Below are positions 1-64,000 of a DNA stretch of 64,000 bases, in pieces. The DNA comes from Pseudoxanthomonas sp. J35 (GTDB lineage Bacteria > Pseudomonadota > Gammaproteobacteria > Xanthomonadales > Xanthomonadaceae), in the NCBI RefSeq assembly GCF_000513995.1, contig NZ_KI911337.1, positions 2,067 to 66,066 on the forward strand. The letters run 5' to 3'. The position numbers and the translations under genes are program-made. Each line of letters begins with the position of its first letter. The stretch's first letter is position 1. Under the pieces are notes generated by a model that saw nothing but the letters and a program-made list of their open reading frames with translations, made no database searches and had not been told where the DNA came from.

Positions 1-76
1 GGTGCAGCCGCCCGTCCAGCGGCTTTTCACGGGTGCCGGCACATCCGGCGTGGGAGTCGGGCAAGCCCGACTCTAC
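1..76. repeat. Intergenic palindromic repeat (family R1), truncated by the window edge
   Basis: The inner 25 bp at 52-76 is an imperfect palindrome of the form GGGAGTCGGGC-aa-GCCCGACTC followed by TAC. The preceding bases (about 25-51) match the linker of the complete R1 units at 1381-1505 and 14023-14148, so this is the right end of a unit that begins before the window. No gene lies in this stretch. Confidence 0.8.
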
Positions 77-105
77 CTCTGGGAGAGGGGTTGGGCGCCG
101 GCGCG

Positions 106-645
106 TTACCGCGTCAGGACGGGCGCGCCAACACGCTTGCGCATGTACACGGCGACGAGGATCTGCAGCAGGCCGTAGACCAGCGCGCCGATCCCCAGCC
201 ACAGGGCGATCGCGGCCACGCCGAGGTCCGGGTGGGCCAGGAACAGGATGCCCAGCGCCAGGGCCAGCACGCCGCTGAGCACCAGCAGCCAGTTGCCCTG
301 GAGCATCCGCCGCAGCATTGCCGCGAAGACGATGCGCGCGATGCCGGCCACGACGAGCCACAGCGCCAGCAGCCACACCAGCGCGGTGGCCACCGCCTCG
401 GAACGGAAGATCGCAAGCAGGCCGAAGCCGATCGAGGCCAGTGCATACACCAGCAGCAGCCAGTTGGGCAGGGCGATGTCCTTGCGCAGCACGCTCAGCA
501 GGCTGATCACGCCGTCGCCCAGCGCCAGCAGGCCGAAGGCCATGATGATCACCCATACCGTCGATTGCGGCTGGGCCAGCGCGAACACGCCGAACGCGAT
601 CGCCAGCACGCCATACACCGCGAACATCCACCAGGCACGGAACAT
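106..645 (-). CDS. HdeD family (DUF308) membrane protein
   Basis: This is a 179-residue, very hydrophobic protein with about six predicted membrane segments, each pair joined by a short polar loop, as in HdeD/DUF308 proteins. E. coli HdeD is linked to acid resistance, but most family members have no known function. I chose the ATG at 643-645 because an AGGAGA ribosome site lies five bases upstream (plus-strand 651-656). An upstream in-frame start at 681 would add twelve polar residues and has no such site. The next gene downstream on the same strand is a paralogue, so the pair probably arose by tandem duplication and may be co-transcribed (60-bp gap). Confidence 0.85.
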   Translation of the reverse strand: MFRAWWMFAVYGVLAIAFGVFALAQPQSTVWVIIMAFGLLALGDGVISLLSVLRKDIALPNWLLLVYALASIGFGLLAIFRSEAVATALVWLLALWLVVAGIARIVFAAMLRRMLQGNWLLVLSGVLALALGILFLAHPDLGVAAIALWLGIGALVYGLLQILVAVYMRKRVGAPVLTR

Positions 646-705
646 GGGGTTCTCCTGCAATGCGATGGAGCGTGGCGGCATGGTCGCCGCCGCGAAGGAT
701 GCGGC

Positions 706-1260
706 TCAGTCCGACTTCGGCTGGTACTTGCGCAAGCGCAGTCCGGCGACCACGTGCGCCACGCCGTAGACCAGCGCGCCTGCGCCGATCCACAGCGCGG
801 TGGCAAACAGGCCCGTCGCCGGATTGCGCAGGAACAGGATGCCCAGCACGATCGCCAGCACGCCGCTGAGCGCGATCAGCCATTCGCCGACGATCTCCTT
901 GCGCACCCGGATCGCGAACACGATCCGGAACACCCCGGCCACGATCAGCCAGAACGAGAGCATCAGGAACAGGATCCCGGCGGTGGCCTTGGGATTGGCC
1001 ACGGCGATGACGCCGAAGGCGATCGAGGCCAGCGCGTAGAACAGCAGCAGCGCCTTGGGCACCGCCACGCGCTTGTCGAACAGCGCCAGCAGGCTGGCGA
1101 TGCCATCGGCCAGGGCCACGATGCCGAAGGCCCAGGCCATGGCGACCAGCGCCTGGAACGGCTTGGCCAGGGTCACCAGGCCGAACACGATGCCGATCAA
1201 CCCGAACAGGACCGACACCCACCAGCTGCGTCGCACCTCCTCGCTCGTGCCCGCTTCCAT
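706..1260 (-). CDS. HdeD family (DUF308) membrane protein, tandem paralogue
   Basis: The 184-residue protein has a short charged N-terminus (Glu/Ser/Arg), then alternating hydrophobic helices rich in Ala, Leu, Ile and Val, the same architecture as the gene at 106-645. Recurrent patterns such as LASIAFG and LSGVLAIVLGILFL also occur, in variant form, in the neighbour and support paralogy. The ATG at 1258-1260 is preceded by a GGAGG-type ribosome site. It is transcribed first of the pair. Function is unknown beyond membrane localisation and an inferred stress role by family. Confidence 0.85.
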   Translation of the reverse strand: MEAGTSEEVRRSWWVSVLFGLIGIVFGLVTLAKPFQALVAMAWAFGIVALADGIASLLALFDKRVAVPKALLLFYALASIAFGVIAVANPKATAGILFLMLSFWLIVAGVFRIVFAIRVRKEIVGEWLIALSGVLAIVLGILFLRNPATGLFATALWIGAGALVYGVAHVVAGLRLRKYQPKSD

Positions 1261-1380
1261 GGCGCCCTCCAGGGGGATCCGGACCGGTCAGCGACGGGAT
1301 ACGCCTGGCAGGGCCCCCTGTCAAATCGCCTCGCCAATGTCCCCTCTCCCCATGGGAGAGAGGCTGTATCGGCGCCTCCT

Positions 1381-1505
1381 GTAGAGCGGGGCTCGCCCCG
1401 CTCCCGCGCATCCGGAGCCGAGGCGCGATCAGAAGCGGGAATTTGCGTCGTCACTCTTGCCAGCGCCAGGACATCCGGCGCGGGAGTCGGGCAAGCCCGA
1501 CTCTA
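1381..1505. repeat. R1 composite intergenic repeat, copy 1 of a tandem pair
   Basis: The unit is 125 bp. It starts with the palindrome GTAGAGCGGGGC-tc-GCCCCGCTCCC and ends with the palindrome GGGAGTCGGGC-aa-GCCCGACTCTA. Between them is a conserved linker of about 70 bp. The two end palindromes are related but not identical, so the unit as a whole is an imperfect inverted repeat. Confidence 0.85.
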
Positions 1506-1523
1506 TGAATAGAGGGGACCCCC

Positions 1524-1648
1524 GTAGAGCGGGGCTTGCCCCGCTCCCACACTTCCGGAGCCGAGGCGCGATCGGAAGCGGGAACCTGCGTCGCCCTCTT
1601 GCCGGCACCAGGACATCCGGCGCGGGAGTCGGGCAAGCCCGACTCTAC
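1524..1648. repeat. R1 composite intergenic repeat, copy 2 of a tandem pair
   Basis: The unit is 125 bp, exactly the length of copy 1 and in the same orientation. It has the GTAGAGCGGGGC left palindrome, a near-identical linker (CCGGAGCCGAGGCGCGATC occurs in both) and the right palindrome ending in GACTCTAC. Confidence 0.88.
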
Positions 1649-1671
1649 GAAATGCCTTCGAGATGGGCTTA

Positions 1672-2391
1672 TCACGGCGCCCGCGCGCAGACCCAGGCGT
1701 CGACCCGTTCCACGCCCGCCCGGCGCAGCGCCCGCGCCGCGGCATGCAGGGTCGCGCCGGTGGTCATGACGTCGTCGACCAGGACCACGTGCGCGGGCAT
1801 GGCGATGTCGCTGGCGCGGAACGCATCGCGCAGGTTGCGCCGGCGCGCGGCGGCATCCAGTTCCGACTGCGCCGCGGTGGCGCGCACGCGCCGCAGCAGG
1901 TCCGCGCGCAGCGGCAGCCCGAGCGTGGCCGCCAGCGGCCGTGCCAGTTCCAGGGCCTGGTCGTAGCCGCGCCGGCGCAGGCGGCTGCGGTGCAGCGGCA
2001 CGGGCACCAGCGCCTGCGGCCGTTCGCAGCCGGCGAAGGCGCGGGCTATCAGCTGCGCCATCAGGCGCCCGGCGGCGAGGTCGCCATGGAACTTGTAGCG
2101 CGGCAGCAGCCGGTCCAGCGGCGGGGCGTAGAGGAAGGCGGCATGGACCTGCTGCAGCGGCGGCGGTCGTTGCAGGCAGGCCCCGCAGACGCCGGGGGCG
2201 GGCAGGGGCAGGGCGCAGCAGCGGCAGGCATTGTGCAGCTCCGGCAGGCTGGTACGGCAGGCCGGGCACAGGTCCAGTCCGTCGGCGCCCGGTTCTGTGC
2301 ACAGCAGGCAGCGCAGCGGCAGCAGGCGGTGGGCGAGGGTGGCCAGGCGCGCCGGCAGGTCCTTGAACAACATGGCCTGTAAACCATCCAT
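1672..2391 (-). CDS. comF: ComF family protein (phosphoribosyltransferase-like)
   Basis: The 239-residue protein has an N-terminal zinc-ribbon-like region with cysteines at 28, 31, 42, 45, 56, 58, 59, 69 and 72. A PRTase-fold domain follows, with the PRPP-binding signature [13 protein letters not shown] at about 202-214. ComF proteins act in the cytoplasm in DNA uptake for natural transformation; no exact reaction is established. The start is uncertain: a second ATG at 2373 would shorten it by six residues, and neither start has a strong ribosome site. The BirA-like operator at 2377-2410 lies over this gene's start, so biotin-dependent repression could affect comF as well as bioB. Confidence 0.92.
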
Positions 2392-2410
2392 GGCTGATCC
2401 GGGTTGACAG
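2377..2410. promoter_or_regulatory. Biotin repressor (BirA) operator candidate
   Basis: CTGTAAACC at 2377-2385 and GGTTGACAG at 2402-2410 are separated by 16 bp. This matches the enterobacterial bio operator TTGTAAACC-N16-GGTTTACAA at 15 of 18 half-site positions. It sits 65 bp upstream of bioB. The right half-site contains TTGACA (2404-2409), which could be the -35 element of the bioB promoter, so BirA binding would block the polymerase. The match and spacing are seen directly; regulation is inferred. Confidence 0.75.
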
Positions 2411-2474
2411 TGGCAGGGGCGGATTCCCAGACTGCCCGCGCCCGCTTCCCGGCGCTGTCAGGAAACCCCACGCC

Positions 2475-3524
2475 ATGCCTTCGGAAATCCGCCACGACTG
2501 GCGGCGCGAGGAACTGCTCGCGCTGTTCGACCTGCCGCTGCCCGAGCTGCTGTTCCGCGCCGCCAGCGTCCACCGCGAGCATTTCGACCCGGCCGAGGTC
2601 CAGGTCTCGACCCTGCTGTCGGTGAAGACCGGCGGCTGCCCCGAGGACTGCGGCTACTGCCCGCAGGCGCAGCGCTACCACACCGGCGTCGACGCCACGA
2701 AGCTGATGGACACCGACGAGGTGCTGGAGAAGGCCCGCCAGGCCAAGGCCGCCGGCGCGTCGCGCTTCTGCATGGGCGCCGCCTGGCGCAGTCCGAAGGA
2801 CCGCGACATCCCCAAGGTCGCGGCGATGATCGCCGGGGTGAAGGCGCTCGGGCTGGAGACCTGCGCCACCCTGGGCATGCTGACCCCGCCGCAGGCGCGG
2901 GCGCTGCGTGAGGCCGGGCTCGACTACTACAACCACAACCTCGACACCGCGCCGGAGTTCTACGGCGACATCATCCACACCCGCCAGTACCAGGACCGCC
3001 TGGACACCCTCGGACACGTGCGCGAGGCCGGACTGAAGACCTGCTGCGGCGGCATCGTCGGCATGGGCGAGACCCGCGAGCAGCGCGCTGGCCTGCTGCA
3101 GGCGCTGGCCAACCTGCCGGCGCACCCGGACTCGGTGCCGATCAACCGCCTGGTGCAGGTGCCGGGCACGCCGCTGGCCGGCACCGCCGAACTGGACCCG
3201 TTCGAGTTCGTGCGCACCATCGCGGTGGCGCGCATCGCCATGCCGCGCTCGATGGTGCGGCTGTCGGCCGGGCGCGAGGCGATGTCCGACGAACTGCAGG
3301 CACTGTGCTTCGCCGCCGGCGCCAACTCGATCTTCTACGGCGAGAAGCTCCTCACCACCGGCAACCCCGACGTCGAACGCGACCAGGCCCTGTTCGCACG
3401 GCTCGGTCTGCGGCCCATGCCACTCGCCCAGTGTGATGACCGTCACGGAAAGTCGACGGTGGCTGGCGGTACCGTGCATGCCGACATCACCGGACCGGCG
3501 CCCGCCTGCGGCTGCGCGGCCTGA
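2475..3524 (+). CDS. bioB: Biotin synthase
   Basis: This radical-SAM enzyme inserts sulfur into dethiobiotin to make biotin, the last step of the pathway. The 349-residue protein has the radical-SAM cluster cysteines at 55, 59 and 62 (CPEDCGYC), the conserved YNHNLDT and [14 protein letters not shown] stretches, and the usual family length. The ATG is preceded by AGGAAA. bioF follows after 34 bp in the same direction, so the two form a biotin operon. The BirA-like box upstream fits biotin-dependent control. The other bio genes (bioA, bioC, bioD, bioH) are not in this window. Confidence 0.98.
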
Positions 3525-3558
3525 ACTGGAAGGGGGCCCCGGGGGACGGGGCAGGAAC

Positions 3559-4749
3559 ATGGCACGTACCGATATCCACGACCGCATCCATGCCTTGCGG
3601 CGCCAGCGCGCCGCCCAGGGCCGCCTGCGCCAGCGCCGCACCGTCACCCGTCGCGACGGCGTGCGCCTGGAAGTGGATGGCCGCTGGCTGACCGGCTTCT
3701 GCAGCAACGACTACCTCGGCCTGGCCACGCAGTTCGAAGTCGGCGCCGCCCTGCAGGACGCGTCCGCGCGCGAAGGTACCGGCGCCAGCGCCTCGCACCT
3801 GGTCTGCGGCCACCATGCCCTGCACGAGCAGCTCGAACGCGAGATGGCCGACTGGCTGGGCGTGCCGCGCGCGCTGCTGTTCGGCAGCGGCTTCATGGCC
3901 AACCTCGCCGTGCAGCAGGCCTTCCTCGAGGACGAGGACGTCTGCGTCCAGGACCGCCTCAACCACGCCAGCCTGATCGATGCCAGCCGCCTGGCCGGCT
4001 GCCGCCTGCGCCGGTATCCGCACCTGGATCCGGAAGGGGCGATGCGCCAGCTGCGCAACGCGCCCGACGGCGCGGCGATGCTGATCACCGACGGCGTCTT
4101 CAGCATGGACGGCGACGTCGCCCCGCTGCGCGCGCTGTCGCTGGTCGCGCGCACCCAGGAAGCGCTGATGTACGTGGACGACGCCCACGGCGTCGGCGTG
4201 CTCGGCCCGCAGGGCCGCGGCACGGTGGCCGAGGCCGGCCTCGGCGTGCTGGAAGTGCCGCTGCAGCTGGCCACGCTGGGCAAGGCCCTGGGCGGCTACG
4301 GCGCGGTGGTGGCCGGCGACGAGGACCTGGTCCAGCACCTGGCCGAGGTCGCGCGTCCCTACCTGTACACCACGGCGCTGCCGCCGGCGCTGGCGGCGGC
4401 CTCGCTGGCCGCGGTGAAGCTGGCGCGCCGCGACGAATGGCGCCGCGAGCGCCTGCGCGAACTGGTCGGCCAGTTCCGCACCGGCGCCGGCAAGTTCGGC
4501 CTGGAGCTGATGCCGTCGAACACGCCGATCCAGCCGGTGCTGTGCGGGGACGAAGCCACCGCCTCGGCGATGTCGCGCGCACTGGAGGAAGCCGGTTTCC
4601 TGGTCACCGCGATCCGTCCCCCGACGGTGCCCGAAGGCCAGTCGCGCCTGCGCGTGACCCTGTCCTCGCTGCACACCCCGCAGCAGGTCAACGCCCTGCT
4701 CGCCGCGATCGCCGACGCCCGCGACCGCGCAATGCGTGACGCGGCCTGA
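3559..4749 (+). CDS. bioF: 8-amino-7-oxononanoate synthase
   Basis: This PLP enzyme condenses pimeloyl-ACP (or CoA) with L-alanine, the first committed step of biotin ring assembly. The 396-residue protein has the alpha-oxoamine synthase signatures: [10 protein letters not shown] near the N-terminus, the [10 protein letters not shown] segment, and the PLP lysine K242 in [10 protein letters not shown]. The start at 3559 follows a GCAGGAAC ribosome site and gives the usual family length; the open frame runs further upstream into bioB without a motif. It lies 34 bp downstream of bioB, probably co-transcribed. Confidence 0.97.
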
Positions 4750-4780
4750 CGCCGCCGCCCTTCCCCCAAGCGAGAAGCTC

Positions 4781-4908
4781 GTAGAGTCGGGCTTGCCCGA
4801 CTCCCCGGCCGGATGTCCCGGCGTCGGCGGAAAACGGCGACGCAAGCCCTCCGCTTCTGGTGCGCCGTTGTCTGCGGATGCGTGGGAGCGGGGCGAGCCC
4901 CGCTCTAC
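4781..4908. repeat. R1 composite intergenic repeat, inverted orientation
   Basis: The unit is 128 bp between bioF and the META-domain lipoprotein gene. It begins GTAGAGTCGGGC-tt-GCCCGACTCC and ends GGGAGCGGGGC-ga-GCCCCGCTCTAC, which is the reverse complement arrangement of the units at 1381 and 1524. It lies between convergent genes, where it could form stem-loops at both 3' ends. Confidence 0.85.
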
Positions 4909-4927
4909 AGGGGCGAGGGGCGCCTCC

Positions 4928-5758
4928 TCAGCGCTGCACCTGCTCCGACTCCACGACCATGTCCAGCACGTAGGCGTAGCGCGAGGCGTCGGCCGGAACG
5001 TCCTGGCGGGTGTAGCGGTCGATGCGCAGCACGTTGCGCACGCCGGGCTGATGCGTGTAGCCCTCGATCTCGTCGTAGAAGTTCTGCCACTGGCCCGGTT
5101 CGCCGACGCGGAGGCCGTTCTCGTCGAAGCGGATCTCGCGCACCTGCAGGCACTGCTTGTCCGGGATGAGCGGGTGGTCGCAGGGCTTGGTCTCCGCGCC
5201 GACCTCCAGGAAGATCCGCTCGCCCGGGCCGCCGAAGCGGGTCGCCGCGGTCGGCGCGCCCTGGAAGACCAGGCGGCTGCCGTCGGCGCCGGTGAGCACC
5301 AGTTCCGGCGTATCGCCCGCGGTGGCCGCCACACCCAGTTCGCCCGACAGGCGCGCGCCAGCCTCCGCATCGAGGGCGGACAGCTTCGGATCGGTGCAGG
5401 CCATCATCGTCGAGGCCATCCGGCCCAGCGTCAGCCGGTCGCCGGCCAGGGTGTAAGCGCCGTTCATGCGATTGCAGGTGTTGGAGACCGACACGCGACC
5501 GTCGGCGAAATCCAGCTGCAGCGGCTGCTCGGGGCGCACGAACAGCGCCTCGATGCGCTGGCCTTGCGCGTCGGTCGCGTCGGTCAGGCGCCAGTGGTGC
5601 GCGGGCAGCAGGCTGGCCGGATCGGCCGCGGCCAGCGGCGGCGGCGCGGCCGGATCGGCGGCCATCTCGCCGGGCGCCGGCGCACCGGGTTCGGCGGGAC
5701 GGTTGCAGCCGGCCAGGGCCAGCGGCAGCAGCAGGAGGAGGATGTGCGGAGCCTTCAT
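4928..5758 (-). CDS. META and DUF4377 domain lipoprotein
   Basis: The 276-residue protein has a lipoprotein signal ending in the lipobox LALAGC, so it should be anchored in the cell envelope. A Pro/Ala-rich linker follows, then a META/HslJ-like domain (N-G-x-Y, a cluster around MASTMMACTDPKL) and a C-terminal DUF4377 domain with paired cysteines (KPCDHP, KQCLQV). HslJ-type domains are linked to heat-shock and novobiocin resistance in E. coli, but the biochemical role is unknown. The ATG at 5756-5758 has GGAGG seven bases upstream; a TTG two codons earlier is less likely. It is transcribed toward the R1 repeat. Confidence 0.85.
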   Translation of the reverse strand: MKAPHILLLLLPLALAGCNRPAEPGAPAPGEMAADPAAPPPLAAADPASLLPAHHWRLTDATDAQGQRIEALFVRPEQPLQLDFADGRVSVSNTCNRMNGAYTLAGDRLTLGRMASTMMACTDPKLSALDAEAGARLSGELGVAATAGDTPELVLTGADGSRLVFQGAPTAATRFGGPGERIFLEVGAETKPCDHPLIPDKQCLQVREIRFDENGLRVGEPGQWQNFYDEIEGYTHQPGVRNVLRIDRYTRQDVPADASRYAYVLDMVVESEQVQR

Positions 5759-5870
5759 GGACAACCTCCGGGCAGGGCCGGCCTGTGTGGCCGGCAGGCG
5801 AATGTTCGACTGCGACGGACGACAGAACGGCTGGATGCGCCCGGCGGGGTTCAGCCCGCGTGAAGAGGGT

Positions 5871-6665
5871 TCAGCTGCCGGCCGGCATGAACGCCAGCAG
5901 GCCCAGGCCCAGGGCGATGCGGTAGATCGCGAAGCCGGTGAAGCGGTGGCCCTTGATGTAGCCCATCAGCCAGCGCACCACCACGAAGCCGGTGATCGCC
6001 GCGGCCACGAAGGCCAGCGCCACGTCGCCCCAGGGCTCGCGGCCCAGGCCGCCGTCCTTGACCAGTTCCAGGAAGGCATAGCCGCTGGCCGCGAACATGG
6101 TCGGGATCGCCAGCAGGAACACGAACTCGGCCGCCGCCGAACGCCGGCTGGTGCCGGCCAGCATCGCCAGGAAGATCGCGGCCGCCGAACGCGAGGTGCC
6201 GGGGAAGATGCCGGCCACCACCTGCGCCAGGCCGACCAGCACCGCGACCTTCCAGGTCACGGTGGCCACGTCGCCGCGCTTCTCGGCCACGCGCTCGGCG
6301 ACCAGCATCCACAGGCCGCCGAGGACCAGCGCGGTGGCCACCGGGGTCACCGTTTCCGGCAGCTCCCAGCCGGCCAGCCGCACCGGCAGGCCGACCAGCG
6401 CGGTCACCAGGAAGGCGACGCCCAGCTTGAGCACGTAATCGCGGTTGGCCGGGTCGTGCAGGTTGCTGGCCAGTTCCCACAGGCGGGTGCGGAAGGCCAG
6501 GACCACGGCGAGGATCGCGCCGGCCTGGACGACGATGTTGAAGAAGTCCGAACGCGCGCCGAGCCAGTGCTGGGCGATGAGCAGGTGTCCGGTACTGGAG
6601 ATCGGCAGGAACTCGGTCAGGCCTTCGAGGATGCCCAGCAGGAGGGCGGAAAACAGGTCGGACAC
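5871..6665 (-). CDS. uppP: Undecaprenyl-diphosphatase
   Basis: This integral membrane enzyme dephosphorylates undecaprenyl diphosphate to recycle the lipid carrier for peptidoglycan and other wall polymers. The 264-residue protein has the family signatures [15 protein letters not shown] near the N-terminus and PGTSRSAA in the middle, with about eight membrane segments. I chose the GTG at 6663-6665, because it gives the family's usual length and starts just before the first helix. An upstream start at 6734 would run into the NtrC box region of glnA. It is divergent from glnA. Confidence 0.95.
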
Positions 6666-6726
6666 GTGCGCTGCCGGAGTGTGAAAGGCGCACGAGGATA
6701 GCCGAAGTGAAATGGCTCCTGCTCGT

Positions 6727-6778
6727 TGCACCATTATGGTTCATCGCGCGCACCCAAATGATGCACTCTTGTGGTGCA
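6727..6778 (+). promoter_or_regulatory. Two NtrC boxes upstream of glnA
   Basis: TGCACCATTATGGTTCA at 6727-6743 and TGCACTCTTGTGGTGCA at 6762-6778 match the NtrC consensus TGCACY-N4-TGGTGCA. The second is exact and the first has one mismatch. They are 35 bp apart centre to centre and lie about 95 and 130 bp upstream of the expected sigma-54 start. This is the classic enhancer arrangement, and an NtrC protein is encoded at 12515 in the same window. Confidence 0.9.
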
Positions 6779-6837
6779 TTCATCCCCGAATCCGGGATGT
6801 GTTCAGTGGAATCAATGACTTGTGAGCGCCGGAAAGT

Positions 6838-6853
6838 TGGCACGCGGCCTGCT
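6838..6853 (+). promoter_or_regulatory. Sigma-54 promoter of glnA
   Basis: TGGCAC-GCGGC-CTGCT matches the sigma-54 consensus TGGCAC-N5-TTGCA/T. It has GG and GC at the invariant -24 and -12 positions and the correct spacing. Transcription would start near 6863, leaving a 5' leader of about 27 bases before the glnA ATG at 6890. Confidence 0.88.
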
Positions 6854-6889
6854 TGTATGCCGGTACCCATCAACCCGAGGTTGCAAGCG

Positions 6890-8299
6890 ATGTCCGTGGA
6901 AAACGTTGAGAAGCTGATCAAGGACAACCAGGTCGAGTTCGTCGACCTGCGGTTCGTCGACATGCGGGGTGTGCAGCAGCACGTCACCTTCCCGGTCAGC
7001 ATCGTCGAGCCGGCCCTGTTCGAGGACGGCAAGATGTTCGACGGCAGCTCGATCGCTGGCTGGAAGGGCATCAACGAGTCCGACATGGTCCTGCTGCCCG
7101 ACGCCAGCACCGCGGTGCTGGATCCGTTCACCGCCGATCCGACCCTGATCCTGACCTGCGACATCCTCGACCCGGCCACCATGCAGGCCTATTCGCGCTG
7201 CCCGCGCGGCGTGGCCAAGCGCGCCGAGGCCTACCTGAAGTCGCTGGGCATCGCCGACGCCGCGTTCTTCGGCCCGGAGCCGGAGTTCTTCATCTTCGAC
7301 GCCGTGCGCTTCGCCAACGACATGGGCCACACCTTCTTCGAGATCGAGTCCGAGGAGGCGGCCTGGAACAGCGGCACCAAGTACGAATCCGGCAACACCG
7401 GCTACCGCCCGGGCGTCAAGGGCGGCTACTTCCCGGTCGGCCCGGCCGACTCGCTGCACGACCTGCGCGCCGAGATGTGCAAGACCCTGGAAGAGGCCGG
7501 CATCGAGGTCGAGGTCCACCACCACGAAGTGGCGACCGCCGGCCAGTGCGAGATCGGCACCAAGTTCAGCACCCTGGTGAAGAAGGCCGACGAGCTGCTG
7601 ACGCTGAAGTACATCGTCAAGAACGTCGCCCACCGCAACGGCAAGACCGCCACCTTCATGCCCAAGCCGATCGTCGGCGACAACGGCAGCGGCATGCACG
7701 TGCACCAGTCGCTGTCCAAGGACGGCAAGAACCTGTTCGCCGGCGACGGCTACGGCGGCCTGTCGCAGCTGGCGCTGTGGTACATCGGCGGCATCTTCAA
7801 GCACGCCAAGGCGATAAACGCCTTCGCCAACTCCGGCACCAACAGCTACAAGCGCCTGGTCCCGGGCTTCGAGGCGCCGGTGATGCTGGCCTACTCGGCG
7901 CGCAACCGCTCCGCCTCGTGCCGCATCCCGTGGGTGTCCAGCCCGAAGGCCCGCCGCATCGAGATCCGCTTCCCCGATCCGCTGCAGTCCGGCTACCTGA
8001 CCTTCACCGCGCTGATGATGGCCGGCCTGGACGGCATCAAGAACCAGATCGACCCGGGCGCGCCGAGCGACAAGGACCTGTACGACCTGCCGCCGGAAGA
8101 AGAGAAGAACATCCCGAAGGTGTGCTCGAGCCTGGACCAGGCGCTCGAGGCGCTGGATGCGGACCGCGAGTTCCTGAAGGCCGGCGGCGTGATGAGCGAC
8201 GACTTCATCGACGGCTACATCGCGCTGAAGATGCAGGAAGTCACCAAGTTCCGCGCGGCCACGCACCCGCTGGAATACCAGCTGTACTACGGCAACTGA
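6890..8299 (+). CDS. glnA: Glutamine synthetase, type I
   Basis: The enzyme makes glutamine from glutamate, ammonia and ATP and is the main entry point for ammonium in the cytoplasm. The 469-residue length equals the usual GSI-beta length. Visible motifs are the N-terminal [21 protein letters not shown], the ATP-binding [12 protein letters not shown], and the adenylylation site Y398 in NLYDLPPEE-like context (DLYDLPPEE). The ATG at 6890 gives this length; the open frame upstream crosses the promoter. Expression is predicted to be NtrC- and sigma-54-dependent from the elements at 6727-6853. A GC-rich 7-bp stem follows the stop (8308-8332) but has no U-run. Confidence 0.98.
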
Positions 8300-8468
8300 G
8301 CAACACGGCGCGCGCGGCGGGGAGTCGCGCGCGCTGCGGTTTGCGGCCGGGCCGGAAACCGTCGAAGAAACAAACACGAAAGGAAAGAAACAGCAACACT
8401 GCTCCAGGGGAACGAAGGGATTCACGGGCCTGCATGACCTCCCCCAAGAAGTCGGATGCAAGCCCTGA

Positions 8469-8936
<468 letters not shown>

Positions 8937-8956
8937 CCCACCCCTCGGAGAAGCCC

Positions 8957-10408
8957 ATGAACATGCGATTCCTGGCCGGGTGGAAGTCCCGGTTCTATGC
9001 CGTGTGCCTGACGATGCTGGTTTCGGCCATGGCAACCACCTCCTTCGCCGCGCAGGCGCAGGAAGAAACCGCCGCGCCGGCCGCCGGAGAAGTGGCCGCC
9101 GAGGTCGCCGCGGCGGCCGACGCCGCCGGCGAGGCCGTGGCCGAAGTGGCCGCCGCGGCCGTCGTCGAAGAAGCCGCGCCGGCCGAGGAGGAGGCTTCGC
9201 TGGATTCCGGCGACACCGCCTGGATGCTGACCTCCACCATGCTGGTCCTGCTGATGATCGTGCCCGGCCTGGCCCTGTTCTACGGCGGCCTGGTGCGCAG
9301 CAAGAACGTGCTGTCGGTGCTCAGCCAGGTGATGGTCGTCGCCTCGGTGGTGATCGTGCTGTGGGCCTTCTACGGCTACAGCGCGGTGTTCTCCGAGGGC
9401 AACGCGTTCTTCGGCTCGTTCAAGGAGAAGGCGTTCCTGGCCGGCATCACCACCGCCAGCCTCAGCGGCACCATCCCGGAGCTGCTGTTCGTCGCCTTCC
9501 AGTCGACCTTCGCCGCCATCACCACCGCGCTGATCGTCGGCGCCTTCGCCGAGCGCATCAAGTTCAAGGCGGTGCTGCTGTTCTCGGTGCTGTGGTTCAC
9601 CTTCAGCTACATCCCGATGGCGCACATCGTCTGGGGCGGCGGCTACCTCGCCGAGCTGGGTGCGATCGACTTCGCCGGCGGCACCGTGGTCCACATCAAC
9701 GCGGGCGTGGCCGGCCTGGTCGGCGCGTACTTCGTCGGCAAGCGCCTGGGCTTCGGCCAGGTCGCGCTGAAGCCGCACAATGTGCCGTTCACCTTCATCG
9801 GCGCCTCCCTGCTGTGGATCGGCTGGTTCGGCTTCAACGCCGGTTCGGCCGCCGCCGCCAACGACACCGCCGCCCTGGCCTTCATCAACACCATCCTCGC
9901 CACCTCGGCGGCGATCGTCGGCTGGACCCTGGTCGAGGCCCTGACCAAGGGCAAGCCGTCTGCCCTGGGCGCGGCCTCCGGTGCGGTCGCCGGCCTGGTC
10001 GGCATCACCCCGGCCTGCGGCACCGTCGGTCCGCTGGGCGCGATCGTGGTCGGCTTCGCCGCCGGCGTGATCTGCGTGTGGGGCGTCACCGGCCTGAAGA
10101 AGCTGCTGAAGGTCGACGACACCGCGGACGTGTTCGGCGTGCACGGCGTCGGCGGCATCGTCGGCGCGATCCTCACCGGCGTGTTCACCGCGCCGTCGCT
10201 GGGCGGTACCGGCGACGCCGACTTCGACATCGGCCACCAGGTGTGGGTGCAGGTGGTCAGCGTCGGCTTCACCATCGTCTGGTGCGCCGTGGTCACGGTC
10301 GTCGCCCTGCTCATCGCCAAGGTGCTGTTCGGCCTGCGCGTCAACGAAGAGGCCGAGCGTGTCGGCCTGGACATCAGCTCGCACGGCGAATCCGCCTACG
10401 AGGCCTGA
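8957..10408 (+). CDS. amtB: Ammonium transporter
   Basis: This trimeric inner-membrane channel takes up ammonium. The 483-residue protein has a signal peptide (about residues 1-33). An acidic/alanine-rich extracellular segment of about 45 residues follows, then the 11-helix Amt core beginning near residue 80. Conserved features are GLALFYGGLVRSKN, the first pore histidine region (VVHINAG) and FGVHGVGGIVG. The Ala/Glu-rich N-terminal extension is not part of the usual core and is low-complexity. The gene is 20 bp downstream of glnK and is closed by a good terminator. Confidence 0.96.
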   Translation: MNMRFLAGWKSRFYAVCLTMLVSAMATTSFAAQAQEETAAPAAGEVAAEVAAAADAAGEAVAEVAAAAVVEEAAPAEEEASLDSGDTAWMLTSTMLVLLMIVPGLALFYGGLVRSKNVLSVLSQVMVVASVVIVLWAFYGYSAVFSEGNAFFGSFKEKAFLAGITTASLSGTIPELLFVAFQSTFAAITTALIVGAFAERIKFKAVLLFSVLWFTFSYIPMAHIVWGGGYLAELGAIDFAGGTVVHINAGVAGLVGAYFVGKRLGFGQVALKPHNVPFTFIGASLLWIGWFGFNAGSAAAANDTAALAFINTILATSAAIVGWTLVEALTKGKPSALGAASGAVAGLVGITPACGTVGPLGAIVVGFAAGVICVWGVTGLKKLLKVDDTADVFGVHGVGGIVGAILTGVFTAPSLGGTGDADFDIGHQVWVQVVSVGFTIVWCAVVTVVALLIAKVLFGLRVNEEAERVGLDISSHGESAYEA

Positions 10409-10420
10409 TCGACGTAACGA

Positions 10421-10456
10421 CCGGTCCGCGGCACGCCGCCGCGGACCGGGGTTTTT
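10421..10456 (+). terminator. Rho-independent terminator of glnK-amtB
   Basis: An 11-bp perfect stem, CCGGTCCGCGG / CCGCGGACCGG, with a 7-base loop, is followed after two bases by TTTTT (10452-10456). It starts 12 bp after the amtB stop codon. The rest of the 253-bp gap to the amidase gene (10457-10661) shows no supported feature. Confidence 0.93.
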
Positions 10457-10661
10457 CCACCGGGGCCACCGCTTCCCGCGGCGGCCTCCGGAGACGCGCA
10501 CGGCCGGGGGGCGCAGCGCAACAGCCACTGCCGAGGTGATCCCGTGTTCGCGGCTTCCTTCCGCATCCGCAGCAGCCGTTCCCGCCCGCCTGCGGGCGAC
10601 GGCGGTCGCGGACCGCGCGTGCGGCCCTTGCCTTCCGCGGCGCATCCCGCTGCAATGAGGC

Positions 10662-11408
10662 ATGGCCAACGTGTTCCGTCACACCCCGATCATCGCGCTC
10701 GCCCTGCTGCTGGGCGCCTGCGCGCAGGCGCCGGTACGCAACCCCATCGCGCAGTGGGAAGCCTCGCCGAACCACGACGAGCGCCGCGCGACCATCATCG
10801 TGCTGCATGCGACCGAGCAGGAATCGGTCGCGCAGAGCCTGCTCACCCTTCGTACCGCCAACAGCGGCGGGCCGGTGAGCTCGCACTACCTGGTCGGCGC
10901 CGGCGGCGACCTGTACCAGCTGGTCGAGGACTCGCGTCGCGCCTGGCACGCCGGCGGCGGCAACTGGGGCACGATCACCGACCTCAACTCCGCCTCCATC
11001 GGCATCGAGCTGGACAACGATGGTGGTGAACCGTTCCCGCCCGCGCAGATCGACGCGCTGCTGCGCCTGCTCGAAGACCTGTGCACGCGCCTGGGCATCC
11101 CGCGCCACGCGGTCATCGCTCACGCCGACCTGGCGCCGACCCGCAAGCGCGATCCCGGCGCGCAGTTCCCGTGGGCCGAGCTGGCCCGCGCCGGCTTCGG
11201 CCTGTGGCCGGATCCGGCCGATGGCGATCCGCCGCCAGGCTTCGACCCGTGGCTGGCGATGCAGGCCATCGGCTGGCCGCTGGACGACCGCGCCGCGGCC
11301 GTGCGCGCCTATCGCCGGCATTACCGCGGCGACGAGGCCGACACCCTCGACGCGGAAGACCTCCGCATCCTGCATTCGCTGGTCCAGCAGGCCCGCAAGC
11401 GGCGCTGA
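10662..11408 (+). CDS. N-acetylmuramoyl-L-alanine amidase, AmpD/AmiD-like lipoprotein
   Basis: The predicted zinc amidase cleaves the bond between N-acetylmuramic acid and the stem peptide, for envelope recycling or remodelling. The 248-residue protein starts with a lipoprotein signal (LLLGAC, lipidation at C20), so it is likely AmiD-like and envelope-anchored rather than the cytoplasmic AmpD. Zinc ligands are visible as H49 (VLHATEQ), H154 (IAHADLAP) and D164 (KRDPG). A C-terminal peptidoglycan-binding-like helical region follows the PGFDPW segment. The ATG at 10662 follows TGAGG. It sits between amtB and ntrB, with no evident link to nitrogen control. Confidence 0.9.
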   Translation: MANVFRHTPIIALALLLGACAQAPVRNPIAQWEASPNHDERRATIIVLHATEQESVAQSLLTLRTANSGGPVSSHYLVGAGGDLYQLVEDSRRAWHAGGGNWGTITDLNSASIGIELDNDGGEPFPPAQIDALLRLLEDLCTRLGIPRHAVIAHADLAPTRKRDPGAQFPWAELARAGFGLWPDPADGDPPPGFDPWLAMQAIGWPLDDRAAAVRAYRRHYRGDEADTLDAEDLRILHSLVQQARKRR

Positions 11409-11445
11409 ACCCCGGCGCGGCGCGGGATCGCGCCGGACCGTGTCT

Positions 11446-11462
11446 TGCACTAAATTGGTGCA
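11446..11462. promoter_or_regulatory. NtrC box abutting the ntrB start codon
   Basis: TGCACTAAATTGGTGCA matches the NtrC consensus TGCACY-N4-TGGTGCA at every specified position. It ends on the base just before the ATG at 11463. An NtrC dimer bound here would cover the ribosome-site region of the gene and the end of any promoter, so negative autoregulation of ntrBC is likely. No Shine-Dalgarno sequence fits between box and start. Confidence 0.85.
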
Positions 11463-12514
11463 ATGGACGTGAGTACGCCGAGCGCCGCCCCGACCCTGGA
11501 GCAGCTGACCACCCCCGTGGCCTGGACCGATGCGCAGGCGCGCATCGCCGGGGTCAATCCGGCGTTCCCGCGCTGGCTGGGCATCGGCCCGCGCCGCCTG
11601 CTCGGCCAGCCGCTGGCCGCGCTGGAAGTGGAGGGCGAGGCCCTGGCCCGCTTCCTCGAGCAGGAGGAGCGCGAGGTCCTGCGCCTGCACCGGATCGCGC
11701 TGGGCGTGCCCGGCGAGGCGCCGCGCTACGCCGACGGCTGGGTCACCCGCACCGCCGACGGCTGGCTGCTGGAAGCGCACCCGGCCGACGCCTTCCCCGC
11801 GCCAGACCCGGCCCAGGCCCTGCCCGGCGCCCTGCAGGCCGCGCTCAAGGGCCTGGCCCACGAACTGCGCAATCCGCTGGCCGGGCTCAAGGGCGCCGCG
11901 CAGCTGCTGGCGCGCCGCGCCGCCGCGCGCCCGGACGACAGCGGCGAACGCGAGCTGCTGGACCTGATCGGCGCGGAGATCGACCGCCTCAGCCAGCTGG
12001 TCGACCAGCTGATGTCGCCGGCACCGCAGCGCCCGCATGCGCCGCTCAACATCCACGCCGTGCTCGAGCGGGTGCTGCGCCTGGTCGAGGCCGAGGGCGG
12101 CTGGAGCGTGCGCGTGCAGCGCGACTACGACCCCAGCATCCCCGAGTTCCCCGGCGACGCCGACCGCCTCACCCAGGCGGTGTGGAACCTGGTGCGCAAC
12201 GCGCTGGAGGCCGGCGCCTCCACCATCATCCTGCGCACCCGCGTCGAGAACGGCCTGCACATCCGCGAACACCTGCACCCGCGCGCGCTGCGCGTGGAGA
12301 TCGTCGACGACGGCCGCGGCGTGCCCGACGAACTGGCCGAGCACCTGTTCCTGCCGCTGGTCAGCGGCCGCGCCGAAGGCACCGGACTGGGCCTGGCCCT
12401 GGCCCACCAGGTCGCGCGCGAACACCGCGGCTCGCTGACCTTCCGCTCGCGCCCCGGCCATACCGTCTTCACCCTGCTGCTGCCGCAGAACGACACCGAA
12501 GGAGCAACACCTGC

Positions 12515-12518
<4 letters not shown>
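11463..12518 (+). CDS. ntrB: Nitrogen regulation sensor histidine kinase NtrB
   Basis: This cytoplasmic kinase/phosphatase controls NtrC phosphorylation in response to PII. The 351-residue protein has an N-terminal PAS-like region (about 15-110), a DHp helix with the phospho-accepting H133 (LAHELRNPLAGLKGAAQLL) and an ATPase domain. The ATPase domain shows an N-box (VWNLVRNALEAG), a G1 box (VDDGRGVPD) and a G2 box (GTGLGLA). The start codon touches an NtrC box and has no ribosome site, so translation may be leaderless or weak. It overlaps ntrC by the four bases ATGA. Confidence 0.95.
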
Positions 12519-13966
<1,448 letters not shown>

Positions 13967-14210
13967 GGCCCATGTCCGCTCCCTCTCCCCCGGGGGAAGA
14001 GGGGCTATCGCGCGGCGCCTTTGTAGAGCGGGGCTCGCCCCGCTCCCACCTATCCGTAGCCGCCGCCCGATCAGAAGCGGCCGTGGTCGCGCTGCCTTTC
14101 ACGGGCGCCGGGACATCCAGCGTGGGAGTCGGGCAAGCCCGACTCTACCGTTCATTCCATCTGCACCGGCCGGGCCCGTATCCTGCGCGTTTTCCAAAGG
14201 GAGACCGCAT
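13967..14210. other. Repeat-bearing gap between ntrC and sodC
   Basis: This 244-bp stretch holds a CTCTCCCCC/GGGGGAAGAG palindrome (about 13981-14004) and one R1 unit (14023-14148). The last 60 bp before sodC contain its ribosome site and presumably its promoter; no clear -35/-10 pair is visible. Confidence 0.7.
14023..14148. repeat. R1 composite intergenic repeat, direct orientation
   Basis: This 126-bp unit starts GTAGAGCGGGGC-tc-GCCCCGCTCCC and ends GGGAGTCGGGC-aa-GCCCGACTCTAC. Its linker is more diverged than those at 1381 and 1524 but keeps the GCCCGATCAGAAGCGG and GGACATCC-GCGTG blocks. Confidence 0.85.
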
Positions 14211-14774
14211 ATGCACAAGCACAGGATCCTCGCGCCGCTCGGACTGCTCGCCCTGGCCGCATGCAGCACCACGCCGCCGCCGGCTCCGGAACCGGCACCT
14301 CCGGCCCCGGTCAGTACCGCGCAGCAGGCCGAGGCCGTGCTCGCTTCGGCCTCCGGCAGCCGGGTCAGCGGCAAGCTCACCCTGGCGCCGATGGGCGACG
14401 GCGTGCACATCAGCGGCGAAGTCGGCGGCCTCGCGCCGCAGGGCCAGTTCGGCTTCCACGTGCACGAGAAGGGCGACTGCAGCGCGGTCGACGCGACCAG
14501 CGCCGGCGGCCACTTCAATCCGGCCGCCACCGCGCACGGCCGCGCCGGCACCGCGACCCACCACGCCGGCGACATGGACAACATCACCAGCAATGCCGAG
14601 GGCGTGGCCACGGTCAACGTGCACCTGCGCGGCGTGACCCTCGGCGGCGGCGCGACCAACGACATCGCCGGCCGCGCGGTGATCGTCCATGCGTCCGCGG
14701 ACGACTACCAGAGCCAGCCGGCCGGCAACGCCGGCGCCCGCGTGGCCTGCGGCATCATCAAGGTCGTGCGCTGA
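14211..14774 (+). CDS. sodC: Superoxide dismutase [Cu-Zn], lipoprotein
   Basis: This periplasmic enzyme dismutates superoxide and protects the envelope. The 187-residue protein has a lipoprotein signal with lipidation at C18 (LALAAC) and a Pro-rich spacer. In the SOD fold, copper ligands H83 and H85 (GFHVHEKGDC), H101 (GGHFNP) and H109 are visible, plus C90 and the C-terminal VACGIIKV for the structural disulfide. The ATG at 14211 follows AAAGGGAG. It appears to be monocistronic between repeat-rich gaps. Confidence 0.95.
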   Translation: MHKHRILAPLGLLALAACSTTPPPAPEPAPPAPVSTAQQAEAVLASASGSRVSGKLTLAPMGDGVHISGEVGGLAPQGQFGFHVHEKGDCSAVDATSAGGHFNPAATAHGRAGTATHHAGDMDNITSNAEGVATVNVHLRGVTLGGGATNDIAGRAVIVHASADDYQSQPAGNAGARVACGIIKVVR

Positions 14775-15084
14775 CGCGGAAAGCGACCAGGAGCCCCTCT
14801 CCCGCCGGGAGAGGGGAGATAGAAGCCACGACCTCAACGGTTCGAAAGACGCGGTAGCGCGGGGGTAGCCAGAAGCGTCCCGCTGGGCGACGCGGTGAAG
14901 GCTGGCGCGTGGCGACGCGTCAGGCGTCGCCAGCGCCCGAGTGCATTCCCGGCGCGGACGCGGAACCGCGCGATGCGGCATACCGCCGTGCTGCCGCGGC
15001 TCCGTCCGGAGCCGGCGCCCCAGCGCTCTCGCCGTTGCTGCTGCAATCGGCGCGCCACTTCCGCCAAGCGGCTGCGGTCCCCTT

Positions 15085-15114
15085 ACCCGGATGCGCTTCG
15101 CTTATCCGGGCTAC
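15085..15114. repeat. R2 REP-like palindrome
   Basis: The element reads on the minus strand as GTAGCCCGGATAAGCGAAGC then GCATCCGGGT. Its arms CCCGGAT and ATCCGGG are complementary and its centre GCGAAGCGC is partly self-complementary. Confidence 0.8.
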
Positions 15115-15170
15115 GCGACGGTGCCGTCGCCTGGAGCGCCTTCTTCCGATCAAGCGGCTGAGGCCCCTGG

Positions 15171-15200
15171 CCCCGGGTGCGCTTCGCTTGCCCGGGCTAC
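15171..15200. repeat. R2 REP-like palindrome
   Basis: A second R2 copy with the same orientation as the one at 15085, on the minus strand GTAGCCCGGGCAAGCGAAGC then GCACCCGGGG. It lies just before the stop codon of the gene at 15211. Confidence 0.8.
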
Positions 15201-15210
15201 TCTCCTCAAC

Positions 15211-16080
15211 TCAGCTGAGGAGGGCGCGGGCGTCCTGCTGGCCGTCGCAGTGGACGTAGAGGACGGGGATGCCGTGGGCTTCGAGGACCGCGGCGAGCTG
15301 GCGCTGGCGGGCGAGGAACAGCTCATAGGCGCGCTGCAGCCTGTCGCAGTCGCCCTGGCCGCCGTGGTAGTGCGTGCACCAGCCGGCCGGATCGAACAGG
15401 GCCATGCGCGCTTCGCCGCCTTCAAGCCGCAGCAGCGGTTCCGGGCCGGCATCCAGCCACTCCACCGCCTGCGGCGCCAGCAGCGCCGCCTCGACCAGGT
15501 TCCACAGTGCCGACAGGCCCTGGTTGTCGTACTGCATGGCCATCATCGCGGCCAGGTCGTGCACGCTGAAGTAGCGCGCGTGCTCGATCCGCGCCTCGAA
15601 ACCATCCTGCGCCAGCAACGCGGTTTGCGGCTGGGCCATGCCCAGCGCCAGCAGCTTCTCTTCCAGGGCCTCGGCGACCGGCCCCAGCACCTCGGCAGGA
15701 CCGGCCAGCACGAACGGCAGCACGCGCAGGCCGCCGCCGACCAGGGCCGGATCGGCCTGCAAAGGCATCGGGATCCCGCCGTCGGCGGCCGCGCCGAAGG
15801 CGACCACGCGCGGTCCGCTGTTGCGGCCAGGCGCACGCGCGTGCAGCTCCTCCAGGCGCCGATGCAGCGACCAGCCGGGACGCAGGGCCTCGGCCGGGTC
15901 GAAGTGGGCCGCCCCCAGCACCAGGTCCAGCCCGGCAACGCCATCGACCAGGCGGGCCAGGTCGCGGCCGATGCCGACCGCCAGCTCGCCGGCGGCCTCC
16001 TGGGACAGCGCGGCCTTGCCCGGCGCCTGGCCGCCGGCCAGCTCCAGCGCGAACACGCCCCTGAACACGGCCTCAGCCAT
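15211..16080 (-). CDS. Conserved-looking hypothetical protein, 289 aa
   Basis: I do not recognise a family. The protein is 289 residues, acidic and Ala/Leu-rich, with no signal peptide or membrane segment, so probably cytoplasmic. Aromatic and charged motifs such as ARYFSVHDLAAMMAMQYDNQ and FDPAGWCTHYHGGQGDCDRL look like a folded, selected protein, and codon use matches the neighbours. A hydrophobic stretch near residues 110-130 (LRVLPFVLAGPAE) is too short for a helix across the membrane. It is divergent from a thiolase gene and shares a 160-bp promoter region with it. A CATAAT -10-like box lies on its strand at about 16178-16183. Confidence 0.75.
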   Translation of the reverse strand: MAEAVFRGVFALELAGGQAPGKAALSQEAAGELAVGIGRDLARLVDGVAGLDLVLGAAHFDPAEALRPGWSLHRRLEELHARAPGRNSGPRVVAFGAAADGGIPMPLQADPALVGGGLRVLPFVLAGPAEVLGPVAEALEEKLLALGMAQPQTALLAQDGFEARIEHARYFSVHDLAAMMAMQYDNQGLSALWNLVEAALLAPQAVEWLDAGPEPLLRLEGGEARMALFDPAGWCTHYHGGQGDCDRLQRAYELFLARQRQLAAVLEAHGIPVLYVHCDGQQDARALLS

Positions 16081-16143
16081 GGGCCGGGCCCGTGGAAGCG
16101 GTACGGGGGCAGGATTTTTTCATGGCTGGAAGGCTGCGGATCA

Positions 16144-16172
16144 TTGGCCGTCTGTCGGGTCGAGGCTACACT
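16144..16172 (+). promoter_or_regulatory. Sigma-70-type promoter of the thiolase gene
   Basis: TTGGCC at 16144-16149 and TACACT at 16167-16172 are separated by exactly 17 bp. The start would fall near 16180, about 60 bp before the ATG and just before the inverted repeat at 16189. Confidence 0.55.
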
Positions 16173-16188
16173 GCGGCATTATGCATTC

Positions 16189-16204
16189 GCTTGCGTATGC
16201 AAGC
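16189..16204. promoter_or_regulatory. Perfect 16-bp inverted repeat, operator candidate
   Basis: GCTTGC-GTAT-GCAAGC is a perfect dyad 36 bp before the thiolase ATG. It lies just downstream of the predicted plus-strand start and over the -35 region expected for the divergent gene. It is the size of a TetR- or GntR-type operator; fatty-acid-responsive control of the thiolase is a guess. Confidence 0.55.
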
Positions 16205-16240
16205 CGTGTCCACCGAATGGAATCCACCCGAGGTCACCCC

Positions 16241-17518
16241 ATGCCCGCACCCCGTCCCGTCGCCATCCTCGGCGGCGTCCGCATTCCGTTCTGCCGCCAG
16301 AACACCGCCTACTCGGACGTGGGCAACCTGGGGATGTCGGTGCGGACCCTCGGCGCGCTGGTCGAGCGCTTCGGCCTGCATGGCCAGCAGCTGGGCGAAG
16401 TGGCCATGGGCGCGGTCATCAAGCATTCCTCGGACTGGAACCTGGGCCGCGAGGCGGCGCTGTCGTCGGGCCTGTCGCCGCTGACCCCGGGCATCACCCT
16501 GCAGCGCGCCTGCGGCACCTCGCTGGATTCGATCATCACCATCGCCAACAAGATCGCCGTCGGCCAGATCGAGTCGGGCATCGGCGGCGGTTCGGACACC
16601 ACTTCCGACGTGCCGATCGTCTACGGCAAGAAGCTGCGCGCGCGCCTGCTGGCCGCCAACCGCGCCAGGACCACGAAGGACAAGCTGGCCGCGTTCAAGG
16701 GCTTCAAGCTGTCCGAGCTCAAGCCCGAATTCCCGGGCGTGGCCGAGCCGCGCACCGGCAAGAGCATGGGCGACCACTGCGAGGACATGGCCAAGGAGTG
16801 GAACATCTCCCGCGACTCGCAGGACGAGTGGGCGGTGTCCTCGCACAGGAAGCTGGCGGCGGCCTACGAGCGCGGCTTCTTCTCCGACCTGATCGCGCCG
16901 TTCCGCGGCGTGGAGCGCGACAACATCCTGCGCCCGGACACCTCGCTGGAGAAGCTGGCCACGCTGAAGCCGGCGTTCGACAAGACCTCCGGCCGCGGCA
17001 CGCTGACCGCCGCCAACTCCACCCCGCTGACCGACGGCGCCGCCGCGGTGCTGCTGTCCACCGAAGAGTGGGCGCGCGCGCACGGCCACGAGCCGCTGGC
17101 CTACCTCAAGGACGCGCAGGTGTCGGCGGTGGACTTCGTGCATGGCGAAGGCCTGCTGATGGCGCCGACCGTGGCCGTGCCGGAGATGCTCAAGCGCCAC
17201 GGCCTCACCCTGCAGGATTTCGACATCTACGAGATCCACGAGGCCTTCGCCGCGCAGGTGCTGTGCACGCTGCGCGCGTGGGAGAGCGAGGACTACTGCC
17301 GCAACCGCCTGGGCCTGGATGCGCCGCTGGGCCGGATCGATCCGGAGAAGATCAACCCGGTCGGCTCCTCGCTGGCCACCGGCCATCCGTTCGCCGCCAC
17401 CGGCGCGCGCATCGTCGCCACGGCGGCCAAGCAGCTGGCCGAACGGGGCGGCGGCCGCGCGCTGGTCTCGATCTGCACCGCCGGCGGCATGGGCGTGGTG
17501 GCGATCATCGAGCGCTGA
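16241..17518 (+). CDS. Acetyl-CoA C-acyltransferase (thiolase, FadI-like)
   Basis: The thiolase cleaves 3-ketoacyl-CoA in beta-oxidation or condenses two acetyl-CoA. The 425-residue protein has nucleophile C91 (LQRACGTSLDS) and the catalytic histidine segments YEIHEAFAAQ and GHPFAATGAR. The C-terminal catalytic cysteine is in CTAGGMGVV. The long insert and overall length resemble FadI of the anaerobic/FadIJ system more than FadA. The ATG at 16241 follows GAGGT; another ATG at 16217 is possible. A hairpin after the stop separates it from convergent hemY. No fadJ-like partner is in the window. Confidence 0.9.
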   Translation: MPAPRPVAILGGVRIPFCRQNTAYSDVGNLGMSVRTLGALVERFGLHGQQLGEVAMGAVIKHSSDWNLGREAALSSGLSPLTPGITLQRACGTSLDSIITIANKIAVGQIESGIGGGSDTTSDVPIVYGKKLRARLLAANRARTTKDKLAAFKGFKLSELKPEFPGVAEPRTGKSMGDHCEDMAKEWNISRDSQDEWAVSSHRKLAAAYERGFFSDLIAPFRGVERDNILRPDTSLEKLATLKPAFDKTSGRGTLTAANSTPLTDGAAAVLLSTEEWARAHGHEPLAYLKDAQVSAVDFVHGEGLLMAPTVAVPEMLKRHGLTLQDFDIYEIHEAFAAQVLCTLRAWESEDYCRNRLGLDAPLGRIDPEKINPVGSSLATGHPFAATGARIVATAAKQLAERGGGRALVSICTAGGMGVVAIIER

Positions 17519-17544
17519 TCCGCGCACAGCATCGCCACGAAAGG

Positions 17545-17569
17545 GAAGGGCGGCCATGGGCCGCCCTTC
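17545..17569. terminator. Hairpin between convergent thiolase and hemY genes
   Basis: An 11-bp perfect stem GAAGGGCGGCC / GGCCGCCCTTC with a 3-base loop lies 27 bp after the thiolase stop and 23 bp after the hemY stop on the other strand. It probably ends both transcripts, although the U-tracts are short. Confidence 0.7.
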
Positions 17570-17591
17570 TCCGTTTCCGCCGGCCGGTTCT

Positions 17592-18854
17592 TCAGCCCTT
17601 GAGCCGCGGCAGGCCGTGCTCGTCGCGTTCCTCGGGGACCGCGAGGTCCTGGATCTTCCCGCGCAGGTCGCGCCCGGGCAGTTCCTCCGCCGGTTCGCCG
17701 CGCGCGGTGCGCACGGCGTTGGCGTAGGCACGCCGCGCCAGGGCTTCGTCGCCGGCGGCGGCGAAGCCTGCGCCCAGCTCTTCCCACGCCTCGGCGCCGG
17801 CGCCCTGTGCGATCGCCCGGTGCAGGAATTCCTGGGCCTGCAGCCACTGGCCCTGGCGGCGGGCGAGGCGGCCCAGCGTCACCAGCAGCGCCGGGCTGGC
17901 CGGATGCTGCTGCAGCCACAGCTGCGCACTGGCGCGGCGCGAGTCGACGTGGTTGATCGGCAGGCGGCCGTAGAGGTCGACCAGGCGCTCGTCCCAGCGC
18001 GTGTCGATCGCCTGTTCCAGGTGGCGCAGCGCGGCCTCGTCCCAGCGCAGCGCCGCGGCGCGTTCGGCGTAGGCGGCCACCACCGCCGGCTCCACGCGCA
18101 GCGCGCGCGGCATCGCTTCCCAGCGTTCGGCCAGCAGGTTGGCGTCGGCGGCCTCGTGCAGCGAGCGCGTGGCCAGGTCCAGCTCCAGGCGTGCCAGTGC
18201 GTCGGCCGGCAGCGCTTCCTGCTGGCGCAGCGCACCGAGCAGGCCATAGGCCTCGCCGGAGCGTCCGACCATCGCCAGGGCGCGGGCGCGCAGCAGCAGG
18301 CCGCGCGGCGGCAGCGGCTGCGCCGCGGCCACGTCCAGCGCGTTGATCGCGTCGACCGGCAGCGCACGCTCGAGCAGGCGCTCGGCCTGCAGGATCGCGT
18401 GGGTGACCGGGTCGCGTTCGGCCAGCCTGGCCAGCCACGCATCGGCCGCGGCCGCATCACCACGGCCGTCGGCTGCGCGCACCGCCGCGGCCAGGGCGAC
18501 GCTGCCGGCTTCCGGATCCTCGCCGGCGGCGCCGAGCAGGCGCTCGGCGCGCTGCCAGTGGCCGCCTTGCAGGGCGCGCAGGCCTTCGATCAGGCGCGCG
18601 CGGCCCTGGCGCTTGCGGTGCCGGGTCCAGGCACGGAACGGCAGGCGCAGCAGCGACCAGACGAAGCCGAGCACCAGCCACGCCAGCACCAGCAGCAGCA
18701 CGGCGCGCGGCAGGGTGGTGCTGTAGTCGTAGCCGCCGGCGCGCACGAGCACCGCGCCGAAGCGCGACGGATCGTGCTGCGCCAGCCACTGCGCGCCGAT
18801 CACGCCGATCACGGCGACGAGCAGCATCGCGACCAGCCAGCGGTAGGGTTTCAT
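17592..18854 (-). CDS. hemY: HemY family membrane TPR protein
   Basis: HemY-type proteins are inner-membrane proteins encoded with haem-biosynthesis genes in proteobacteria; their exact role is unsettled. The 420-residue protein has two N-terminal membrane helices (about 6-24 and 48-68). A helical TPR-like region follows, with repeated A-x-x-L-L-x-x-A patterns. The ATG at 18852-18854 follows AAGGAGG and overlaps the hemX stop by ATGA, so translation is coupled. Length and order (hemD-hemX-hemY) match the usual arrangement. It is not the protoporphyrinogen oxidase of Bacillus that carries the same name. Confidence 0.92.
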   Translation of the reverse strand: MKPYRWLVAMLLVAVIGVIGAQWLAQHDPSRFGAVLVRAGGYDYSTTLPRAVLLLVLAWLVLGFVWSLLRLPFRAWTRHRKRQGRARLIEGLRALQGGHWQRAERLLGAAGEDPEAGSVALAAAVRAADGRGDAAAADAWLARLAERDPVTHAILQAERLLERALPVDAINALDVAAAQPLPPRGLLLRARALAMVGRSGEAYGLLGALRQQEALPADALARLELDLATRSLHEAADANLLAERWEAMPRALRVEPAVVAAYAERAAALRWDEAALRHLEQAIDTRWDERLVDLYGRLPINHVDSRRASAQLWLQQHPASPALLVTLGRLARRQGQWLQAQEFLHRAIAQGAGAEAWEELGAGFAAAGDEALARRAYANAVRTARGEPAEELPGRDLRGKIQDLAVPEERDEHGLPRLKG

Positions 18855-19828
18855 CGCGCCTCCTTGCCTTCGCGCAGTGCCCGCAGCTGCAGCAGGGTGC
18901 TGTCGACCAGGGGCGACTGCGGCTGCAGCGGGGCCTCGCGCATATCGTCGAGTTCCTGCCGCACTTTCCGCGATTCCGGTGAATCCGGCCACAACCGCCC
19001 GATCCACATCGCGCTGCGGTTCAGCGCCGTGTGGAAGCCGTCAACGTCGCCGCGTTCCAGCGCGGCGCGGGCGAGGGTCAGTTCGACCTGCAGCGCATCC
19101 TCGCCCTGGCGGCGCTCGGCCTCGCCCATGAGCGCGTCACTGCCGGCCGGGCGCACTTCCAGCAGCGGGGCGAGCAGGCGCTGCCACAGCGGGCGCCGGG
19201 CGTCGGTGGCGACGCTGGCGTGGTGCGGGAGCGTGGACAGCGCCTCGACCACCGCCTCCAGGCGTTGCGCCAGTGCGGCGCGCGGGCCGGGGCCGAGCGC
19301 GTCCAGCGCGGCGCGTTCGGCCGCCAGGGTCTGGCGCAGGTTGAGCAGGCCGGGGTCTTCGAGGCCTTCGAGCATGGTCGCGGCCAGCGCGTAGGCGCGG
19401 CGCGCGCCGTCGATGTCGCCGGCCACGTGCAGGCGCTGGGCACCGAGCACCAGCAGCAGTTCGGCCTCGTCCAGGCGCAGGGCCTGGTGGCCCTGGCGGG
19501 CGCGCGCATCGAGCCGCGCCACGCTCTCCTCGAGCAGGGCGTTGCGTTGGCCGAGGCCGAGGACCTCGTCGCGCAGCACGCGGTTGGACGCGGCGGCGTC
19601 CTGCAGCAGGCGGCCCTGGGCGCGCAGGTCGGCGCGCAGGGTGTCCAGGCGCTGGCCGAGGGCGTCAATCTGGCGGGCGTCCTCGATCGCGCGTTCCTGC
19701 GCCTGTTGCTGGCGGGCCTGCCAGTCGTGCCAGCCATACCAGGCGGCTCCGCACAGCAGCAGCACCAGCAGCAACGGAAGCAGCGCGCGCCAGCGTACGC
19801 GCGCGGCGACGGGGGAAACTTCGTCCAC
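18851..19828 (-). CDS. hemX: HemX, uroporphyrinogen-III C-methyltransferase-like membrane protein
   Basis: The family is named after uroporphyrinogen methyltransferases but lacks that enzyme's domain; it is thought to support haem enzymes at the membrane. The protein has one membrane helix (about residues 14-31), a coiled-coil region (about 35-120, rich in Gln, Arg and Leu heptads), and a helical C-terminal domain. I prefer the GTG at 19826-19828 (325 aa), because AAGGA lies seven bases upstream. A GTG at 19924 would add 32 residues without a ribosome site. It lies between hemD and hemY in one operon. Confidence 0.85.
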   Translation of the reverse strand: MDEVSPVAARVRWRALLPLLLVLLLCGAAWYGWHDWQARQQQAQERAIEDARQIDALGQRLDTLRADLRAQGRLLQDAAASNRVLRDEVLGLGQRNALLEESVARLDARARQGHQALRLDEAELLLVLGAQRLHVAGDIDGARRAYALAATMLEGLEDPGLLNLRQTLAAERAALDALGPGPRAALAQRLEAVVEALSTLPHHASVATDARRPLWQRLLAPLLEVRPAGSDALMGEAERRQGEDALQVELTLARAALERGDVDGFHTALNRSAMWIGRLWPDSPESRKVRQELDDMREAPLQPQSPLVDSTLLQLRALREGKEAR

Positions 19829-19943
19829 GGGAGCGTCCTTGTCCTGGGAGCGCCTGTCGCGCCGTCGAACGTGACGCGCGTCGCACCGGCGATCCTGTGG
19901 GAAAGGATCGCTTGGCGCTTTCACGCCCGCAAGCGGCGGCCGT

Positions 19944-20699
19944 TCAGCCCTGCAGCGCCTGCGCCGCGGCGGCGGCGAGCGCGGCCGGGCGCGGGCTGCC
20001 GGCGACGACGGTCCGGCTCCAGCCCAGCTCGCCGGCGCGCTCGGCCAGGCGCTGGCTGGCGGCGGCCACGGGCATGCGCTGCAGCGCGGCCCGGGCCGCG
20101 GGCGGCAACTGGTCCAGTACCAGGCGCAGGGCTTCCTCGCTGCTCAGCGCGATGGCGGCCGGAGCGTCGAGGGACTCCAGGCGGGCGATCGCCGCGGCGG
20201 GCAGGGGCAGCGGCACGCGTTCGTAGACGTCGGCGCGTTCGACCACCGCGCCGCGCTCGACCAGGGTCGGCGCGAGCAGGCCGCGGCCGCCGGGGGCGGT
20301 GACCAGGCCGACGCGTTCCGGCGCCGCCAGTGCCGCCAGGGCCAGCAGGCCCTCGCTGTCCATCCGCGACGGGGCGACGACGCTGGCGATGCCGGCGCGG
20401 CGCAGCGCGGCGGCGGTGCCCCCGCCCACCGCCAGCCAGTGCTGGCCGGGCCGGGCCTGTAGCGTCTGCAGCCCGGCCGCGGCGCGGACCGCGGCCGGGC
20501 TGGTGAACAGGACCACGGGGGCGCGCAGGGCGGAGGCCAGTTTCTGGCGACTGGCCTGGTCGGTGCGGGGTTCGAGTTGCCAGGGCGACAGCGCCAGCAG
20601 GCCGCCGCCGTGGCGCGCGGCGGCGCGGCGCAGGGCGCGGTGCTCGCCCCGTGCGCGCAGCGAGACCAGGTACCAGGCGGGCGGACGCGATGCGTTCAT
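19944..20699 (-). CDS. hemD: Uroporphyrinogen-III synthase
   Basis: The enzyme closes hydroxymethylbilane with ring-D inversion to give uroporphyrinogen III, the common precursor of haem and sirohaem. The 251-residue protein has the two-domain HemD pattern: VVLFTSPAAVRA in the first half, GLVTAPGGRGLLAPTL in the hinge region and AIALSSEEALRLVL in the second half. Sequence is poorly conserved in this family, so the call also rests on the hemX-hemY neighbours. The ATG lies only 7 bases after a CATAAT -10-like box on its own strand (20704-20709), suggesting a very short or absent leader. hemC is not adjacent here. Confidence 0.9.
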   Translation of the reverse strand: MNASRPPAWYLVSLRARGEHRALRRAAARHGGGLLALSPWQLEPRTDQASRQKLASALRAPVVLFTSPAAVRAAAGLQTLQARPGQHWLAVGGGTAAALRRAGIASVVAPSRMDSEGLLALAALAAPERVGLVTAPGGRGLLAPTLVERGAVVERADVYERVPLPLPAAAIARLESLDAPAAIALSSEEALRLVLDQLPPAARAALQRMPVAAASQRLAERAGELGWSRTVVAGSPRPAALAAAAAQALQG

Positions 20700-20744
20700 T
20701 GCGGCATTATGCGGGCCCCGCGCCTCCCCCCGGACCGAACCTCG

Positions 20745-21200
20745 ATGAGCTCCGACGATTCCCTGGCCGCGCTGCGCGCGCGCCTGCACCTGATCCCGCA
20801 GGTGCGGTCCATGCACGCGGAGCTGGTCGCCGAGGAAGGCGGGCGCATGCGCATGGCCGCGCCGCTGGCGCCGAACGTCAACGACAAGGGCAATGCCTTC
20901 GGCGGCAGCCTGGCTTCGCTGATGACCCTGGCCGGCTGGAGCCTGGCGACGCGGCGCCTGGAACAGGCGGGGATCGATGCGGAGGTCTACGTGGCCGACA
21001 GCCAGATCCGCTACGTGGCGCCGCTGTACGGGGACCTGCAGGCCGAGGCCTGGCTGGAGGAGGGCGACTGGGAGACCTTCGTGGACACCTTCCGCCAGCG
21101 CGGTCGCGCGCGCTGCCGTATCGCCGCCTGCATCCGCCTGCCCGAGGGTGGGGAGGCGGCCACCTTCAGCGGGCGCTTCGTCGCCCTGGCCAGGGCCTGA
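20745..21200 (+). CDS. Hotdog-fold thioesterase-like protein (YiiD C-terminal type)
   Basis: The predicted acyl-thioester hydrolase has an unknown substrate. The 151-residue protein has a hotdog-type central helix segment (NDKGNAFGGSLASLMTLAGW) followed by a beta strand with VADSQIRYVAPLYGDLQAEA, as in the thioesterase domain seen at the C-terminus of E. coli YiiD. The ATG at 20745 is 45 bp from the divergent hemD start, so the two promoters overlap. No partner gene suggests a pathway. Confidence 0.75.
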   Translation: MSSDDSLAALRARLHLIPQVRSMHAELVAEEGGRMRMAAPLAPNVNDKGNAFGGSLASLMTLAGWSLATRRLEQAGIDAEVYVADSQIRYVAPLYGDLQAEAWLEEGDWETFVDTFRQRGRARCRIAACIRLPEGGEAATFSGRFVALARA

Positions 21201-21212
21201 GGTCCTGCTAGC

Positions 21213-21644
21213 ATGCGGGCCATGCGCATCCCATGGCTCGTGTCGCTGTTCCTCCTGCTGGTGGCCGTCGCGGCCCCGGCCAGTGCCGCCGGGGCGCGGC
21301 AGCGGGCCAAGCTGGACGAGGTCCAGGTGGCCTACGCTTCGGCCTTGCGCTGGAGCGATTACGAGTCGGCCTGGCAGCTGGTCGATCCGGAGGTGCGGGC
21401 GCAGCGGCCGCTGACGGGCCTGGAGCTGGAGCGTTACAGGCAGCTGCAGGTCTCCAGCTACCGCGAAGGCGGCAACGGGGTGCTCGACGACGGCACGGTG
21501 GTGCGCGCGGTCGAGGTGGGCGTGGTCAACCGCCACACCCAGTCCGAGCGGGTGATCCGCTACGAGGAGCGCTGGCGCTGGGACCCGGAAGCCAAGCGCT
21601 GGTGGCAGATGGCCGGGCTGCCGGACTTCTGGGAAGGGCTCTGA
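21213..21644 (+). CDS. Small exported protein of unknown function
   Basis: The 143-residue protein has a signal peptide (positive start MRAMR, hydrophobic core, cleavage near ASA-A at about 28). A mature part of about 115 residues follows, with several conserved-looking Trp and Tyr (ALRWSDYESAW, YEERWRWDPEAKRWW). The pattern resembles small periplasmic alpha+beta domains that follow the sequence Y-A-x-A-L-R-W-x-D-Y, but I cannot name a family. It begins 12 bp after the thioesterase-like gene and is probably co-transcribed with it. A second ATG three codons in is an alternative start. Confidence 0.75.
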   Translation: MRAMRIPWLVSLFLLLVAVAAPASAAGARQRAKLDEVQVAYASALRWSDYESAWQLVDPEVRAQRPLTGLELERYRQLQVSSYREGGNGVLDDGTVVRAVEVGVVNRHTQSERVIRYEERWRWDPEAKRWWQMAGLPDFWEGL

Positions 21645-22210
21645 GATCCAGGCTTCTCTCCCGGTGGGAGAGAGGCCAGCCCGCGTAGCCCCGTAGCCCG
21701 GACAAGTGGAGCGCATCCGGGACCCTGGTGCGGGAATCGCTGGCGGGCGGATCTTCCCGGCGGCGGCCTGCGGCTTTGGCCGTGATGCGCTTCTGCGAGG
21801 GGAAAGCGTCGGGCGGGGCGGCGTCGGAGGGAGCCGCGACAGTGCGGGGGTATCCCGCATCGCGCGGTTCCGCCGTCCATGGCTCCAACGCGCGAGCGCA
21901 GGCCTCCATGGCCTGCTTGCGGGATACCCCCGCACTACCGCGTCTTCGGGCGCTTCGAGCTCGCGGCTCCGCTTCCTCCCGTCTCCCCCGGGAGAGGACG
22001 CAGGTAAGGGTCGGGTGCCAGCCCGCGTAGCCCGGATAAGCGAAGCGCATCCGGGGATCCGGGCAGGAGAAGCCCTGGCGCGTCTTCGGGTGCGTTTGGG
22101 TCGTGGCTTCGTTCCTGGTCCCGCTCACGCGGGCTATGGGGCGGGCTGGCGGCCCGGGGCCGTGCCTGTGCGACAATCCCCGCCCTTTCCCGATTGCCGA
22201 TCCGACTGCC
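21645..22210. repeat. Composite repeat island (R2 palindromes plus a long inverted repeat)
   Basis: No gene is supported in this 566-bp region. It has a CTCTCCC/GGGAGAG palindrome at about 21655-21673 and R2 palindromes in the same orientation at 21693-21721 and 22027-22055. A long hairpin lies between them: AGTGCGGGGGTATCCCGCA at 21841-21859 and its exact complement at 21918-21936. Another CCCGTCTCCC/GGGAGAGG-type element is near 21985-22003. Part of the block (about 21790-21875) is homologous to 14955-15020. Confidence 0.8.
21841..21936. repeat. Long stem-loop with perfect 19-bp arms
   Basis: The arms at 21841-21859 and 21918-21936 are perfect inverted repeats of 19 bp; the loop is 58 bp. 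It is flanked by two R2 palindromes in direct orientation, giving a structure like a bacterial interspersed mosaic element. Confidence 0.85.
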
Positions 22211-22648
22211 GTGAATTTCGAGACCCTGATGGCCTTCTTCGGCCGCCACCCGATGCTGTCGCTGGCGCTGGCGGGCCTGACCGTGGCCATCGTCTACACC
22301 GAGATCGCCCGGCTCTTCCGCGGCTACAAGGCGCTCAAGCCGGCCGGGCTGACCGAGCTGGTCAACCAGGAAGGCGCGCTGGTCATCGACCTGTCGGCCA
22401 TCGCCGACTTCGAGAAGGGCCACATCGCCGGCAGCAGGAACGTCATCCCCAGCCAGTTCGACCCGCAGTCCAAGCTGCTGGCCGGGGCGAAGCAGTCGCC
22501 GGTGGTGCTGGTCTGCCGCAACGGCATGGCCTCCGATTCGGCGGCCAGGAAGCTGAAGAAGGCCGGTTTCGAGCGCGTGTACTGGCTCGAGGGCGGCACC
22601 GCCGCCTGGGAGGCCGCGGGCCTGCCGCTGGTCAAGGGCCGCAACTGA
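22211..22648 (+). CDS. yibN: Rhodanese-like membrane protein (YibN type)
   Basis: The 145-residue protein has one N-terminal membrane helix (about 15-33) and a rhodanese domain. The active-site loop is [10 protein letters not shown], the cysteine being the expected sulfur carrier. Rhodanese domains transfer sulfane sulfur; the exact partner of YibN is not known. The GTG at 22211 is chosen because the helix follows at once, as in E. coli YibN (143 aa). The order yibN-secB-gpsA matches E. coli except that grxC is missing between yibN and secB. Confidence 0.88.
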
Positions 22649-22743
22649 GCTTCCGGCCACGCCCGGGCGGGCGTGCCATAATCCGGCGTTCACTACCGAT
22701 CTAGACGATCGTTTCCATACAAGCCAGTCCTGGAGTTCCCGAA

Positions 22744-23274
22744 ATGTCCGACGAAACCACCAACGGCGCCGCCGCCCCCGCCCCGCAGGATGCCGCTGCC
22801 GCTGGCCCCGCTTTCAGCGTCGAGAAGATCTACGTCAAGGACGTTTCGTTCGAAGCTCCGGGCGCGCCGGGGATCTTCAACGAGCAGGGCCAGCCGGACC
22901 TGCAGCTGAACCTCAACCAGCGCGTGCAGCGCCTGAACGATGCCCTGTTCGAGGTCGTGCTGGGCGTCACCCTGACCTGCAAGGTCGGCGACAAGACCGC
23001 TTACGTGGCCGAAGTGCAGCAGGCCGGCGTGTTCGCGCTGGTGGGCCTGCCGCCGCAGGGCATCGACGTGCTGCTCGGCACCCAGTGCCCGAACATCCTG
23101 TTCCCGTACGTGCGCCAGCTGGTCAGCGACCTGATCCAGGCCGGCGGCTTCCCGCCGTTCCTGCTGCAGCCGATCAACTTCGACGCACTGTACGCCGAGA
23201 CCCTGCGCCAGCGCCAGCAGCAGGCGGGCGGCCAGGCCGAACTGGCCTCGGCCGAGCCGGCCGGCAACGCCTGA
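22744..23274 (+). CDS. secB: Protein-export chaperone SecB
   Basis: This cytoplasmic tetrameric chaperone keeps precursor proteins unfolded and hands them to SecA. The 176-residue protein has the SecB core ([58 protein letters not shown]). It has an Ala/Pro-rich N-terminal tail and a Gln/Ala-rich C-terminal tail. A CATAAT box at about 22676-22681 could be its own -10 element. gpsA follows after 23 bp. Confidence 0.97.
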
Positions 23275-23297
23275 GCCGCGACGGTTCCCGCGGCGCC

Positions 23298-24320
23298 GTG
23301 ACACGCCCCGCCTCCGTAGCGGTACTCGGCGCCGGGTCCTGGGGCACGGCGCTGGCCACCCTGGTCGCGCGCAATGGCCTGGCCACCACGTTGTGGGGCC
23401 GGGACGCCGCGATCATCGAGGCGATCGACCGCGACCACCAGAACCCGCGCTACCTGCCCGGCATCGAACTGCCGGGCAGCCTGCGTGCCACCACCGACCT
23501 GGCCGCGGCCGTGTCCGGCTGCGACTGGGTGCTGGTGGTGGTGCCCTCGCATGCCTTCACCGAGACCCTGCACGCGCTCCAGCCGGTGCTGCCGGCCGGT
23601 GCGGGCGTGGCCTGGGCGACCAAGGGCTTCGAGCCCGGGTCCGGCCGCTTCCTGCATGAAGTGGCTGCCGACGTGCTCGGCCCCGGCGTGCCGCTGGCGG
23701 TGGTCACCGGTCCGTCCTTCGCCAAGGAAGTCGCGCTCGGCCTGCCGACCGCGGTGACCGTGCACGGCGCCGACCAGGACTTCGCCCAGGTCGTGGCCGA
23801 TGCGCTGCACGGTCCGGCCTTCCGCGCCTATACCGGCAACGACATGGTCGGCGCCGAGCTGGGGGGCGCGATGAAGAACGTGCTGGCGGTGGCCACCGGC
23901 GTGTCCGACGGCATGGAGCTGGGCCTCAACGCCCGCGCCGGCCTGATCACCCGCGGCCTCAACGAAATGCTGCGCCTGGCCGCGGCGATCGGCGCGCGGC
24001 CGGAGACTTTGATGGGCCTGGCCGGCCTCGGCGACCTGGTGCTGACCTGCACCGGCGATCTGTCCCGCAACCGCCGCCTGGGCCTGGCCCTGGGCCGGGG
24101 ACAGGAGCTGGAGGAAGCGGTGCGCCAGATCGGCCAGGTGGTCGAATCGGTGCAGACCGCCGACGAGGTCATGCGCCTGGCCAACCGCCACGGCATCGAC
24201 CTGCCGATCTCCGCCGGCGTGCAGGCGGTGCTGCATGGCGAGATCACCCCGGTCGACGGGCTGCGCCAGCTGCTGGCGCGCGAACGCAAGCCGGAATACC
24301 CGGACACCCTGTTCCGCTGA
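23298..24320 (+). CDS. gpsA: Glycerol-3-phosphate dehydrogenase [NAD(P)+]
   Basis: This cytoplasmic enzyme reduces dihydroxyacetone phosphate to sn-glycerol-3-phosphate for phospholipid synthesis. The 340-residue protein has the NAD(P) fold GAGSWGTA at 11-18, [14 protein letters not shown], the catalytic-lysine segment [11 protein letters not shown], and the substrate region [14 protein letters not shown]. The GTG at 23298 is used because it opens just before the Rossmann fold; the frame upstream is a shadow of secB. It ends the yibN-secB-gpsA cluster. Confidence 0.97.
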
Positions 24321-24362
24321 GCCGTCGCGCGTTCGCGCGCGGCCTGCCCCGCTTTTCGTCAG

Positions 24363-24394
24363 GCAAAGAAAAGGCCCGGCTTGCGCCGGGCCTT
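24363..24394 (-). terminator. Rho-independent terminator of ax21 (minus strand)
   Basis: A 10-bp perfect stem AAGGCCCGGC / GCCGGGCCTT with a TTGC loop lies at 24371-24394. On the minus strand it is followed by TTTTCTTTG, a good U-tract, so it ends the ax21 transcript. It may also stop read-through from gpsA. Confidence 0.85.
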
Positions 24395-24482
24395 GGCTGG
24401 CGTGGGGGGAGGGGCTCACGCCAGCGTGAGGCAGCCGGGAGCAGGGGAGAGAGGTACCGCCCCCGGCCTTGCTGCTCGGGTC

Positions 24483-25037
24483 TTACCAGGTGTAGCGCGG
24501 GCCGACGAACCACTGGGTGTCGCCGTCGACGAACTTCACGTCGCCGCTGATGGCCCAGTTGGCGTTGAACTTGCCGAGCGCGCCGACGCGGCCGTAGAAC
24601 TCGCCGTCGTACTCGTCGCCGTCCTCGTAGCCGGCCATCACGTAGCCTTCGAAGTTCGGGTGCAGCGAACCGCGCACGCCGACCTCGGCGCTCCAGCCGT
24701 CGTAGTCGAAGCCGCGGCCGGCATCGAACTTCTCGTAGGCGACGCGGGTGACCAGGTCGGCGCGCGGGGCGATCTCGCGGTTGTAGCCGACGCCGAAGCG
24801 GTACTGGTCGAAATCGATCGAGGTGTGGTCGATCTCCTGGTTGCTGTAGCCGCCGAACAGGTGGAAGTTCGGGGCGATGGCAACCGAGCCGTTCAGGCCC
24901 CAGCCGTCGGCGTCCGCACCATCGGTGTTGGTGGCCGCGTAGCCACCCTCGACGTAGTTGTAGGACACGCCCTCGGCGGCGGAGGCAGCGAAGGGGGAGG
25001 CAACCAGCAGGGTCAGGGCAAGCAGGGACTTCTTCAT
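24483..25037 (-). CDS. ax21: Ax21 family outer-membrane/vesicle protein
   Basis: The 184-residue protein has a signal peptide (MKKSLLALTLLVASPFAASA). The mature part alternates aromatic and polar residues in beta-strand patterns (YNYVEGGYAAT, FHLFGGYSNQE, YRFGVGYNRE, WAISGDVKFV) and ends in an aromatic (YTW). That is typical of an 8-stranded outer-membrane barrel. This is the Ax21 type found across Xanthomonas, Stenotrophomonas and Lysobacter. Papers that claimed it as a quorum signal or immune elicitor were retracted, so a structural or vesicle-associated outer-membrane role is the safer statement. Confidence 0.9.
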   Translation of the reverse strand: MKKSLLALTLLVASPFAASAAEGVSYNYVEGGYAATNTDGADADGWGLNGSVAIAPNFHLFGGYSNQEIDHTSIDFDQYRFGVGYNREIAPRADLVTRVAYEKFDAGRGFDYDGWSAEVGVRGSLHPNFEGYVMAGYEDGDEYDGEFYGRVGALGKFNANWAISGDVKFVDGDTQWFVGPRYTW

Positions 25038-25185
25038 TGTTCTATCGACCTCTATGTCGGTTATCAGTCCGGCCCTTTGTGGCGGCCGGTGAGCGCAATT
25101 ATTCGCGCCGCCCCGGAATCGACCCTGAATATCAAACTGACCAGTACATAAATTAGGCGGCCAGAGCGGGAACTTCCGGACTGGA

Positions 25186-25662
25186 TCAGTTGCCGCCGGC
25201 GAACCCGTGCTGGCGCCAGGCTTCGAACACCACCACCGCCACGCTGTTGGACAGGTTGAGGCTGCGGTTGTCCGGGCGCATCGGCAGGCGCAGGCGCTGG
25301 CTTTCCGGCACCGCCTCCAGCACGTCGGCAGGCAGGCCGCGGGTTTCCGGGCCGAACAGGAAGGCATCCCGGTCGGCGAAGCGCGGCTGGTCGTGGCGGA
25401 CCTGGCCGCGGGTACTGAGGGCGAACAGGCGCGGCGGGCGGAGCGCGTCGAGCGCGGCTGCCAGGCTGCGGTGCACCTGCACGCTTGCGAATTCGTGGTA
25501 GTCCAGCCCGGCGCGCCGCAGCTGCTTGTCCTCCATCGCGAAGCCGAGCGGCTCGATGAGGTGCAGGCGCGCGCCGGTGTTGGCGCAGAGCCGGATCACG
25601 TTGCCCGTGTTGGGCGGGATCTCGGGCTGGTAAAGCAGTACGTCGAAGACAGGAGCTTGCAT
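25186..25662 (-). CDS. trmL: tRNA (cytidine(34)-2'-O)-methyltransferase
   Basis: This SPOUT-class enzyme 2'-O-methylates the wobble base of tRNA-Leu isoacceptors using SAM. The 158-residue protein begins VLYQPEIPPNTGNVIRLCANTG (shown here in part: LLYQPEIPPNTGN) and has the knotted SAM site FGPETRGLP and RSLNLSNSVAVVVFE. The ATG at 25660-25662 is chosen over one eight codons upstream because the family motif starts about residue 7. It is monocistronic and upstream of ax21 on the same strand, 148 bp away. Confidence 0.94.
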   Translation of the reverse strand: MQAPVFDVLLYQPEIPPNTGNVIRLCANTGARLHLIEPLGFAMEDKQLRRAGLDYHEFASVQVHRSLAAALDALRPPRLFALSTRGQVRHDQPRFADRDAFLFGPETRGLPADVLEAVPESQRLRLPMRPDNRSLNLSNSVAVVVFEAWRQHGFAGGN

Positions 25663-25716
25663 CGCGGCGATTGTACGGGCCGCCAACCCGCCGGCGCCCG
25701 TGCGCCGGTCGGGTCT

Positions 25717-26127
25717 TCAGCGAGCGGCGGAGGCCGACACCGTCTCGTTCAGCAGGCTGGCGGCCAGCTGCGCGGTCAGGGCCTCGGTGCGCTCGGCGGC
25801 GACGATGGCGGCGCGCTCGGCGGCCTGCTGCGCGGTCGGGCGGACGTAGATCGCCGGCAGGTCGACGATGCGGGCGACCATGGCCTGGGCGGCCAGCTCG
25901 GTGCGCAGGGCGGCGTCGGGGCGGACGGTCACGGCCGGCAGGTCGACGATGCGGTCGACGCGGGCGCTGGCCAGCTCGGCGCGAAGGTCGGCATCCGGGC
26001 GGACGGTGACGGCCGGGAGGTCGACGATGCGGTCGACGCGCGGGGCCTCGACGGCCTGGACGTTGGCGACGGCAGCCAGCGACAGGATCAGGGCGGCCGA
26101 CAGGGACTTGGCGTTCTTGGCGTTCAT
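25717..26127 (-). CDS. Secreted small protein with three IVDLPA-type repeats
   Basis: I do not recognise a family. The 136-residue protein has a signal peptide (MNAKNAKSLS, then a hydrophobic core, cleavage near VQA-V at about 25). Three near-identical tandem units follow, with the core RIVDLPAVTVRPDA in the first two and RIVDLPAIYVRPTA in the third, each followed by an Ala/Glu-rich helix. At DNA level the repeats are also almost identical, implying recent duplication. The C-terminal third is a predicted Ala-rich helix. A good promoter (26165-26193) lies upstream. A frame extension to 26193 is less likely as it removes the signal-peptide start. Confidence 0.75.
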   Translation of the reverse strand: MNAKNAKSLSAALILSLAAVANVQAVEAPRVDRIVDLPAVTVRPDADLRAELASARVDRIVDLPAVTVRPDAALRTELAAQAMVARIVDLPAIYVRPTAQQAAERAAIVAAERTEALTAQLAASLLNETVSASAAR

Positions 26128-26164
26128 GGCGTGCTCCGGTGTTGTGTAGATGTGGTGTGGTAGT

Positions 26165-26193
26165 AATGTAATACACCTAATCAGCCTGTGCAA
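26165..26193 (-). promoter_or_regulatory. Sigma-70-type promoter of the small repeat protein
   Basis: On the minus strand, TTGCAC (26193-26188) and TACATT (26170-26165) are separated by 17 bp. Transcription would start near 26158, about 30 bp before the start codon. The region is markedly AT-richer than its surroundings. Confidence 0.65.
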
Positions 26194-26323
26194 GGAAGAT
26201 CTGAAACTTCTCCTTCTCTGTTCACCGATGGTTCAGCATTAGTCGGTGACCCGCTTGCGCGCCGCAAAGCAATGCACAAGCCGTGCCAACCGCAAGCGAT
26301 TGATCTGAAAGGAATTGATGGAG

Positions 26324-26382
26324 TGTCCGCAGTGTCCGCGCGAGGTGGCGGACGTCCGCAGGAAGCGGACGGGGGGCGGACA
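26324..26382. repeat. Array of six GTCCGC/GCGGAC half-sites
   Basis: Within 59 bp there are GTCCGC at 26325-26330, 26334-26339 and 26354-26359, and GCGGAC at 26348-26353, 26365-26370 and 26376-26381. The two middle ones form the perfect palindrome GCGGACGTCCGC (26348-26359), and the array is roughly symmetric about it. The outer sites read TGTCCGC and GCGGACA. This looks like a multi-dimer protein-binding site rather than a coding feature. Confidence 0.65.
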
Positions 26383-26509
26383 GCGGCTGGAAAAGCGCGT
26401 GGGAGGTGTACTGGTCGGCCTCGAATCGGCACGCGAAGGAGGCGATGCGGTTCCCGATCGCCTGCCAGGCTCTATCTGCAGGAAGTACGGCGCCGTCGGC
26501 GCCGGCCCG

Positions 26510-27247
26510 TCACCAGGGCAACTGGCGGCCCTGGCCGTCGAGGAAGCGGCCGCTATGCTCCGGCCGCACGCCGTCGAGCACCTGCAGCAGCGCGGAGACC
26601 GCATCGGCGGGGGACAGCGGGGCCTTCGGCCCGCCCATGTCGGTGCTGACCCAGCCCGGGTGCAGCGCGACCACGGCGATGCCGCGGGGCTCCAGTGCCT
26701 TCGCCAGCAGGGCCGTGCCCATGTTCTGCGCGGCCTTGCCCATCGCGTAGCTGGGCGTGCGGAACTCGCGGCGGCCGGCGATCGAGCCGATCTCCGAGGA
26801 CATGTTCGCCACCACTGCGCCGGGCCGGGCGCCTTCGGCATCGGCCAGCAGCGGCGCCAGCGCCTGGGTCAGCAGGAACGGGCCGATGGCGTTGGTGCGC
26901 AGGCTGGTTTCCAGGTCGGCCTCGGCGACCTGGCCGAAGCGCTCGCCGCCGTGGAGCACGCCGGCGTTGTTGACCAGCAGGCCGATGCGCGCGCCGTCGA
27001 GGACCAGCGGCAGTTCGCGCAGCAGTTCGTCGCGGCTGCGTGCGCTGGCCACGTCCAGCGGCAGCACGTGCAGGCGGCCGGGATGTTCGCCGGCGAGGGC
27101 GTTGAGGGCCGTGGCCCGGCCCGGATGGCGGCAGGCGGCGACGACATGGGCGCGGCGGGCCAGCAGCTGGCGCACGAACTCCAAGCCCAGGCCGCGGTTG
27201 GCCCCGGTCACCAGGCAGTGGCGGTCGGCTTGGGCGTAGTCGCGCAC
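26510..27247 (-). CDS. Short-chain dehydrogenase/reductase
   Basis: This NAD(P)-dependent oxidoreductase has an unknown substrate. The 245-residue protein has the nucleotide site TGANRGLG, the NNAG motif, the catalytic Ser region (MSSEIGSI) and the SYAMGKAA catalytic Tyr/Lys pair. The segment HPGWVSTDMGGPKAPLSPADA resembles carbonyl reductases of the CsgA/sniffer-like group. It starts at a GTG, with the promoter shared with the divergent M16 protease 88 bp away. No operon partner suggests a pathway. Confidence 0.9.
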   Translation of the reverse strand: MRDYAQADRHCLVTGANRGLGLEFVRQLLARRAHVVAACRHPGRATALNALAGEHPGRLHVLPLDVASARSRDELLRELPLVLDGARIGLLVNNAGVLHGGERFGQVAEADLETSLRTNAIGPFLLTQALAPLLADAEGARPGAVVANMSSEIGSIAGRREFRTPSYAMGKAAQNMGTALLAKALEPRGIAVVALHPGWVSTDMGGPKAPLSPADAVSALLQVLDGVRPEHSGRFLDGQGRQLPW

Positions 27248-27334
27248 GGGGTCCGGTCCGGCATGGCCTATGGCCTAGTGTAAAGGCGACGGGTGCTGGG
27301 TAGGATCGCCCGATCCCACCCGAAGGAGCGTCAA

Positions 27335-30202
27335 ATGACGGTTGCCCGCAGGCCACGTACGGCCGCCCTCGTCCTGGCCATCACCGCGTCGCTTGGCGTC
27401 GCGGCGCTCGCGCCCTCGCCGCTGCTGGCGAAGCAGGCCGCGCCGGCCAGCCAGGCGCTGGTGCCGTACGAGGAGTTCACCCTGCCCAACGGCCTGCGCG
27501 TGGTCGTGCACACCGACCGCAAGGCGCCGGTGGTGGCGGTGAACATCTGGTACCACGTCGGCAGCAAGGACGAGCCGGCCGGCCGCAGCGGCTTCGCCCA
27601 CCTGTTCGAGCACCTGATGTTCAACGGTTCGGAGAACCACCGCGGCGAATACTTCGAACCGTTCGAGCTGGTCGGCGCCACCGACATGAACGGCACCACC
27701 TGGCTGGACCGCACCAACTACTTCCAGAACGTGCCCACCACCGCGCTGGACCTGGCGCTGTGGATGGAGTCCGACCGCATGGGCCACCTGCTCGGCGCGA
27801 TCGACCAGAAGGTGCTGGACGAGCAGCGCGGCGTGGTCCAGAACGAGAAGCGCCAGGGCGAGAACCAGCCCTATGGCCAGGCCGACGACCTGATCTACCG
27901 CGCGCTGTACCCGAAGGACCACCCGTACCACCACAGCACGATCGGCTCGATGAACGACCTCAACGCGGCCTCGCTGGAGGACGTGAAGCAGTGGTTCCGC
28001 GCCTGGTACGGCCCCAACAACGCGGTGCTGGTGCTGGTCGGCGACATCGACGTGGCCACCGCGAAGGAGAAGGTCACCCGCTACTTCGGCGACATCCCCG
28101 CCGGCCCGAGCCTGGACCGGATCAAGGCCGGCCCGGTGAAGGACCGCAAGACCTCGCGCGCGACGATGACCGACAAGGTCCCGCAGGCGCGCATCTACCG
28201 CGCCTGGAGCGTGGCCGGCTACGCCGACGCCGACGTCGAGCGCCTGCAGCTGCTGTCGCAGGTGCTGGGGGGCAGCAAGAGCTCGCGCCTGGACCGGCGC
28301 CTGGTTCACGAGGACAAGCTGGCCGACCGCGTCAGCACCTACGTGCTGCCCTTCGAGCTGGCCTCGACCTTCTACATCACCGCCGACGTCAAGCAGGGCG
28401 TGGACCCGGAGCAGGTGGAGAAGATCATCGACGAGGAGCTGGCCAGGCTGCTGGCCGAAGGCCCGACCGCGCAGGAACTGGAGCAGGCGCAGGCGGTGAT
28501 CCGCGCCGGCTTCGTGCGCGGCGTCGAGCGCATCGGCGGCTTCGGCGGCAAGGCCGACGCGCTGGCCGAATGCACGGTGTACACCGGCGACCCGGGCTGC
28601 TTCCGCCGCCAGCTGGACAACATCGCCTCGGCCACCGCCGCCGACGTCAAGGCCACCGGCCAGCGCTGGCTGGGCGAAGGCTCGCACACCCTGGTGGTGC
28701 TGCCGGGCGACCGCACCCCCATCGCCGAAGAGCCGTCGCCGACGCCGGAACCGTTCGTGCTCCCCAAGCCGGACGCGAAGTACAAGACGACCAGGACCTC
28801 GGTCGACCGCAGCAAGGGCGTGCCGATGCCCGACAGCTTCCCGGACCTGAAATTCCCGGCGCTGGAGCGGGCCACGCTCAGCAACGGCACCAGGGTGATC
28901 CTCGCCCGCCGCGACGCGGTGCCGGTGGTGCAGTTCAGCTACGAGTTCAAGGGCGGCTTCGCCGCCGACCACGGCCGCAAGCTGGGCACCTCCAGCTTCA
29001 CCATGGGCATGCTCGACGAAGGCGCCGGGGAACTCGACGCGCTGGGCTTCGCCAACCGCGCCGAGGCGCTGGGCGCCTCGCTGAGCGCCGGCGCCTCGCT
29101 GGACGGCGGCAACGCCTACCTGTCGGCGCTGAAGGAGAACCTGGACGAATCGCTGGCGCTGTACGCGGACATGCTGCGCCGCCCGCGCTTCGACCAGAAG
29201 GAAATCGACCGCGTCCGCGCGACCTGGATCGCCGGCATCGCCCAGGAGAAGGCGCGCCCGAACGGCGCCGCGCTGCGCGTGCTGCCGCCGCTGCTGTACG
29301 GCGCCGGCCATCCGTACGCGATCCCGTTCAGCGGCAGCGGCACCGAGCAGTCGATCGCCTCGCTGACCCGCGACGACCTGGTCGCCTTCCACCGCCAGTG
29401 GGTGCGTCCGGAGAACGCCACGCTGATCGTGGTCGGCGACACCACCCTCGACGAGGTCGTGCCGCTGCTGGAGAAGCACTTCGGCGACTGGAAGGGCGAA
29501 GGCCCGGCCCCGGCCCCGGCCGCCACCGCCATGCCGGCCGACGTTCCGCGTCCGGCCAGGTCGACCGTGTACCTGATCGACCAGCCCGGCGCGGTGCAGG
29601 CCACGATCCTGGCCGGCCAGGTGGTACCCTCGACCAAGGACCCGGGCGCGATCAGGTTCGACTTCGCCAACTCGGTGCTGGGCGGCGAGTTCTCCTCGCG
29701 CCTGAACATGAACCTGCGCGAGGACAAGCACTGGGCCTACGGCGCCTACAGCTTCAGCTCGGCCGCGCTCGGCCAGCGCCCGTGGATCGCCTTCGCCCCG
29801 GTGCAGATCGACAAGACCGCCGAGTCGCTGCAGGAGCTGGACCGCGAGATCCGCGAGTACACCTCCGGCAAGAACCCGCCGACGGAGAAGGAGGTCGCCA
29901 AGATCCAGGCCACCGAGATCCGCAGCCTGCCGGGCGCCTACGAGACCGGCCGTTCGGTGCTGGGCACGATCGGCGGCATCGTCCGCTACGACCGCCCGGA
30001 CGACTACGTGTTCAAGCGCAAGGCGGAGATCGAGGCGCTGACCGTGGACCAGGTGAAGGAAGCCGCTTCGACCATCGACCCCGACAGGCTGGTGTGGGTG
30101 GTGGTGGGCGACGTGTCCAAGGTCGAGGCGCCGGTGCGCGCCCTCGAGCTGGGCGAAGTCCACATCGTCGACGCCGACGGCAAGCCGGTCGCGAAGAAGT
30201 AA
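27335..30202 (+). CDS. M16 family zinc metallopeptidase (two-domain pitrilysin type)
   Basis: The predicted periplasmic or envelope zinc protease is 955 residues with a signal peptide (about 1-32). The inverted zinc motif is HLFEH at 89-93, with the distal glutamate expected in the VVQNEKRQGEN region. A second, catalytically inactive M16 domain covers the C-terminal half (from about residue 500), lacking HxxEH. The family cleaves short peptides and has members linked to PQQ or bacteriocin processing, but nothing here ties this one to a product. The ATG at 27335 follows AAGGAG. A second M16 protein at 41262 has similar length. Confidence 0.92.
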   Translation: MTVARRPRTAALVLAITASLGVAALAPSPLLAKQAAPASQALVPYEEFTLPNGLRVVVHTDRKAPVVAVNIWYHVGSKDEPAGRSGFAHLFEHLMFNGSENHRGEYFEPFELVGATDMNGTTWLDRTNYFQNVPTTALDLALWMESDRMGHLLGAIDQKVLDEQRGVVQNEKRQGENQPYGQADDLIYRALYPKDHPYHHSTIGSMNDLNAASLEDVKQWFRAWYGPNNAVLVLVGDIDVATAKEKVTRYFGDIPAGPSLDRIKAGPVKDRKTSRATMTDKVPQARIYRAWSVAGYADADVERLQLLSQVLGGSKSSRLDRRLVHEDKLADRVSTYVLPFELASTFYITADVKQGVDPEQVEKIIDEELARLLAEGPTAQELEQAQAVIRAGFVRGVERIGGFGGKADALAECTVYTGDPGCFRRQLDNIASATAADVKATGQRWLGEGSHTLVVLPGDRTPIAEEPSPTPEPFVLPKPDAKYKTTRTSVDRSKGVPMPDSFPDLKFPALERATLSNGTRVILARRDAVPVVQFSYEFKGGFAADHGRKLGTSSFTMGMLDEGAGELDALGFANRAEALGASLSAGASLDGGNAYLSALKENLDESLALYADMLRRPRFDQKEIDRVRATWIAGIAQEKARPNGAALRVLPPLLYGAGHPYAIPFSGSGTEQSIASLTRDDLVAFHRQWVRPENATLIVVGDTTLDEVVPLLEKHFGDWKGEGPAPAPAATAMPADVPRPARSTVYLIDQPGAVQATILAGQVVPSTKDPGAIRFDFANSVLGGEFSSRLNMNLREDKHWAYGAYSFSSAALGQRPWIAFAPVQIDKTAESLQELDREIREYTSGKNPPTEKEVAKIQATEIRSLPGAYETGRSVLGTIGGIVRYDRPDDYVFKRKAEIEALTVDQVKEAASTIDPDRLVWVVVGDVSKVEAPVRALELGEVHIVDADGKPVAKK

Positions 30203-30322
30203 GGTCCCCTGGTCCCCGCCCCGGCGGCGGGGACCGCACCAGCGTCGGGCGGGCCCGCTCGCCCGGCGTTCATGCCACCGCCGGCACGCTGGAAGCGCCG
30301 GCCCCACAGGAATACACGCCCC

Positions 30323-30640
30323 ATGATCCGTCCCCTGTCCCTGCTGCTCCTGGTCCTGCCCCTGGCCGCCTGCACCTGGGTGCCGCTGCAGCCGGAGGCG
30401 AAGCAGGTCCGGGTGGTCCCGGCCGGGGCCGCGCCGGCCGGCTGCACCCGCCAGGGCGAGATCGAGGTGTCGGTGAAGCACGCCGTGGGCTTCTACGAGC
30501 GCAACCAGGTGAAGGTCCGCGACGAGCTGGAAACCCTGGCCCGCAACGAAGCCCCGGGGATCCCGGCCGACACGATCCAGCCGCTGGGCGAGCCCTCCGG
30601 GGGCAGCCAGCGTTTCGCGGCCTGGCGTTGCCGCTCCTGA
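30323..30640 (+). CDS. DUF4156-type small lipoprotein
   Basis: The 105-residue protein has a lipoprotein signal with lipobox LPLAAC and a short mature part. The mature part holds two cysteines (AGCTRQGEI, AAWRCRS) and the segment VGFYERNQVKVRDELETLARNEA, as in DUF4156 proteins. Function is unknown. It lies between the M16 gene and oleA, in the same direction, without clear links to either. Confidence 0.8.
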   Translation: MIRPLSLLLLVLPLAACTWVPLQPEAKQVRVVPAGAAPAGCTRQGEIEVSVKHAVGFYERNQVKVRDELETLARNEAPGIPADTIQPLGEPSGGSQRFAAWRCRS

Positions 30641-30730
30641 ATGGCGCGGGCACGCCTCCATCCGTAAAGGTGCGGTGAAGGCGTCCAGCCGGTAGAATGA
30701 GGTCCTTTCGCCCGACCGGCGCGTACAGCC

Positions 30731-31747
30731 ATGCTTTTCAAGAACGTCTCCATCGCGGGACTGGCGCATGTCGATGCGCCGCACACCCTGACCTCGCAGG
30801 AAATCAACGAACGGCTCAAGCCCACGCTTGACCGCCTCGGTATCCGCGTGGACGTGCTCGGCGACATCGCCGGGATCCATGCGCGGCGCCTGTGGGACGA
30901 GGGCATGCAGGCTTCGGACGTGGCCACCCTGGCCGCGCGCAAGGCCCTGGCCGACGCCGGCATCGGCGTGGAGAAGATCGGCCTGCTGGTCAACACCTCG
31001 GTCAGCCGCGACTACCTGGAGCCGTCCACGGCCTCGATCGTGTCCGGCAACCTGGGCGTGTCCGACGAGTGCATGACCTTCGACGTCGCCAACGCCTGCC
31101 TGGCCTTCATCAACGGCATGGACATCGCCGCCCGCATGCTCGAGCGCGGCGAGATCGACTACGCCCTGGTGGTGGACGGCGAGACCGCGAACCTGGTCTA
31201 CGAGAAGACCCTGGAGCGCATGAGCGCCCCGGACGTGACCGAGCAGGAGTTCCGCGACGAGATGGCGGCCCTGACCCTGGGCTGCGGCGCCGCGGCCATG
31301 GTCCTGGCGCGCCGCGAGCTGGTCCCGGACGCGCCGCGCTACAAGGGCGGCGTGACCCGTTCGGCGACCGAGTTCAACCAGCTGTGCCGGGGCAACCTGG
31401 ACCGCATGGTCACCGACACCCGCCTGCTGCTGATCGAAGGCATCAAGCTGGCGACCAAGACCTTCGCCGCCGCCAAGCAGGCGCTGGGCTGGGCGGTGGA
31501 CGAGCTGGACCAGTTCGTGATCCACCAGGTCAGCCGTCCGCACACCAAGGCCTTCATCAAGTCGCTGGGCGTGGACCCGAAGAAGGTCATGACCATCTTC
31601 GGCGAGCACGGCAACATCGGCCCGGCCTCGGTGCCGATCGTGCTGAGCAAGCTCAAGGAGCTGGGCCGCCTGAAGAAGGGCGACCGGATCGCCCTGCTGG
31701 GCATCGGCTCGGGCCTGAACTGCTCGATGGCCGAGGTGGAGTGGTAA
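30731..31747 (+). CDS. oleA: OleA, acyl-CoA condensing thiolase-fold enzyme
   Basis: The first step of long-chain olefin biosynthesis: OleA condenses two fatty acyl-CoAs, without decarboxylation, to a 2-alkyl-3-keto acid. The 338-residue protein has nucleophile C123 (VANACLAFING), the base E97 (RDYLEPST), H265 (VIHQVSRPH) and N295 (EHGNIGPAS). These correspond to the residues studied in Xanthomonas campestris OleA (Cys143, Glu117, His285 and Asn315 in tagged numbering, a constant offset of 20). A TAGAAT box (30693-30698) lies upstream. It ends at a strong terminator, so it is transcribed separately from oleB-C-D. Confidence 0.96.
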   Translation: MLFKNVSIAGLAHVDAPHTLTSQEINERLKPTLDRLGIRVDVLGDIAGIHARRLWDEGMQASDVATLAARKALADAGIGVEKIGLLVNTSVSRDYLEPSTASIVSGNLGVSDECMTFDVANACLAFINGMDIAARMLERGEIDYALVVDGETANLVYEKTLERMSAPDVTEQEFRDEMAALTLGCGAAAMVLARRELVPDAPRYKGGVTRSATEFNQLCRGNLDRMVTDTRLLLIEGIKLATKTFAAAKQALGWAVDELDQFVIHQVSRPHTKAFIKSLGVDPKKVMTIFGEHGNIGPASVPIVLSKLKELGRLKKGDRIALLGIGSGLNCSMAEVEW

Positions 31748-31769
31748 GCCACTCCGTCGCAGCTTGAGG

Positions 31770-31796
31770 AAAGGGCCGGCTTGTCCGGCCCTTTTT
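31770..31796 (+). terminator. Rho-independent terminator of oleA
   Basis: A 10-bp stem AAAGGGCCGG / CCGGCCCTTT with a 5-base loop ends in a T-tract (31792-31796). It lies 22 bp after the oleA stop. Confidence 0.93.
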
Positions 31797-31819
31797 GTCA
31801 TGTGGCCCGGTGGCCGCAT

Positions 31820-31869
31820 ATGTTCAAAAAGTTGGCCGAATTGAACATGTCGGCTTTCTCATGTATAAA
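31820..31869 (+). promoter_or_regulatory. Promoter and operator of the Fic gene
   Basis: TTGAAC (31841-31846) and TATAAA (31864-31869) are 17 bp apart, a strong sigma-70 promoter with a start near 31876. The inverted repeat ATGTTCAA-N13-TTGAACAT (31820-31827 and 31841-31848) covers the -35 box, so a bound dimer would block initiation. The region is much AT-richer than the rest of the window. Confidence 0.75.
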
Positions 31870-31900
31870 AAATCAAGTTTTCTATGCATGATGGTGCCGC

Positions 31901-32977
31901 GTGTCCTTGTCTCCGCTGCACTCACTGGTCCCGGAGAGGTTCGAGACGGTCGGCATTCTCAAGCGGCTGGCCAAGGCCAGCCGCGCCTTGGCGGAGCTCA
32001 AGGGCCTGGCGGCGAGCATTCCGAACCAGAACATCCTCATCAACACCCTCACCCTCCAGGAGGCGCGCGACAGCTCGGCCATCGAGAACATCGTCACCAC
32101 CCAGGACGATCTCTATCGTGAAGAGGACTCGGCCAGCGCCGTCGGCACGGCGACCAAGGAGGTTCTGCGTTACCGCCAAGCCTTGACGGCCGGCTACGAT
32201 CAGGTCCGCACTACCGGCCTTCTGACCCTCAACACCATCGTCCAGATCCAGGAGCAACTCGAATGCAACCGCGCAGGGCTGCGTCGGTTGCCGGGGACGG
32301 CACTAAGGGACGGCGATGGGAGGATGGTCTACGAGCCACCGCAAGACGCCAACGAAGTACGCCGACTGATGGGCGAGCTCGAACGCTTCATCCACGACGA
32401 GCCGCCATTCGCGGCCGATCCGTTGGTGAAGATGGCGCTCATCCATCACCAGTTCGAGAGCATCCATCCGTTCTACGACGGCAACGGACGCACCGGGCGG
32501 ATCCTCAACGTGCTCTACCTGGTGAAGGAGGGCTTGCTCGATATTCCCGTGCTCTACCTGAGCAGGCATATCGTGCGCACGAAGTCCGACTACTACCGCC
32601 TGATGCAGGCCGTTCGGGACGATGATGCATGGGAAGACTGGGTGGCCTACATGCTGGATGCGGTCGCCGCCACGGCTGCCGAAACCGTCTCGACGGTGCA
32701 GGCGATAAAGGAGCTGCTACAGGAGACCAAGCAGCGCATCCGCGACGGCTACAAGTTCTATAGCCAGGACCTGATCAACAACCTGTTCAACCATCCGTAT
32801 ACGCGGGTCGAGTTCGTGCAGCGCGAGCTGGGAGTGACGCGCGTCACTGCCACCCGCTACCTCGACGCCTTGGCGGGCGATGGCGTGCTCCAGAAGATCC
32901 GTGTGGGTCGCAACAACTACTACGTGAATCTACCGCTGTTCGATCTGCTACGCCGCGGCGACCCCGTGGGCACGTGA
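31901..32977 (+). CDS. Fic family protein with C-terminal winged helix
   Basis: Fic domains transfer AMP (or another nucleotide part) to protein hydroxyls. The 358-residue protein has the inhibitory motif SSAIEN (about residues 58-63), which marks a class II Fic with the inhibitory helix before the active site. It also has the catalytic motif HPFYDGNGRTGR in the middle. The C-terminal 90 residues look like a winged-helix DNA-binding domain (YTRVEFVQRELGVTRVTATRYLDALAGDG). The start is a GTG without a good ribosome site. GC content looks lower than in its neighbours and the promoter is AT-rich, which suggests acquisition by transfer. It may bind its own operator at 31820-31848. Confidence 0.92.
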   Translation: MSLSPLHSLVPERFETVGILKRLAKASRALAELKGLAASIPNQNILINTLTLQEARDSSAIENIVTTQDDLYREEDSASAVGTATKEVLRYRQALTAGYDQVRTTGLLTLNTIVQIQEQLECNRAGLRRLPGTALRDGDGRMVYEPPQDANEVRRLMGELERFIHDEPPFAADPLVKMALIHHQFESIHPFYDGNGRTGRILNVLYLVKEGLLDIPVLYLSRHIVRTKSDYYRLMQAVRDDDAWEDWVAYMLDAVAATAAETVSTVQAIKELLQETKQRIRDGYKFYSQDLINNLFNHPYTRVEFVQRELGVTRVTATRYLDALAGDGVLQKIRVGRNNYYVNLPLFDLLRRGDPVGT

Positions 32978-33048
32978 CCCCACCCCGGTCGCCTCGCCGG
33001 AATTCCCAGGATCGCGACCGCCGCGCCAGGTCGGTTCCAGTGGCGCGC

Positions 33049-33777
33049 TCAGCCGGCCCCGCAGCACTTCTTGTACTTCTTCCCGCTGCCACAGGGGCAG
33101 GGCTCGTTGCGGCCGGGGCCGTCCTCGCGGCGGATCGGCGTGCGCGGGGTCAGTTCCTCGAAGTGGTGGTGGTTGAGGTCGGCCAGCATCGCCGGCAGGT
33201 CCATCACGATGTCCAGGCGCTCGCGGTAGGGCAACGGCGTAGGCGCCCTGTCGGGGTTTTCCGGGTCGACGATCTCGCCGGTGGCCAGGCGCTCGAGCAG
33301 GTCGAAGATGTCGGCGATCCAGTCGTGCTCTTCCAGCCACCGGTCCCAGCCGTCCTCGCGCAGGGCCACGCCCTCGAAGAAGCCCAGCGCCCACTCGCGG
33401 CCGACGTCCAGTTCGTCCTCGGGCAGCGCTTCCTCGCCTTCCTCCGGGTCTTCCGGCAGCCACATCAGCGGCATCAGGTGGTCGGGCAGGCCGTCCTCGC
33501 CGGCGCGCGCGCGGGCCGCGCACATGTTCCAGTGGCCCTGCAGCAGCGCCTGGACCTCTTCCGCCTCTTCCGGGCTGTTCCACTTGGGCGCCTTGCCGCC
33601 CCAGACCAGCAGCTGCCATTCCTCCGGCGGCACCGGCGAGGGCGCCACCACCAACGCCGAGAGGAAGCCGTCCAGCGCCTCCAGGTTGAAGCCGCGGAAG
33701 GGCACGGCGCGCTGCTCGAGGAGGCTGGAGAGCCGTTCGATCTGCGCGTCGTCGAGGTAGGGCGGGGGCGTGGCCAT
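33049..33777 (-). CDS. UPF0149/YecA family protein with SEC-C zinc motif
   Basis: The 242-residue acidic protein has an N-terminal UPF0149-like helical domain ([18 protein letters not shown]). It ends in a SEC-C zinc-binding motif ([18 protein letters not shown]), the same motif as at the SecA C-terminus. The middle is rich in Glu/Asp. YecA-type proteins interact with ribosomes or SecB-like partners in E. coli; the role here is not known. It lies on the opposite strand between the Fic gene and oleB, breaking up the ole cluster. The ATG at 33775-33777 is the first good start; another at 33807 is possible. Confidence 0.9.
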
Positions 33778-33912
33778 GGTCGTGCGGGGATCAGATGGGG
33801 TGTGCATGGTAGTCCCTGGCGGCGGCGAAGGCGCGCCTGCTGGCTCCGCGCGCCGGCCGACGGCGGGCCGCACTGGCCTACAATGCGCGGTTTCCGCGCC
33901 AACCCGCCGCCC

Positions 33913-34839
33913 GTGTCCCAGTTCCCCGGCTACCCCGAGCATCCCCGCCGCTTCGAAGTCCGTCCCGGCATCCACATGTCCTACCTGGACGAGGGCCCGC
34001 GCGACGGCGAGGTGGTGGTGATGCTGCACGGCAACCCGTCGTGGAGCTACTACTGGCGCACCCTCGTGGCCGGGCTCTCCGACCCCGCTTCCGGCAAGCA
34101 GTACCGCTGCATCGTGCCGGACCACGTCGGCATGGGCCTGTCGGACAAGCCGGACGACTACCTGGCCTCCAAGCCGCGCTACGACTACACCCTGCAGTCG
34201 CGCGTGGACGACCTGGAGGCGCTGCTGCGCCATGCCGGCGTCGACGATGCCACCCCGGTGACCCTGGCGGTGCACGACTGGGGCGGGATGATCGGCTTCG
34301 GCTGGGCGCTGAAGCACGCCGCGCAGGTCAAGCGTCTGGTGATCCTCAACACCGCCGCGTTCCCGATGCCGGCGGCGAAGAAGATGCCCTGGCAGATCGC
34401 GCTGGGCCGCGACTACTTCATCGGCGAGGTGGTGATCCGCGCGTTCAATGCGTTCTCGGCCGGCGCCTCCTACTTCGGCGTGGAGCGCAGGATGCCCGCC
34501 GACGTGCGCCGCGCCTACGTGGCGCCGTACGACTCGTGGAAGAACCGCATCTCCACGATCCGCTTCATGCAGGACATCCCGCTGTCTCCGAAGGACCGGG
34601 CGTGGCCGCTGCTGGAAGCGGCGGGCAGGGCGCTGCCGTCCTTCGCCGACCGCCCGGCCTTCATCGGCTGGGGCCTGAAGGACTTCGTGTTCGACCACCA
34701 CTTCCTCGAGCGCTTCCGCGCCGACCTGCCGCGCGCGCAGGTGCATGCCTTCGAGGACGCCGGCCACTACGTGCTGGAGGACAGGCACGAGGTGCTGGTG
34801 CCGGCGATCCGCGTCTTCCTCGACGCCAACCCCCTGTGA
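33913..34839 (+). CDS. oleB: OleB, beta-lactone decarboxylase (alpha/beta hydrolase)
   Basis: The last step of olefin synthesis: OleB removes CO2 from the cis-beta-lactone made by OleC and releases a cis-alkene. It has the haloalkane-dehalogenase fold. The 308-residue protein has the oxyanion segment [11 protein letters not shown], nucleophile D122 ([10 protein letters not shown]) and H285 (DAGHYVLED). Their 163-residue spacing equals that of the catalytic Asp and His of Xanthomonas OleB. The GTG at 33913 is chosen because the conserved [10 protein letters not shown] region starts right after it; an ATG at 33883 would add ten residues. The next gene on its strand is oleC, about 970 bp away. 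Confidence 0.93.
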
Positions 34840-34843
34840 CCCC

Positions 34844-34920
34844 GTAGAGTCGGGCTTGCCCGACTCCCACGCCTGGTGGCCCGGCCGGCGCGAAAAGCAG
34901 CGGGGCAAGCCCCGCTCTAC
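34844..34920. repeat. R1 short intergenic repeat, inverted orientation
   Basis: This 77-bp unit, with GTAGAGTCGGGC at one end and GCCCCGCTCTAC at the other, has a much shorter linker than the 125-bp units. It lies 4 bp after the oleB stop, between convergent genes. Confidence 0.82.
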
Positions 34921-34963
34921 AGGGCGGCGCCCTCATCCGCCGCAGTGAAGCCACGCCTGCCCC

Positions 34964-35039
34964 GTAGAGTCGGGCTTGCCCGACTCCCGCGCGTGCGAGT
35001 CGATGTCGTGCAAAAGCAGCGGGGCGAGCCCCGCTCTAC
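34964..35039. repeat. R1 short intergenic repeat, inverted orientation
   Basis: This 76-bp unit is nearly the same length and layout as the preceding one and in the same orientation, 43 bp away. Together they form a second tandem R1 pair, as at 1381-1648. Confidence 0.82.
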
Positions 35040-35064
35040 ACGGCGGCACCCACGTCCCTGGTTT

Positions 35065-35487
35065 CTACGCCGCGATCGGCGTGACCGGCGGCGATGGGCT
35101 GTTGCCGCTGTCGTCCGGATGGTCGTCGTCGTTGTCCGCTTCGCGCCAGCGCCAGTCGGCGGCGGTCAGCGGCGGCAGGCCGTGGGCGATGCGGGCGCGG
35201 TCGCATTGCGAGCTGGCCACGCCGAATTCCCAGGACGCATCCACCTCGCGGCACACCGACGGCCGGTTCGGATGGATGCTGCAGCGCGAGTACACCCCGA
35301 TCTCCGCGTCCAGGGCCACGCAGCGGATCGGCGGCGCGTAGGTGCCCTGCATGCACAGGCGGTGCGCATCCACGCGTTCGGTCAGATGCGCCGGGACCCC
35401 GCCCTGGGTGAACTCGTCCGATTCCATCCAGTGGAAGGCGACGCGGTACTGGGTGCAGCAGGCGCCACAGGTGAGGCAGGGATGCAT
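35065..35487 (-). CDS. YkgJ family cysteine cluster protein
   Basis: The 140-residue protein has the YkgJ-type metal site: CLTCGACC near the N-terminus, IRCVAL, SRCSIHPNRPSVCR and a later Cys (SSQCDRAR). This arrangement suggests a bound Fe-S cluster or zinc. Function is unknown. An Asp-rich tail ends the protein. It lies on the minus strand between oleB and oleC; YkgJ-like genes near ole clusters suggest, but do not prove, a link. The ATG at 35485-35487 opens right before the first cysteine. Confidence 0.9.
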   Translation of the reverse strand: MHPCLTCGACCTQYRVAFHWMESDEFTQGGVPAHLTERVDAHRLCMQGTYAPPIRCVALDAEIGVYSRCSIHPNRPSVCREVDASWEFGVASSQCDRARIAHGLPPLTAADWRWREADNDDDHPDDSGNSPSPPVTPIAA

Positions 35488-35808
35488 GGGGGGCCGGGCC
35501 TTGCGCGGCGGCGGAGCGGGGATGAGTGGCGATTCTGCCGCATCTGCCGTACGCGTTGTAGACGTGCAGGACCGTTCCCCGCGCGCGCTCCCGACGTTTC
35601 CGCCGGGCGGTCCCATGTAGCCCGGACAAGGCCGCAGGCCGCATCCGGGGAACGTCGTCGGGCGACGCCTCCGCAGCGCCTGGGCGATGCGGCATGGCTC
35701 GCCAGCGCCCTGGCGCTGCAGCGGCGCGGTGCGCTTCTCTCACCCGGGCTGCGGCATCCGTACGCGGCGCGGGACCGGCCACCCGCTCCCATCGGCGATA
35801 ATCCCCGC
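35488..35808. other. Gap between the YkgJ-type gene and oleC
   Basis: This 321-bp stretch has no supported gene. It has an R2 palindrome (35615-35648), a diverged second R2-like half near 35740-35762, and a GATAAT box at about 35797-35802 just before the oleC start, which may be its -10 element. Confidence 0.6.
35615..35648. repeat. R2 REP-like palindrome
   Basis: It reads GTAGCCCGGACAAGGCCGCA then GGCCGCATCCGGGG, with arms as in the copies at 21693 and 22027 but a longer GGCCGCAGGCC centre. Confidence 0.75.
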
Positions 35809-37476
35809 ATGCCTTCCACTCCCTGCAACATCGCCGCCGCGTTGCCGCGGCTGGCTGCCGAACGCCCGGACCAGCCCGCGATCCGCTGCCCCGGCCGGCG
35901 CAGCGCCGGCAACGGTCCGGCCGCCTACGACGTGGTCCTGGACTACCGCGCCCTGGATGCGCGCAGCGACGCCATCGCCGCCGGCCTGGCCAGGCGCGGC
36001 ATCGGCCGCGGCATGCGCACCGTGGTGATGGTGCGGCCGTCGCCGGAGTTCTTCCTGCTGATGTTCGCCCTGTTCAAGGCTGGCGCCGTCCCGGTGCTGG
36101 TCGATCCGGGCATCGACAGGCGCGCGCTGAAGCAGTGCCTGGACGAGGCGCAGGCCGAGGCCTTCATCGGCATCCCGCTGGCGCACCTGGCGCGGCGCCT
36201 GCTGGGCTGGGCGAAGTCGGCGGACCGGCTGGTCACCGTCGGTCGGCGCTGGGGCTGGGGTGGGACCACGCTGGCCAAGGTCGAGCGCGAAGGCGCCGGC
36301 GCCGGGCCGCAGCTGGCCGACACCGCGCCGGACGACGTGGCCGCGATCCTGTTCACCAGCGGCTCGACCGGCGTGCCCAAGGGCGTGGTCTACCGCCACC
36401 GCCATTTCGTCGCGCAGATCGCGATGATGCGCGAGGCCTTCGGCATCGAACCGGGCGGCGTCGACCTGCCGACCTTCCCGCCGTTCGCGCTGTTCGACCC
36501 GGCGCTGGGCCTGACCTCGGTGATCCCGGACATGGATCCCACGCGCCCGGCGCAGGCCGATCCGGTGCGCCTGCACGATGCCATCCGCCGCTTCGGCGTG
36601 AGCCAGCTGTTCGGCTCGCCGGCGCTGATCCGGGTCCTGGCCGAATACGGGGAGCCGCTGCCGACGCTGCGTCGCGTCACCTCGGCCGGCGCGCCAGTGC
36701 CGCCGGAGGTGGTCGGCAGGATCCGCGCGCTGCTGCCGGAACAGGCGCAGTTCTGGACGCCGTACGGCGCCACCGAATGCCTGCCGGTCGCGGTGATCGA
36801 AGGCCGCGAGCTGCAGCAGACGCGTGCGGCCACCGAGGCCGGCGCCGGCACCTGCGTCGGCCGCCCGGTGCCGCCGAACGAGGTGCGCATCATCGCCATC
36901 GACGATGCACCGATCGACGACTGGAGCGGCGTGCGCGAGCTGCCCCCCGGACAGGTCGGCGAGATCACGGTCGCCGGTCCCACCGCCACCGACAGCTACT
37001 TCAACCGCGAAGCGGCCACGCGCGCGGCCAAGATCCGCGAGATCCTGGCCGACGGCGGCGAGCGCATCGTCCATCGCATGGGCGACGTCGGCTACTTCGA
37101 CGGCGAAGGCCGGCTGTGGTTCTGCGGACGCAAGACCCAGCGCGTGGAAGCGGTCGACGGCCCGCTCTACACCGAGCAGGTCGAGCCGGTGTTCAACGTG
37201 CATCCGCAGGTGCGCCGCACCGCGCTGGTCGGCGTCGGCGAAGCCGGGCGGCAGCTGCCGGTGCTATGCGTGGAGCTGGCCGACGGCGTGCCGGCAGGCG
37301 AGTTCGCGCGCATCGAGCGCGAACTGCGCGCGCTGGCCAAGCCGCACGCCGCCGCCGCACGCATCGACCGTTTCCTGCGCCATCCGGCCTTCCCGGTCGA
37401 CATCCGCCACAACGCCAAGATCGGTCGCGAGAAGCTGGCCGCCTGGGCCGCCACCCAGCCTGGAGGCAACGCATGA
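35809..37476 (+). CDS. oleC: OleC, beta-lactone synthetase
   Basis: OleC converts the 2-alkyl-3-hydroxy acid made by OleA and OleD into a beta-lactone with ATP. The 555-residue protein belongs to the ANL (AMP-ligase) superfamily: the P-loop-like [18 protein letters not shown], the YGATE-type motif ([15 protein letters not shown]), the GRKTQ hinge ([11 protein letters not shown]), and the C-terminal lysine region ([10 protein letters not shown]). The ATG at 35809 opens the conserved domain and gives the usual length; the upstream frame has no start of interest. It overlaps oleD by four bases (ATGA). Confidence 0.94.
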
Positions 37477-38480
37477 GGATCCTGGTCACCGGCGGCGGCG
37501 GTTTCCTCGGCCAGGCGCTGTGCCGCGGCCTGCGCGAACGCGGCCACGAGGTGGTGAGTTTCCAGCGCCGGCATTCGCCGGAACTGGCGGCCATGGGTGT
37601 GGGCCAGGTGCGCGGCGACCTCGCCGACGCGCACGCGGTGATGCATGCCGCCGCCGGCATGGACGCGGTGTTCCACAACGCCGCCAAGGCCGGCGCCTGG
37701 GGCAGCTACGACAGCTACTTCCAGGCCAACATCGCCGGCACGCGCAACGTGCTGGCCGCCTGCCGCGAACACGGCATCGGCCGCCTGGTCTATACCTCCA
37801 CGCCCAGCGTTACCCATCGCGCCACCCATCCGGTCGAAGGGCTGGGCGCGGACGAAGTGCCCTACGGCGAGGATTTCCAGGCGCCGTACGCGGCGACCAA
37901 GGCCATCGCCGAACAGGAAGTGCTGGCCGCCAACGACGCCCGCCTGGCGGTGGTCGCGCTGCGCCCGCGCCTGATCTGGGGCCCCGGCGACCAGCAGATC
38001 CTGCCGCGCCTGGTCGAGCGTTCGCACGCCGGCCGCCTGCGCATCGTCGGCAGCGGCGACAACCTGGTCGACACCACCTACATCGACAACGCCGCGCAGG
38101 CGCACTTCGACGCGTTCGAGCATCTCGCACCGGGCGCCGCCTGCGCCGGGCGCGCCTACTTCATCTCCAACGGCGAGCCCAGGCCGATCCGCGAGGTGCT
38201 CAACCTGCTGCTGGCCGCGGCCGGTGCGCCGCCGGTGGAGAGGCATCTTTCGTTCAAGGCCGCGTACCGGATCGGCGCGGTGTGCGAGAAGCTGTGGCCG
38301 CTGCTGCGCCTGCGCGGCGAACCGCCGATGACGCGCTTCCTCGCCGAGCAGCTGAGCACCACGCACTGGTACAGCATGGAGCCGGCGCGGCGCGATTTCG
38401 GCTACGTGCCCAAGGTGTCCTTTGACGAGGGACTCACGAGGCTGAAGGCTGCATGGCGCGAGCGCGCCGCCGTCACCTGA
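37473..38480 (+). CDS. oleD: OleD, 2-alkyl-3-ketoalkanoic acid reductase
   Basis: This NADPH-dependent enzyme reduces the OleA product to the beta-hydroxy acid used by OleC. The 335-residue extended SDR protein has the nucleotide site TGGGGFLG, the catalytic Tyr-x3-Lys in [10 protein letters not shown], and the region [16 protein letters not shown]. It overlaps oleC by ATGA, so the two are translationally coupled. It ends 68 bp before a small DUF1328 gene. Confidence 0.94.
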
Positions 38481-38548
38481 TCACGACCAGGCAGCACGCA
38501 ACATCCTCGGCACCCGCCCCGCAGAGGCGTTCACCGAGGGATGCCCCC

Positions 38549-38707
38549 ATGCTGCATTACGCCGTCGTTTTCTTCGTCATCGCCGTCATCGCCGCGCTGC
38601 TGGGCTTCAGCGGCATCGCCGGCGCGGCGACCAACATCGCCTGGATCCTGTTCGTCGTCTTCCTGGTCCTGGGCGCCATCTCGCTGCTGCGCGGCCGCAA
38701 GGTCTAG
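38549..38707 (+). CDS. DUF1328 small membrane protein
   Basis: The 52-residue protein is almost entirely two membrane helices, ending in RGRKV. Family signature: a glycine-rich turn ([15 protein letters not shown]) between helices. It is widespread in proteobacteria as YtjA, often linked to stress but without a known function. It may be co-transcribed with oleD or have its own promoter. Confidence 0.85.
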
Positions 38708-38776
38708 CCGCCGACCGTCCTGGAGCTGTAGCCCCCGCAACCGGGACGCCCGCGGGCGGCAGGAAAGGAAGCCATC

Positions 38777-38808
38777 GAAGCGGGCGGGAAGGAGTTCCCG
38801 CCCGCTTC
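38777..38808. terminator. Hairpin after the DUF1328 gene
   Basis: A 14-bp perfect stem GAAGCGGGCGGGAA / TTCCCGCCCGCTTC with a GGAG loop, followed by CCCTTTG. It probably terminates the ole/DUF1328 transcript before ubiJ. Confidence 0.8.
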
Positions 38809-38861
38809 CCTTTGCGCTGATGGCCGGGCGCCGGCACCGTCCAGGCCGGTAGAATGCGCGC

Positions 38862-39491
38862 ATGCCCACGCCCCTCGATGCCCTCAAGCCGCTGGCCGGA
38901 CGCGCCCTGGAAGCGGCGCTGAACCGCGCGCTCGCACTGGACCCGGACACCTGCGATGCCCTGTCGCGGCTGGACGGCCGGCGCGTGTCACTGGCCCTGG
39001 AGTCGCCACCGCTGGCCCTGGACATCGCCGTGCACGGCGGCTACCTGCAGGTCGGCCCGCCGCTGCGCGAAGTCGACCTGGCGGTGCGCGGCACGATCGG
39101 CGGGCTGCTGGCGCAGCTGCCGTTCTTCGCCAATGCGCGGTCGCGGCCGAAGGGGCGCCTGCACGTGGCCGGCGACGCCGAACTGGCGCGGGGGCTGCAG
39201 CAGCTGGCCGCGCGTTTCCAGCCCGACTGGCAGCAGCCGTTCGTCGCCGCCTTCGGCGAGGTGCTCGGGGTGCAGGTCGCCAACGCCGTGGGCGCCGCAC
39301 TGCGAGGCGCGCGCGATACCGCCGCCGGCGTGGCCCGTTCCAGCGCCGAATACCTCACCGAGGAATCGCGCGACCTGGTCGCGCGCGACGAGGTGGCCGC
39401 GTTCAACGACGAGGTCGATGCGCTGCGCGACGACGTCGAACGCCTGGCCGCGCGGATCGCGCGGCTGCCGCGCGTGGAGCCGGCACCATGA
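38862..39491 (+). CDS. ubiJ: Ubiquinone biosynthesis accessory factor UbiJ
   Basis: UbiJ has an SCP2 lipid-binding domain and helps the Ubi complex assemble ubiquinone. The 209-residue protein has an SCP2-like N-terminal half ([24 protein letters not shown]) and a charged helical C-terminal end ([16 protein letters not shown]). The TAGAAT box at 38850-38855 lies just before the start. It overlaps ubiB by ATGA. A partner, ubiK, is at the far end of this window. Confidence 0.93.
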
Positions 39492-41146
39492 GGGCCGCGC
39501 TGCGCGCCTGGCGCATCGGCCGGGTGGTCCTGCGTTACCGCCTGGACGAACTCCTCGACGACACCCCCGCCGGCCCCTGGCTGCGCCTGGGCAAGCCGTT
39601 CGTGCCGCGCGCCTCGGCCAGCGTGGCCGCGTTGCCGCGCGGCGCGCGCCTGCGCCTGGCGCTGCAGGAGCTGGGCCCGATCTTCGTCAAGTTCGGGCAG
39701 ATCCTCTCCACCCGCCGCGACCTGGTGCCGGCCGACATCGCCGTCGAGCTGGCGCTGCTGCAGGACCAGGTCGCGCCGTTCGACGGCGAGGCCGCGCGCG
39801 GCATCGTCGAGCGCGCGCTTGGCCAGCCGGTGGAGGCCGCCTTCGCCCGCTTCGACACCGTGCCGCTGGCCTCCGCCTCCATCGCCCAGGTCCACGCCGC
39901 GCGCCTGCGCGACGGCCGCGAGGTGGTGGTCAAGGTGCTGCGTCCGGGCATCGAGAAGCAGATCGCCGCCGACATCGCCCTGCTGCGCTCGCTGGCGTCG
40001 CTGGTCGATCGCGCCCATCCCAACGCCGACAAGATCCGCCCGCAGCTGGTGGTGGACGAGATCGAGGCCACGCTCGCCGCCGAACTGGACCTGCAGCGCG
40101 AGGGCGCCAACGCCTCCGTGATGCGCCGGCTTTGGAAGGACTCGCCGGACCTGTACGTGCCGGAGGTGATCTGGTCGCACAGCGCCGAGCGCGTGCTGAC
40201 CATGGAACGGGTCAGCGGCATCCCCTCCGACGACATCGTCGCGCTGGACGCGGCCGGGATCGACCGCAAGGTGCTCGCGGCCAAGGGCGTGCGGGTGTTC
40301 TACACCCAGGTGTTCCGCGACAACTTCTTCCACGCCGACGCGCACGCCGGCAACATCTGGGTCGACGACGACCCTGCGCGCCGTACCGATCCACGCTTCG
40401 TGGTGCTGGACTTCGGCATCGTCGGCCAGCTCTCGCCGCAGGACCAGTACTACCTGGCCGAGAACTTCATGGCCATCTTCCGCAAGGACTACCGGCGCAT
40501 CGCCGAGCTGCACGTGGAAGCGGGCTGGATGCCGTCCACGGTGCGCATCGACGAGCTGGAGGCGGCGGCGCGCGCGGTGTGCGAACCGTACTTCACCCGG
40601 CCGCTGAGCGAGGTGCCGCTGGGCGAGGTGCTGGCCAAGCTGTTCCGCACCGCGCAGCGCTACGAGCTGACCCTGCAACCGCAGCTGATCCTGCTGCAGA
40701 AGACCCTGCTTAACATCGAGGGCGTCGGCCGCCTGCTCGACCCGCGCCTGGACATCTGGGCGGTGGCGCAGCCGGTGCTGGAGCGCATCCTGCGCGAGCG
40801 CTACAGCCCGCGCCGGCTGCTGCGCGAGTTCGGCAAACGCGCGCCGGAACTGATCACCCGCGCCCCGGACATGCCGCGCCTGGTGCACGCCTGGCTGGAG
40901 CAGCAGGTCGAAGGGAACCACCGCACCGACATCCATTCGCGCGAGCTGGCGGAGATGGCGCGCACGCTGAAGACGATGCAGCGGCGCTCGGTCGCCGCGA
41001 TCCTCGGCAGCGGCCTGCTGCTGGTGGCCGCGGTGCTGTACGCGCTGGAAGCCGGCGGGCCGCGCCTGCTGGGCGTGCCGCTGTCGGCGTGGATCGCCGG
41101 CGCCGGCGGCCTCTGGGCGATCCTGGCCGCGCTGCCGCGGCGCTGA
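39488..41146 (+). CDS. ubiB: Ubiquinone biosynthesis kinase-like protein UbiB
   Basis: UbiB is an atypical-kinase (ABC1/ADCK) ATPase needed for ubiquinone synthesis. The 552-residue protein has the KxGQ motif ([11 protein letters not shown]), an Ala-rich nucleotide loop ([11 protein letters not shown]), the catalytic [11 protein letters not shown] and DFG (LDFGIVGQL) segments, and two C-terminal membrane helices. The ATG overlaps the ubiJ stop. It ends at two strong hairpins between convergent genes. Confidence 0.96.
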
Positions 41147-41168
41147 GAGACCCGGGCGGGGATGCAGG

Positions 41169-41199
41169 AAGGCCGCCGCGGCATTGCCACGGCGGCCTT
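41169..41199. terminator. Hairpin downstream of ubiB
   Basis: A stem AAGGCCGCCG / CGGCGGCCTT (10 bp) with an 11-base loop. It lies 22 bp after the ubiB stop with a short T-run, and probably ends the ubiJB transcript. Confidence 0.75.
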
Positions 41200-41215
41200 T
41201 GCGTTACTGGCTCTG

Positions 41216-41247
41216 GCCCGCTCCATCGCATTGGCGATGGAGCGGGC
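41216..41247. terminator. Second hairpin between ubiB and the M16 gene
   Basis: A 14-bp perfect stem GCCCGCTCCATCGC / GCGATGGAGCGGGC with an ATTG loop, 14 bp from the M16 gene's stop codon on the minus strand. It probably acts on the minus-strand transcript or stabilises 3' ends. Confidence 0.65.
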
Positions 41248-41261
41248 GGTTGCCGCACGAC

Positions 41262-44081
41262 TCAGCCCTGCGGTGTGGCGGCCGGTTCGGCGGTCCTTTC
41301 AGCGGCCGAAGCCTTCGCCGCCGCATCGAAGTCGCCGGCCACGAACACGCTCAGCCTGGCCGGATCCAGGTGGCGGCGGATCGCCGCGTTGACCTGCTCG
41401 ACCGTCAGCGCCCGGTACTTGGCGTCCATGTCGGCGGTGAACTGCATGGTGCGGCCGAAGTACAGTTGGTCCTGCAGCATGCTGGCGATGCGGCCGTCGC
41501 TGGCGCGGGCCTGCTCGCGTTCGGTCAGCAGGCCGGACACCGCGTCGCGCAGCTCCTCGGCGGTGATGCCTTCGGCGACCAGCCGCGCCAGTTCTTCGCG
41601 CACCGCCTTGTGCACCCTGTCCACGTTCTGCGGCGCGGCGATGGCCTGGATGATGAAGCTGCCGGCGTCGTCCTGGCCGTCCAGGCTGTCGTCGGCGTTG
41701 ACCGAGCTGCCCACGCCGTAGCTGAGCCCTTCCTTCTGGCGGATGCGCTCGCCCAGGCGCGAGGCCATCGCGCTGCCGCCGAAGATGCGGTTGGCCACGA
41801 ACAGCGCCGGGTAGTCCTCGTCGGTCACGCGCAGGGCGATGTTGTGGCGGGCCAGGAACACCGCGTTGGGCTTGTCCGGCGCCGGCAGCTTCGACTCCAC
41901 CGGGGCCACCGCGTGGTAGCGGGTCGGGATCGGCGCGTACGGCCTGGGGCTGGCCCAGCCGGCGAACAGCTCGCGCAGCCGCGCTTCGATCACCTCGGCG
42001 TCGAAGTCGCCGACGATGGCGATCTCGCCTTGGGTGGTGCCGTAGAAGTCGCGGTGGACGGCGACCAGGTCCTCGCGCCTGAGCGCCTTCAGCTCGGCCA
42101 GCGACTCGTCCAGGCTGCGCGCGCGCAGCGGATGCCCGGCCGGCCACGGGTCGAAGTGCAGCGCCATCGCCTGGGAGACGATGCTGCCGGGTTCCTTGCG
42201 TGCGGCTTCCAGGCCGGTGATCGCCTGCAGCTTCAGCTGCTCGAACTCGTCCTCCGGGAAGGCCGGTTCGCGCAGCAGCCTGGCCATCAGCGCCAGCGCC
42301 TCGGGCAGCTGCTCGCGCCGGCTCAGCAGCGACATGCCGGCGCCCTGCAGGCTGCCGCTGACGCCGCCCTTGGTCTGCAGCGCTTCCAGCTGCCGGTCGA
42401 TCTGCACGCGGTCCAGGCCGCGCGCGCCGCGCATCAGCATCGAGCCGGCCAGGCTCGCGGCCGCGTCGCGGCCGGTCAGGCTGTCGACGTCGCCGAAGCG
42501 GAAGCTTGCGTCCACCACCACCGTGCCACCGCGGGTGCGCTTGGGCAGCAGCGCCACCTTCAGGCCGTCGCCGATGGTGAAGCGGCGGGTGCGCGCCTCG
42601 ATGTTCGCCGGTGTCGGCTCGAAATGCTCGCCGGCGTCGACCGCGGCGCGGCCGGTGTAGCCGGCGACCACGCTGGCCGCCGGCGGCGCAACCGGCACCT
42701 CGACGCGGTCCGGTGCGTCGGTGGGGATGAAGCGGCCGAGGGTGCGGTTGCTCGCGCGCAGGTACTGCGCCGCCACGCGGTTGACATCCTCGGCGGTGAC
42801 CCTGGCGATCGCGTCGCGGCTGGTGAACAGCAGGCGCCAGTCGCCGGCGGCGACGTACTCGGACAGGCCGACGCCTACCGCGTTGACGTTGGTGAAGTAC
42901 AGGTCGAAGCCGTTGGCGAGGCGCTGCTGCGCCTGCGCGACCTCTTCGGCGGTGACCGGCTCGCTGGCCAGCCGTTCCAGCTGGCCCAGCAGCACCTCCT
43001 CCATCTTCGCCGCGTCGCCGCTGCGCGGCTGCAGCGCCACCGCGCTGAACAGGCCCGGCTGGGCGCCGGCGCTGGCGCTGGCGCCCGCGGCCGCGGCGAT
43101 GCGCGGGTCCACCAGGGCGCGGTGCAGCCGCCCGCCCGGGCTGTGGCCGAGCACGTTGCCCAGCACCTGCAGCGGGGCGCTGTCGGCATGGGTGAGCGCC
43201 GGGATGTGGTAGGCGGTGGCCACCAGGTTCATGTCGCCCACGCGGCGCACCAGCACCGTGCGTTCGCCGTCCTGTGCCGGCTCGACGGTCGGGAAGCGCG
43301 GCAGCGGCGCGTCCGGCTTGCGCACCTTGCCGAACGCGGCCTGCACCCTGGCCAGGGTCGCGGCCGGATCGATGCGCCCGGCGATGATCAGGGTGGCGTT
43401 GTCCGGCCGGTACCAGGTCCGGTAGAACGCCTGCAGTTCCTCGATGCGCAGGCCTTCGACGTCCGAGCGCGCGCCGATGGGCATGTTGCCGTAGTTGTGC
43501 CAGAGGTAGGCGGTCGAGCGCACGCGCGTCATCAGCACGTTGGCCGGGTTGTTCTCGCCGGACTCCAGTTCGTTGCGGACGACGGTCATCTCGCTGTCCA
43601 GGTCGGAGCGGGCCACGCGCGAATTGACCATGCGGTCCGCTTCCATGCCCAGCACCCAGGCCAGGGTGTCGTCGTTGGCCGGGAATGAGGCGAAATAGTT
43701 GGTGCGGTCGAACGAGGTGGTGCCGTTGAAGGTGATGCCGCGGCGCTTCATCTCGCCGCTGATGTCGGCGTGGGTGGGCGTGCCCTTGAACAGCAGGTGC
43801 TCGAGCAGGTGGGCCATGCCGGCCTGGCCGTAGCCTTCGTGCGCCGAGCCGACGCCGTAGGTGAGGTTGACGGTCACCGTCGGCTTGGTCGGGTCGGGGA
43901 ACAGCAGCACGCGCAGGCCGTTGGCCAGGGTGTACTCGCTGATGCCTTCGATGCTGGGGCCTGCGACCACGCCCTTGGGCAGGGCGGGAATACTGGTGCT
44001 GGCGCATGCCTGCGTGCCGGGCAGGGCCAGTGCCAGTGCCAGGGCCAGCGTGAATGCGAGAATCGGCTTGCTGGGGATCAT
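41262..44081 (-). CDS. M16 family zinc metallopeptidase (two-domain)
   Basis: The predicted periplasmic zinc protease is 939 residues: a signal peptide (about 1-28), the inverted zinc motif HLLEH at 91-95 in the first M16 domain, with a downstream VVRNELESGENNP segment for the third ligand, and a second M16 domain beginning near residue 500 without HxxEH. It is of the same type as the protein at 27335. The ATG follows GGAGA. It may help degrade signal peptides or imported peptides; no substrate is suggested by the neighbours. Confidence 0.92.
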   Translation of the reverse strand: MIPSKPILAFTLALALALALPGTQACASTSIPALPKGVVAGPSIEGISEYTLANGLRVLLFPDPTKPTVTVNLTYGVGSAHEGYGQAGMAHLLEHLLFKGTPTHADISGEMKRRGITFNGTTSFDRTNYFASFPANDDTLAWVLGMEADRMVNSRVARSDLDSEMTVVRNELESGENNPANVLMTRVRSTAYLWHNYGNMPIGARSDVEGLRIEELQAFYRTWYRPDNATLIIAGRIDPAATLARVQAAFGKVRKPDAPLPRFPTVEPAQDGERTVLVRRVGDMNLVATAYHIPALTHADSAPLQVLGNVLGHSPGGRLHRALVDPRIAAAAGASASAGAQPGLFSAVALQPRSGDAAKMEEVLLGQLERLASEPVTAEEVAQAQQRLANGFDLYFTNVNAVGVGLSEYVAAGDWRLLFTSRDAIARVTAEDVNRVAAQYLRASNRTLGRFIPTDAPDRVEVPVAPPAASVVAGYTGRAAVDAGEHFEPTPANIEARTRRFTIGDGLKVALLPKRTRGGTVVVDASFRFGDVDSLTGRDAAASLAGSMLMRGARGLDRVQIDRQLEALQTKGGVSGSLQGAGMSLLSRREQLPEALALMARLLREPAFPEDEFEQLKLQAITGLEAARKEPGSIVSQAMALHFDPWPAGHPLRARSLDESLAELKALRREDLVAVHRDFYGTTQGEIAIVGDFDAEVIEARLRELFAGWASPRPYAPIPTRYHAVAPVESKLPAPDKPNAVFLARHNIALRVTDEDYPALFVANRIFGGSAMASRLGERIRQKEGLSYGVGSSVNADDSLDGQDDAGSFIIQAIAAPQNVDRVHKAVREELARLVAEGITAEELRDAVSGLLTEREQARASDGRIASMLQDQLYFGRTMQFTADMDAKYRALTVEQVNAAIRRHLDPARLSVFVAGDFDAAAKASAAERTAEPAATPQG

Positions 44082-44165
44082 CCGTGGTCTCCAATGGGCT
44101 GCCGGCGATGCTGCCGGCCGCCGGAGTGTCGCAGAAGCGATGGAACGATGCAGGAGTCAGGACGG

Positions 44166-44882
44166 ATGCAGTTGCCGGTGCTGTACGAGGACGCGTGGCT
44201 GGCGGTGGTCGACAAGCCCGCCGGGTTGATGGTGCACGGCAGCGTGCTGGCGGCCGACGAGACCGACTTCGCCGCCGACCGCCTGCGCGCGCAGTTCGGC
44301 CGCCCGATCTTCCTGGTCCACCGCCTGGACCGCGCCACCAGCGGCTGCCTGCTGCTGGCCTTCGACCGCGACAGCGCCTCGGCGCTGGGCAAGGCGGTGA
44401 TGGCCCAGCAGCTGGACAAGCGCTACCTGGCGGTGTGCCGCGGCTGGCCGGAGGCGGCGTTCACCATCGACCGCCCGCTCGATGGCGGCCCGGGCAAGCC
44501 GCAGAAGAAGCCGGCGGTCACCCGCTTCCGCCGCCTGGCCACCGGCGAACTGCCGGTGCCCTCGGCCGGCTTCCCGACCTCGCGCTACGCCTTGCTGGAA
44601 TGCGAGCCGGTGACCGGCCGCTTCCGCCAGATCCGCCGCCACCTCAAGCACGCCTCGCACCACCTGGTCGGCGATACCAGCCACGGCGACGGCCGCCACA
44701 ACCGCCAGTTCCGCATGCGCGGCGTGCACCGCATGCTGCTGCACGCCTGGCGGCTGGGCCTCCCGCATCCGCACACCGGCGCGCGGATGGAGGTGGAGGC
44801 ACCGGTGTCCGGCGAGTTCGCCCGGGCGATGGAGCTGTTCGGCTGGAACCTGCCGGTGGCAGGCTCCAGCGCTGGGGGCTAG
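44166..44882 (+). CDS. truC: RluA family pseudouridine synthase, TruC-like
   Basis: The enzyme isomerises a uridine in RNA; the short length (238 aa), early start at the catalytic domain and lack of an S4 domain fit TruC (tRNA U65). The catalytic aspartate is in HRLDRATSG, and the segments GRFRQIRRHLKH and HRMLLHAWRL are typical. The ATG at 44166 is chosen because it begins just before the conserved PVLYEDAWLAVVDKPAGLMVH stretch (given here in part: VVDKPAGLMVH). Its TAG stop overlaps the TAG of the pseudogene on the other strand. Confidence 0.85.
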   Translation: MQLPVLYEDAWLAVVDKPAGLMVHGSVLAADETDFAADRLRAQFGRPIFLVHRLDRATSGCLLLAFDRDSASALGKAVMAQQLDKRYLAVCRGWPEAAFTIDRPLDGGPGKPQKKPAVTRFRRLATGELPVPSAGFPTSRYALLECEPVTGRFRQIRRHLKHASHHLVGDTSHGDGRHNRQFRMRGVHRMLLHAWRLGLPHPHTGARMEVEAPVSGEFARAMELFGWNLPVAGSSAGG

Positions 44883-45164
44883 GGCCTGCGCCACTGCGCG
44901 GACATCCTGGCCATTTCCTCGCGGAAGCGGGCCAGCTCCGGTTCGGCGGCCTTCATGCTGGCCTGCATCAGGGTCTGCACCAGCGGCGGCTGCCGCTCCA
45001 GCAGGCGCTGCCCGGCCGGGTTCGCAGAAGGCGATGATGGCCTCCACGTCCTCGGCCTCGTAGGTTTCCTGGTAGATCTCCACCTGCAGCGGGCGCATCA
45101 CCTCCCAGGTGAGCAGCCGCCGCATCGGCCCGAGCGTGGTCTCCAGGGCGCACCCGGTGGCCAT
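44879..45164 (-). pseudogene. Frameshifted DUF2059 domain remnant
   Basis: The minus strand reads METTLGPMRRLLTWEVMRPL then YQETYEAEDVEAIIAFC in one frame, and NPAGQRLLERQPPLVQTLMQ then REEMARMSAQWRRP-stop in another. Joined, they make a complete C-terminal DUF2059 domain (the usual order is LY-x-E-x-F-x3-E-x3-IIAFY-x2-PAGQ). The frame breaks near 45020-45025, in the run CGAACCCGG. The N-terminus and signal peptide expected of this secreted family are also missing: upstream sequence is arfB. So the gene is truncated and frameshifted, unless an assembly indel explains the shift. Confidence 0.75.
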
Positions 45165-45210
45165 GGTCCGGGCACGGCGGGACGCCTCCCGGCTCCCGTA
45201 CAATCCTGCC

Positions 45211-45642
45211 ATGCCCGCGGACGCCATCCAGGTCACCCCTACGCTGGCGATCCCGGAAACGGAGATCGTCGAGCGTTTCGTGCGCGCCAGCGGCGCCGGC
45301 GGGCAGAACGTCAACAAGGTCTCCAGCGCGGTCGAGCTGCGCTTCGACGTCGCCGGCTCGCCCTCGCTGCCCGAACCGCTGCGCGCGCGCCTGCTCGCCC
45401 GCCGCGACCGCCGGCTCACCGACGACGGCGTGCTGGTGATCGACGCGCAGCGCTACCGTACCCAGGAGCGCAACCGCCAGGACGCGCGCGAGCGGCTGGC
45501 CGCGTTCGTCGCCGCCGGGCTGGCCGTGCCCAAGCGGCGCATCGAGACCAAACCGACCCGCGCGTCCAGGCAGCGGCGACTGCAGGGCAAGCGCGAACGC
45601 GCCGAGATCAAGCGCGGGCGCGGCACGCGCAACTGGGACTGA
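45211..45642 (+). CDS. arfB: Alternative ribosome-rescue factor ArfB (peptidyl-tRNA hydrolase)
   Basis: ArfB enters the A site of ribosomes stalled on truncated mRNA and hydrolyses peptidyl-tRNA. The 143-residue protein has the catalytic GGQ at residues 30-32 (SGAGGQNVNKVSS) and a basic C-terminal tail (RRLQGKRERAEIKRGRG) that docks in the mRNA channel. A TACAAT box lies just before the ATG at 45211. The acyltransferase gene begins one base after its stop codon. Confidence 0.95.
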   Translation: MPADAIQVTPTLAIPETEIVERFVRASGAGGQNVNKVSSAVELRFDVAGSPSLPEPLRARLLARRDRRLTDDGVLVIDAQRYRTQERNRQDARERLAAFVAAGLAVPKRRIETKPTRASRQRRLQGKRERAEIKRGRGTRNWD

Positions 45643-45643
45643 C

Positions 45644-46249
45644 ATGAGCGAAGACGTTTCCCTGCTGCCGGAAATCCCGGCGGAAATGCCGCAGCTGCCG
45701 GCGCGCAACCGCTTCAGCCGCTGGCTGGGCCGCAGCGTGCTGCGCCTGGGCGGCTGGCGCGTGGTCGGCACCATCCCGCCGGTGTCACGGCTGGTGGTGA
45801 TCGCCGCGCCGCACTCGTCCAACTGGGACGGGATCTGGGGCATGGCCGCGAAGATGGCCCTCGGCGTGGACATCCGCGTGCTCGGCAAGGCGCAGCTGTT
45901 CTGGTGGCCGCTGTCGATCGTGCTGCGCCGGCTGGGGGTGATCCCGGTGGACCGCAGCCGCCCGCAGGGCGTGGTCGAGCAGGCCATCGAGCTGGTCCGC
46001 AACAGCGAGCGGATGTGGTTCGTGGTCGCGCCGGAAGGCACGCGCAAGGCGGTCAACGAATGGAAGCGCGGCTTCTGGAAGATCGCCGATGGCGCGCAGG
46101 TGCCGGTGCTGATGACCTACTTCCACTACCCGGAGAAGATCATCGGCTTCGGCCCGCTGTTCCACACCACCGGCGACATGGAGGCCGACATGGCCGCGGT
46201 GCGCGAGTGGTACCGGCCCTGGCAGGGCAAGAACCGCGGGACGGTCTAG
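45644..46249 (+). CDS. Lysophospholipid acyltransferase family protein
   Basis: The predicted 1-acyl-sn-glycerol-3-phosphate acyltransferase-like enzyme is 201 residues. It has the catalytic HX4D motif (HSSNWDG) and the substrate motif PEGTR. It lacks long membrane helices at the N-terminus, so it is probably peripheral. The exact acyl acceptor is unknown. It starts one base after arfB's stop, so expression is coupled. Confidence 0.88.
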   Translation: MSEDVSLLPEIPAEMPQLPARNRFSRWLGRSVLRLGGWRVVGTIPPVSRLVVIAAPHSSNWDGIWGMAAKMALGVDIRVLGKAQLFWWPLSIVLRRLGVIPVDRSRPQGVVEQAIELVRNSERMWFVVAPEGTRKAVNEWKRGFWKIADGAQVPVLMTYFHYPEKIIGFGPLFHTTGDMEADMAAVREWYRPWQGKNRGTV

Positions 46250-46261
46250 CGGAGACCGCGC

Positions 46262-47689
46262 ATGGCCGCCGCCCTGGTCTGGTTCCGCGACGACCTGCGC
46301 CTGGACGACCAGCCGGCCCTGCGTGCCGCGCTCGACCGCGGCTGGCTGCCGATCCCCGTCTACATCCACGCGCCGTCGGAGGAAGGCGAATGGGCGCCGG
46401 GCGCCGCGTCCGATGCGTGGCGGCGGCGTTCGCTGGCCGCGCTGGCGGTGGAACTCGAGCGTCGCGGCTCGCGGCTGGTCCTGCTGCACGGCCCGACCCT
46501 GGGCACGCTGCAGGCGCTGGCCGCGCTCACCGGCGCCGAGGCGGTGCTGTGGACGCGCCGCTACGAGCCGGCGGCCGAGCAACGCGATGCGCGGATCAAG
46601 CGCGCGCTGCGCGAAGCCGGCCTGCATGCGGAGAGCTTCAACGGCGCGCTGCTGTTCGAGCCCTGGGACGTGGCGACGAAGCAGGGCGATCCGTACCGTG
46701 TGTACACGCCGTTCTGGAAGGCCGCGCGCGCGGCCTGGCGTACGCCGCGGCTCTGGGATGCACCGGCAAGGTTGCCGTCGCCGGACGAGGCCGGCGCGCC
46801 GCACGGCGTCGAGCTCGACGGCGTGATCGCGGCACCACGGCCGGCGTGGGACGCGGGCTTCTGGCAGCGCTTCACCCCGGGCGAGGCCGGCGCGCGGCAG
46901 GCGCTGGCGAAGTTCGTCGGGCAGGTGCTGGACGGCTACGCCGATGCGCGCGACCGCGCCGACCTGGAAGGCACCTCGCGGCTGTCGCCACACCTGCACT
47001 TCGGCGAGGTCTCGGTGGCGCGCGTGGCTGCCGGGGTGCTCGCCGCCACCGGCGACGACCCGGCCGGCCGTGAGCGTTTCCTCGCCGAACTGGGCTGGCG
47101 CGAGTTCGCCCACCACGTGCTGCACCACCATCCGCACGCGGTCGACCAGGACCTGGATCCGCGCTTCGCGGGCTTCGAGTGGTCGCCGCCATCGCCGGCG
47201 CGGCTGGAGGCGTGGCGCCGCGGCCGCACCGGCGTACCCATCGTCGACGCCGGCATGCGCGAACTGTGGCACACCGGCTGGATGCACAACCGCGTGCGCA
47301 TGATCGTCGCCAGCTGGCTGACCAAGCACCTGCGCGTGCACTGGCGGCACGGCGCGCGCTGGTTCTGGGACACGCTGGTCGACGCCGACCTGGCCAACAA
47401 CACCCAGGGCTGGCAATGGACCGCCGGCACCGGCGTGGACGCGGCGCCGTACTTCCGCGTGTTCAACCCGGTGCTGCAGGCGCGCCGGTTCGATCCGGAC
47501 GGTGCCTACATCGCGCGCTGGGTGCCGGAACTGGCGGCGCTGCCGGCCGCGGCGCGCTTCGCGCCGTGGGAGCATCCGCAGCTGCTGCGCCGCTTCGCCC
47601 CGGATTACCCGTCGCGGCCGCAGGTGGACCTGGCGGCCGGCCGGCAGGCCGCGCTGGATGCCTTCGCCCGGCTGCGCGAAGGCCGCTGA
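46262..47689 (+). CDS. phrB: Deoxyribodipyrimidine photolyase
   Basis: The enzyme repairs cyclobutane pyrimidine dimers with blue light, using FAD and an antenna cofactor. The 475-residue protein begins with the antenna domain (ALVWFRDDLRLDD). It has the FAD-binding C-terminal domain with GTSRLSPHLHFGEVS and TGWMHNRVRMIVASWLTKH, and the conserved end TGVDAAPYFRVFNP. The start at 46262 is 12 bp after the acyltransferase stop, so it is probably in the same transcript. Confidence 0.96.
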   Translation: MAAALVWFRDDLRLDDQPALRAALDRGWLPIPVYIHAPSEEGEWAPGAASDAWRRRSLAALAVELERRGSRLVLLHGPTLGTLQALAALTGAEAVLWTRRYEPAAEQRDARIKRALREAGLHAESFNGALLFEPWDVATKQGDPYRVYTPFWKAARAAWRTPRLWDAPARLPSPDEAGAPHGVELDGVIAAPRPAWDAGFWQRFTPGEAGARQALAKFVGQVLDGYADARDRADLEGTSRLSPHLHFGEVSVARVAAGVLAATGDDPAGRERFLAELGWREFAHHVLHHHPHAVDQDLDPRFAGFEWSPPSPARLEAWRRGRTGVPIVDAGMRELWHTGWMHNRVRMIVASWLTKHLRVHWRHGARWFWDTLVDADLANNTQGWQWTAGTGVDAAPYFRVFNPVLQARRFDPDGAYIARWVPELAALPAAARFAPWEHPQLLRRFAPDYPSRPQVDLAAGRQAALDAFARLREGR

Positions 47690-47762
47690 GCGCGTCGCGC
47701 TCACGACGCGCTTACCCGCAGCCGGTAGCATCCGGGCGTCTTCGACTTCCGGGATGCCCGCC

Positions 47763-48887
47763 ATGCGCACCTCCGCCCTGACCGCTTCCGTTTCCGCCCT
47801 GCTGCTCGGCATCGCCGCCGCCGTGCAGGCGCAGCCGGCGCCGGCCGCCAAGCCCTTCGTCGAACGGGAAGTCGCACGCTTCGAGGAACCGTGGGCGATG
47901 ACCTTCCTGCCCGACGGCCGCCTGCTGGTCAGCGAGAAGGCCGGGCGCCTGCTGGTGGTGGACACGAAGACCGGCGGGCGCACGGAGATCGCCGGCGTGC
48001 CCAAGGTGGCCTATGGCGGGCAGGGCGGCTTCAGCGACGTCGTGCTGCATCCGCGCTTCGCGGAGAACGGCTGGGTCTACCTGAGCTTCGCCGAGCCGGG
48101 CGAGGGCGACACCGCCGGCGCCGCGGTCGCACGTGCGCGCCTGGACCTCGACGGCAACGCGCTGGAGGACCTGCAGGTGATCTGGCGCCAGTTCCCCAAG
48201 GTCGCCGGCCAGGGCCACTACGGCCACCGCATCGCCTTCGACCGCGACGGCATGCTGTGGATCACCTCCAGCGAACGGCAGAAGTTCGATCCGGCACAGG
48301 ACATGGGGTCGAACCTGGGCAAGATCGTGCGCCTGCGCGACGACGGCAGCGTGCCGCCGGACAACCCCTTCGCCGGGCAGGGCGATATCGCCGCGCAGGT
48401 GTGGTCGCTGGGCCACCGCAACATGCTCGGCATCGCCTTCGATGGCGACGGCCGGCTGTGGGTGCACGAGATGGGCCCGAAGGGGGGCGACGAGCTCAAC
48501 CTGATCGAAAAGGGCGCCAACTACGGCTATCCGATCGTCTCCGAGGGCGACCACTACGACGGCAGGCCGATCCCGGACCATTCCACCCGGCCGCAGTACC
48601 GCGCGCCGGTGGTGAGCTGGACGCCGGTGATCTCGCCGGCCGGCTTCGTCATCTACAGCGGCGACCGCTATCCGGGCTGGACCGGCAGCGGCCTGATCGG
48701 CGGCCTGTCCTCGCAGAGCCTGGTGCGGGTGGCCTTCGACGGCGACCGCGCGCGCGAGGCCGAACGCTACGACATGGGCACGCGCATCCGCGAGGTGGAG
48801 CAGGGCCCGGACGGCACGATCTGGCTGCTGGAGGACGGCACCCGCGGCGCGCAGGGCCGGCTGTTCCGGCTCGAACCGCGCCCCTGA
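47763..48887 (+). CDS. PQQ-dependent sugar dehydrogenase (soluble type)
   Basis: The secreted or periplasmic beta-propeller enzyme is predicted to oxidise sugars with PQQ. The 374-residue protein has a signal peptide (about 1-23) and propeller repeats with FLPDGRLLVSEKAGRL, GGLSSQSLVRVAF and DGTIWLLEDG. Residues typical of the active site are in GHYGHRIAF, GHRNMLGIAF and LWVHEMGPKGGDELN. The organism would need PQQ from elsewhere, as no pqq gene is in the window. The ATG at 47763 is preferred; one three codons upstream is possible. Confidence 0.9.
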   Translation: MRTSALTASVSALLLGIAAAVQAQPAPAAKPFVEREVARFEEPWAMTFLPDGRLLVSEKAGRLLVVDTKTGGRTEIAGVPKVAYGGQGGFSDVVLHPRFAENGWVYLSFAEPGEGDTAGAAVARARLDLDGNALEDLQVIWRQFPKVAGQGHYGHRIAFDRDGMLWITSSERQKFDPAQDMGSNLGKIVRLRDDGSVPPDNPFAGQGDIAAQVWSLGHRNMLGIAFDGDGRLWVHEMGPKGGDELNLIEKGANYGYPIVSEGDHYDGRPIPDHSTRPQYRAPVVSWTPVISPAGFVIYSGDRYPGWTGSGLIGGLSSQSLVRVAFDGDRAREAERYDMGTRIREVEQGPDGTIWLLEDGTRGAQGRLFRLEPRP

Positions 48888-48907
48888 GGCGCACGCGGGA
48901 GGCGGGC

Positions 48908-49288
48908 ATGGACACCGGCAACGTGGTGCAGGGCATGCGCCAGGTCGCGGTGACCGTGGCGGACGTCGACCTCGCACTGGGCTTCTACCGCGACGTGCTC
49001 GGCCTTCCGTTCCCGTTCCGCGCCGGGCCCGGGCTGGCCTTCCTCGATGCGGACGGGGCGCGGATCATGCTGACCACCCGGCAGGGCGCCGGCGCCGCCG
49101 GCGCCAACTCGATCCTGTACTTCCGCGTCCGCGACATCGCCGCCACCCACGCGGCGATGCTGGCGCGCGGGGCGACCGGCGAGCGCGGGCCGCAGCTGGC
49201 CGCGCGCATGCCCGACCACGCGCTGTGGACCGCCTTCCTGCGCGATCCCGACGGCAACCTGGTCGGCCTCATGGAGGAGGTGCGCTAG
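48908..49288 (+). CDS. VOC family (glyoxalase/dioxygenase-like) protein
   Basis: The 126-residue single-domain VOC protein has two beta-alpha-beta-beta-beta modules: MRQVAVTVADVDLALGFYRDVLGL in the first (quoted in part: FYRDVLGL) and LYFRVRDIAATHAAML plus FLRDPDGNLVGLM in the second. Possible metal ligands are in the first strand and the C-terminal Glu. Substrate is unknown. It begins 20 bp after the sugar dehydrogenase and is likely co-transcribed. Confidence 0.87.
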   Translation: MDTGNVVQGMRQVAVTVADVDLALGFYRDVLGLPFPFRAGPGLAFLDADGARIMLTTRQGAGAAGANSILYFRVRDIAATHAAMLARGATGERGPQLAARMPDHALWTAFLRDPDGNLVGLMEEVR

Positions 49289-49389
49289 GCCGGACTGCCC
49301 CGGGGTGGGCCTGCGGGCCCTGCCATCGGTCATATGGATCGGCGGCCGGGGCGGCGCTAGCGTAGGCCCTGGATCCCCGGAGGCCGGCG

Positions 49390-50031
49390 ATGGAAGCAAC
49401 GCAGACGAAGGAGGGCGGAACCCGCGCGTTCCGCGTGCGCTCGTGGCTGCGCCGCGAGGCGCTGCCGATCGTGGCGATGCTGCTCCTGCTGGGCACCGCG
49501 CGCGCGTCCTTCGCCAACCACTATTACGTGCCCAGCGGCTCGATGCAGCCGACCCTGGCGCCAGGCGACCGGGTGGTGGTCGACATGAGCGCCTACGGCC
49601 TGCGGGTGCCGTTCACCCGCCTGGTGCTGCTGGAGCGCGACGTGCCGCAGCGCGGCGACGTGGCCGTGTTCGACTCGCCGCGCGACGGCGCGCGCCTGAT
49701 CAAGCGCGTGGTCGCCGTGGCCGGTGACCGCGTGGTGCTGCGCAACGGCCGCCTGACGATCAATGGCCGGCCGCTGGCGGCCGACGCCGGACGCGGCGAG
49801 GGCCCGGAAGTGTTCGGCGGGCGCACCGCCTGGCTCGACCTGGCCGACGGCGGCGGCCCGGACATCCCCGGCGTGGTCGTGCCCGAAGGCAAGGTGCTGG
49901 TGCTGGGCGACCATCGCGGCGACAGCCTCGACGGCCGCTACTTCGGCTTCGTCGACGCCGACGCGATCTACGGCCGCGCGGTGGCGGTCTACTGGCGCCG
50001 CGGCGAGGGCCTGGGCTGGCAGCGGCTCTGA
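49390..50031 (+). CDS. lepB: Signal peptidase I
   Basis: This inner-membrane serine protease removes signal peptides from exported proteins. The 213-residue protein has one membrane helix (about 25-42), the catalytic serine S51 (PSGSMQPTL), the general-base lysine K105 (RLIKRVVAVAGD) and the C-terminal GDHRGDSLDGRYFG. It is shorter than E. coli LepB and has one helix, so it could be an extra paralogue rather than the main enzyme, which usually neighbours lepA. It looks monocistronic. Confidence 0.93.
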   Translation: MEATQTKEGGTRAFRVRSWLRREALPIVAMLLLLGTARASFANHYYVPSGSMQPTLAPGDRVVVDMSAYGLRVPFTRLVLLERDVPQRGDVAVFDSPRDGARLIKRVVAVAGDRVVLRNGRLTINGRPLAADAGRGEGPEVFGGRTAWLDLADGGGPDIPGVVVPEGKVLVLGDHRGDSLDGRYFGFVDADAIYGRAVAVYWRRGEGLGWQRL

Positions 50032-50107
50032 CGCCGGTTCCCGCGCCGAAGAAGATACCCTGGCCAGGAACCTCCGGACGGCGGCGCGAGGTGGCCGCAG
50101 GCGGGGA

Positions 50108-51070
50108 CTAGCGCTCCGAATGCCCCGCCTGGTCGTACTCGCGCGGAGCCAGCAGGTCGGGCTTGATCAGGGCGATGAAGGCCCGCGCCTGCGGCGACAG
50201 CACGCGGCCCTTGCGCACCACCACGCCGTAGCTGCGCGAGGGGAAGAACGCCGACAGCGAGCGCGAGGCCAGGCGGTCGCGGTCGCCCTCGCCCAGGCAG
50301 ATCGACGGCACGATCGAGACGCCCATGCCCATCGCCACGTACTGCTTGATCACGTCCCAGCCGCTGACCTCCAGCGCCACCGTGTACGGCACCCGGTTCT
50401 GCTGCAGCACCAGGTCGACCAGGCGCCAGGTGATCTGCCGTTTCGGCGGCAGGATCAGCGGGTATTCGGCGAGGTCGGCCAGCTCCAGCCGCGGCTTGCG
50501 CAGCAGCGGATGGCCGGGCGGGGCGACCAGCAGCTGCTCGAAGCGGTAGGCGGCCTCGTAGCTGAGGTCGGCCGGCACGTCGAGCAGGGTGCCGACCACC
50601 AGGTCCACCGCGTCCTCGCGCAGCAGCTCGGTGCCTTCGCTGGTAACCACGTTGTGCAGGGCCAGGCGCACCTCGGGATGGCGGGCGCGGAAGGCCTCCA
50701 CGATCTTCGGCAGCAGGTAGAGGATGGTCGAGCTGTTGGCGGCGATCTTCAGCTCGCCGGCCTCCAGCCCGCGCACCCGCTCCTGGAAGTCCGCCTCCAG
50801 CCCGTCGAGCTGCTCGACCAGGGGCAGGGCCATCTCGTACAGCACCTCGCCCTCACGGGTGGGGGTCAGGCGCCGGCCGTTGCGCTCCAGCAGGCGCACG
50901 CCCAGGTCCCGTTCCAGCGCCTGCAGCTGCAGGGTGATGGCGGGCTGGCTGACGAAAAGCGCGTCCGCGGCCCGTGAGACCGACCCCAGCCGGACCGTCT
51001 GGCAGAACGCGCGCAGCGGCTTGAGCTTGTCGGATTTGTAAGGAAATCGCGGACTTGCGGACGGCGCCAT
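50108..51070 (-). CDS. LysR family transcriptional regulator
   Basis: The 320-residue regulator has an N-terminal winged helix (LRAFCQTVRLGSVSRAADALFVSQPAITLQLQALE, shown in part: SRAADALFVSQPAIT) and a C-terminal LysR substrate domain. It is divergent from aceB over 116 bp, so it probably controls the glyoxylate shunt genes, and binds between them. The ATG at 51068-51070 is chosen; a TTG five codons upstream (51085) is possible. Its inducer is unknown. Confidence 0.9.
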   Translation of the reverse strand: MAPSASPRFPYKSDKLKPLRAFCQTVRLGSVSRAADALFVSQPAITLQLQALERDLGVRLLERNGRRLTPTREGEVLYEMALPLVEQLDGLEADFQERVRGLEAGELKIAANSSTILYLLPKIVEAFRARHPEVRLALHNVVTSEGTELLREDAVDLVVGTLLDVPADLSYEAAYRFEQLLVAPPGHPLLRKPRLELADLAEYPLILPPKRQITWRLVDLVLQQNRVPYTVALEVSGWDVIKQYVAMGMGVSIVPSICLGEGDRDRLASRSLSAFFPSRSYGVVVRKGRVLSPQARAFIALIKPDLLAPREYDQAGHSER

Positions 51071-51112
51071 GGGATGGTTGTGCAAGCCTATTAGCTGATC
51101 TTATGAATTACA

Positions 51113-51143
51113 TTGCAATATCTTAGTTGTCAAATAATTTGAC
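51113..51143 (+). promoter_or_regulatory. Promoter and dyad upstream of aceB
   Basis: TTGCAA (51113-51118) and TAATTT (51135-51140) are 16 bp apart. A perfect dyad GTCAAA-TAA-TTTGAC at 51129-51143 overlaps the -10 box. The region is strongly AT-rich compared with the rest of the window, as expected for the shared regulatory region of a LysR gene and its target. Confidence 0.6.
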
Positions 51144-51186
51144 GCAGCGCAGCGTGGGCATCCGTACCGAGCAGTAGGAGCCCGCC

Positions 51187-52869
<1,683 letters not shown>

Positions 52870-52945
52870 TTCCGCGCCGGCCCGGATGCCCGGGCCGCGC
52901 ATCCCGCCATAGCCGCAGCAACACGACGTCCCACGGAGAAGCACC

Positions 52946-54238
<1,293 letters not shown>

Positions 54239-54249
54239 CCCGGTCCAAG

Positions 54250-54285
54250 GGGGCGGCCGGTCCTTGGGGGAGGACCGGTCGCCCC
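54250..54285 (+). terminator. Hairpin downstream of aceA
   Basis: A 14-bp stem GGGGCGGCCGGTCC / GGACCGGTCGCCCC with one G-U pair and an 8-base loop lies 11 bp after the aceA stop. It has no clear T-run, but its strength fits a terminator. It also separates the glyoxylate genes from the RiPP locus. Confidence 0.7.
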
Positions 54286-54596
54286 TGCGGTTGCGCCGGG
54301 AGAGGGGGGCGCAACCGCATCTGTGCACGGCTGCGGCCCTGCCGCGGCCGCTTTTCTGCCGGTTTCCGTCTTATGCAGGGTGAGGCCGGCACTGCCGGCG
54401 CCTTGGCAGGGCACCCATGCAGCGTTTCCAGAATCCCCGCACGCGCGTGCCGGAGAGGCGCCGCGGCGCGCCGCAGGCCGCGATCCTGGCCCATCCCCGG
54501 GCCGGGTGGGCCGCCGCCGCGGCCGCCCTGACCCCCGCCCGCCGCGATGCTATGCTCGCCGCTCACCTGGGGGGGGCCGGGTCAGGGAGCCGCGAG

Positions 54597-55637
54597 ATGT
54601 CCAGCGAGGGCGTGGCGCGCAAAGTCCGCCAGACAGTGGAGCAGGAAGCGCCCGGTGGCGGCAACGCCACCCTGTCGGCGTGCGAGGCCGGACTGTTCGC
54701 GGCGGTCGGCCGCGAACGGGCCATGCGTGCCGGGGAGCGCCTGTTCCGCCGCGGCGACCCCGGCGAACTCATGTATGTCATCGCCAGCGGCCGGGTCGAA
54801 CTGGACTTCGGCAACGACCTGGCGACCAAGCAGCTGGGTCCGCAGGAATTCTTCGGCGAACTGGGCCTGCTGATCGGCGAGCACACCCGCAGCGCCGACG
54901 CGGCCTGCATCCAGGACGGGCGCCTGTACGAACTGGGCCAGGGCGAGTTCCAGCAGCTGGTCGACCGCGATCCGGCGCTGGTCGCGCAGTTCCTGCGCCG
55001 TTCCATCACCCGCGTGGTGCTCAACGAGCAGGGCCTGATCCGCCAGCTGCGGCGCCGCAACCAGGACCTGGAAACGGCCCTGGACAACCTCTACGCCACT
55101 ACCCACCAGCTCAACCAGACCGAGGAGCTGATCCGCACCGACGAGCTCACCGGCCTGTACAACCGCCGCGGCCTGACCCTGCACATGCAGGAATGCCGCC
55201 GGCTGGGCATGGACAAGCCGATGGGCCTGGTGCTGGTGGACTGCGACCGCTTCAAGCAGGTCAACGACGACCACGGCCACCTGGTCGGCGACCGCGTGCT
55301 GCAGAACGTGGCCGGCATCCTGCGCTCGGTCGCCGGCGCCGAGGACGTGCCGTGCCGGCTCGGCGGCGACGAGTTCTGCCTGCTGGTCTCGGCGCAGGGC
55401 CGCGACGAGGTCATGCGCTACGCCGAATTCATCGTTTCCACCACGCGCAGCCTGCTGAAACTGCAGCAGACGGTGCCGACGATCTGCCCGGTCAGCGTTG
55501 GCGCCTGCCTGGTCGAGCCGGAGCGCGACTGGAACGACTGGTACGCGCGCGCCGATGCCGCCCTCTACGAGGCCAAGCGCCTGGGCGGCAACCGCGCTTT
55601 CTGGATGGACGAAACCCCACCGCCCGCGATGGCATGA
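54597..55637 (+). CDS. Cyclic-nucleotide-binding domain and GGDEF protein (RiPP locus)
   Basis: The 346-residue protein has an N-terminal cNMP-binding/Crp-like sensor domain (about 30-150; RAGERLFRRGDPGELMYVIASG, in part: GDPGELMYVIASG) and a coiled-coil linker (about 155-185). The GGDEF domain has intact active-site residues at 256-260 (LGGDEFC). The usual inhibitory RxxD motif is replaced by GAED. It should make c-di-GMP in response to an unknown ligand. Start: ATG 54597 follows AGGGAG; an in-frame ATG at 54417 would add 60 low-complexity residues. It is 12 bp upstream of the cyclase-like gene, so the two are one operon. Confidence 0.85.
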   Translation: MSSEGVARKVRQTVEQEAPGGGNATLSACEAGLFAAVGRERAMRAGERLFRRGDPGELMYVIASGRVELDFGNDLATKQLGPQEFFGELGLLIGEHTRSADAACIQDGRLYELGQGEFQQLVDRDPALVAQFLRRSITRVVLNEQGLIRQLRRRNQDLETALDNLYATTHQLNQTEELIRTDELTGLYNRRGLTLHMQECRRLGMDKPMGLVLVDCDRFKQVNDDHGHLVGDRVLQNVAGILRSVAGAEDVPCRLGGDEFCLLVSAQGRDEVMRYAEFIVSTTRSLLKLQQTVPTICPVSVGACLVEPERDWNDWYARADAALYEAKRLGGNRAFWMDETPPPAMA

Positions 55638-55649
55638 GGGCGGACGCCG

Positions 55650-58265
55650 ATGGATGGCCAGCCGCACCATCACGACACCGATTCCCCGCAGCTGCGGACC
55701 CTGCTGCTGACCGACCTGTGCGAATCCACGCAGCTGGTCGAGCGGCTGGGTGATTCGGCGGCCGCGGCGCTGTTCCGCGACCACGACCAGCTGGTGCTGG
55801 AACTGCAGCACCGCTGGCGCGGCCGCCTGATCGACCGCTCCGACGGCATGCTGCTGCTGTTCGAGCGCCCGCTGGACGGGCTCGGCTTCGCCCTGGACTA
55901 CCGCCGCGGCCTGGACGCGCTGGGCCAGGCGCACCGCGTCGGCCCGCTGCTGGCGCGTTCCGGCCTGCACGTCGGCGAGCTGCTGGTGTGGCGCAACAGC
56001 GAGGAAGCGGTCAGCGCCGGGGCCAAGCCGGTGGAAGTGGAAGGCCTGGCCAAGCCGTTCGCCGCGCGGCTGATGCAGCTGGCGCGGCCGGGGCAGATCC
56101 TGCTGTCGTCGGTGGCCGAACCGCTGGTGCGCCGCGCCGCGCGCGAACTGGGCGAACGCGGCGCCACGCTGCAGTGGCGCACGCACGGGCGCTGGCATTT
56201 CAAGGGCGTGCCCGGCGTGCAGGAAGTGCACGAGGTTGGCGAGCCGGGGCTGGCGCCGCTGCGCATGCCGCGCGGCGACTCCAAGGCGCGCCGCGACCTG
56301 CCGGCATGGCGACGGCCGATGGCGCTGGTCGCCGAGGTGGTGCTGGTGGCCGGCGTGGCGGTCGCCATCTGGGCGGTGACCCGCCCGCAGCCGGCGATCG
56401 CCTTCGCCGAACGCGACTGGGTGGTGGTCGGCGACCTGCGCAACCTCACCGGCCAGACCGTGCTGGACGATTCGCTGCAGCAGGCGTTCCGGATCAGCCT
56501 GGAGCAGTCGCGCTACGTCAACGTGCTCAGCGACCTGAAGGTCCGCGATACCCTGGCGCGGATGCAGCGCGACCCGGCGGCGACCAGGGTGGATCGCGCC
56601 ATCGGCTCGGAAGTCGCCCAGCGCGACGGCGCGCGTCTGCTGATCCTGCCGACGGTGGCGGAAGTGGGCGGGCGCGTGCGCTTCAGCGCCGAGATCGTCG
56701 ATCCGCGCACCCAGCGCACCCTGGCGGCCGAATCGGCCGACGGCCGCGGCCTGGAATCGGCGCTGCGCTCGATCGACCAGGTCACCGCCTCGCTGCGCAA
56801 CGCGATGGGCGAGAGCCTGGCCTCGATCCAGCGCGATTCGGCGCCGCTGCCGGACGTGAGCACGTCCAACATCGACGCGCTGCGCGCCTACGCGCTTGGC
56901 CAGCAGGCCTTCGGCAACTCGGAGTACGAGAAGGCCGCCGGCTTCTACGCCCGCGCGGTCGAATTGGATCCGGATTTCGCCCTGGCCTACGTCGGCCTGC
57001 TGCGCGCGGCCAATGCCCAGGTGAAACGCGACGAAGCCCTCGCAAGCCTGCGCGAGGCGATGGCGCACAAGAACCGCCTGCCGCCGCGCGAGCAGCTGTA
57101 CCTGGATGCCTGGAACGCGCAGCTGACCGCGCCGGCGGACGCGCTCGACAAGTGGCGGCAGATGAGCGAGCTGTACCCGGACTTCTTCCCGGCCTACGCC
57201 AACGTCGGCTACGGCCTGCTGTCGGCGCGGCGCTACGCCGACGCGATGGACTACGCGATGCGCGCCACCGACCCGCAGAGCGAATTCGCGGCGCTGTCGA
57301 TGGCGCTGGTCGGGCAGCTGCACCTGGGCCTGGAGAACCCGGGCAAGGCCGCCGAGGCCTTCGCCGCCGCGCAGGAAGGCGGGGTCAGGAACGCGCCGGT
57401 CGGCCGCGCGATCGCGCTGGCGGCGCGGCGCGAGTTCGACCGCGCGCACGAGGCGTGGAACCGGCAGCCGACCCAGGACGTGGCCTATTTCGACCACGCC
57501 AGCATCCTGCTCGACCAGGGCGACTGGGACGGCGCGATCGAGGAGATGCGCCGGCAGCTGGCGGCCACCGAGCCCGGCAGCGTACGCAACCAGATCGGCC
57601 AGCTGATGCTGGCCAGCGTGCAGGTGCTGGGCGGCCGCCCGCATGCCCGCGACGCGCTACGCCAGGCCGTGGAACCGCTGCTGGCGCGCACCGGGGACGA
57701 GGCCGCCCCGCTACCTGACGTGCTGGACTCCGCCTACGCGGTGCTGGTCGGCGCGCTGCTGGCGCAGCGCATCGGCGACACCCGCCTGTCCGGCGAAGTG
57801 CTGCGCCGGCTCAAGGGCCAGCCCCATACCAGCGGCGACCTGCCGCCGGCGAAGCTGTACCTCGCCGTGCAGGCCGGGCAACGGCTGGCCGAAGGCGACG
57901 CCGCGCAGGCGATCGCGCTGCTGGAACCGGCGCTGGACGGCGCCGAACCGGTGCAGGCGCACCGCATCCTGCTGGAGGCGTACCGCGCCCGCGGCGACAC
58001 CGCGCGCAGCCTGCGCGAATCGCGCTGGCTCGCCGCGCACCGCGGCCGCAGCTACGTGGAACCCGGCTGCGGGCGCTGCCAGCAGGCCTTGAACGTATTC
58101 GATACCGTCGTCAGCCACCTCGAAAGCGCCGAGCTGCTCGCGTCCTCCGCCAGGGCGAAGGACGCGGCCGCGGAACTGGAGCGGTTCGACAGTGCGTGGC
58201 CGGCCGAGCGCCTGCCCGATTACTTGAGGCGGCGCAGGGAAGCGGTGCTGGCCGCATTCAACTGA
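55650..58265 (+). CDS. Putative peptide-modification-system cyclase (class III cyclase domain, TPR)
   Basis: This 871-residue protein has an N-terminal class III nucleotide-cyclase domain (about 15-190). Two metal aspartates are visible, D22 (LLLTDLCEST) and D65 (IDRSDGMLLLF). The usual V-N-x-A-A-R transition-state motif reads K-P-F-A-A-R, so the Asn is a Pro and activity is uncertain. A membrane helix (about 224-244) is followed by a FlgO/TolB-like region (about 255-390) and a long TPR-like helical region with a CGRC motif at 807-810. The domain set fits the family named putative peptide modification system cyclase in xanthomonads. It overlaps the precursor gene tail-to-tail by 46 bp. Confidence 0.85.
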   Translation: MDGQPHHHDTDSPQLRTLLLTDLCESTQLVERLGDSAAAALFRDHDQLVLELQHRWRGRLIDRSDGMLLLFERPLDGLGFALDYRRGLDALGQAHRVGPLLARSGLHVGELLVWRNSEEAVSAGAKPVEVEGLAKPFAARLMQLARPGQILLSSVAEPLVRRAARELGERGATLQWRTHGRWHFKGVPGVQEVHEVGEPGLAPLRMPRGDSKARRDLPAWRRPMALVAEVVLVAGVAVAIWAVTRPQPAIAFAERDWVVVGDLRNLTGQTVLDDSLQQAFRISLEQSRYVNVLSDLKVRDTLARMQRDPAATRVDRAIGSEVAQRDGARLLILPTVAEVGGRVRFSAEIVDPRTQRTLAAESADGRGLESALRSIDQVTASLRNAMGESLASIQRDSAPLPDVSTSNIDALRAYALGQQAFGNSEYEKAAGFYARAVELDPDFALAYVGLLRAANAQVKRDEALASLREAMAHKNRLPPREQLYLDAWNAQLTAPADALDKWRQMSELYPDFFPAYANVGYGLLSARRYADAMDYAMRATDPQSEFAALSMALVGQLHLGLENPGKAAEAFAAAQEGGVRNAPVGRAIALAARREFDRAHEAWNRQPTQDVAYFDHASILLDQGDWDGAIEEMRRQLAATEPGSVRNQIGQLMLASVQVLGGRPHARDALRQAVEPLLARTGDEAAPLPDVLDSAYAVLVGALLAQRIGDTRLSGEVLRRLKGQPHTSGDLPPAKLYLAVQAGQRLAEGDAAQAIALLEPALDGAEPVQAHRILLEAYRARGDTARSLRESRWLAAHRGRSYVEPGCGRCQQALNVFDTVVSHLESAELLASSARAKDAAAELERFDSAWPAERLPDYLRRRREAVLAAFN

Positions 58266-58558
58266 TTCGGGGTCATGCCCACGCCCGAACCGAGCATCGC
58301 CTCCAGCGACGAGCGCGCGCTGGCGATGGCCGCCTTCGGCGCGATCCGCTCCACGCGCAGGCACACGGCCAGCTGCTCCAGCGCGGCTTCACCGGCGGCG
58401 TCGCCCTTGGCGACCTTGTAGCCGGACGCCACCAGCGCGGCCTTCGGATCCTTCTTGAACAGGCGCCGGAACTCGTTGTCCGTGCCCAGCTTGTCCAGGA
58501 ACTTGCGCGCCACCTTCGGATCCAGCGGCACGCGGCTGCCAGCCTTCTTCGTTGCCAT
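58220..58558 (-). CDS. NHLP-leader RiPP precursor peptide (putative modified peptide)
   Basis: The 112-residue basic protein has a nitrile-hydratase-alpha-like leader at about 13-49 (DPKVARKFLDKLGTDNEFRR then FKKDPKAALVASGY), then an Ala-rich helical middle (about 50-88), with a single cysteine, C66. The C-terminal tail of about 22 residues after the Gly-rich GSGVG holds Ser, Thr, Asn and Arg (MTPNQLNAASTASLRRLK) and is the likely core. The ATG at 58556-58558 follows GGGGAAACC. It is convergent with the cyclase-like gene and divergent from the dehydrogenase gene, 174 bp away. Confidence 0.82.
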   Translation of the reverse strand: MATKKAGSRVPLDPKVARKFLDKLGTDNEFRRLFKKDPKAALVASGYKVAKGDAAGEAALEQLAVCLRVERIAPKAAIASARSSLEAMLGSGVGMTPNQLNAASTASLRRLK

Positions 58559-58732
58559 GATGGTTTCCCCAGGAACGTCCCGGAATGGGCCGCTCCCGCA
58601 ATCTAGCGGCCGCGCCGGCCGCCCACAAGGGCGGCCGCGTTGCGGCGGCGGAGCCGATCGCGCAGGCTGTCGGCGGGGTGTCCGCGGCGCGAACGTGATG
58701 CCGGACGGGTAACGGAGAACGGGGAGGCGCGG
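58559..58732. other. Divergent promoter region of precursor and dehydrogenase genes
   Basis: This 174-bp gap between two divergent starts contains the palindromes GGCCGCG/CGCGGCC near 58607-58640 and a GGGAGG ribosome site for the plus-strand gene. I see no strong -35/-10 pair, so promoters cannot be placed with confidence. Confidence 0.5.
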
Positions 58733-59896
58733 ATGCGCGTGCGGCGGTGCCGGGTGCTCTACATCGAGCCCCGCGAGGACGTGGAGTTCGACCTGGCGGA
58801 TGTGCTGCGCGGTGGCGACGGCCTGGCCAGCCGCATGCGCTGGCTGGCGCTGGCGCCGCACCTCGCACGGGAAGTGGAACTCGACGCGCGCGAACGCGAA
58901 CTGCTCGGCCGGTTGAGCGCGGAGCGCTGGGTGGACCGCGCCACGCTCGACGGGGACGCGCGCAAGGCGCTGCCACGGCTGCTGCGCGAAGGGCTGGTAC
59001 TGGGCAGCGGCAAGCGGCATGCGGCGATGCGCCAACGCGAGGAAGCGCTGCGCGAGGTGCACTGGGATCCGCTGGCGGCCACCATGCACGCCTTCACCCG
59101 CTGGGAGGACGCCGACGCGGTGCGGTCGATGGAGGACACCGGCACGGTGACCATCGAGGAGGTACGCGAACTGTTCGGCGCGCCGCCGCCGGCAGTGCCG
59201 GTGCCGGAAGACGATGCGTTGCTGCAGCTGCCGCGCGCGGCGCGCGGCGACTTCGACGCGCTGCTCTCGCGCCGCGTCACCTGCCGCAACTTCGACACCG
59301 CCCGCCCGCTGCCACGGACGCTGTTCGCGCAGGTCCTCGAGCGCGTGTTCGCCGCGCACGGGAAGATGGAAGTCACCGCCGACACGGTGTTCCTGAAGAA
59401 GAACTGCCCCTCCGGCGGCGGCCTGCATCCGGTGGAGGCCTATCTGCTGGTGCAGAACGTCGAGGGCGTGGTGCCGGGCCTGTACCACTACCATCCGGTG
59501 CGGCATGCATTGCGCCCGTTGCCGTCGCCGGGCCGGCCGCTGGCCGACCTGGCGCTGGAGGCGGTGGCGCGCCAGCACTGGTTCGCCAACGCGCACGCGA
59601 TGGCGATCCTCGCCCCGCGCTACGACCGCCACTTCTGGAAGTACCGCCGCCATCCCAAGGGGCTGCGCGTGGTCACGCTGGAGGCGGGGCATCTTTCGCA
59701 GCTGCTGTACCTGGCGGCGACCGACGCGGGCCTGGCGGCGTACATCACCGCGGCGATCAACGAACAGCCACTGGAACGCGCGCTGGGCCTGGATCCGCTG
59801 CGCGAAGGCGTGCTGGCGGTGTGCGGCTTCGGCTGGCGCGCCGCGACGATGGAGACGATGGAGCTGGATCCGGGCGCGGCGGTCTGGCAGCCGTGA
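58733..59896 (+). CDS. Putative peptide-maturation dehydrogenase (SagB-like, FMN)
   Basis: The 387-residue protein has an N-terminal domain of about 170 residues without close motif matches, then a SagB/nitroreductase-type FMN domain. The motifs are RRVTCRNFDTARPL (phosphate-binding-like), SGGGLHPVEAYLLV with GLYHYHPVRHAL, and GLRVVTLEAGHLSQLLYLAA. In azol(in)e-RiPP systems, SagB-type enzymes oxidise azolines to azoles; here no YcaO cyclodehydratase is present in the window. The arrangement with the NHLP precursor and cyclase fits the family named putative peptide maturation dehydrogenase. The ATG at 58733 follows GGGAGG. Confidence 0.83.
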   Translation: MRVRRCRVLYIEPREDVEFDLADVLRGGDGLASRMRWLALAPHLAREVELDARERELLGRLSAERWVDRATLDGDARKALPRLLREGLVLGSGKRHAAMRQREEALREVHWDPLAATMHAFTRWEDADAVRSMEDTGTVTIEEVRELFGAPPPAVPVPEDDALLQLPRAARGDFDALLSRRVTCRNFDTARPLPRTLFAQVLERVFAAHGKMEVTADTVFLKKNCPSGGGLHPVEAYLLVQNVEGVVPGLYHYHPVRHALRPLPSPGRPLADLALEAVARQHWFANAHAMAILAPRYDRHFWKYRRHPKGLRVVTLEAGHLSQLLYLAATDAGLAAYITAAINEQPLERALGLDPLREGVLAVCGFGWRAATMETMELDPGAAVWQP

Positions 59897-59913
59897 CGGG
59901 CACGCGCCGCGCG

Positions 59914-59946
59914 GGAAAAAGAAACGGGCGCCGTTACCGGCGCCCG
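59914..59946 (-). terminator. Rho-independent terminator of the S9 peptidase gene
   Basis: CGGGCGCCG-TTAC-CGGCGCCCG (59925-59946) is a 9-bp perfect stem. On the minus strand it runs into TTTCTTTTTC, so it terminates the S9 peptidase. It may also stop read-through from the dehydrogenase gene. Confidence 0.9.
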
Positions 59947-59969
59947 CCCCCCAACCAACCGCGGTTGCC

Positions 59970-62048
59970 TTACTTCTGTACGTTCGGCGTGTGGCCCTGC
60001 AGCGCCTCGGCCAGCCCGTCCACGCCCTCGGCGCCCACCGGGGCGGTGGCGCTGGACCCGGCCAGGTCCTCGCCGATCGGCTGCGCGCGGCCGCCCAGGC
60101 ACCTGGCCAGGAAGTTCTCCGCGATCGCGTTGAAGGCCTTGTTGTTTTCCGGACGGGCGAAGCCGTGGCCCTCGTCGGGGAACAGCACGTAGGTGACCGG
60201 GATGTTCTTCGCCTGCATCGCCGCGACGATCTGGTCGCTCTCGGCCTGCTTCACCCGAGGGTCGTTGGCGCCCTGGCCGATCAGCAGCGGCTTCCTGATC
60301 TGGTCGGCGCGGGTCAGCGGCGAGCGTTCCTCCAGCCACTTGCGGCCTTCCTCGGTGCGCGGGTCGCCCATGCGCCGCGCCAGCTGCTCGAAGAAGCTGG
60401 CCCAGTACGGCGGCACCGTCGACAGCAGGGTGGCGAGGTTGGACGGCCCGACGATGTCCACGCCGCAGGCGAAGGTGTCCGGGGTGAAGGTCAGGCCGAC
60501 CAGCGTGGCGTAGCCGCCGTAGCTGCCGCCCATGATCGCGACCTTGTCCGGGGTGGTGATGCGCTGCTCCACCGCCCAGTTCACCGCGTCGACCAGGTCG
60601 TCGTGCATCTTGCCGGCCCACTCGCCGTCGCCGGCGTTGGTGAACTCCTTGCCGAAGCCGGTGGAGCCGCGGTAGTTGACCGAAAGCACCGCGTAGCCGC
60701 GGTTGGCCAGCCACTGGTTCCAGCTGCTGTAGCCGTAGCCGTCGCGCGCCCACGGTCCACCATGCACCAGCAGCACCAGCGGCACCGGCGTGTCGGCCTT
60801 GCCGTCGCCGTCGGGATCCGCCTGCGCCGGCAGGGTCAGGTAGCTGGGCAGGGTCAGGCCGTCGCGCGACTTCAGCTCCAGTGGCCACTGCGGCACCAGC
60901 GGCTTGCCGTCCAGCGCCGGGCGCGCGGAGAACAGCCTGGTCAGCCTGCCTTCGGCGCCGGGCGTGCGGTCGTAGCGGTAGTACACCACCGGCGATTCGG
61001 CGGCCGAGTAGGTGACGATCCAGGTGCGGTCGTCGAGCGTGCGCGCGTTGACGCCGACCTCGCCCGGGCCGATGCCTTCGAGCACCTTGAGGTCGGCCGC
61101 CAGCGCGTCGCCGACAGGCTTCCACTCGTTGCGCAGGTAGTCCACCGACACCGCCTGCAGCTCGCCGGTGCGCGGATCGGCCAGGCCGCCGCCGATGTCG
61201 GCGCGCGCGTCCTCGGCCAGCAGCCTGCGTTCGCCGCTGGCGCTATCGATCGCGTACACCGCGGCGGTATTGCGGTTCCGCGAATCGGCCAGGTACAGCG
61301 TCTTTCCATCGTGGGTCAGGCCCAGCACGCTGGTGGTCAGCACGTCCTCGAACGGTACGTCGTCGGCCTGCTCCCAGCCGTCGCCGGCGCGGCGCAGGAT
61401 GTCGAGGCCGCCGTCGGGGCGCGAGCGCTGGGCGAAACGCAGGTTGTACTCGCCGTCGGCGATGTAGCCGGCGATCTGCCGGGTGTTCTTCTCCACCAGG
61501 GTGCGGTCGCCGCTGGCCAGGTCGACCCGGTACAGGTCGTGCCACTTGGCGTCGCGGTCGTTCATGCCGACCAGGATGCTGTCCGGCTGCGTCGGGCTGA
61601 CGCCGACGACCTGCGCGGTGGTCTTCGCGAACGGAGTGAGGTCGCGCGCCTGGCCGGTGGCGAGGTCCACCGCGTAGAGGTGGAAGTCCTCGTCGCCGCC
61701 GGTGTCGCGCAGGTACAGCAGCGTGTCCGGGCGGTACGACCAGAAGTAGTTGCGGATCCCGCGGGCCTTGTCGTCGGTGACCGCGCGCGCGGCGGAGGGA
61801 TCGTTCGCCGGCGCGACCCAGACGTTCATCACGCCGTCGACCGGCGCGACCCAGCTGAGGTACTTGCCGTCCGGGCTGATCTGCACCGCCGCGCGCTCGG
61901 GATTGCCGAACAGCGCATCGCGCGGGATCAGCTCGACTTCCTTCGGTGTTTCGGGCGTGGCGGCGGCGGTGCCTTCCTCCTGTTTGCCGGTACAGGCGGC
62001 CAGGGCGAGGGCGAGGCTGGAGACGGCGAACAGGGCGGTGCGGCGCAT
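59970..62048 (-). CDS. S9 family peptidase (prolyl-oligopeptidase/acylaminoacyl type), lipoprotein
   Basis: The 692-residue protein has a lipoprotein signal (lipobox LALAAC), a beta-propeller domain (about 35-400, repeats such as ISPDGKYLSWV and LTHDGKTLYLAD) and an alpha/beta-hydrolase domain. The catalytic triad is Ser in GGSYGGY, Asp in GANDPRVKQAES and His in DEGHGF. It probably removes or shortens peptides in the periplasm. The ATG at 62046-62048 follows GGGAG; an upstream start at 62090 would bury the signal. It is next to the RiPP locus, but on the opposite strand with its own terminator, so a role as processing protease is possible but unproven. Confidence 0.93.
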   Translation of the reverse strand: MRRTALFAVSSLALALAACTGKQEEGTAAATPETPKEVELIPRDALFGNPERAAVQISPDGKYLSWVAPVDGVMNVWVAPANDPSAARAVTDDKARGIRNYFWSYRPDTLLYLRDTGGDEDFHLYAVDLATGQARDLTPFAKTTAQVVGVSPTQPDSILVGMNDRDAKWHDLYRVDLASGDRTLVEKNTRQIAGYIADGEYNLRFAQRSRPDGGLDILRRAGDGWEQADDVPFEDVLTTSVLGLTHDGKTLYLADSRNRNTAAVYAIDSASGERRLLAEDARADIGGGLADPRTGELQAVSVDYLRNEWKPVGDALAADLKVLEGIGPGEVGVNARTLDDRTWIVTYSAAESPVVYYRYDRTPGAEGRLTRLFSARPALDGKPLVPQWPLELKSRDGLTLPSYLTLPAQADPDGDGKADTPVPLVLLVHGGPWARDGYGYSSWNQWLANRGYAVLSVNYRGSTGFGKEFTNAGDGEWAGKMHDDLVDAVNWAVEQRITTPDKVAIMGGSYGGYATLVGLTFTPDTFACGVDIVGPSNLATLLSTVPPYWASFFEQLARRMGDPRTEEGRKWLEERSPLTRADQIRKPLLIGQGANDPRVKQAESDQIVAAMQAKNIPVTYVLFPDEGHGFARPENNKAFNAIAENFLARCLGGRAQPIGEDLAGSSATAPVGAEGVDGLAEALQGHTPNVQK

Positions 62049-62187
62049 GCGGTGACTCCCCGGTGATGCCGGCGGCATCGGAGCGGACACGCTAGCGCGG
62101 AAGCGGCGTGGGCGAGGTTGCCTGCGCGTTAAACCATGACCATGACCGATGGGGGATAACCCCCGGTCGCGCCAGGCACTGCCCGGC

Positions 62188-63708
62188 TCAGGCCTGGCCG
62201 GGCAGCGGCGCCAGCGGCGTGCGGTAGCCCAGCGCCTCGGCCAGGTGCGCGGCGCCGATGCCGTCGCTGGCGTCCAGGTCGGCGATGGTCCGCGCCACCC
62301 GCAGCACCCGGTGCAGGCTGCGCGCGGTCAGCTGCAGGCGTTCGGCGGCCTGGTCGAGCAGTTGCTGCCCGGCGTCGTCGAGGCGACAGGCCGTGGCCAC
62401 TCCGGCGGCATCGAGATGGGCGTTGGGCACACCGCCGCGGGCCTGCTGGCGGTCGCGCGCCGCTTCCACCCGTGCCCGCACCGCGGCGCTGGACTCGCCG
62501 GGCGGGGCGTCGGCGCGCAGCAGTGCCGGCGGCAGCCGCGCCATCGCCAGGTGCAGGTCGATACGGTCCAGCAGCGGTCCGGACAGCCGCCCCCGGTAGC
62601 GGCGGACCATGTCCGGGGTGCAGCGGCAGCGCGAGGACGGGTCGCCGGCCCAGCCGCAGGGGCAGGGGTTCATCGCCGCCACCAGCTGGAAGCGCGCCGG
62701 GAACTCGGCGCTGCGCGCGGCGCGGGAGATGGTGACGCGGCCGGATTCCAGCGGCTCGCGCAGCACTTCCAGCGCGGCCCGGCTCCATTCCGGCAGTTCG
62801 TCGAGGAACAGCACGCCGTTGTGCGCCAGCGAGATCTCGCCCGGCCGCGGCGGGCTGCCGCCGCCGGCCAGGGCTACCGCGCTGGCGCCGTGGTGCGGCG
62901 CGCGGAACGGCCGCTGCCGCCACCGCGCCGGGTCCAGGCCGCGGCCGCTGATCGAGTGCACCGCGGCCGTCTCCAGCGCCTCGGCCTCGCTGGCCTCGGG
63001 CAGCAGGCCGGGCAGGCGCGACGCCAGCAGGGTCTTGCCGCAGCCCGGGGGCCCGCTCATCAGCAGGTGGTGTGCGCCGGCGGCGGCGATCTCCAGCGCC
63101 CGCCGGGCCTGGGCCTGGCCGCGGACATCGGCCAGGTCGGGGACCGGCAGGGTCGCGAGCGGGCCGGCCCCGGCCTCGGCCGCGCGCGGCAGGGGGGTGC
63201 GGCCATCCAGGCCGGCGCAGGTTTCCAGCAGGGTGCGGGCGACGTAGGCCTCCGCCTCGCGGGCCAGTGCCGCCTCGGCGGCGCTGCCGGCCGGCACCAC
63301 CAGGCGGCGGCCGTCGCGGGCGGCGGCCAGCACGGCCGGCAGCACGCCGTCGATCGGACGCAGTTCGCCGGTCAGGCCCAGCTCGCCGAGGAATTCGCAG
63401 CCGGCCAGGCGGTTGCGGTCGATCTGGCCGCTGGCGGCGAGGATACCCAGCGCGATCGGCAGGTCGAAGCGGCCGCCGTCCTTGGGCAGGTCGGCGGGGG
63501 CCAGGTTGATGGTGATGCGCCGCTGCGGGTATTCGAACTGGGCGCAGAGGATGGCCGCGCGCACGCGGTCGCGCGATTCGCGCACCGCCGCGGCGGGCAG
63601 GCCGACGATCTGGGTGCTGGGCAGGCCGCCGGAGAGGTGGACCTCCACCTGGACCGGCGGCGCGAGGACCCCGGCGCGGGCACGGCTGTGCACCAGCGCC
63701 AGGCCCAT
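62188..63708 (-). CDS. comM: ComM/YifB family magnesium-chelatase-like AAA ATPase
   Basis: ComM is a hexameric helicase that extends branch migration during natural transformation in gammaproteobacteria. The 506-residue protein has the N-terminal ChlI-like domain (GLPSTQIVGLPAAAVRESRDRV, in part: VGLPAAAVRESRDRV), a Walker A motif (SGPPGCGKT) and Walker B (GVLFLDELPE). A zinc-type insert (NPCPCGWAGDPSSRCRCTP) is also present. It follows ubiK by 7 bp on the same strand. With comF at 1.7 kb it hints at competence. Confidence 0.95.
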   Translation of the reverse strand: MGLALVHSRARAGVLAPPVQVEVHLSGGLPSTQIVGLPAAAVRESRDRVRAAILCAQFEYPQRRITINLAPADLPKDGGRFDLPIALGILAASGQIDRNRLAGCEFLGELGLTGELRPIDGVLPAVLAAARDGRRLVVPAGSAAEAALAREAEAYVARTLLETCAGLDGRTPLPRAAEAGAGPLATLPVPDLADVRGQAQARRALEIAAAGAHHLLMSGPPGCGKTLLASRLPGLLPEASEAEALETAAVHSISGRGLDPARWRQRPFRAPHHGASAVALAGGGSPPRPGEISLAHNGVLFLDELPEWSRAALEVLREPLESGRVTISRAARSAEFPARFQLVAAMNPCPCGWAGDPSSRCRCTPDMVRRYRGRLSGPLLDRIDLHLAMARLPPALLRADAPPGESSAAVRARVEAARDRQQARGGVPNAHLDAAGVATACRLDDAGQQLLDQAAERLQLTARSLHRVLRVARTIADLDASDGIGAAHLAEALGYRTPLAPLPGQA

Positions 63709-63715
63709 GGGCGGC

Positions 63716-63994
63716 TCAGCGGCTGCCGTCGGCCGGGTTGCCGGAGGACGGGGCCAGGCGCGCCTCCAGTTCGGCGACCTGGCGCTCCAGCGCCTCGAGC
63801 TTCTCGCGGGTGCGCAGCAGCACCGCGCGCTGCACGTCGAACTCCTCGCGGGTGACCAGGTCCAGGCGGGCCAGGCCGGACTGCAGCGCGGCGCGGAAGC
63901 TGGCCTGCAACTCCTCGCCGGACTGGCGCAGGCCCGGGGGGACCAGGTCGGTGAGGCGGCGCGCGAGGTCGTCGATGTGCTCGAGGTTGATCAT
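63716..63994 (-). CDS. ubiK: Ubiquinone biosynthesis accessory factor UbiK
   Basis: UbiK is a small coiled-coil protein that pairs with UbiJ in the Ubi complex. The 92-residue protein has the BMFP/YqiC pattern: MINLEHIDDLARRLTDLVPP, then a helix and a C-terminal coiled coil (REKLEALERQVAELEARL). It starts 6 bp before the window's end, so its promoter lies outside. It is likely co-transcribed with comM. Confidence 0.93.
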   Translation of the reverse strand: MINLEHIDDLARRLTDLVPPGLRQSGEELQASFRAALQSGLARLDLVTREEFDVQRAVLLRTREKLEALERQVAELEARLAPSSGNPADGSR

Positions 63995-64000
63995 GGGGTT

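Follow-up and report, generated by a model that had tools for sequence, protein, structure and literature searches.

A co-inherited peptide, dehydrogenase and guanylate cyclase locus of the Xanthomonadales as a candidate polymorphic peptide-signal system

Why should a small peptide and a SagB-like dehydrogenase be encoded beside two second-messenger enzymes? The locus that raises this question occupies 54597-59896 of the window, by which we mean the whole 64-kb stretch of Pseudoxanthomonas sp. J35 DNA analysed here. The original prediction placed four genes at these positions and recognised three of the products by family name; NCBIfam and Pfam domain searches agree with this layout, and the names TIGR04509, TIGR04510 and TIGR04511 are correct, each protein scoring above its curated NCBIfam cut-off (Table 1). 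The three NCBIfam entries are names without tested function, and as printed their definitions include neither a cNMP-GGDEF partner nor the types described below. The product and chemistry of the peptide are still undescribed in the literature searched, as had been anticipated.

Table 1. Features of the locus, in coordinates of the window
Feature	Position	Strand	Basis
cNMP-binding + GGDEF protein, 346 aa	54597-55637	+	Pfam and NCBIfam domains
TIGR04510 cyclase-TM-TPR protein, 871 aa	55650-58265	+	1087.2 bits, cut-off 400
Cyclase domain, residues 14-205, conserved	55689-56264	+	Median 94.8% identity within genera g5, g8
Membrane span of TIGR04510 protein, residues about 225-243	56322-56378	+	Hydropathy
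TPR half, predicted periplasmic, type-specific sensor part	56379-58262	+	Charge pattern, identity drop
Equivalent of exchangeable block (sensor half, peptide, dehydrogenase)	56580-59896	.	Mapped from exchanges in genera g5, g8
TIGR04509 precursor peptide, 112 aa	58220-58558	-	63.3 bits, cut-off 34
Variable peptide tail, probable core, residues 92-112, L100-N101	58223-58285	-	Low conservation, pLDDT < 50
Helical peptide leader, NHLP clan, residues 1-91	58286-58558	-	Column conservation, 108 precursors; low-confidence model
Divergent intergenic region, peptide/dehydrogenase	58559-58732	.	Gene coordinates
TIGR04511 SagB-like FMN dehydrogenase, 387 aa	58733-59896	+	563.4 bits, cut-off 240
W302-K303-Y304 motif of dehydrogenase	59636-59644	+	WKY in 88/88 aligned rows

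Transcription of the peptide gene runs on the minus strand, towards the cyclase gene, with the two 3' ends overlapping by 46 nt, and away from the dehydrogenase gene, so the four genes do not constitute one operon. A consensus search of 58200-58800 returned no promoter or terminator. A CRP/Clp-type site is not supported: the consensus has four matches in the window, fewer than the 10.2 expected by chance, and none in the locus.

We surveyed 299 genomes of the order Xanthomonadales, counting families over their curated cut-offs. Each of the three families is present in 82 genomes, all three together in 80 and any one in 84. This joint occurrence is not chance, and the genes are one co-inherited set; the original prediction, which was to be abandoned if the families did not co-occur, survives this count. 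The fourth gene belongs with them, the cNMP-GGDEF gene accompanying TIGR04510 in 81 of the 82 genomes that have this family over the cut-off and occurring in 6 of the remaining 217, and the proposal that all four fit one system is borne out to this extent. It is the upstream neighbour of the cyclase gene in 75 of 87 fetched loci. A scan of named genomes with one protein as query recovered three loci only.

Likeness to the Xanthomonas cGMP pathway

The cNMP-GGDEF protein of the window scores 126 bits against Pfam GGDEF and 64.5 bits against cNMP_binding, with 5h5o_A as its best PDB match (139.9 bits, aa 23-149). All seven cGMP-contact positions match (F, E, L, H, V, N, E). Across 76 aligned rows F73, E90, L91, H98 and E146 are invariably kept, as is the GGDEF motif, and N145 is variable (51/76 rows). 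The cyclase pattern of the TIGR04510 family (D22, D65-G66 and R140) is found in 85 of 93 rows; the eight that lack it are truncated, domain-less or degenerate. The Asn that class III cyclases use in the transition state is replaced in this protein, but the reading of a dead cyclase was dropped in view of the retained pattern and the reported activity of the X. campestris protein.

That protein is XC_0250 of Xanthomonas campestris, which with XC_0249 forms a published pathway from guanylate cyclase via cGMP to a diguanylate cyclase; cGMP is made, it raises c-di-GMP synthesis, and biofilm is affected (PMC3770947). Like XC_0250/XC_0249, the two window proteins are encoded side by side and have the same domain order, the 5h5o match and the cGMP-contact residues. 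Judged by sequence, the TIGR04510 protein is a class III cyclase with a cytosolic cyclase domain and an orthologue of the guanylate cyclase XC_0250, and its neighbour is probably a cGMP-activated diguanylate cyclase orthologous to XC_0249. Those loci of genus g5 whose cNMP domains are 88-96% identical to 5h5o also carry the peptide and dehydrogenase genes. The 2013 study restored Xanthomonas biofilm with the cyclase domain alone and called the sensing by the TPR part uncharacterised; its main text makes no mention of a peptide, dehydrogenase, operon or exchange of the TPR half (PMC3770947). The original prediction had derived the coupling to cyclic nucleotides from domains alone. The cyclic-nucleotide half now has a firmer footing, as the X. 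campestris pair was shown to act via cGMP and c-di-GMP (PMC3770947). The implied direction, with second messengers serving peptide modification, is probably reversed, the evidence fitting a peptide upstream of a signalling receptor.

A peptide, enzyme and sensor block exchanged between lineages

In genera g5 and g8, the cyclase domain and the diguanylate cyclase are about 94-95% identical, whereas the TPR half, peptide and dehydrogenase occur as discrete types that change together. Identity falls along the TIGR04510 protein between the cyclase domain and the TPR half. We compared 306 within-genus pairs with cyclase domains at least 90% identical. The TPR halves are less than 45% identical in 192 of these, and the same pairs have peptides below 50% without exception (192/192) and dehydrogenases below 60% in 188. 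Conversely, all 106 pairs with TPR halves at least 70% identical have peptides of at least 60% and dehydrogenases of at least 70% identity, leaving eight of the 306 pairs intermediate between the 45% and 70% classes. The partial correlation of peptide with TPR half is 0.84, given the diguanylate cyclase and cyclase domain.

The same boundary is visible in the DNA. Loci L059 and L086 have flanks that are 97.3% and 98.8% identical, and the 3515 nt between them lack any match of at least 150 nt. With a criterion of 300 nt at 75%, between-type pairs of genus g5 share DNA inside the block in 0 of 226 cases, on the diguanylate cyclase side in 225 and downstream in 201. The left edge of exchange in this genus is at median residue 311 of the TIGR04510 protein (interquartile range 284-341), equivalent to about 56580 in the window, and because this edge is within the cyclase gene, the TPR half moves with the peptide and dehydrogenase. 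Tree comparison also gave a reciprocal conflict. The peptide, dehydrogenase and sensor half are one block exchanged between lineages beside a fixed signalling half, a feature missed by the original prediction; the exchanges were observed in genera g5 and g8, the locus of the window not itself having been seen in exchange. Selection within types is purifying for every part, including the peptide tail, which does not evolve faster than the leader.

Hydropathy identifies a single hydrophobic segment in the TIGR04510 protein at about residue 225, and the charges follow the positive-inside rule in all 85 rows, which places the TPR half, by prediction, in the periplasm. By analogy, the block layout is that of the agr/comQXP pheromone cassettes. 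A hypervariable region comprising processing enzyme, peptide and receptor sensor half, next to a conserved output half, is described in agr of Staphylococcus aureus (PMC10482373), and the same layout in comQXPA of Bacillus (PMC4408185, PMC4008528). The types in g5 and g8 have this layout in common with agr/comQXP but share no proteins with them, domain searches identifying a nitroreductase, a cyclase-TPR and a cNMP-GGDEF protein instead of AgrB/ComQ, histidine kinase and response regulator. Here the receptor would be a guanylate cyclase, the effector a diguanylate cyclase and the modifying enzyme an FMN dehydrogenase, and an export protein is absent from the set. Since the layout is shared and the proteins are not homologous, the locus would work like agr/comQXP rather than being a member of that group.

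A candidate signalling mechanism and its rivals

We consider it probable that the locus encodes a polymorphic peptide signal, putatively the TIGR04509 peptide, together with the receptor guanylate cyclase that reads it. The dehydrogenase would recognise the helical NHLP-type leader and oxidise a residue in the C-terminal tail, for which L100, next to N101, is the first candidate; the likeliest change would be -2 Da, giving a dehydro-residue. The peptide or its tail would be exported to the periplasm, where the TPR half of the guanylate cyclase would bind and read it, altering cGMP either up or down; cGMP would then bind the cNMP domain of the adjacent diguanylate cyclase and raise c-di-GMP. 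The peptide, its modifying enzyme and the sensor half would thereby be a specificity block swapped between lineages, the cyclase domain and diguanylate cyclase staying in place. More tentatively, it is possible that the protein is a receptor guanylate cyclase for a peptide pheromone of ribosomal origin that an enzyme dehydrogenates. The system would then be a Gram-negative cGMP counterpart of agr/comQXP, in which recombination within the receptor gene swaps many signal types, and it would provide the input that the Xanthomonas cGMP to c-di-GMP pathway lacks.

The block exchange names the co-inherited peptide as a candidate input for the TPR part of the cyclase, and so connects an orphan set of RiPP families with a bacterial cGMP pathway that is well studied, two subjects kept separate in the literature found. 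If this is true, bacteria possess receptor guanylate cyclases that sense peptides, one order has a polymorphic communication system spanning many of its genera, and a SagB-like enzyme can do without YcaO, likely by new chemistry.

An alignment of 108 precursors has the NHLP-clan RiPP layout of conserved leader and variable C-terminal tail, with an [FL][DEN] dyad in 77 of 85 tails. The low-confidence model of the window peptide has helices at residues 14-26, 28-36, 38-44, 54-66 and 75-90, and its pLDDT is below 50 throughout the tail. Such a peptide could instead be a secreted RiPP effector used in competition, with the TPR half providing cognate self-protection or self-recognition, comparable to polymorphic toxin-immunity sets, and the cGMP/c-di-GMP output reporting on the peptide or setting its production. 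Discrete co-varying types and precursor arrays (nine precursor matches in G235) fit this too, and the Pseudomonas NHLP-clan protein Os1348 is reported to affect antibiotic activity (PMC7726476). We regard an effector as unlikely, however, because the peptide co-varies with a guanylate cyclase sensor half, because 81 of 82 carriers also have an effector that responds to cGMP, because selection on the peptide tail is purifying within types, and because no exporter is conserved nearby. The last point comes from neighbour clustering and homology counts over 87 loci, which found neither exporter nor peptidase conserved beside the genes; the homology counts carry more weight, as the crude gene caller behind the clustering also picked antisense frames. 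Peptidase_C39 is present in only 29 of 50 carriers tested. The S9 peptidase gene downstream in the window (59970-62090) is outside the set, being found beside only 12 of the 87 loci.

The lack of a linked exporter would also suit an intracellular role, in which the modified peptide is a small regulatory protein of NHLP fold with the cyclase or something else as its target. Neither GG nor GA, as a double-glycine type site, is found in the window peptide; among the 108 precursors, 36 have one within their last 45 residues and 72 do not. Os1348, to whose family the window peptide scores 27.3 bits (below the cut-off of 40), was reported at full length inside cells, the supernatant giving no detection (PMC7726476). 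This alternative is still less likely than the effector, as the peptide co-varies with the TPR half, predicted to be periplasmic, and not with the cytosolic cyclase domain.

Several results count against the signal reading: neither exporter nor peptidase is conserved beside the genes, Peptidase_C39 is not general among carriers, the cyclase domain by itself restored biofilm in Xanthomonas (PMC3770947), and precursor tails evolve no faster than leaders within types. Some loci also count against strict coupling of peptide, enzyme and cyclase. In G091 and in the second copy of G059 the cyclase domain is degenerate, yet sensor half, peptide and dehydrogenase are retained, indicating that these parts can act without cGMP or are decaying. 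The coincidence in G091 of a degenerate cyclase domain with absence of the diguanylate cyclase, on the other hand, speaks for the signal reading. G235 has its nine precursor matches and five dehydrogenase matches over threshold to one cyclase, which is not one ligand per receptor. The cyclase, diguanylate cyclase and peptide are kept beside a broken dehydrogenase in G305 and G325, and G276 keeps the two signalling genes, peptide and dehydrogenase being absent. Five of the 299 genomes (G111, G106, G254, G231, G030) have the diguanylate cyclase and none of the other genes, and in seven it lies apart from them. These last observations would fit a mere conserved neighbourhood, in which an old RiPP locus sits next to an unrelated cGMP pathway and hypervariability is local, without joint function. 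We find this very improbable given that the exchange edge is inside the cyclase gene, the TPR half travelling with the peptide and dehydrogenase, that G111, G106 and G231 have kept the diguanylate cyclase but lack cyclase, peptide and dehydrogenase jointly beside it, and that purifying selection acts on all parts within types.

The dehydrogenase of the proposed peptide-signal system

The window dehydrogenase also exceeds the cut-off for TIGR03605 (SagB-type; 105.4 versus 78.4 bits), and its PDB relatives are CyaGox, McbC and BmdC. It resembles the SagB/McbC azoline dehydrogenases in nitroreductase fold family, sequence and Lys-Tyr motif, but the YcaO partner of those enzymes was not found in 48 of 50 carriers tested, nor in the window's own genome. 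That it oxidises azolines from a YcaO cyclodehydratase, as in the microcin B17 and streptolysin S pathways, is hardly credible despite its SagB/nitroreductase family and W-K-Y motif, since YcaO was not found in most carriers tested and in the two that have it lies on contigs other than that of the locus.

Further parallels are PflA/PflD of Pseudomonas (PMC12636437) and Os1348-Os1351 (PMC7726476), which likewise have an NHLP-type leader without a typical double-glycine site and a nitroreductase/SagB-type dehydrogenase without YcaO. They differ in that PflD is fused to an MNIO and that a HEXXH enzyme, a GNAT and transporters are present, with no cyclase in the clusters as described there. The nitroreductase domain of PflD makes Z-dehydrophenylalanine beside an Asp (PMC12636437). 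In the model of the window enzyme, built from a three-row alignment (mean pLDDT 37.7), only residues about 51-90 reach pLDDT 63-76; they have a helix-helix-strand pattern at this low confidence and might be a winged-helix leader-binding part.

The four genes and their distribution

The four genes of the original prediction, at 54597..59896, were all found as described (see feature table). The genome is Pseudoxanthomonas-like; of the named relatives found, P. suwonensis J47 is the closest, with a dehydrogenase 94% identical to that of the window. The peptide gene lies opposite to the other three and is convergent with the cyclase gene, their 3' ends overlapping by 46 nt; among the fetched loci there are 87 such convergent pairs, and 41 of them overlap.

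Features of the window and of individual loci
Feature	Sequence	Position (strand)
aceB-aceA	window	51187-54238
cNMP-GGDEF diguanylate cyclase	window	54597-55637 (+)
Cyclase-TM-TPR protein, TIGR04510	window	55650-58265 (+)
Part of cyclase with D35, D65	window	55650-56264
Precursor peptide, TIGR04509	window	58220-58558 (-)
3' overlap of cyclase and peptide genes	window	58220-58265
SagB-like dehydrogenase, TIGR04511	window	58733-59896 (+)
Prolyl-oligopeptidase-family peptidase	window	59970-62090 (-)
Extra TM-TPR protein, 3' of dehydrogenase	L066	11240-13360
Extra TM-TPR protein, 3' of dehydrogenase	L067	11151-13091
Array, genome G235	L108	3407-18169
Array, genome G091	L114	6223-9784

Co-occurrence of the three peptide-system families, as predicted, was seen in 299 genomes of the order: with family cut-offs applied, TIGR04511, TIGR04510 and TIGR04509 each passed in 82 genomes, all three in 80 and any one in 84. 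The four genomes without the full set are G276 (cyclase alone of the three, with the diguanylate cyclase also kept), G277 (precursor match under the cut-off), G261 (cyclase interrupted by a contig end and under the cut-off) and G290 (decayed fragments at locus L116). Of 229 genomes sampled class-wide, three passed the dehydrogenase cut-off, all in the window's own family, and 40 others had sub-cut-off matches only.

A cNMP-GGDEF orthologue (E <= 1e-30) is present in 87/299 genomes, comprising 81 of the 82 with a cyclase over the cut-off versus 6 of the 217 others (G261 among the six). It adjoins the cyclase on the same strand in 75/87 fetched loci and lies away from the locus in seven genomes (G214, G265, G014, G024, G073, G235 and G261). 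Just one cyclase carrier, G091, lacks it, and there the cyclase domain is degenerate. Three genomes (G111, G106 and G231) have aceB, aceA, cNMP-GGDEF and yifB together and no match seen to cyclase, peptide or dehydrogenase; the three genes are therefore absent together.

In the window, the glyoxylate-shunt genes aceB-aceA adjoin the cNMP-GGDEF gene; aceA is present in 67/87 fetched loci, and this neighbourhood persists in the three genomes where the other genes are gone. The prolyl-oligopeptidase-family peptidase occurs in 12/87 loci and has a weak, sub-cut-off match to lasso-peptide isopeptidase.

Exchange of the TPR half, peptide and dehydrogenase

Of the 111 loci fetched (87 + 24), 26 were set aside and the other 85 have one copy each of cyclase, peptide and dehydrogenase; all four genes are present in 83 loci. 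TPR and peptide identities fall below those of both conserved parts, the diguanylate cyclase and the cyclase domain, in all eight genera having a pair, as does the dehydrogenase except in genus g56 (one pair: 61.3 vs 52.9 and 59.3).

Median identity (%) within genera (g1, the window's genus)
Genus	Pairs	Diguanylate cyclase	Cyclase domain	Membrane-proximal	TPR	Peptide	Dehydrogenase
g5	325	93.8	94.8	56.2	31.5	36.1	47.4
g8	21	94.0	94.8	63.5	30.2	38.3	54.4
g2	153	72.7	72.3	51.1	28.3	36.2	46.4
g1	6	78.4	77.5	61.0	38.9	44.2	61.9

Among 306 within-genus pairs (not independent of one another) with cyclase domains at least 90% identical, TPR identity was below 45% in 192, at least 70% in 106 and intermediate in eight. 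The low-TPR pairs had peptides below 50% in 192/192 cases and dehydrogenases below 60% in 188/192, and the high-TPR pairs had peptides of at least 60% and dehydrogenases of at least 70% in 106/106. Given both conserved parts, partial correlations were 0.84 for peptide-TPR, 0.79 for TPR-dehydrogenase and 0.75 for peptide-dehydrogenase.

The clearest case of exchange is G241 (L059) versus G175 (L086), with conserved-half proteins 99.7 and 100% identical and TPR, peptide and dehydrogenase at 23.2, 26.7 and 31.9%. The two flanking stretches of DNA, of 8155 and 6935 nt, are 97.3 and 98.8% identical respectively, and the 3515 nt between them contain no DNA match of at least 150 nt. The L086 block is closer to that of g8 (TPR 46-47, peptide 55-56, dehydrogenase 51-52%). 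Across 26 g5 loci of six types, DNA at least 75% identical was common to 225 of 226 between-type pairs on the diguanylate cyclase side and to 201 downstream, and none of the 226 shared a stretch of at least 300 nt inside the block; all 99 same-type pairs shared DNA in all three places. The left exchange edge falls within the membrane-proximal part, at a median position equivalent to residue 311 in the window cyclase (interquartile range 284-341).

Trees of 39 rows were made by a quick method with no mixture model. In the conserved-half tree, g5 and g8 are clades (support 100 and 99.7), and block types A, B and C are rejected (AU p 3.8e-4, 7.6e-4 and 9.9e-17), as is the group L086+L075+L079+L085 (p 1.6e-5). 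The TPR-half and dehydrogenase trees, both carrying a tool warning of long branches meeting, show the reverse pattern: support of 99-100 unites each of the three types and the L086 group, and monophyly is rejected for g5 (p 6.8e-172 and 1.5e-57) and g8 (p 1.8e-75 and 3.8e-5). Since it was the TPR half that served to define the types, the independent tests are the dehydrogenase and the conserved half. Pooled dN/dS within types A, B and C is low (diguanylate cyclase and cyclase domain 0.05-0.09, TPR 0.09-0.13, dehydrogenase 0.12, leader 0.12-0.16, tail 0.03-0.12), so the genes are functional; they are constant inside a type and differ among types.

Signalling half and proposed mechanism

The signalling half is already known from X. 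campestris. According to PMC3770947, XC_0250 is a class III cyclase with TPRs producing cGMP, not cAMP; XC_0249, with cNMP and GGDEF domains, binds cGMP (KD 0.293 uM), which increases its c-di-GMP synthesis; pathway mutants are lowered in biofilm and virulence; and adjacent homologues are recorded in xanthomonads and Stenotrophomonas. Neither XC_0251 nor the words peptide, dehydrogenase or operon occur in the main text of that paper.

The top PDB match of the window cNMP-GGDEF protein is 5h5o_A, 'Diguanylate cyclase'. We infer that 5h5o is the XC_0249 cNMP domain because its E, H and E are spaced as E90, H98 and E146 with a single constant offset of 22; 4KG1, the code given in PMC3770947, is not among the best 60 of 89 PDB matches. 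Genus g5 is very probably Xanthomonas, since five g5 loci rank top against 5h5o at 88-96% identity. The dehydrogenase passes the cut-off in 28/35 g5 genomes, in two of these (G305 and G321) in pieces only. In all 76 rows (75 from loci, one of which repeats the window, and the window itself), the cGMP contacts F73, E90, L91, H98 and E146 and the GGDEF motif are conserved; the residue at N145 varies, with 51 N, 17 S and 8 G.

The metal ligands of XC_0250 are given as D41 and D71 (PMC3770947). With an offset of 6, these correspond to D35 and D65 of the window cyclase. D22 is conserved in intact cyclase rows and, by the class III pattern, is presumably the first metal Asp rather than D35. Of 86 cyclase rows, 81 have a single hydrophobic segment, four have two and one has none; in all 85 rows with a segment, the N side is more positive. 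Because the cyclase domain requires cytosolic GTP, the TPR half is probably periplasmic.

The dehydrogenase is related to CyaGox, McbC and BmdC, and its W-K-Y motif is present in 88/88 rows (three fragments dropped). A search of 50 of the 84 carriers found YcaO in two (G256 and G235), in each on a different contig from the locus and not next to it. The PflD nitroreductase domain is described as converting Phe next to Asp to Z-dehydrophenylalanine in an NHLP-type precursor, from a cluster without YcaO (PMC12636437). An [FL][DEN] dyad occurs in 77/85 precursor tails versus 38.5 in shuffled tails (sd 4.2, largest 52); because the rows are related, this excess shows a conserved feature of the tails, not a mechanism. 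The window tail contains L100-N101, and the dehydrogenase is predicted to change the tail by -2 Da at a residue of such a dyad.

In the proposed mechanism, the dehydrogenase would modify the peptide, which would leave the cell interior by a putative exit and act on the TPR half, leading to cGMP and, through the diguanylate cyclase, to c-di-GMP. The hypervariable part of comQXPA includes the ComP sensor half. The block shares its layout with comQXPA (PMC4408185, PMC4008528) and with agr, in which a single hypervariable region covers agrB, agrD and agrC (PMC10482373); the peptide-cyclase system would act in a similar way but has no proteins in common with either. We found no publication in the open-licence PMC literature joining XC_0250/XC_0249 with the peptide families or reporting exchange, which leaves absence unproven; the phrase 'peptide maturation dehydrogenase' appeared in one paper, on graspetides (PMC8939145).

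Counter-evidence and unusual loci

Export gaps and degenerate, multiplied or incomplete loci count against the peptide-signal mechanism. No exporter linked to the genes was found in the 87 fetched loci, and a double-glycine motif is absent from the window peptide and from the last 45 residues of 72/108 precursors; Peptidase_C39 is present in 29/50 carriers searched. Both G091 and G059, the latter in its second copy, keep the TPR half with a degenerate cyclase domain, and G235 has nine precursor and five dehydrogenase matches versus one over-threshold cyclase. G305 and G325 have a broken dehydrogenase with cyclase, diguanylate cyclase and peptide kept, and G276 has only the two cyclases.

Broken g5 copies, with the dehydrogenase in pieces or fragments, are L176 (G305), L177 (G321), L178 (G325) and L116 (G290); the cyclase and cNMP-GGDEF genes appear whole in G305 and G325. 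Arrays occur in G235 and G091, the latter with five near-identical precursors next to its cyclase with the degenerate domain. Extra TM-TPR proteins without a cyclase domain, in G096 (L066) and G203 (L067), are ~50% identical to the TPR halves of other types and are possibly remnants of an older cassette. Of 87 dehydrogenase genes that share a locus with a cyclase, nine are on the opposite strand to it. Loci of this second form (L075, L079, L085, L086, L108, L110, L111 and L113) mostly have short precursors with Val-Phe-rich terminal tails.
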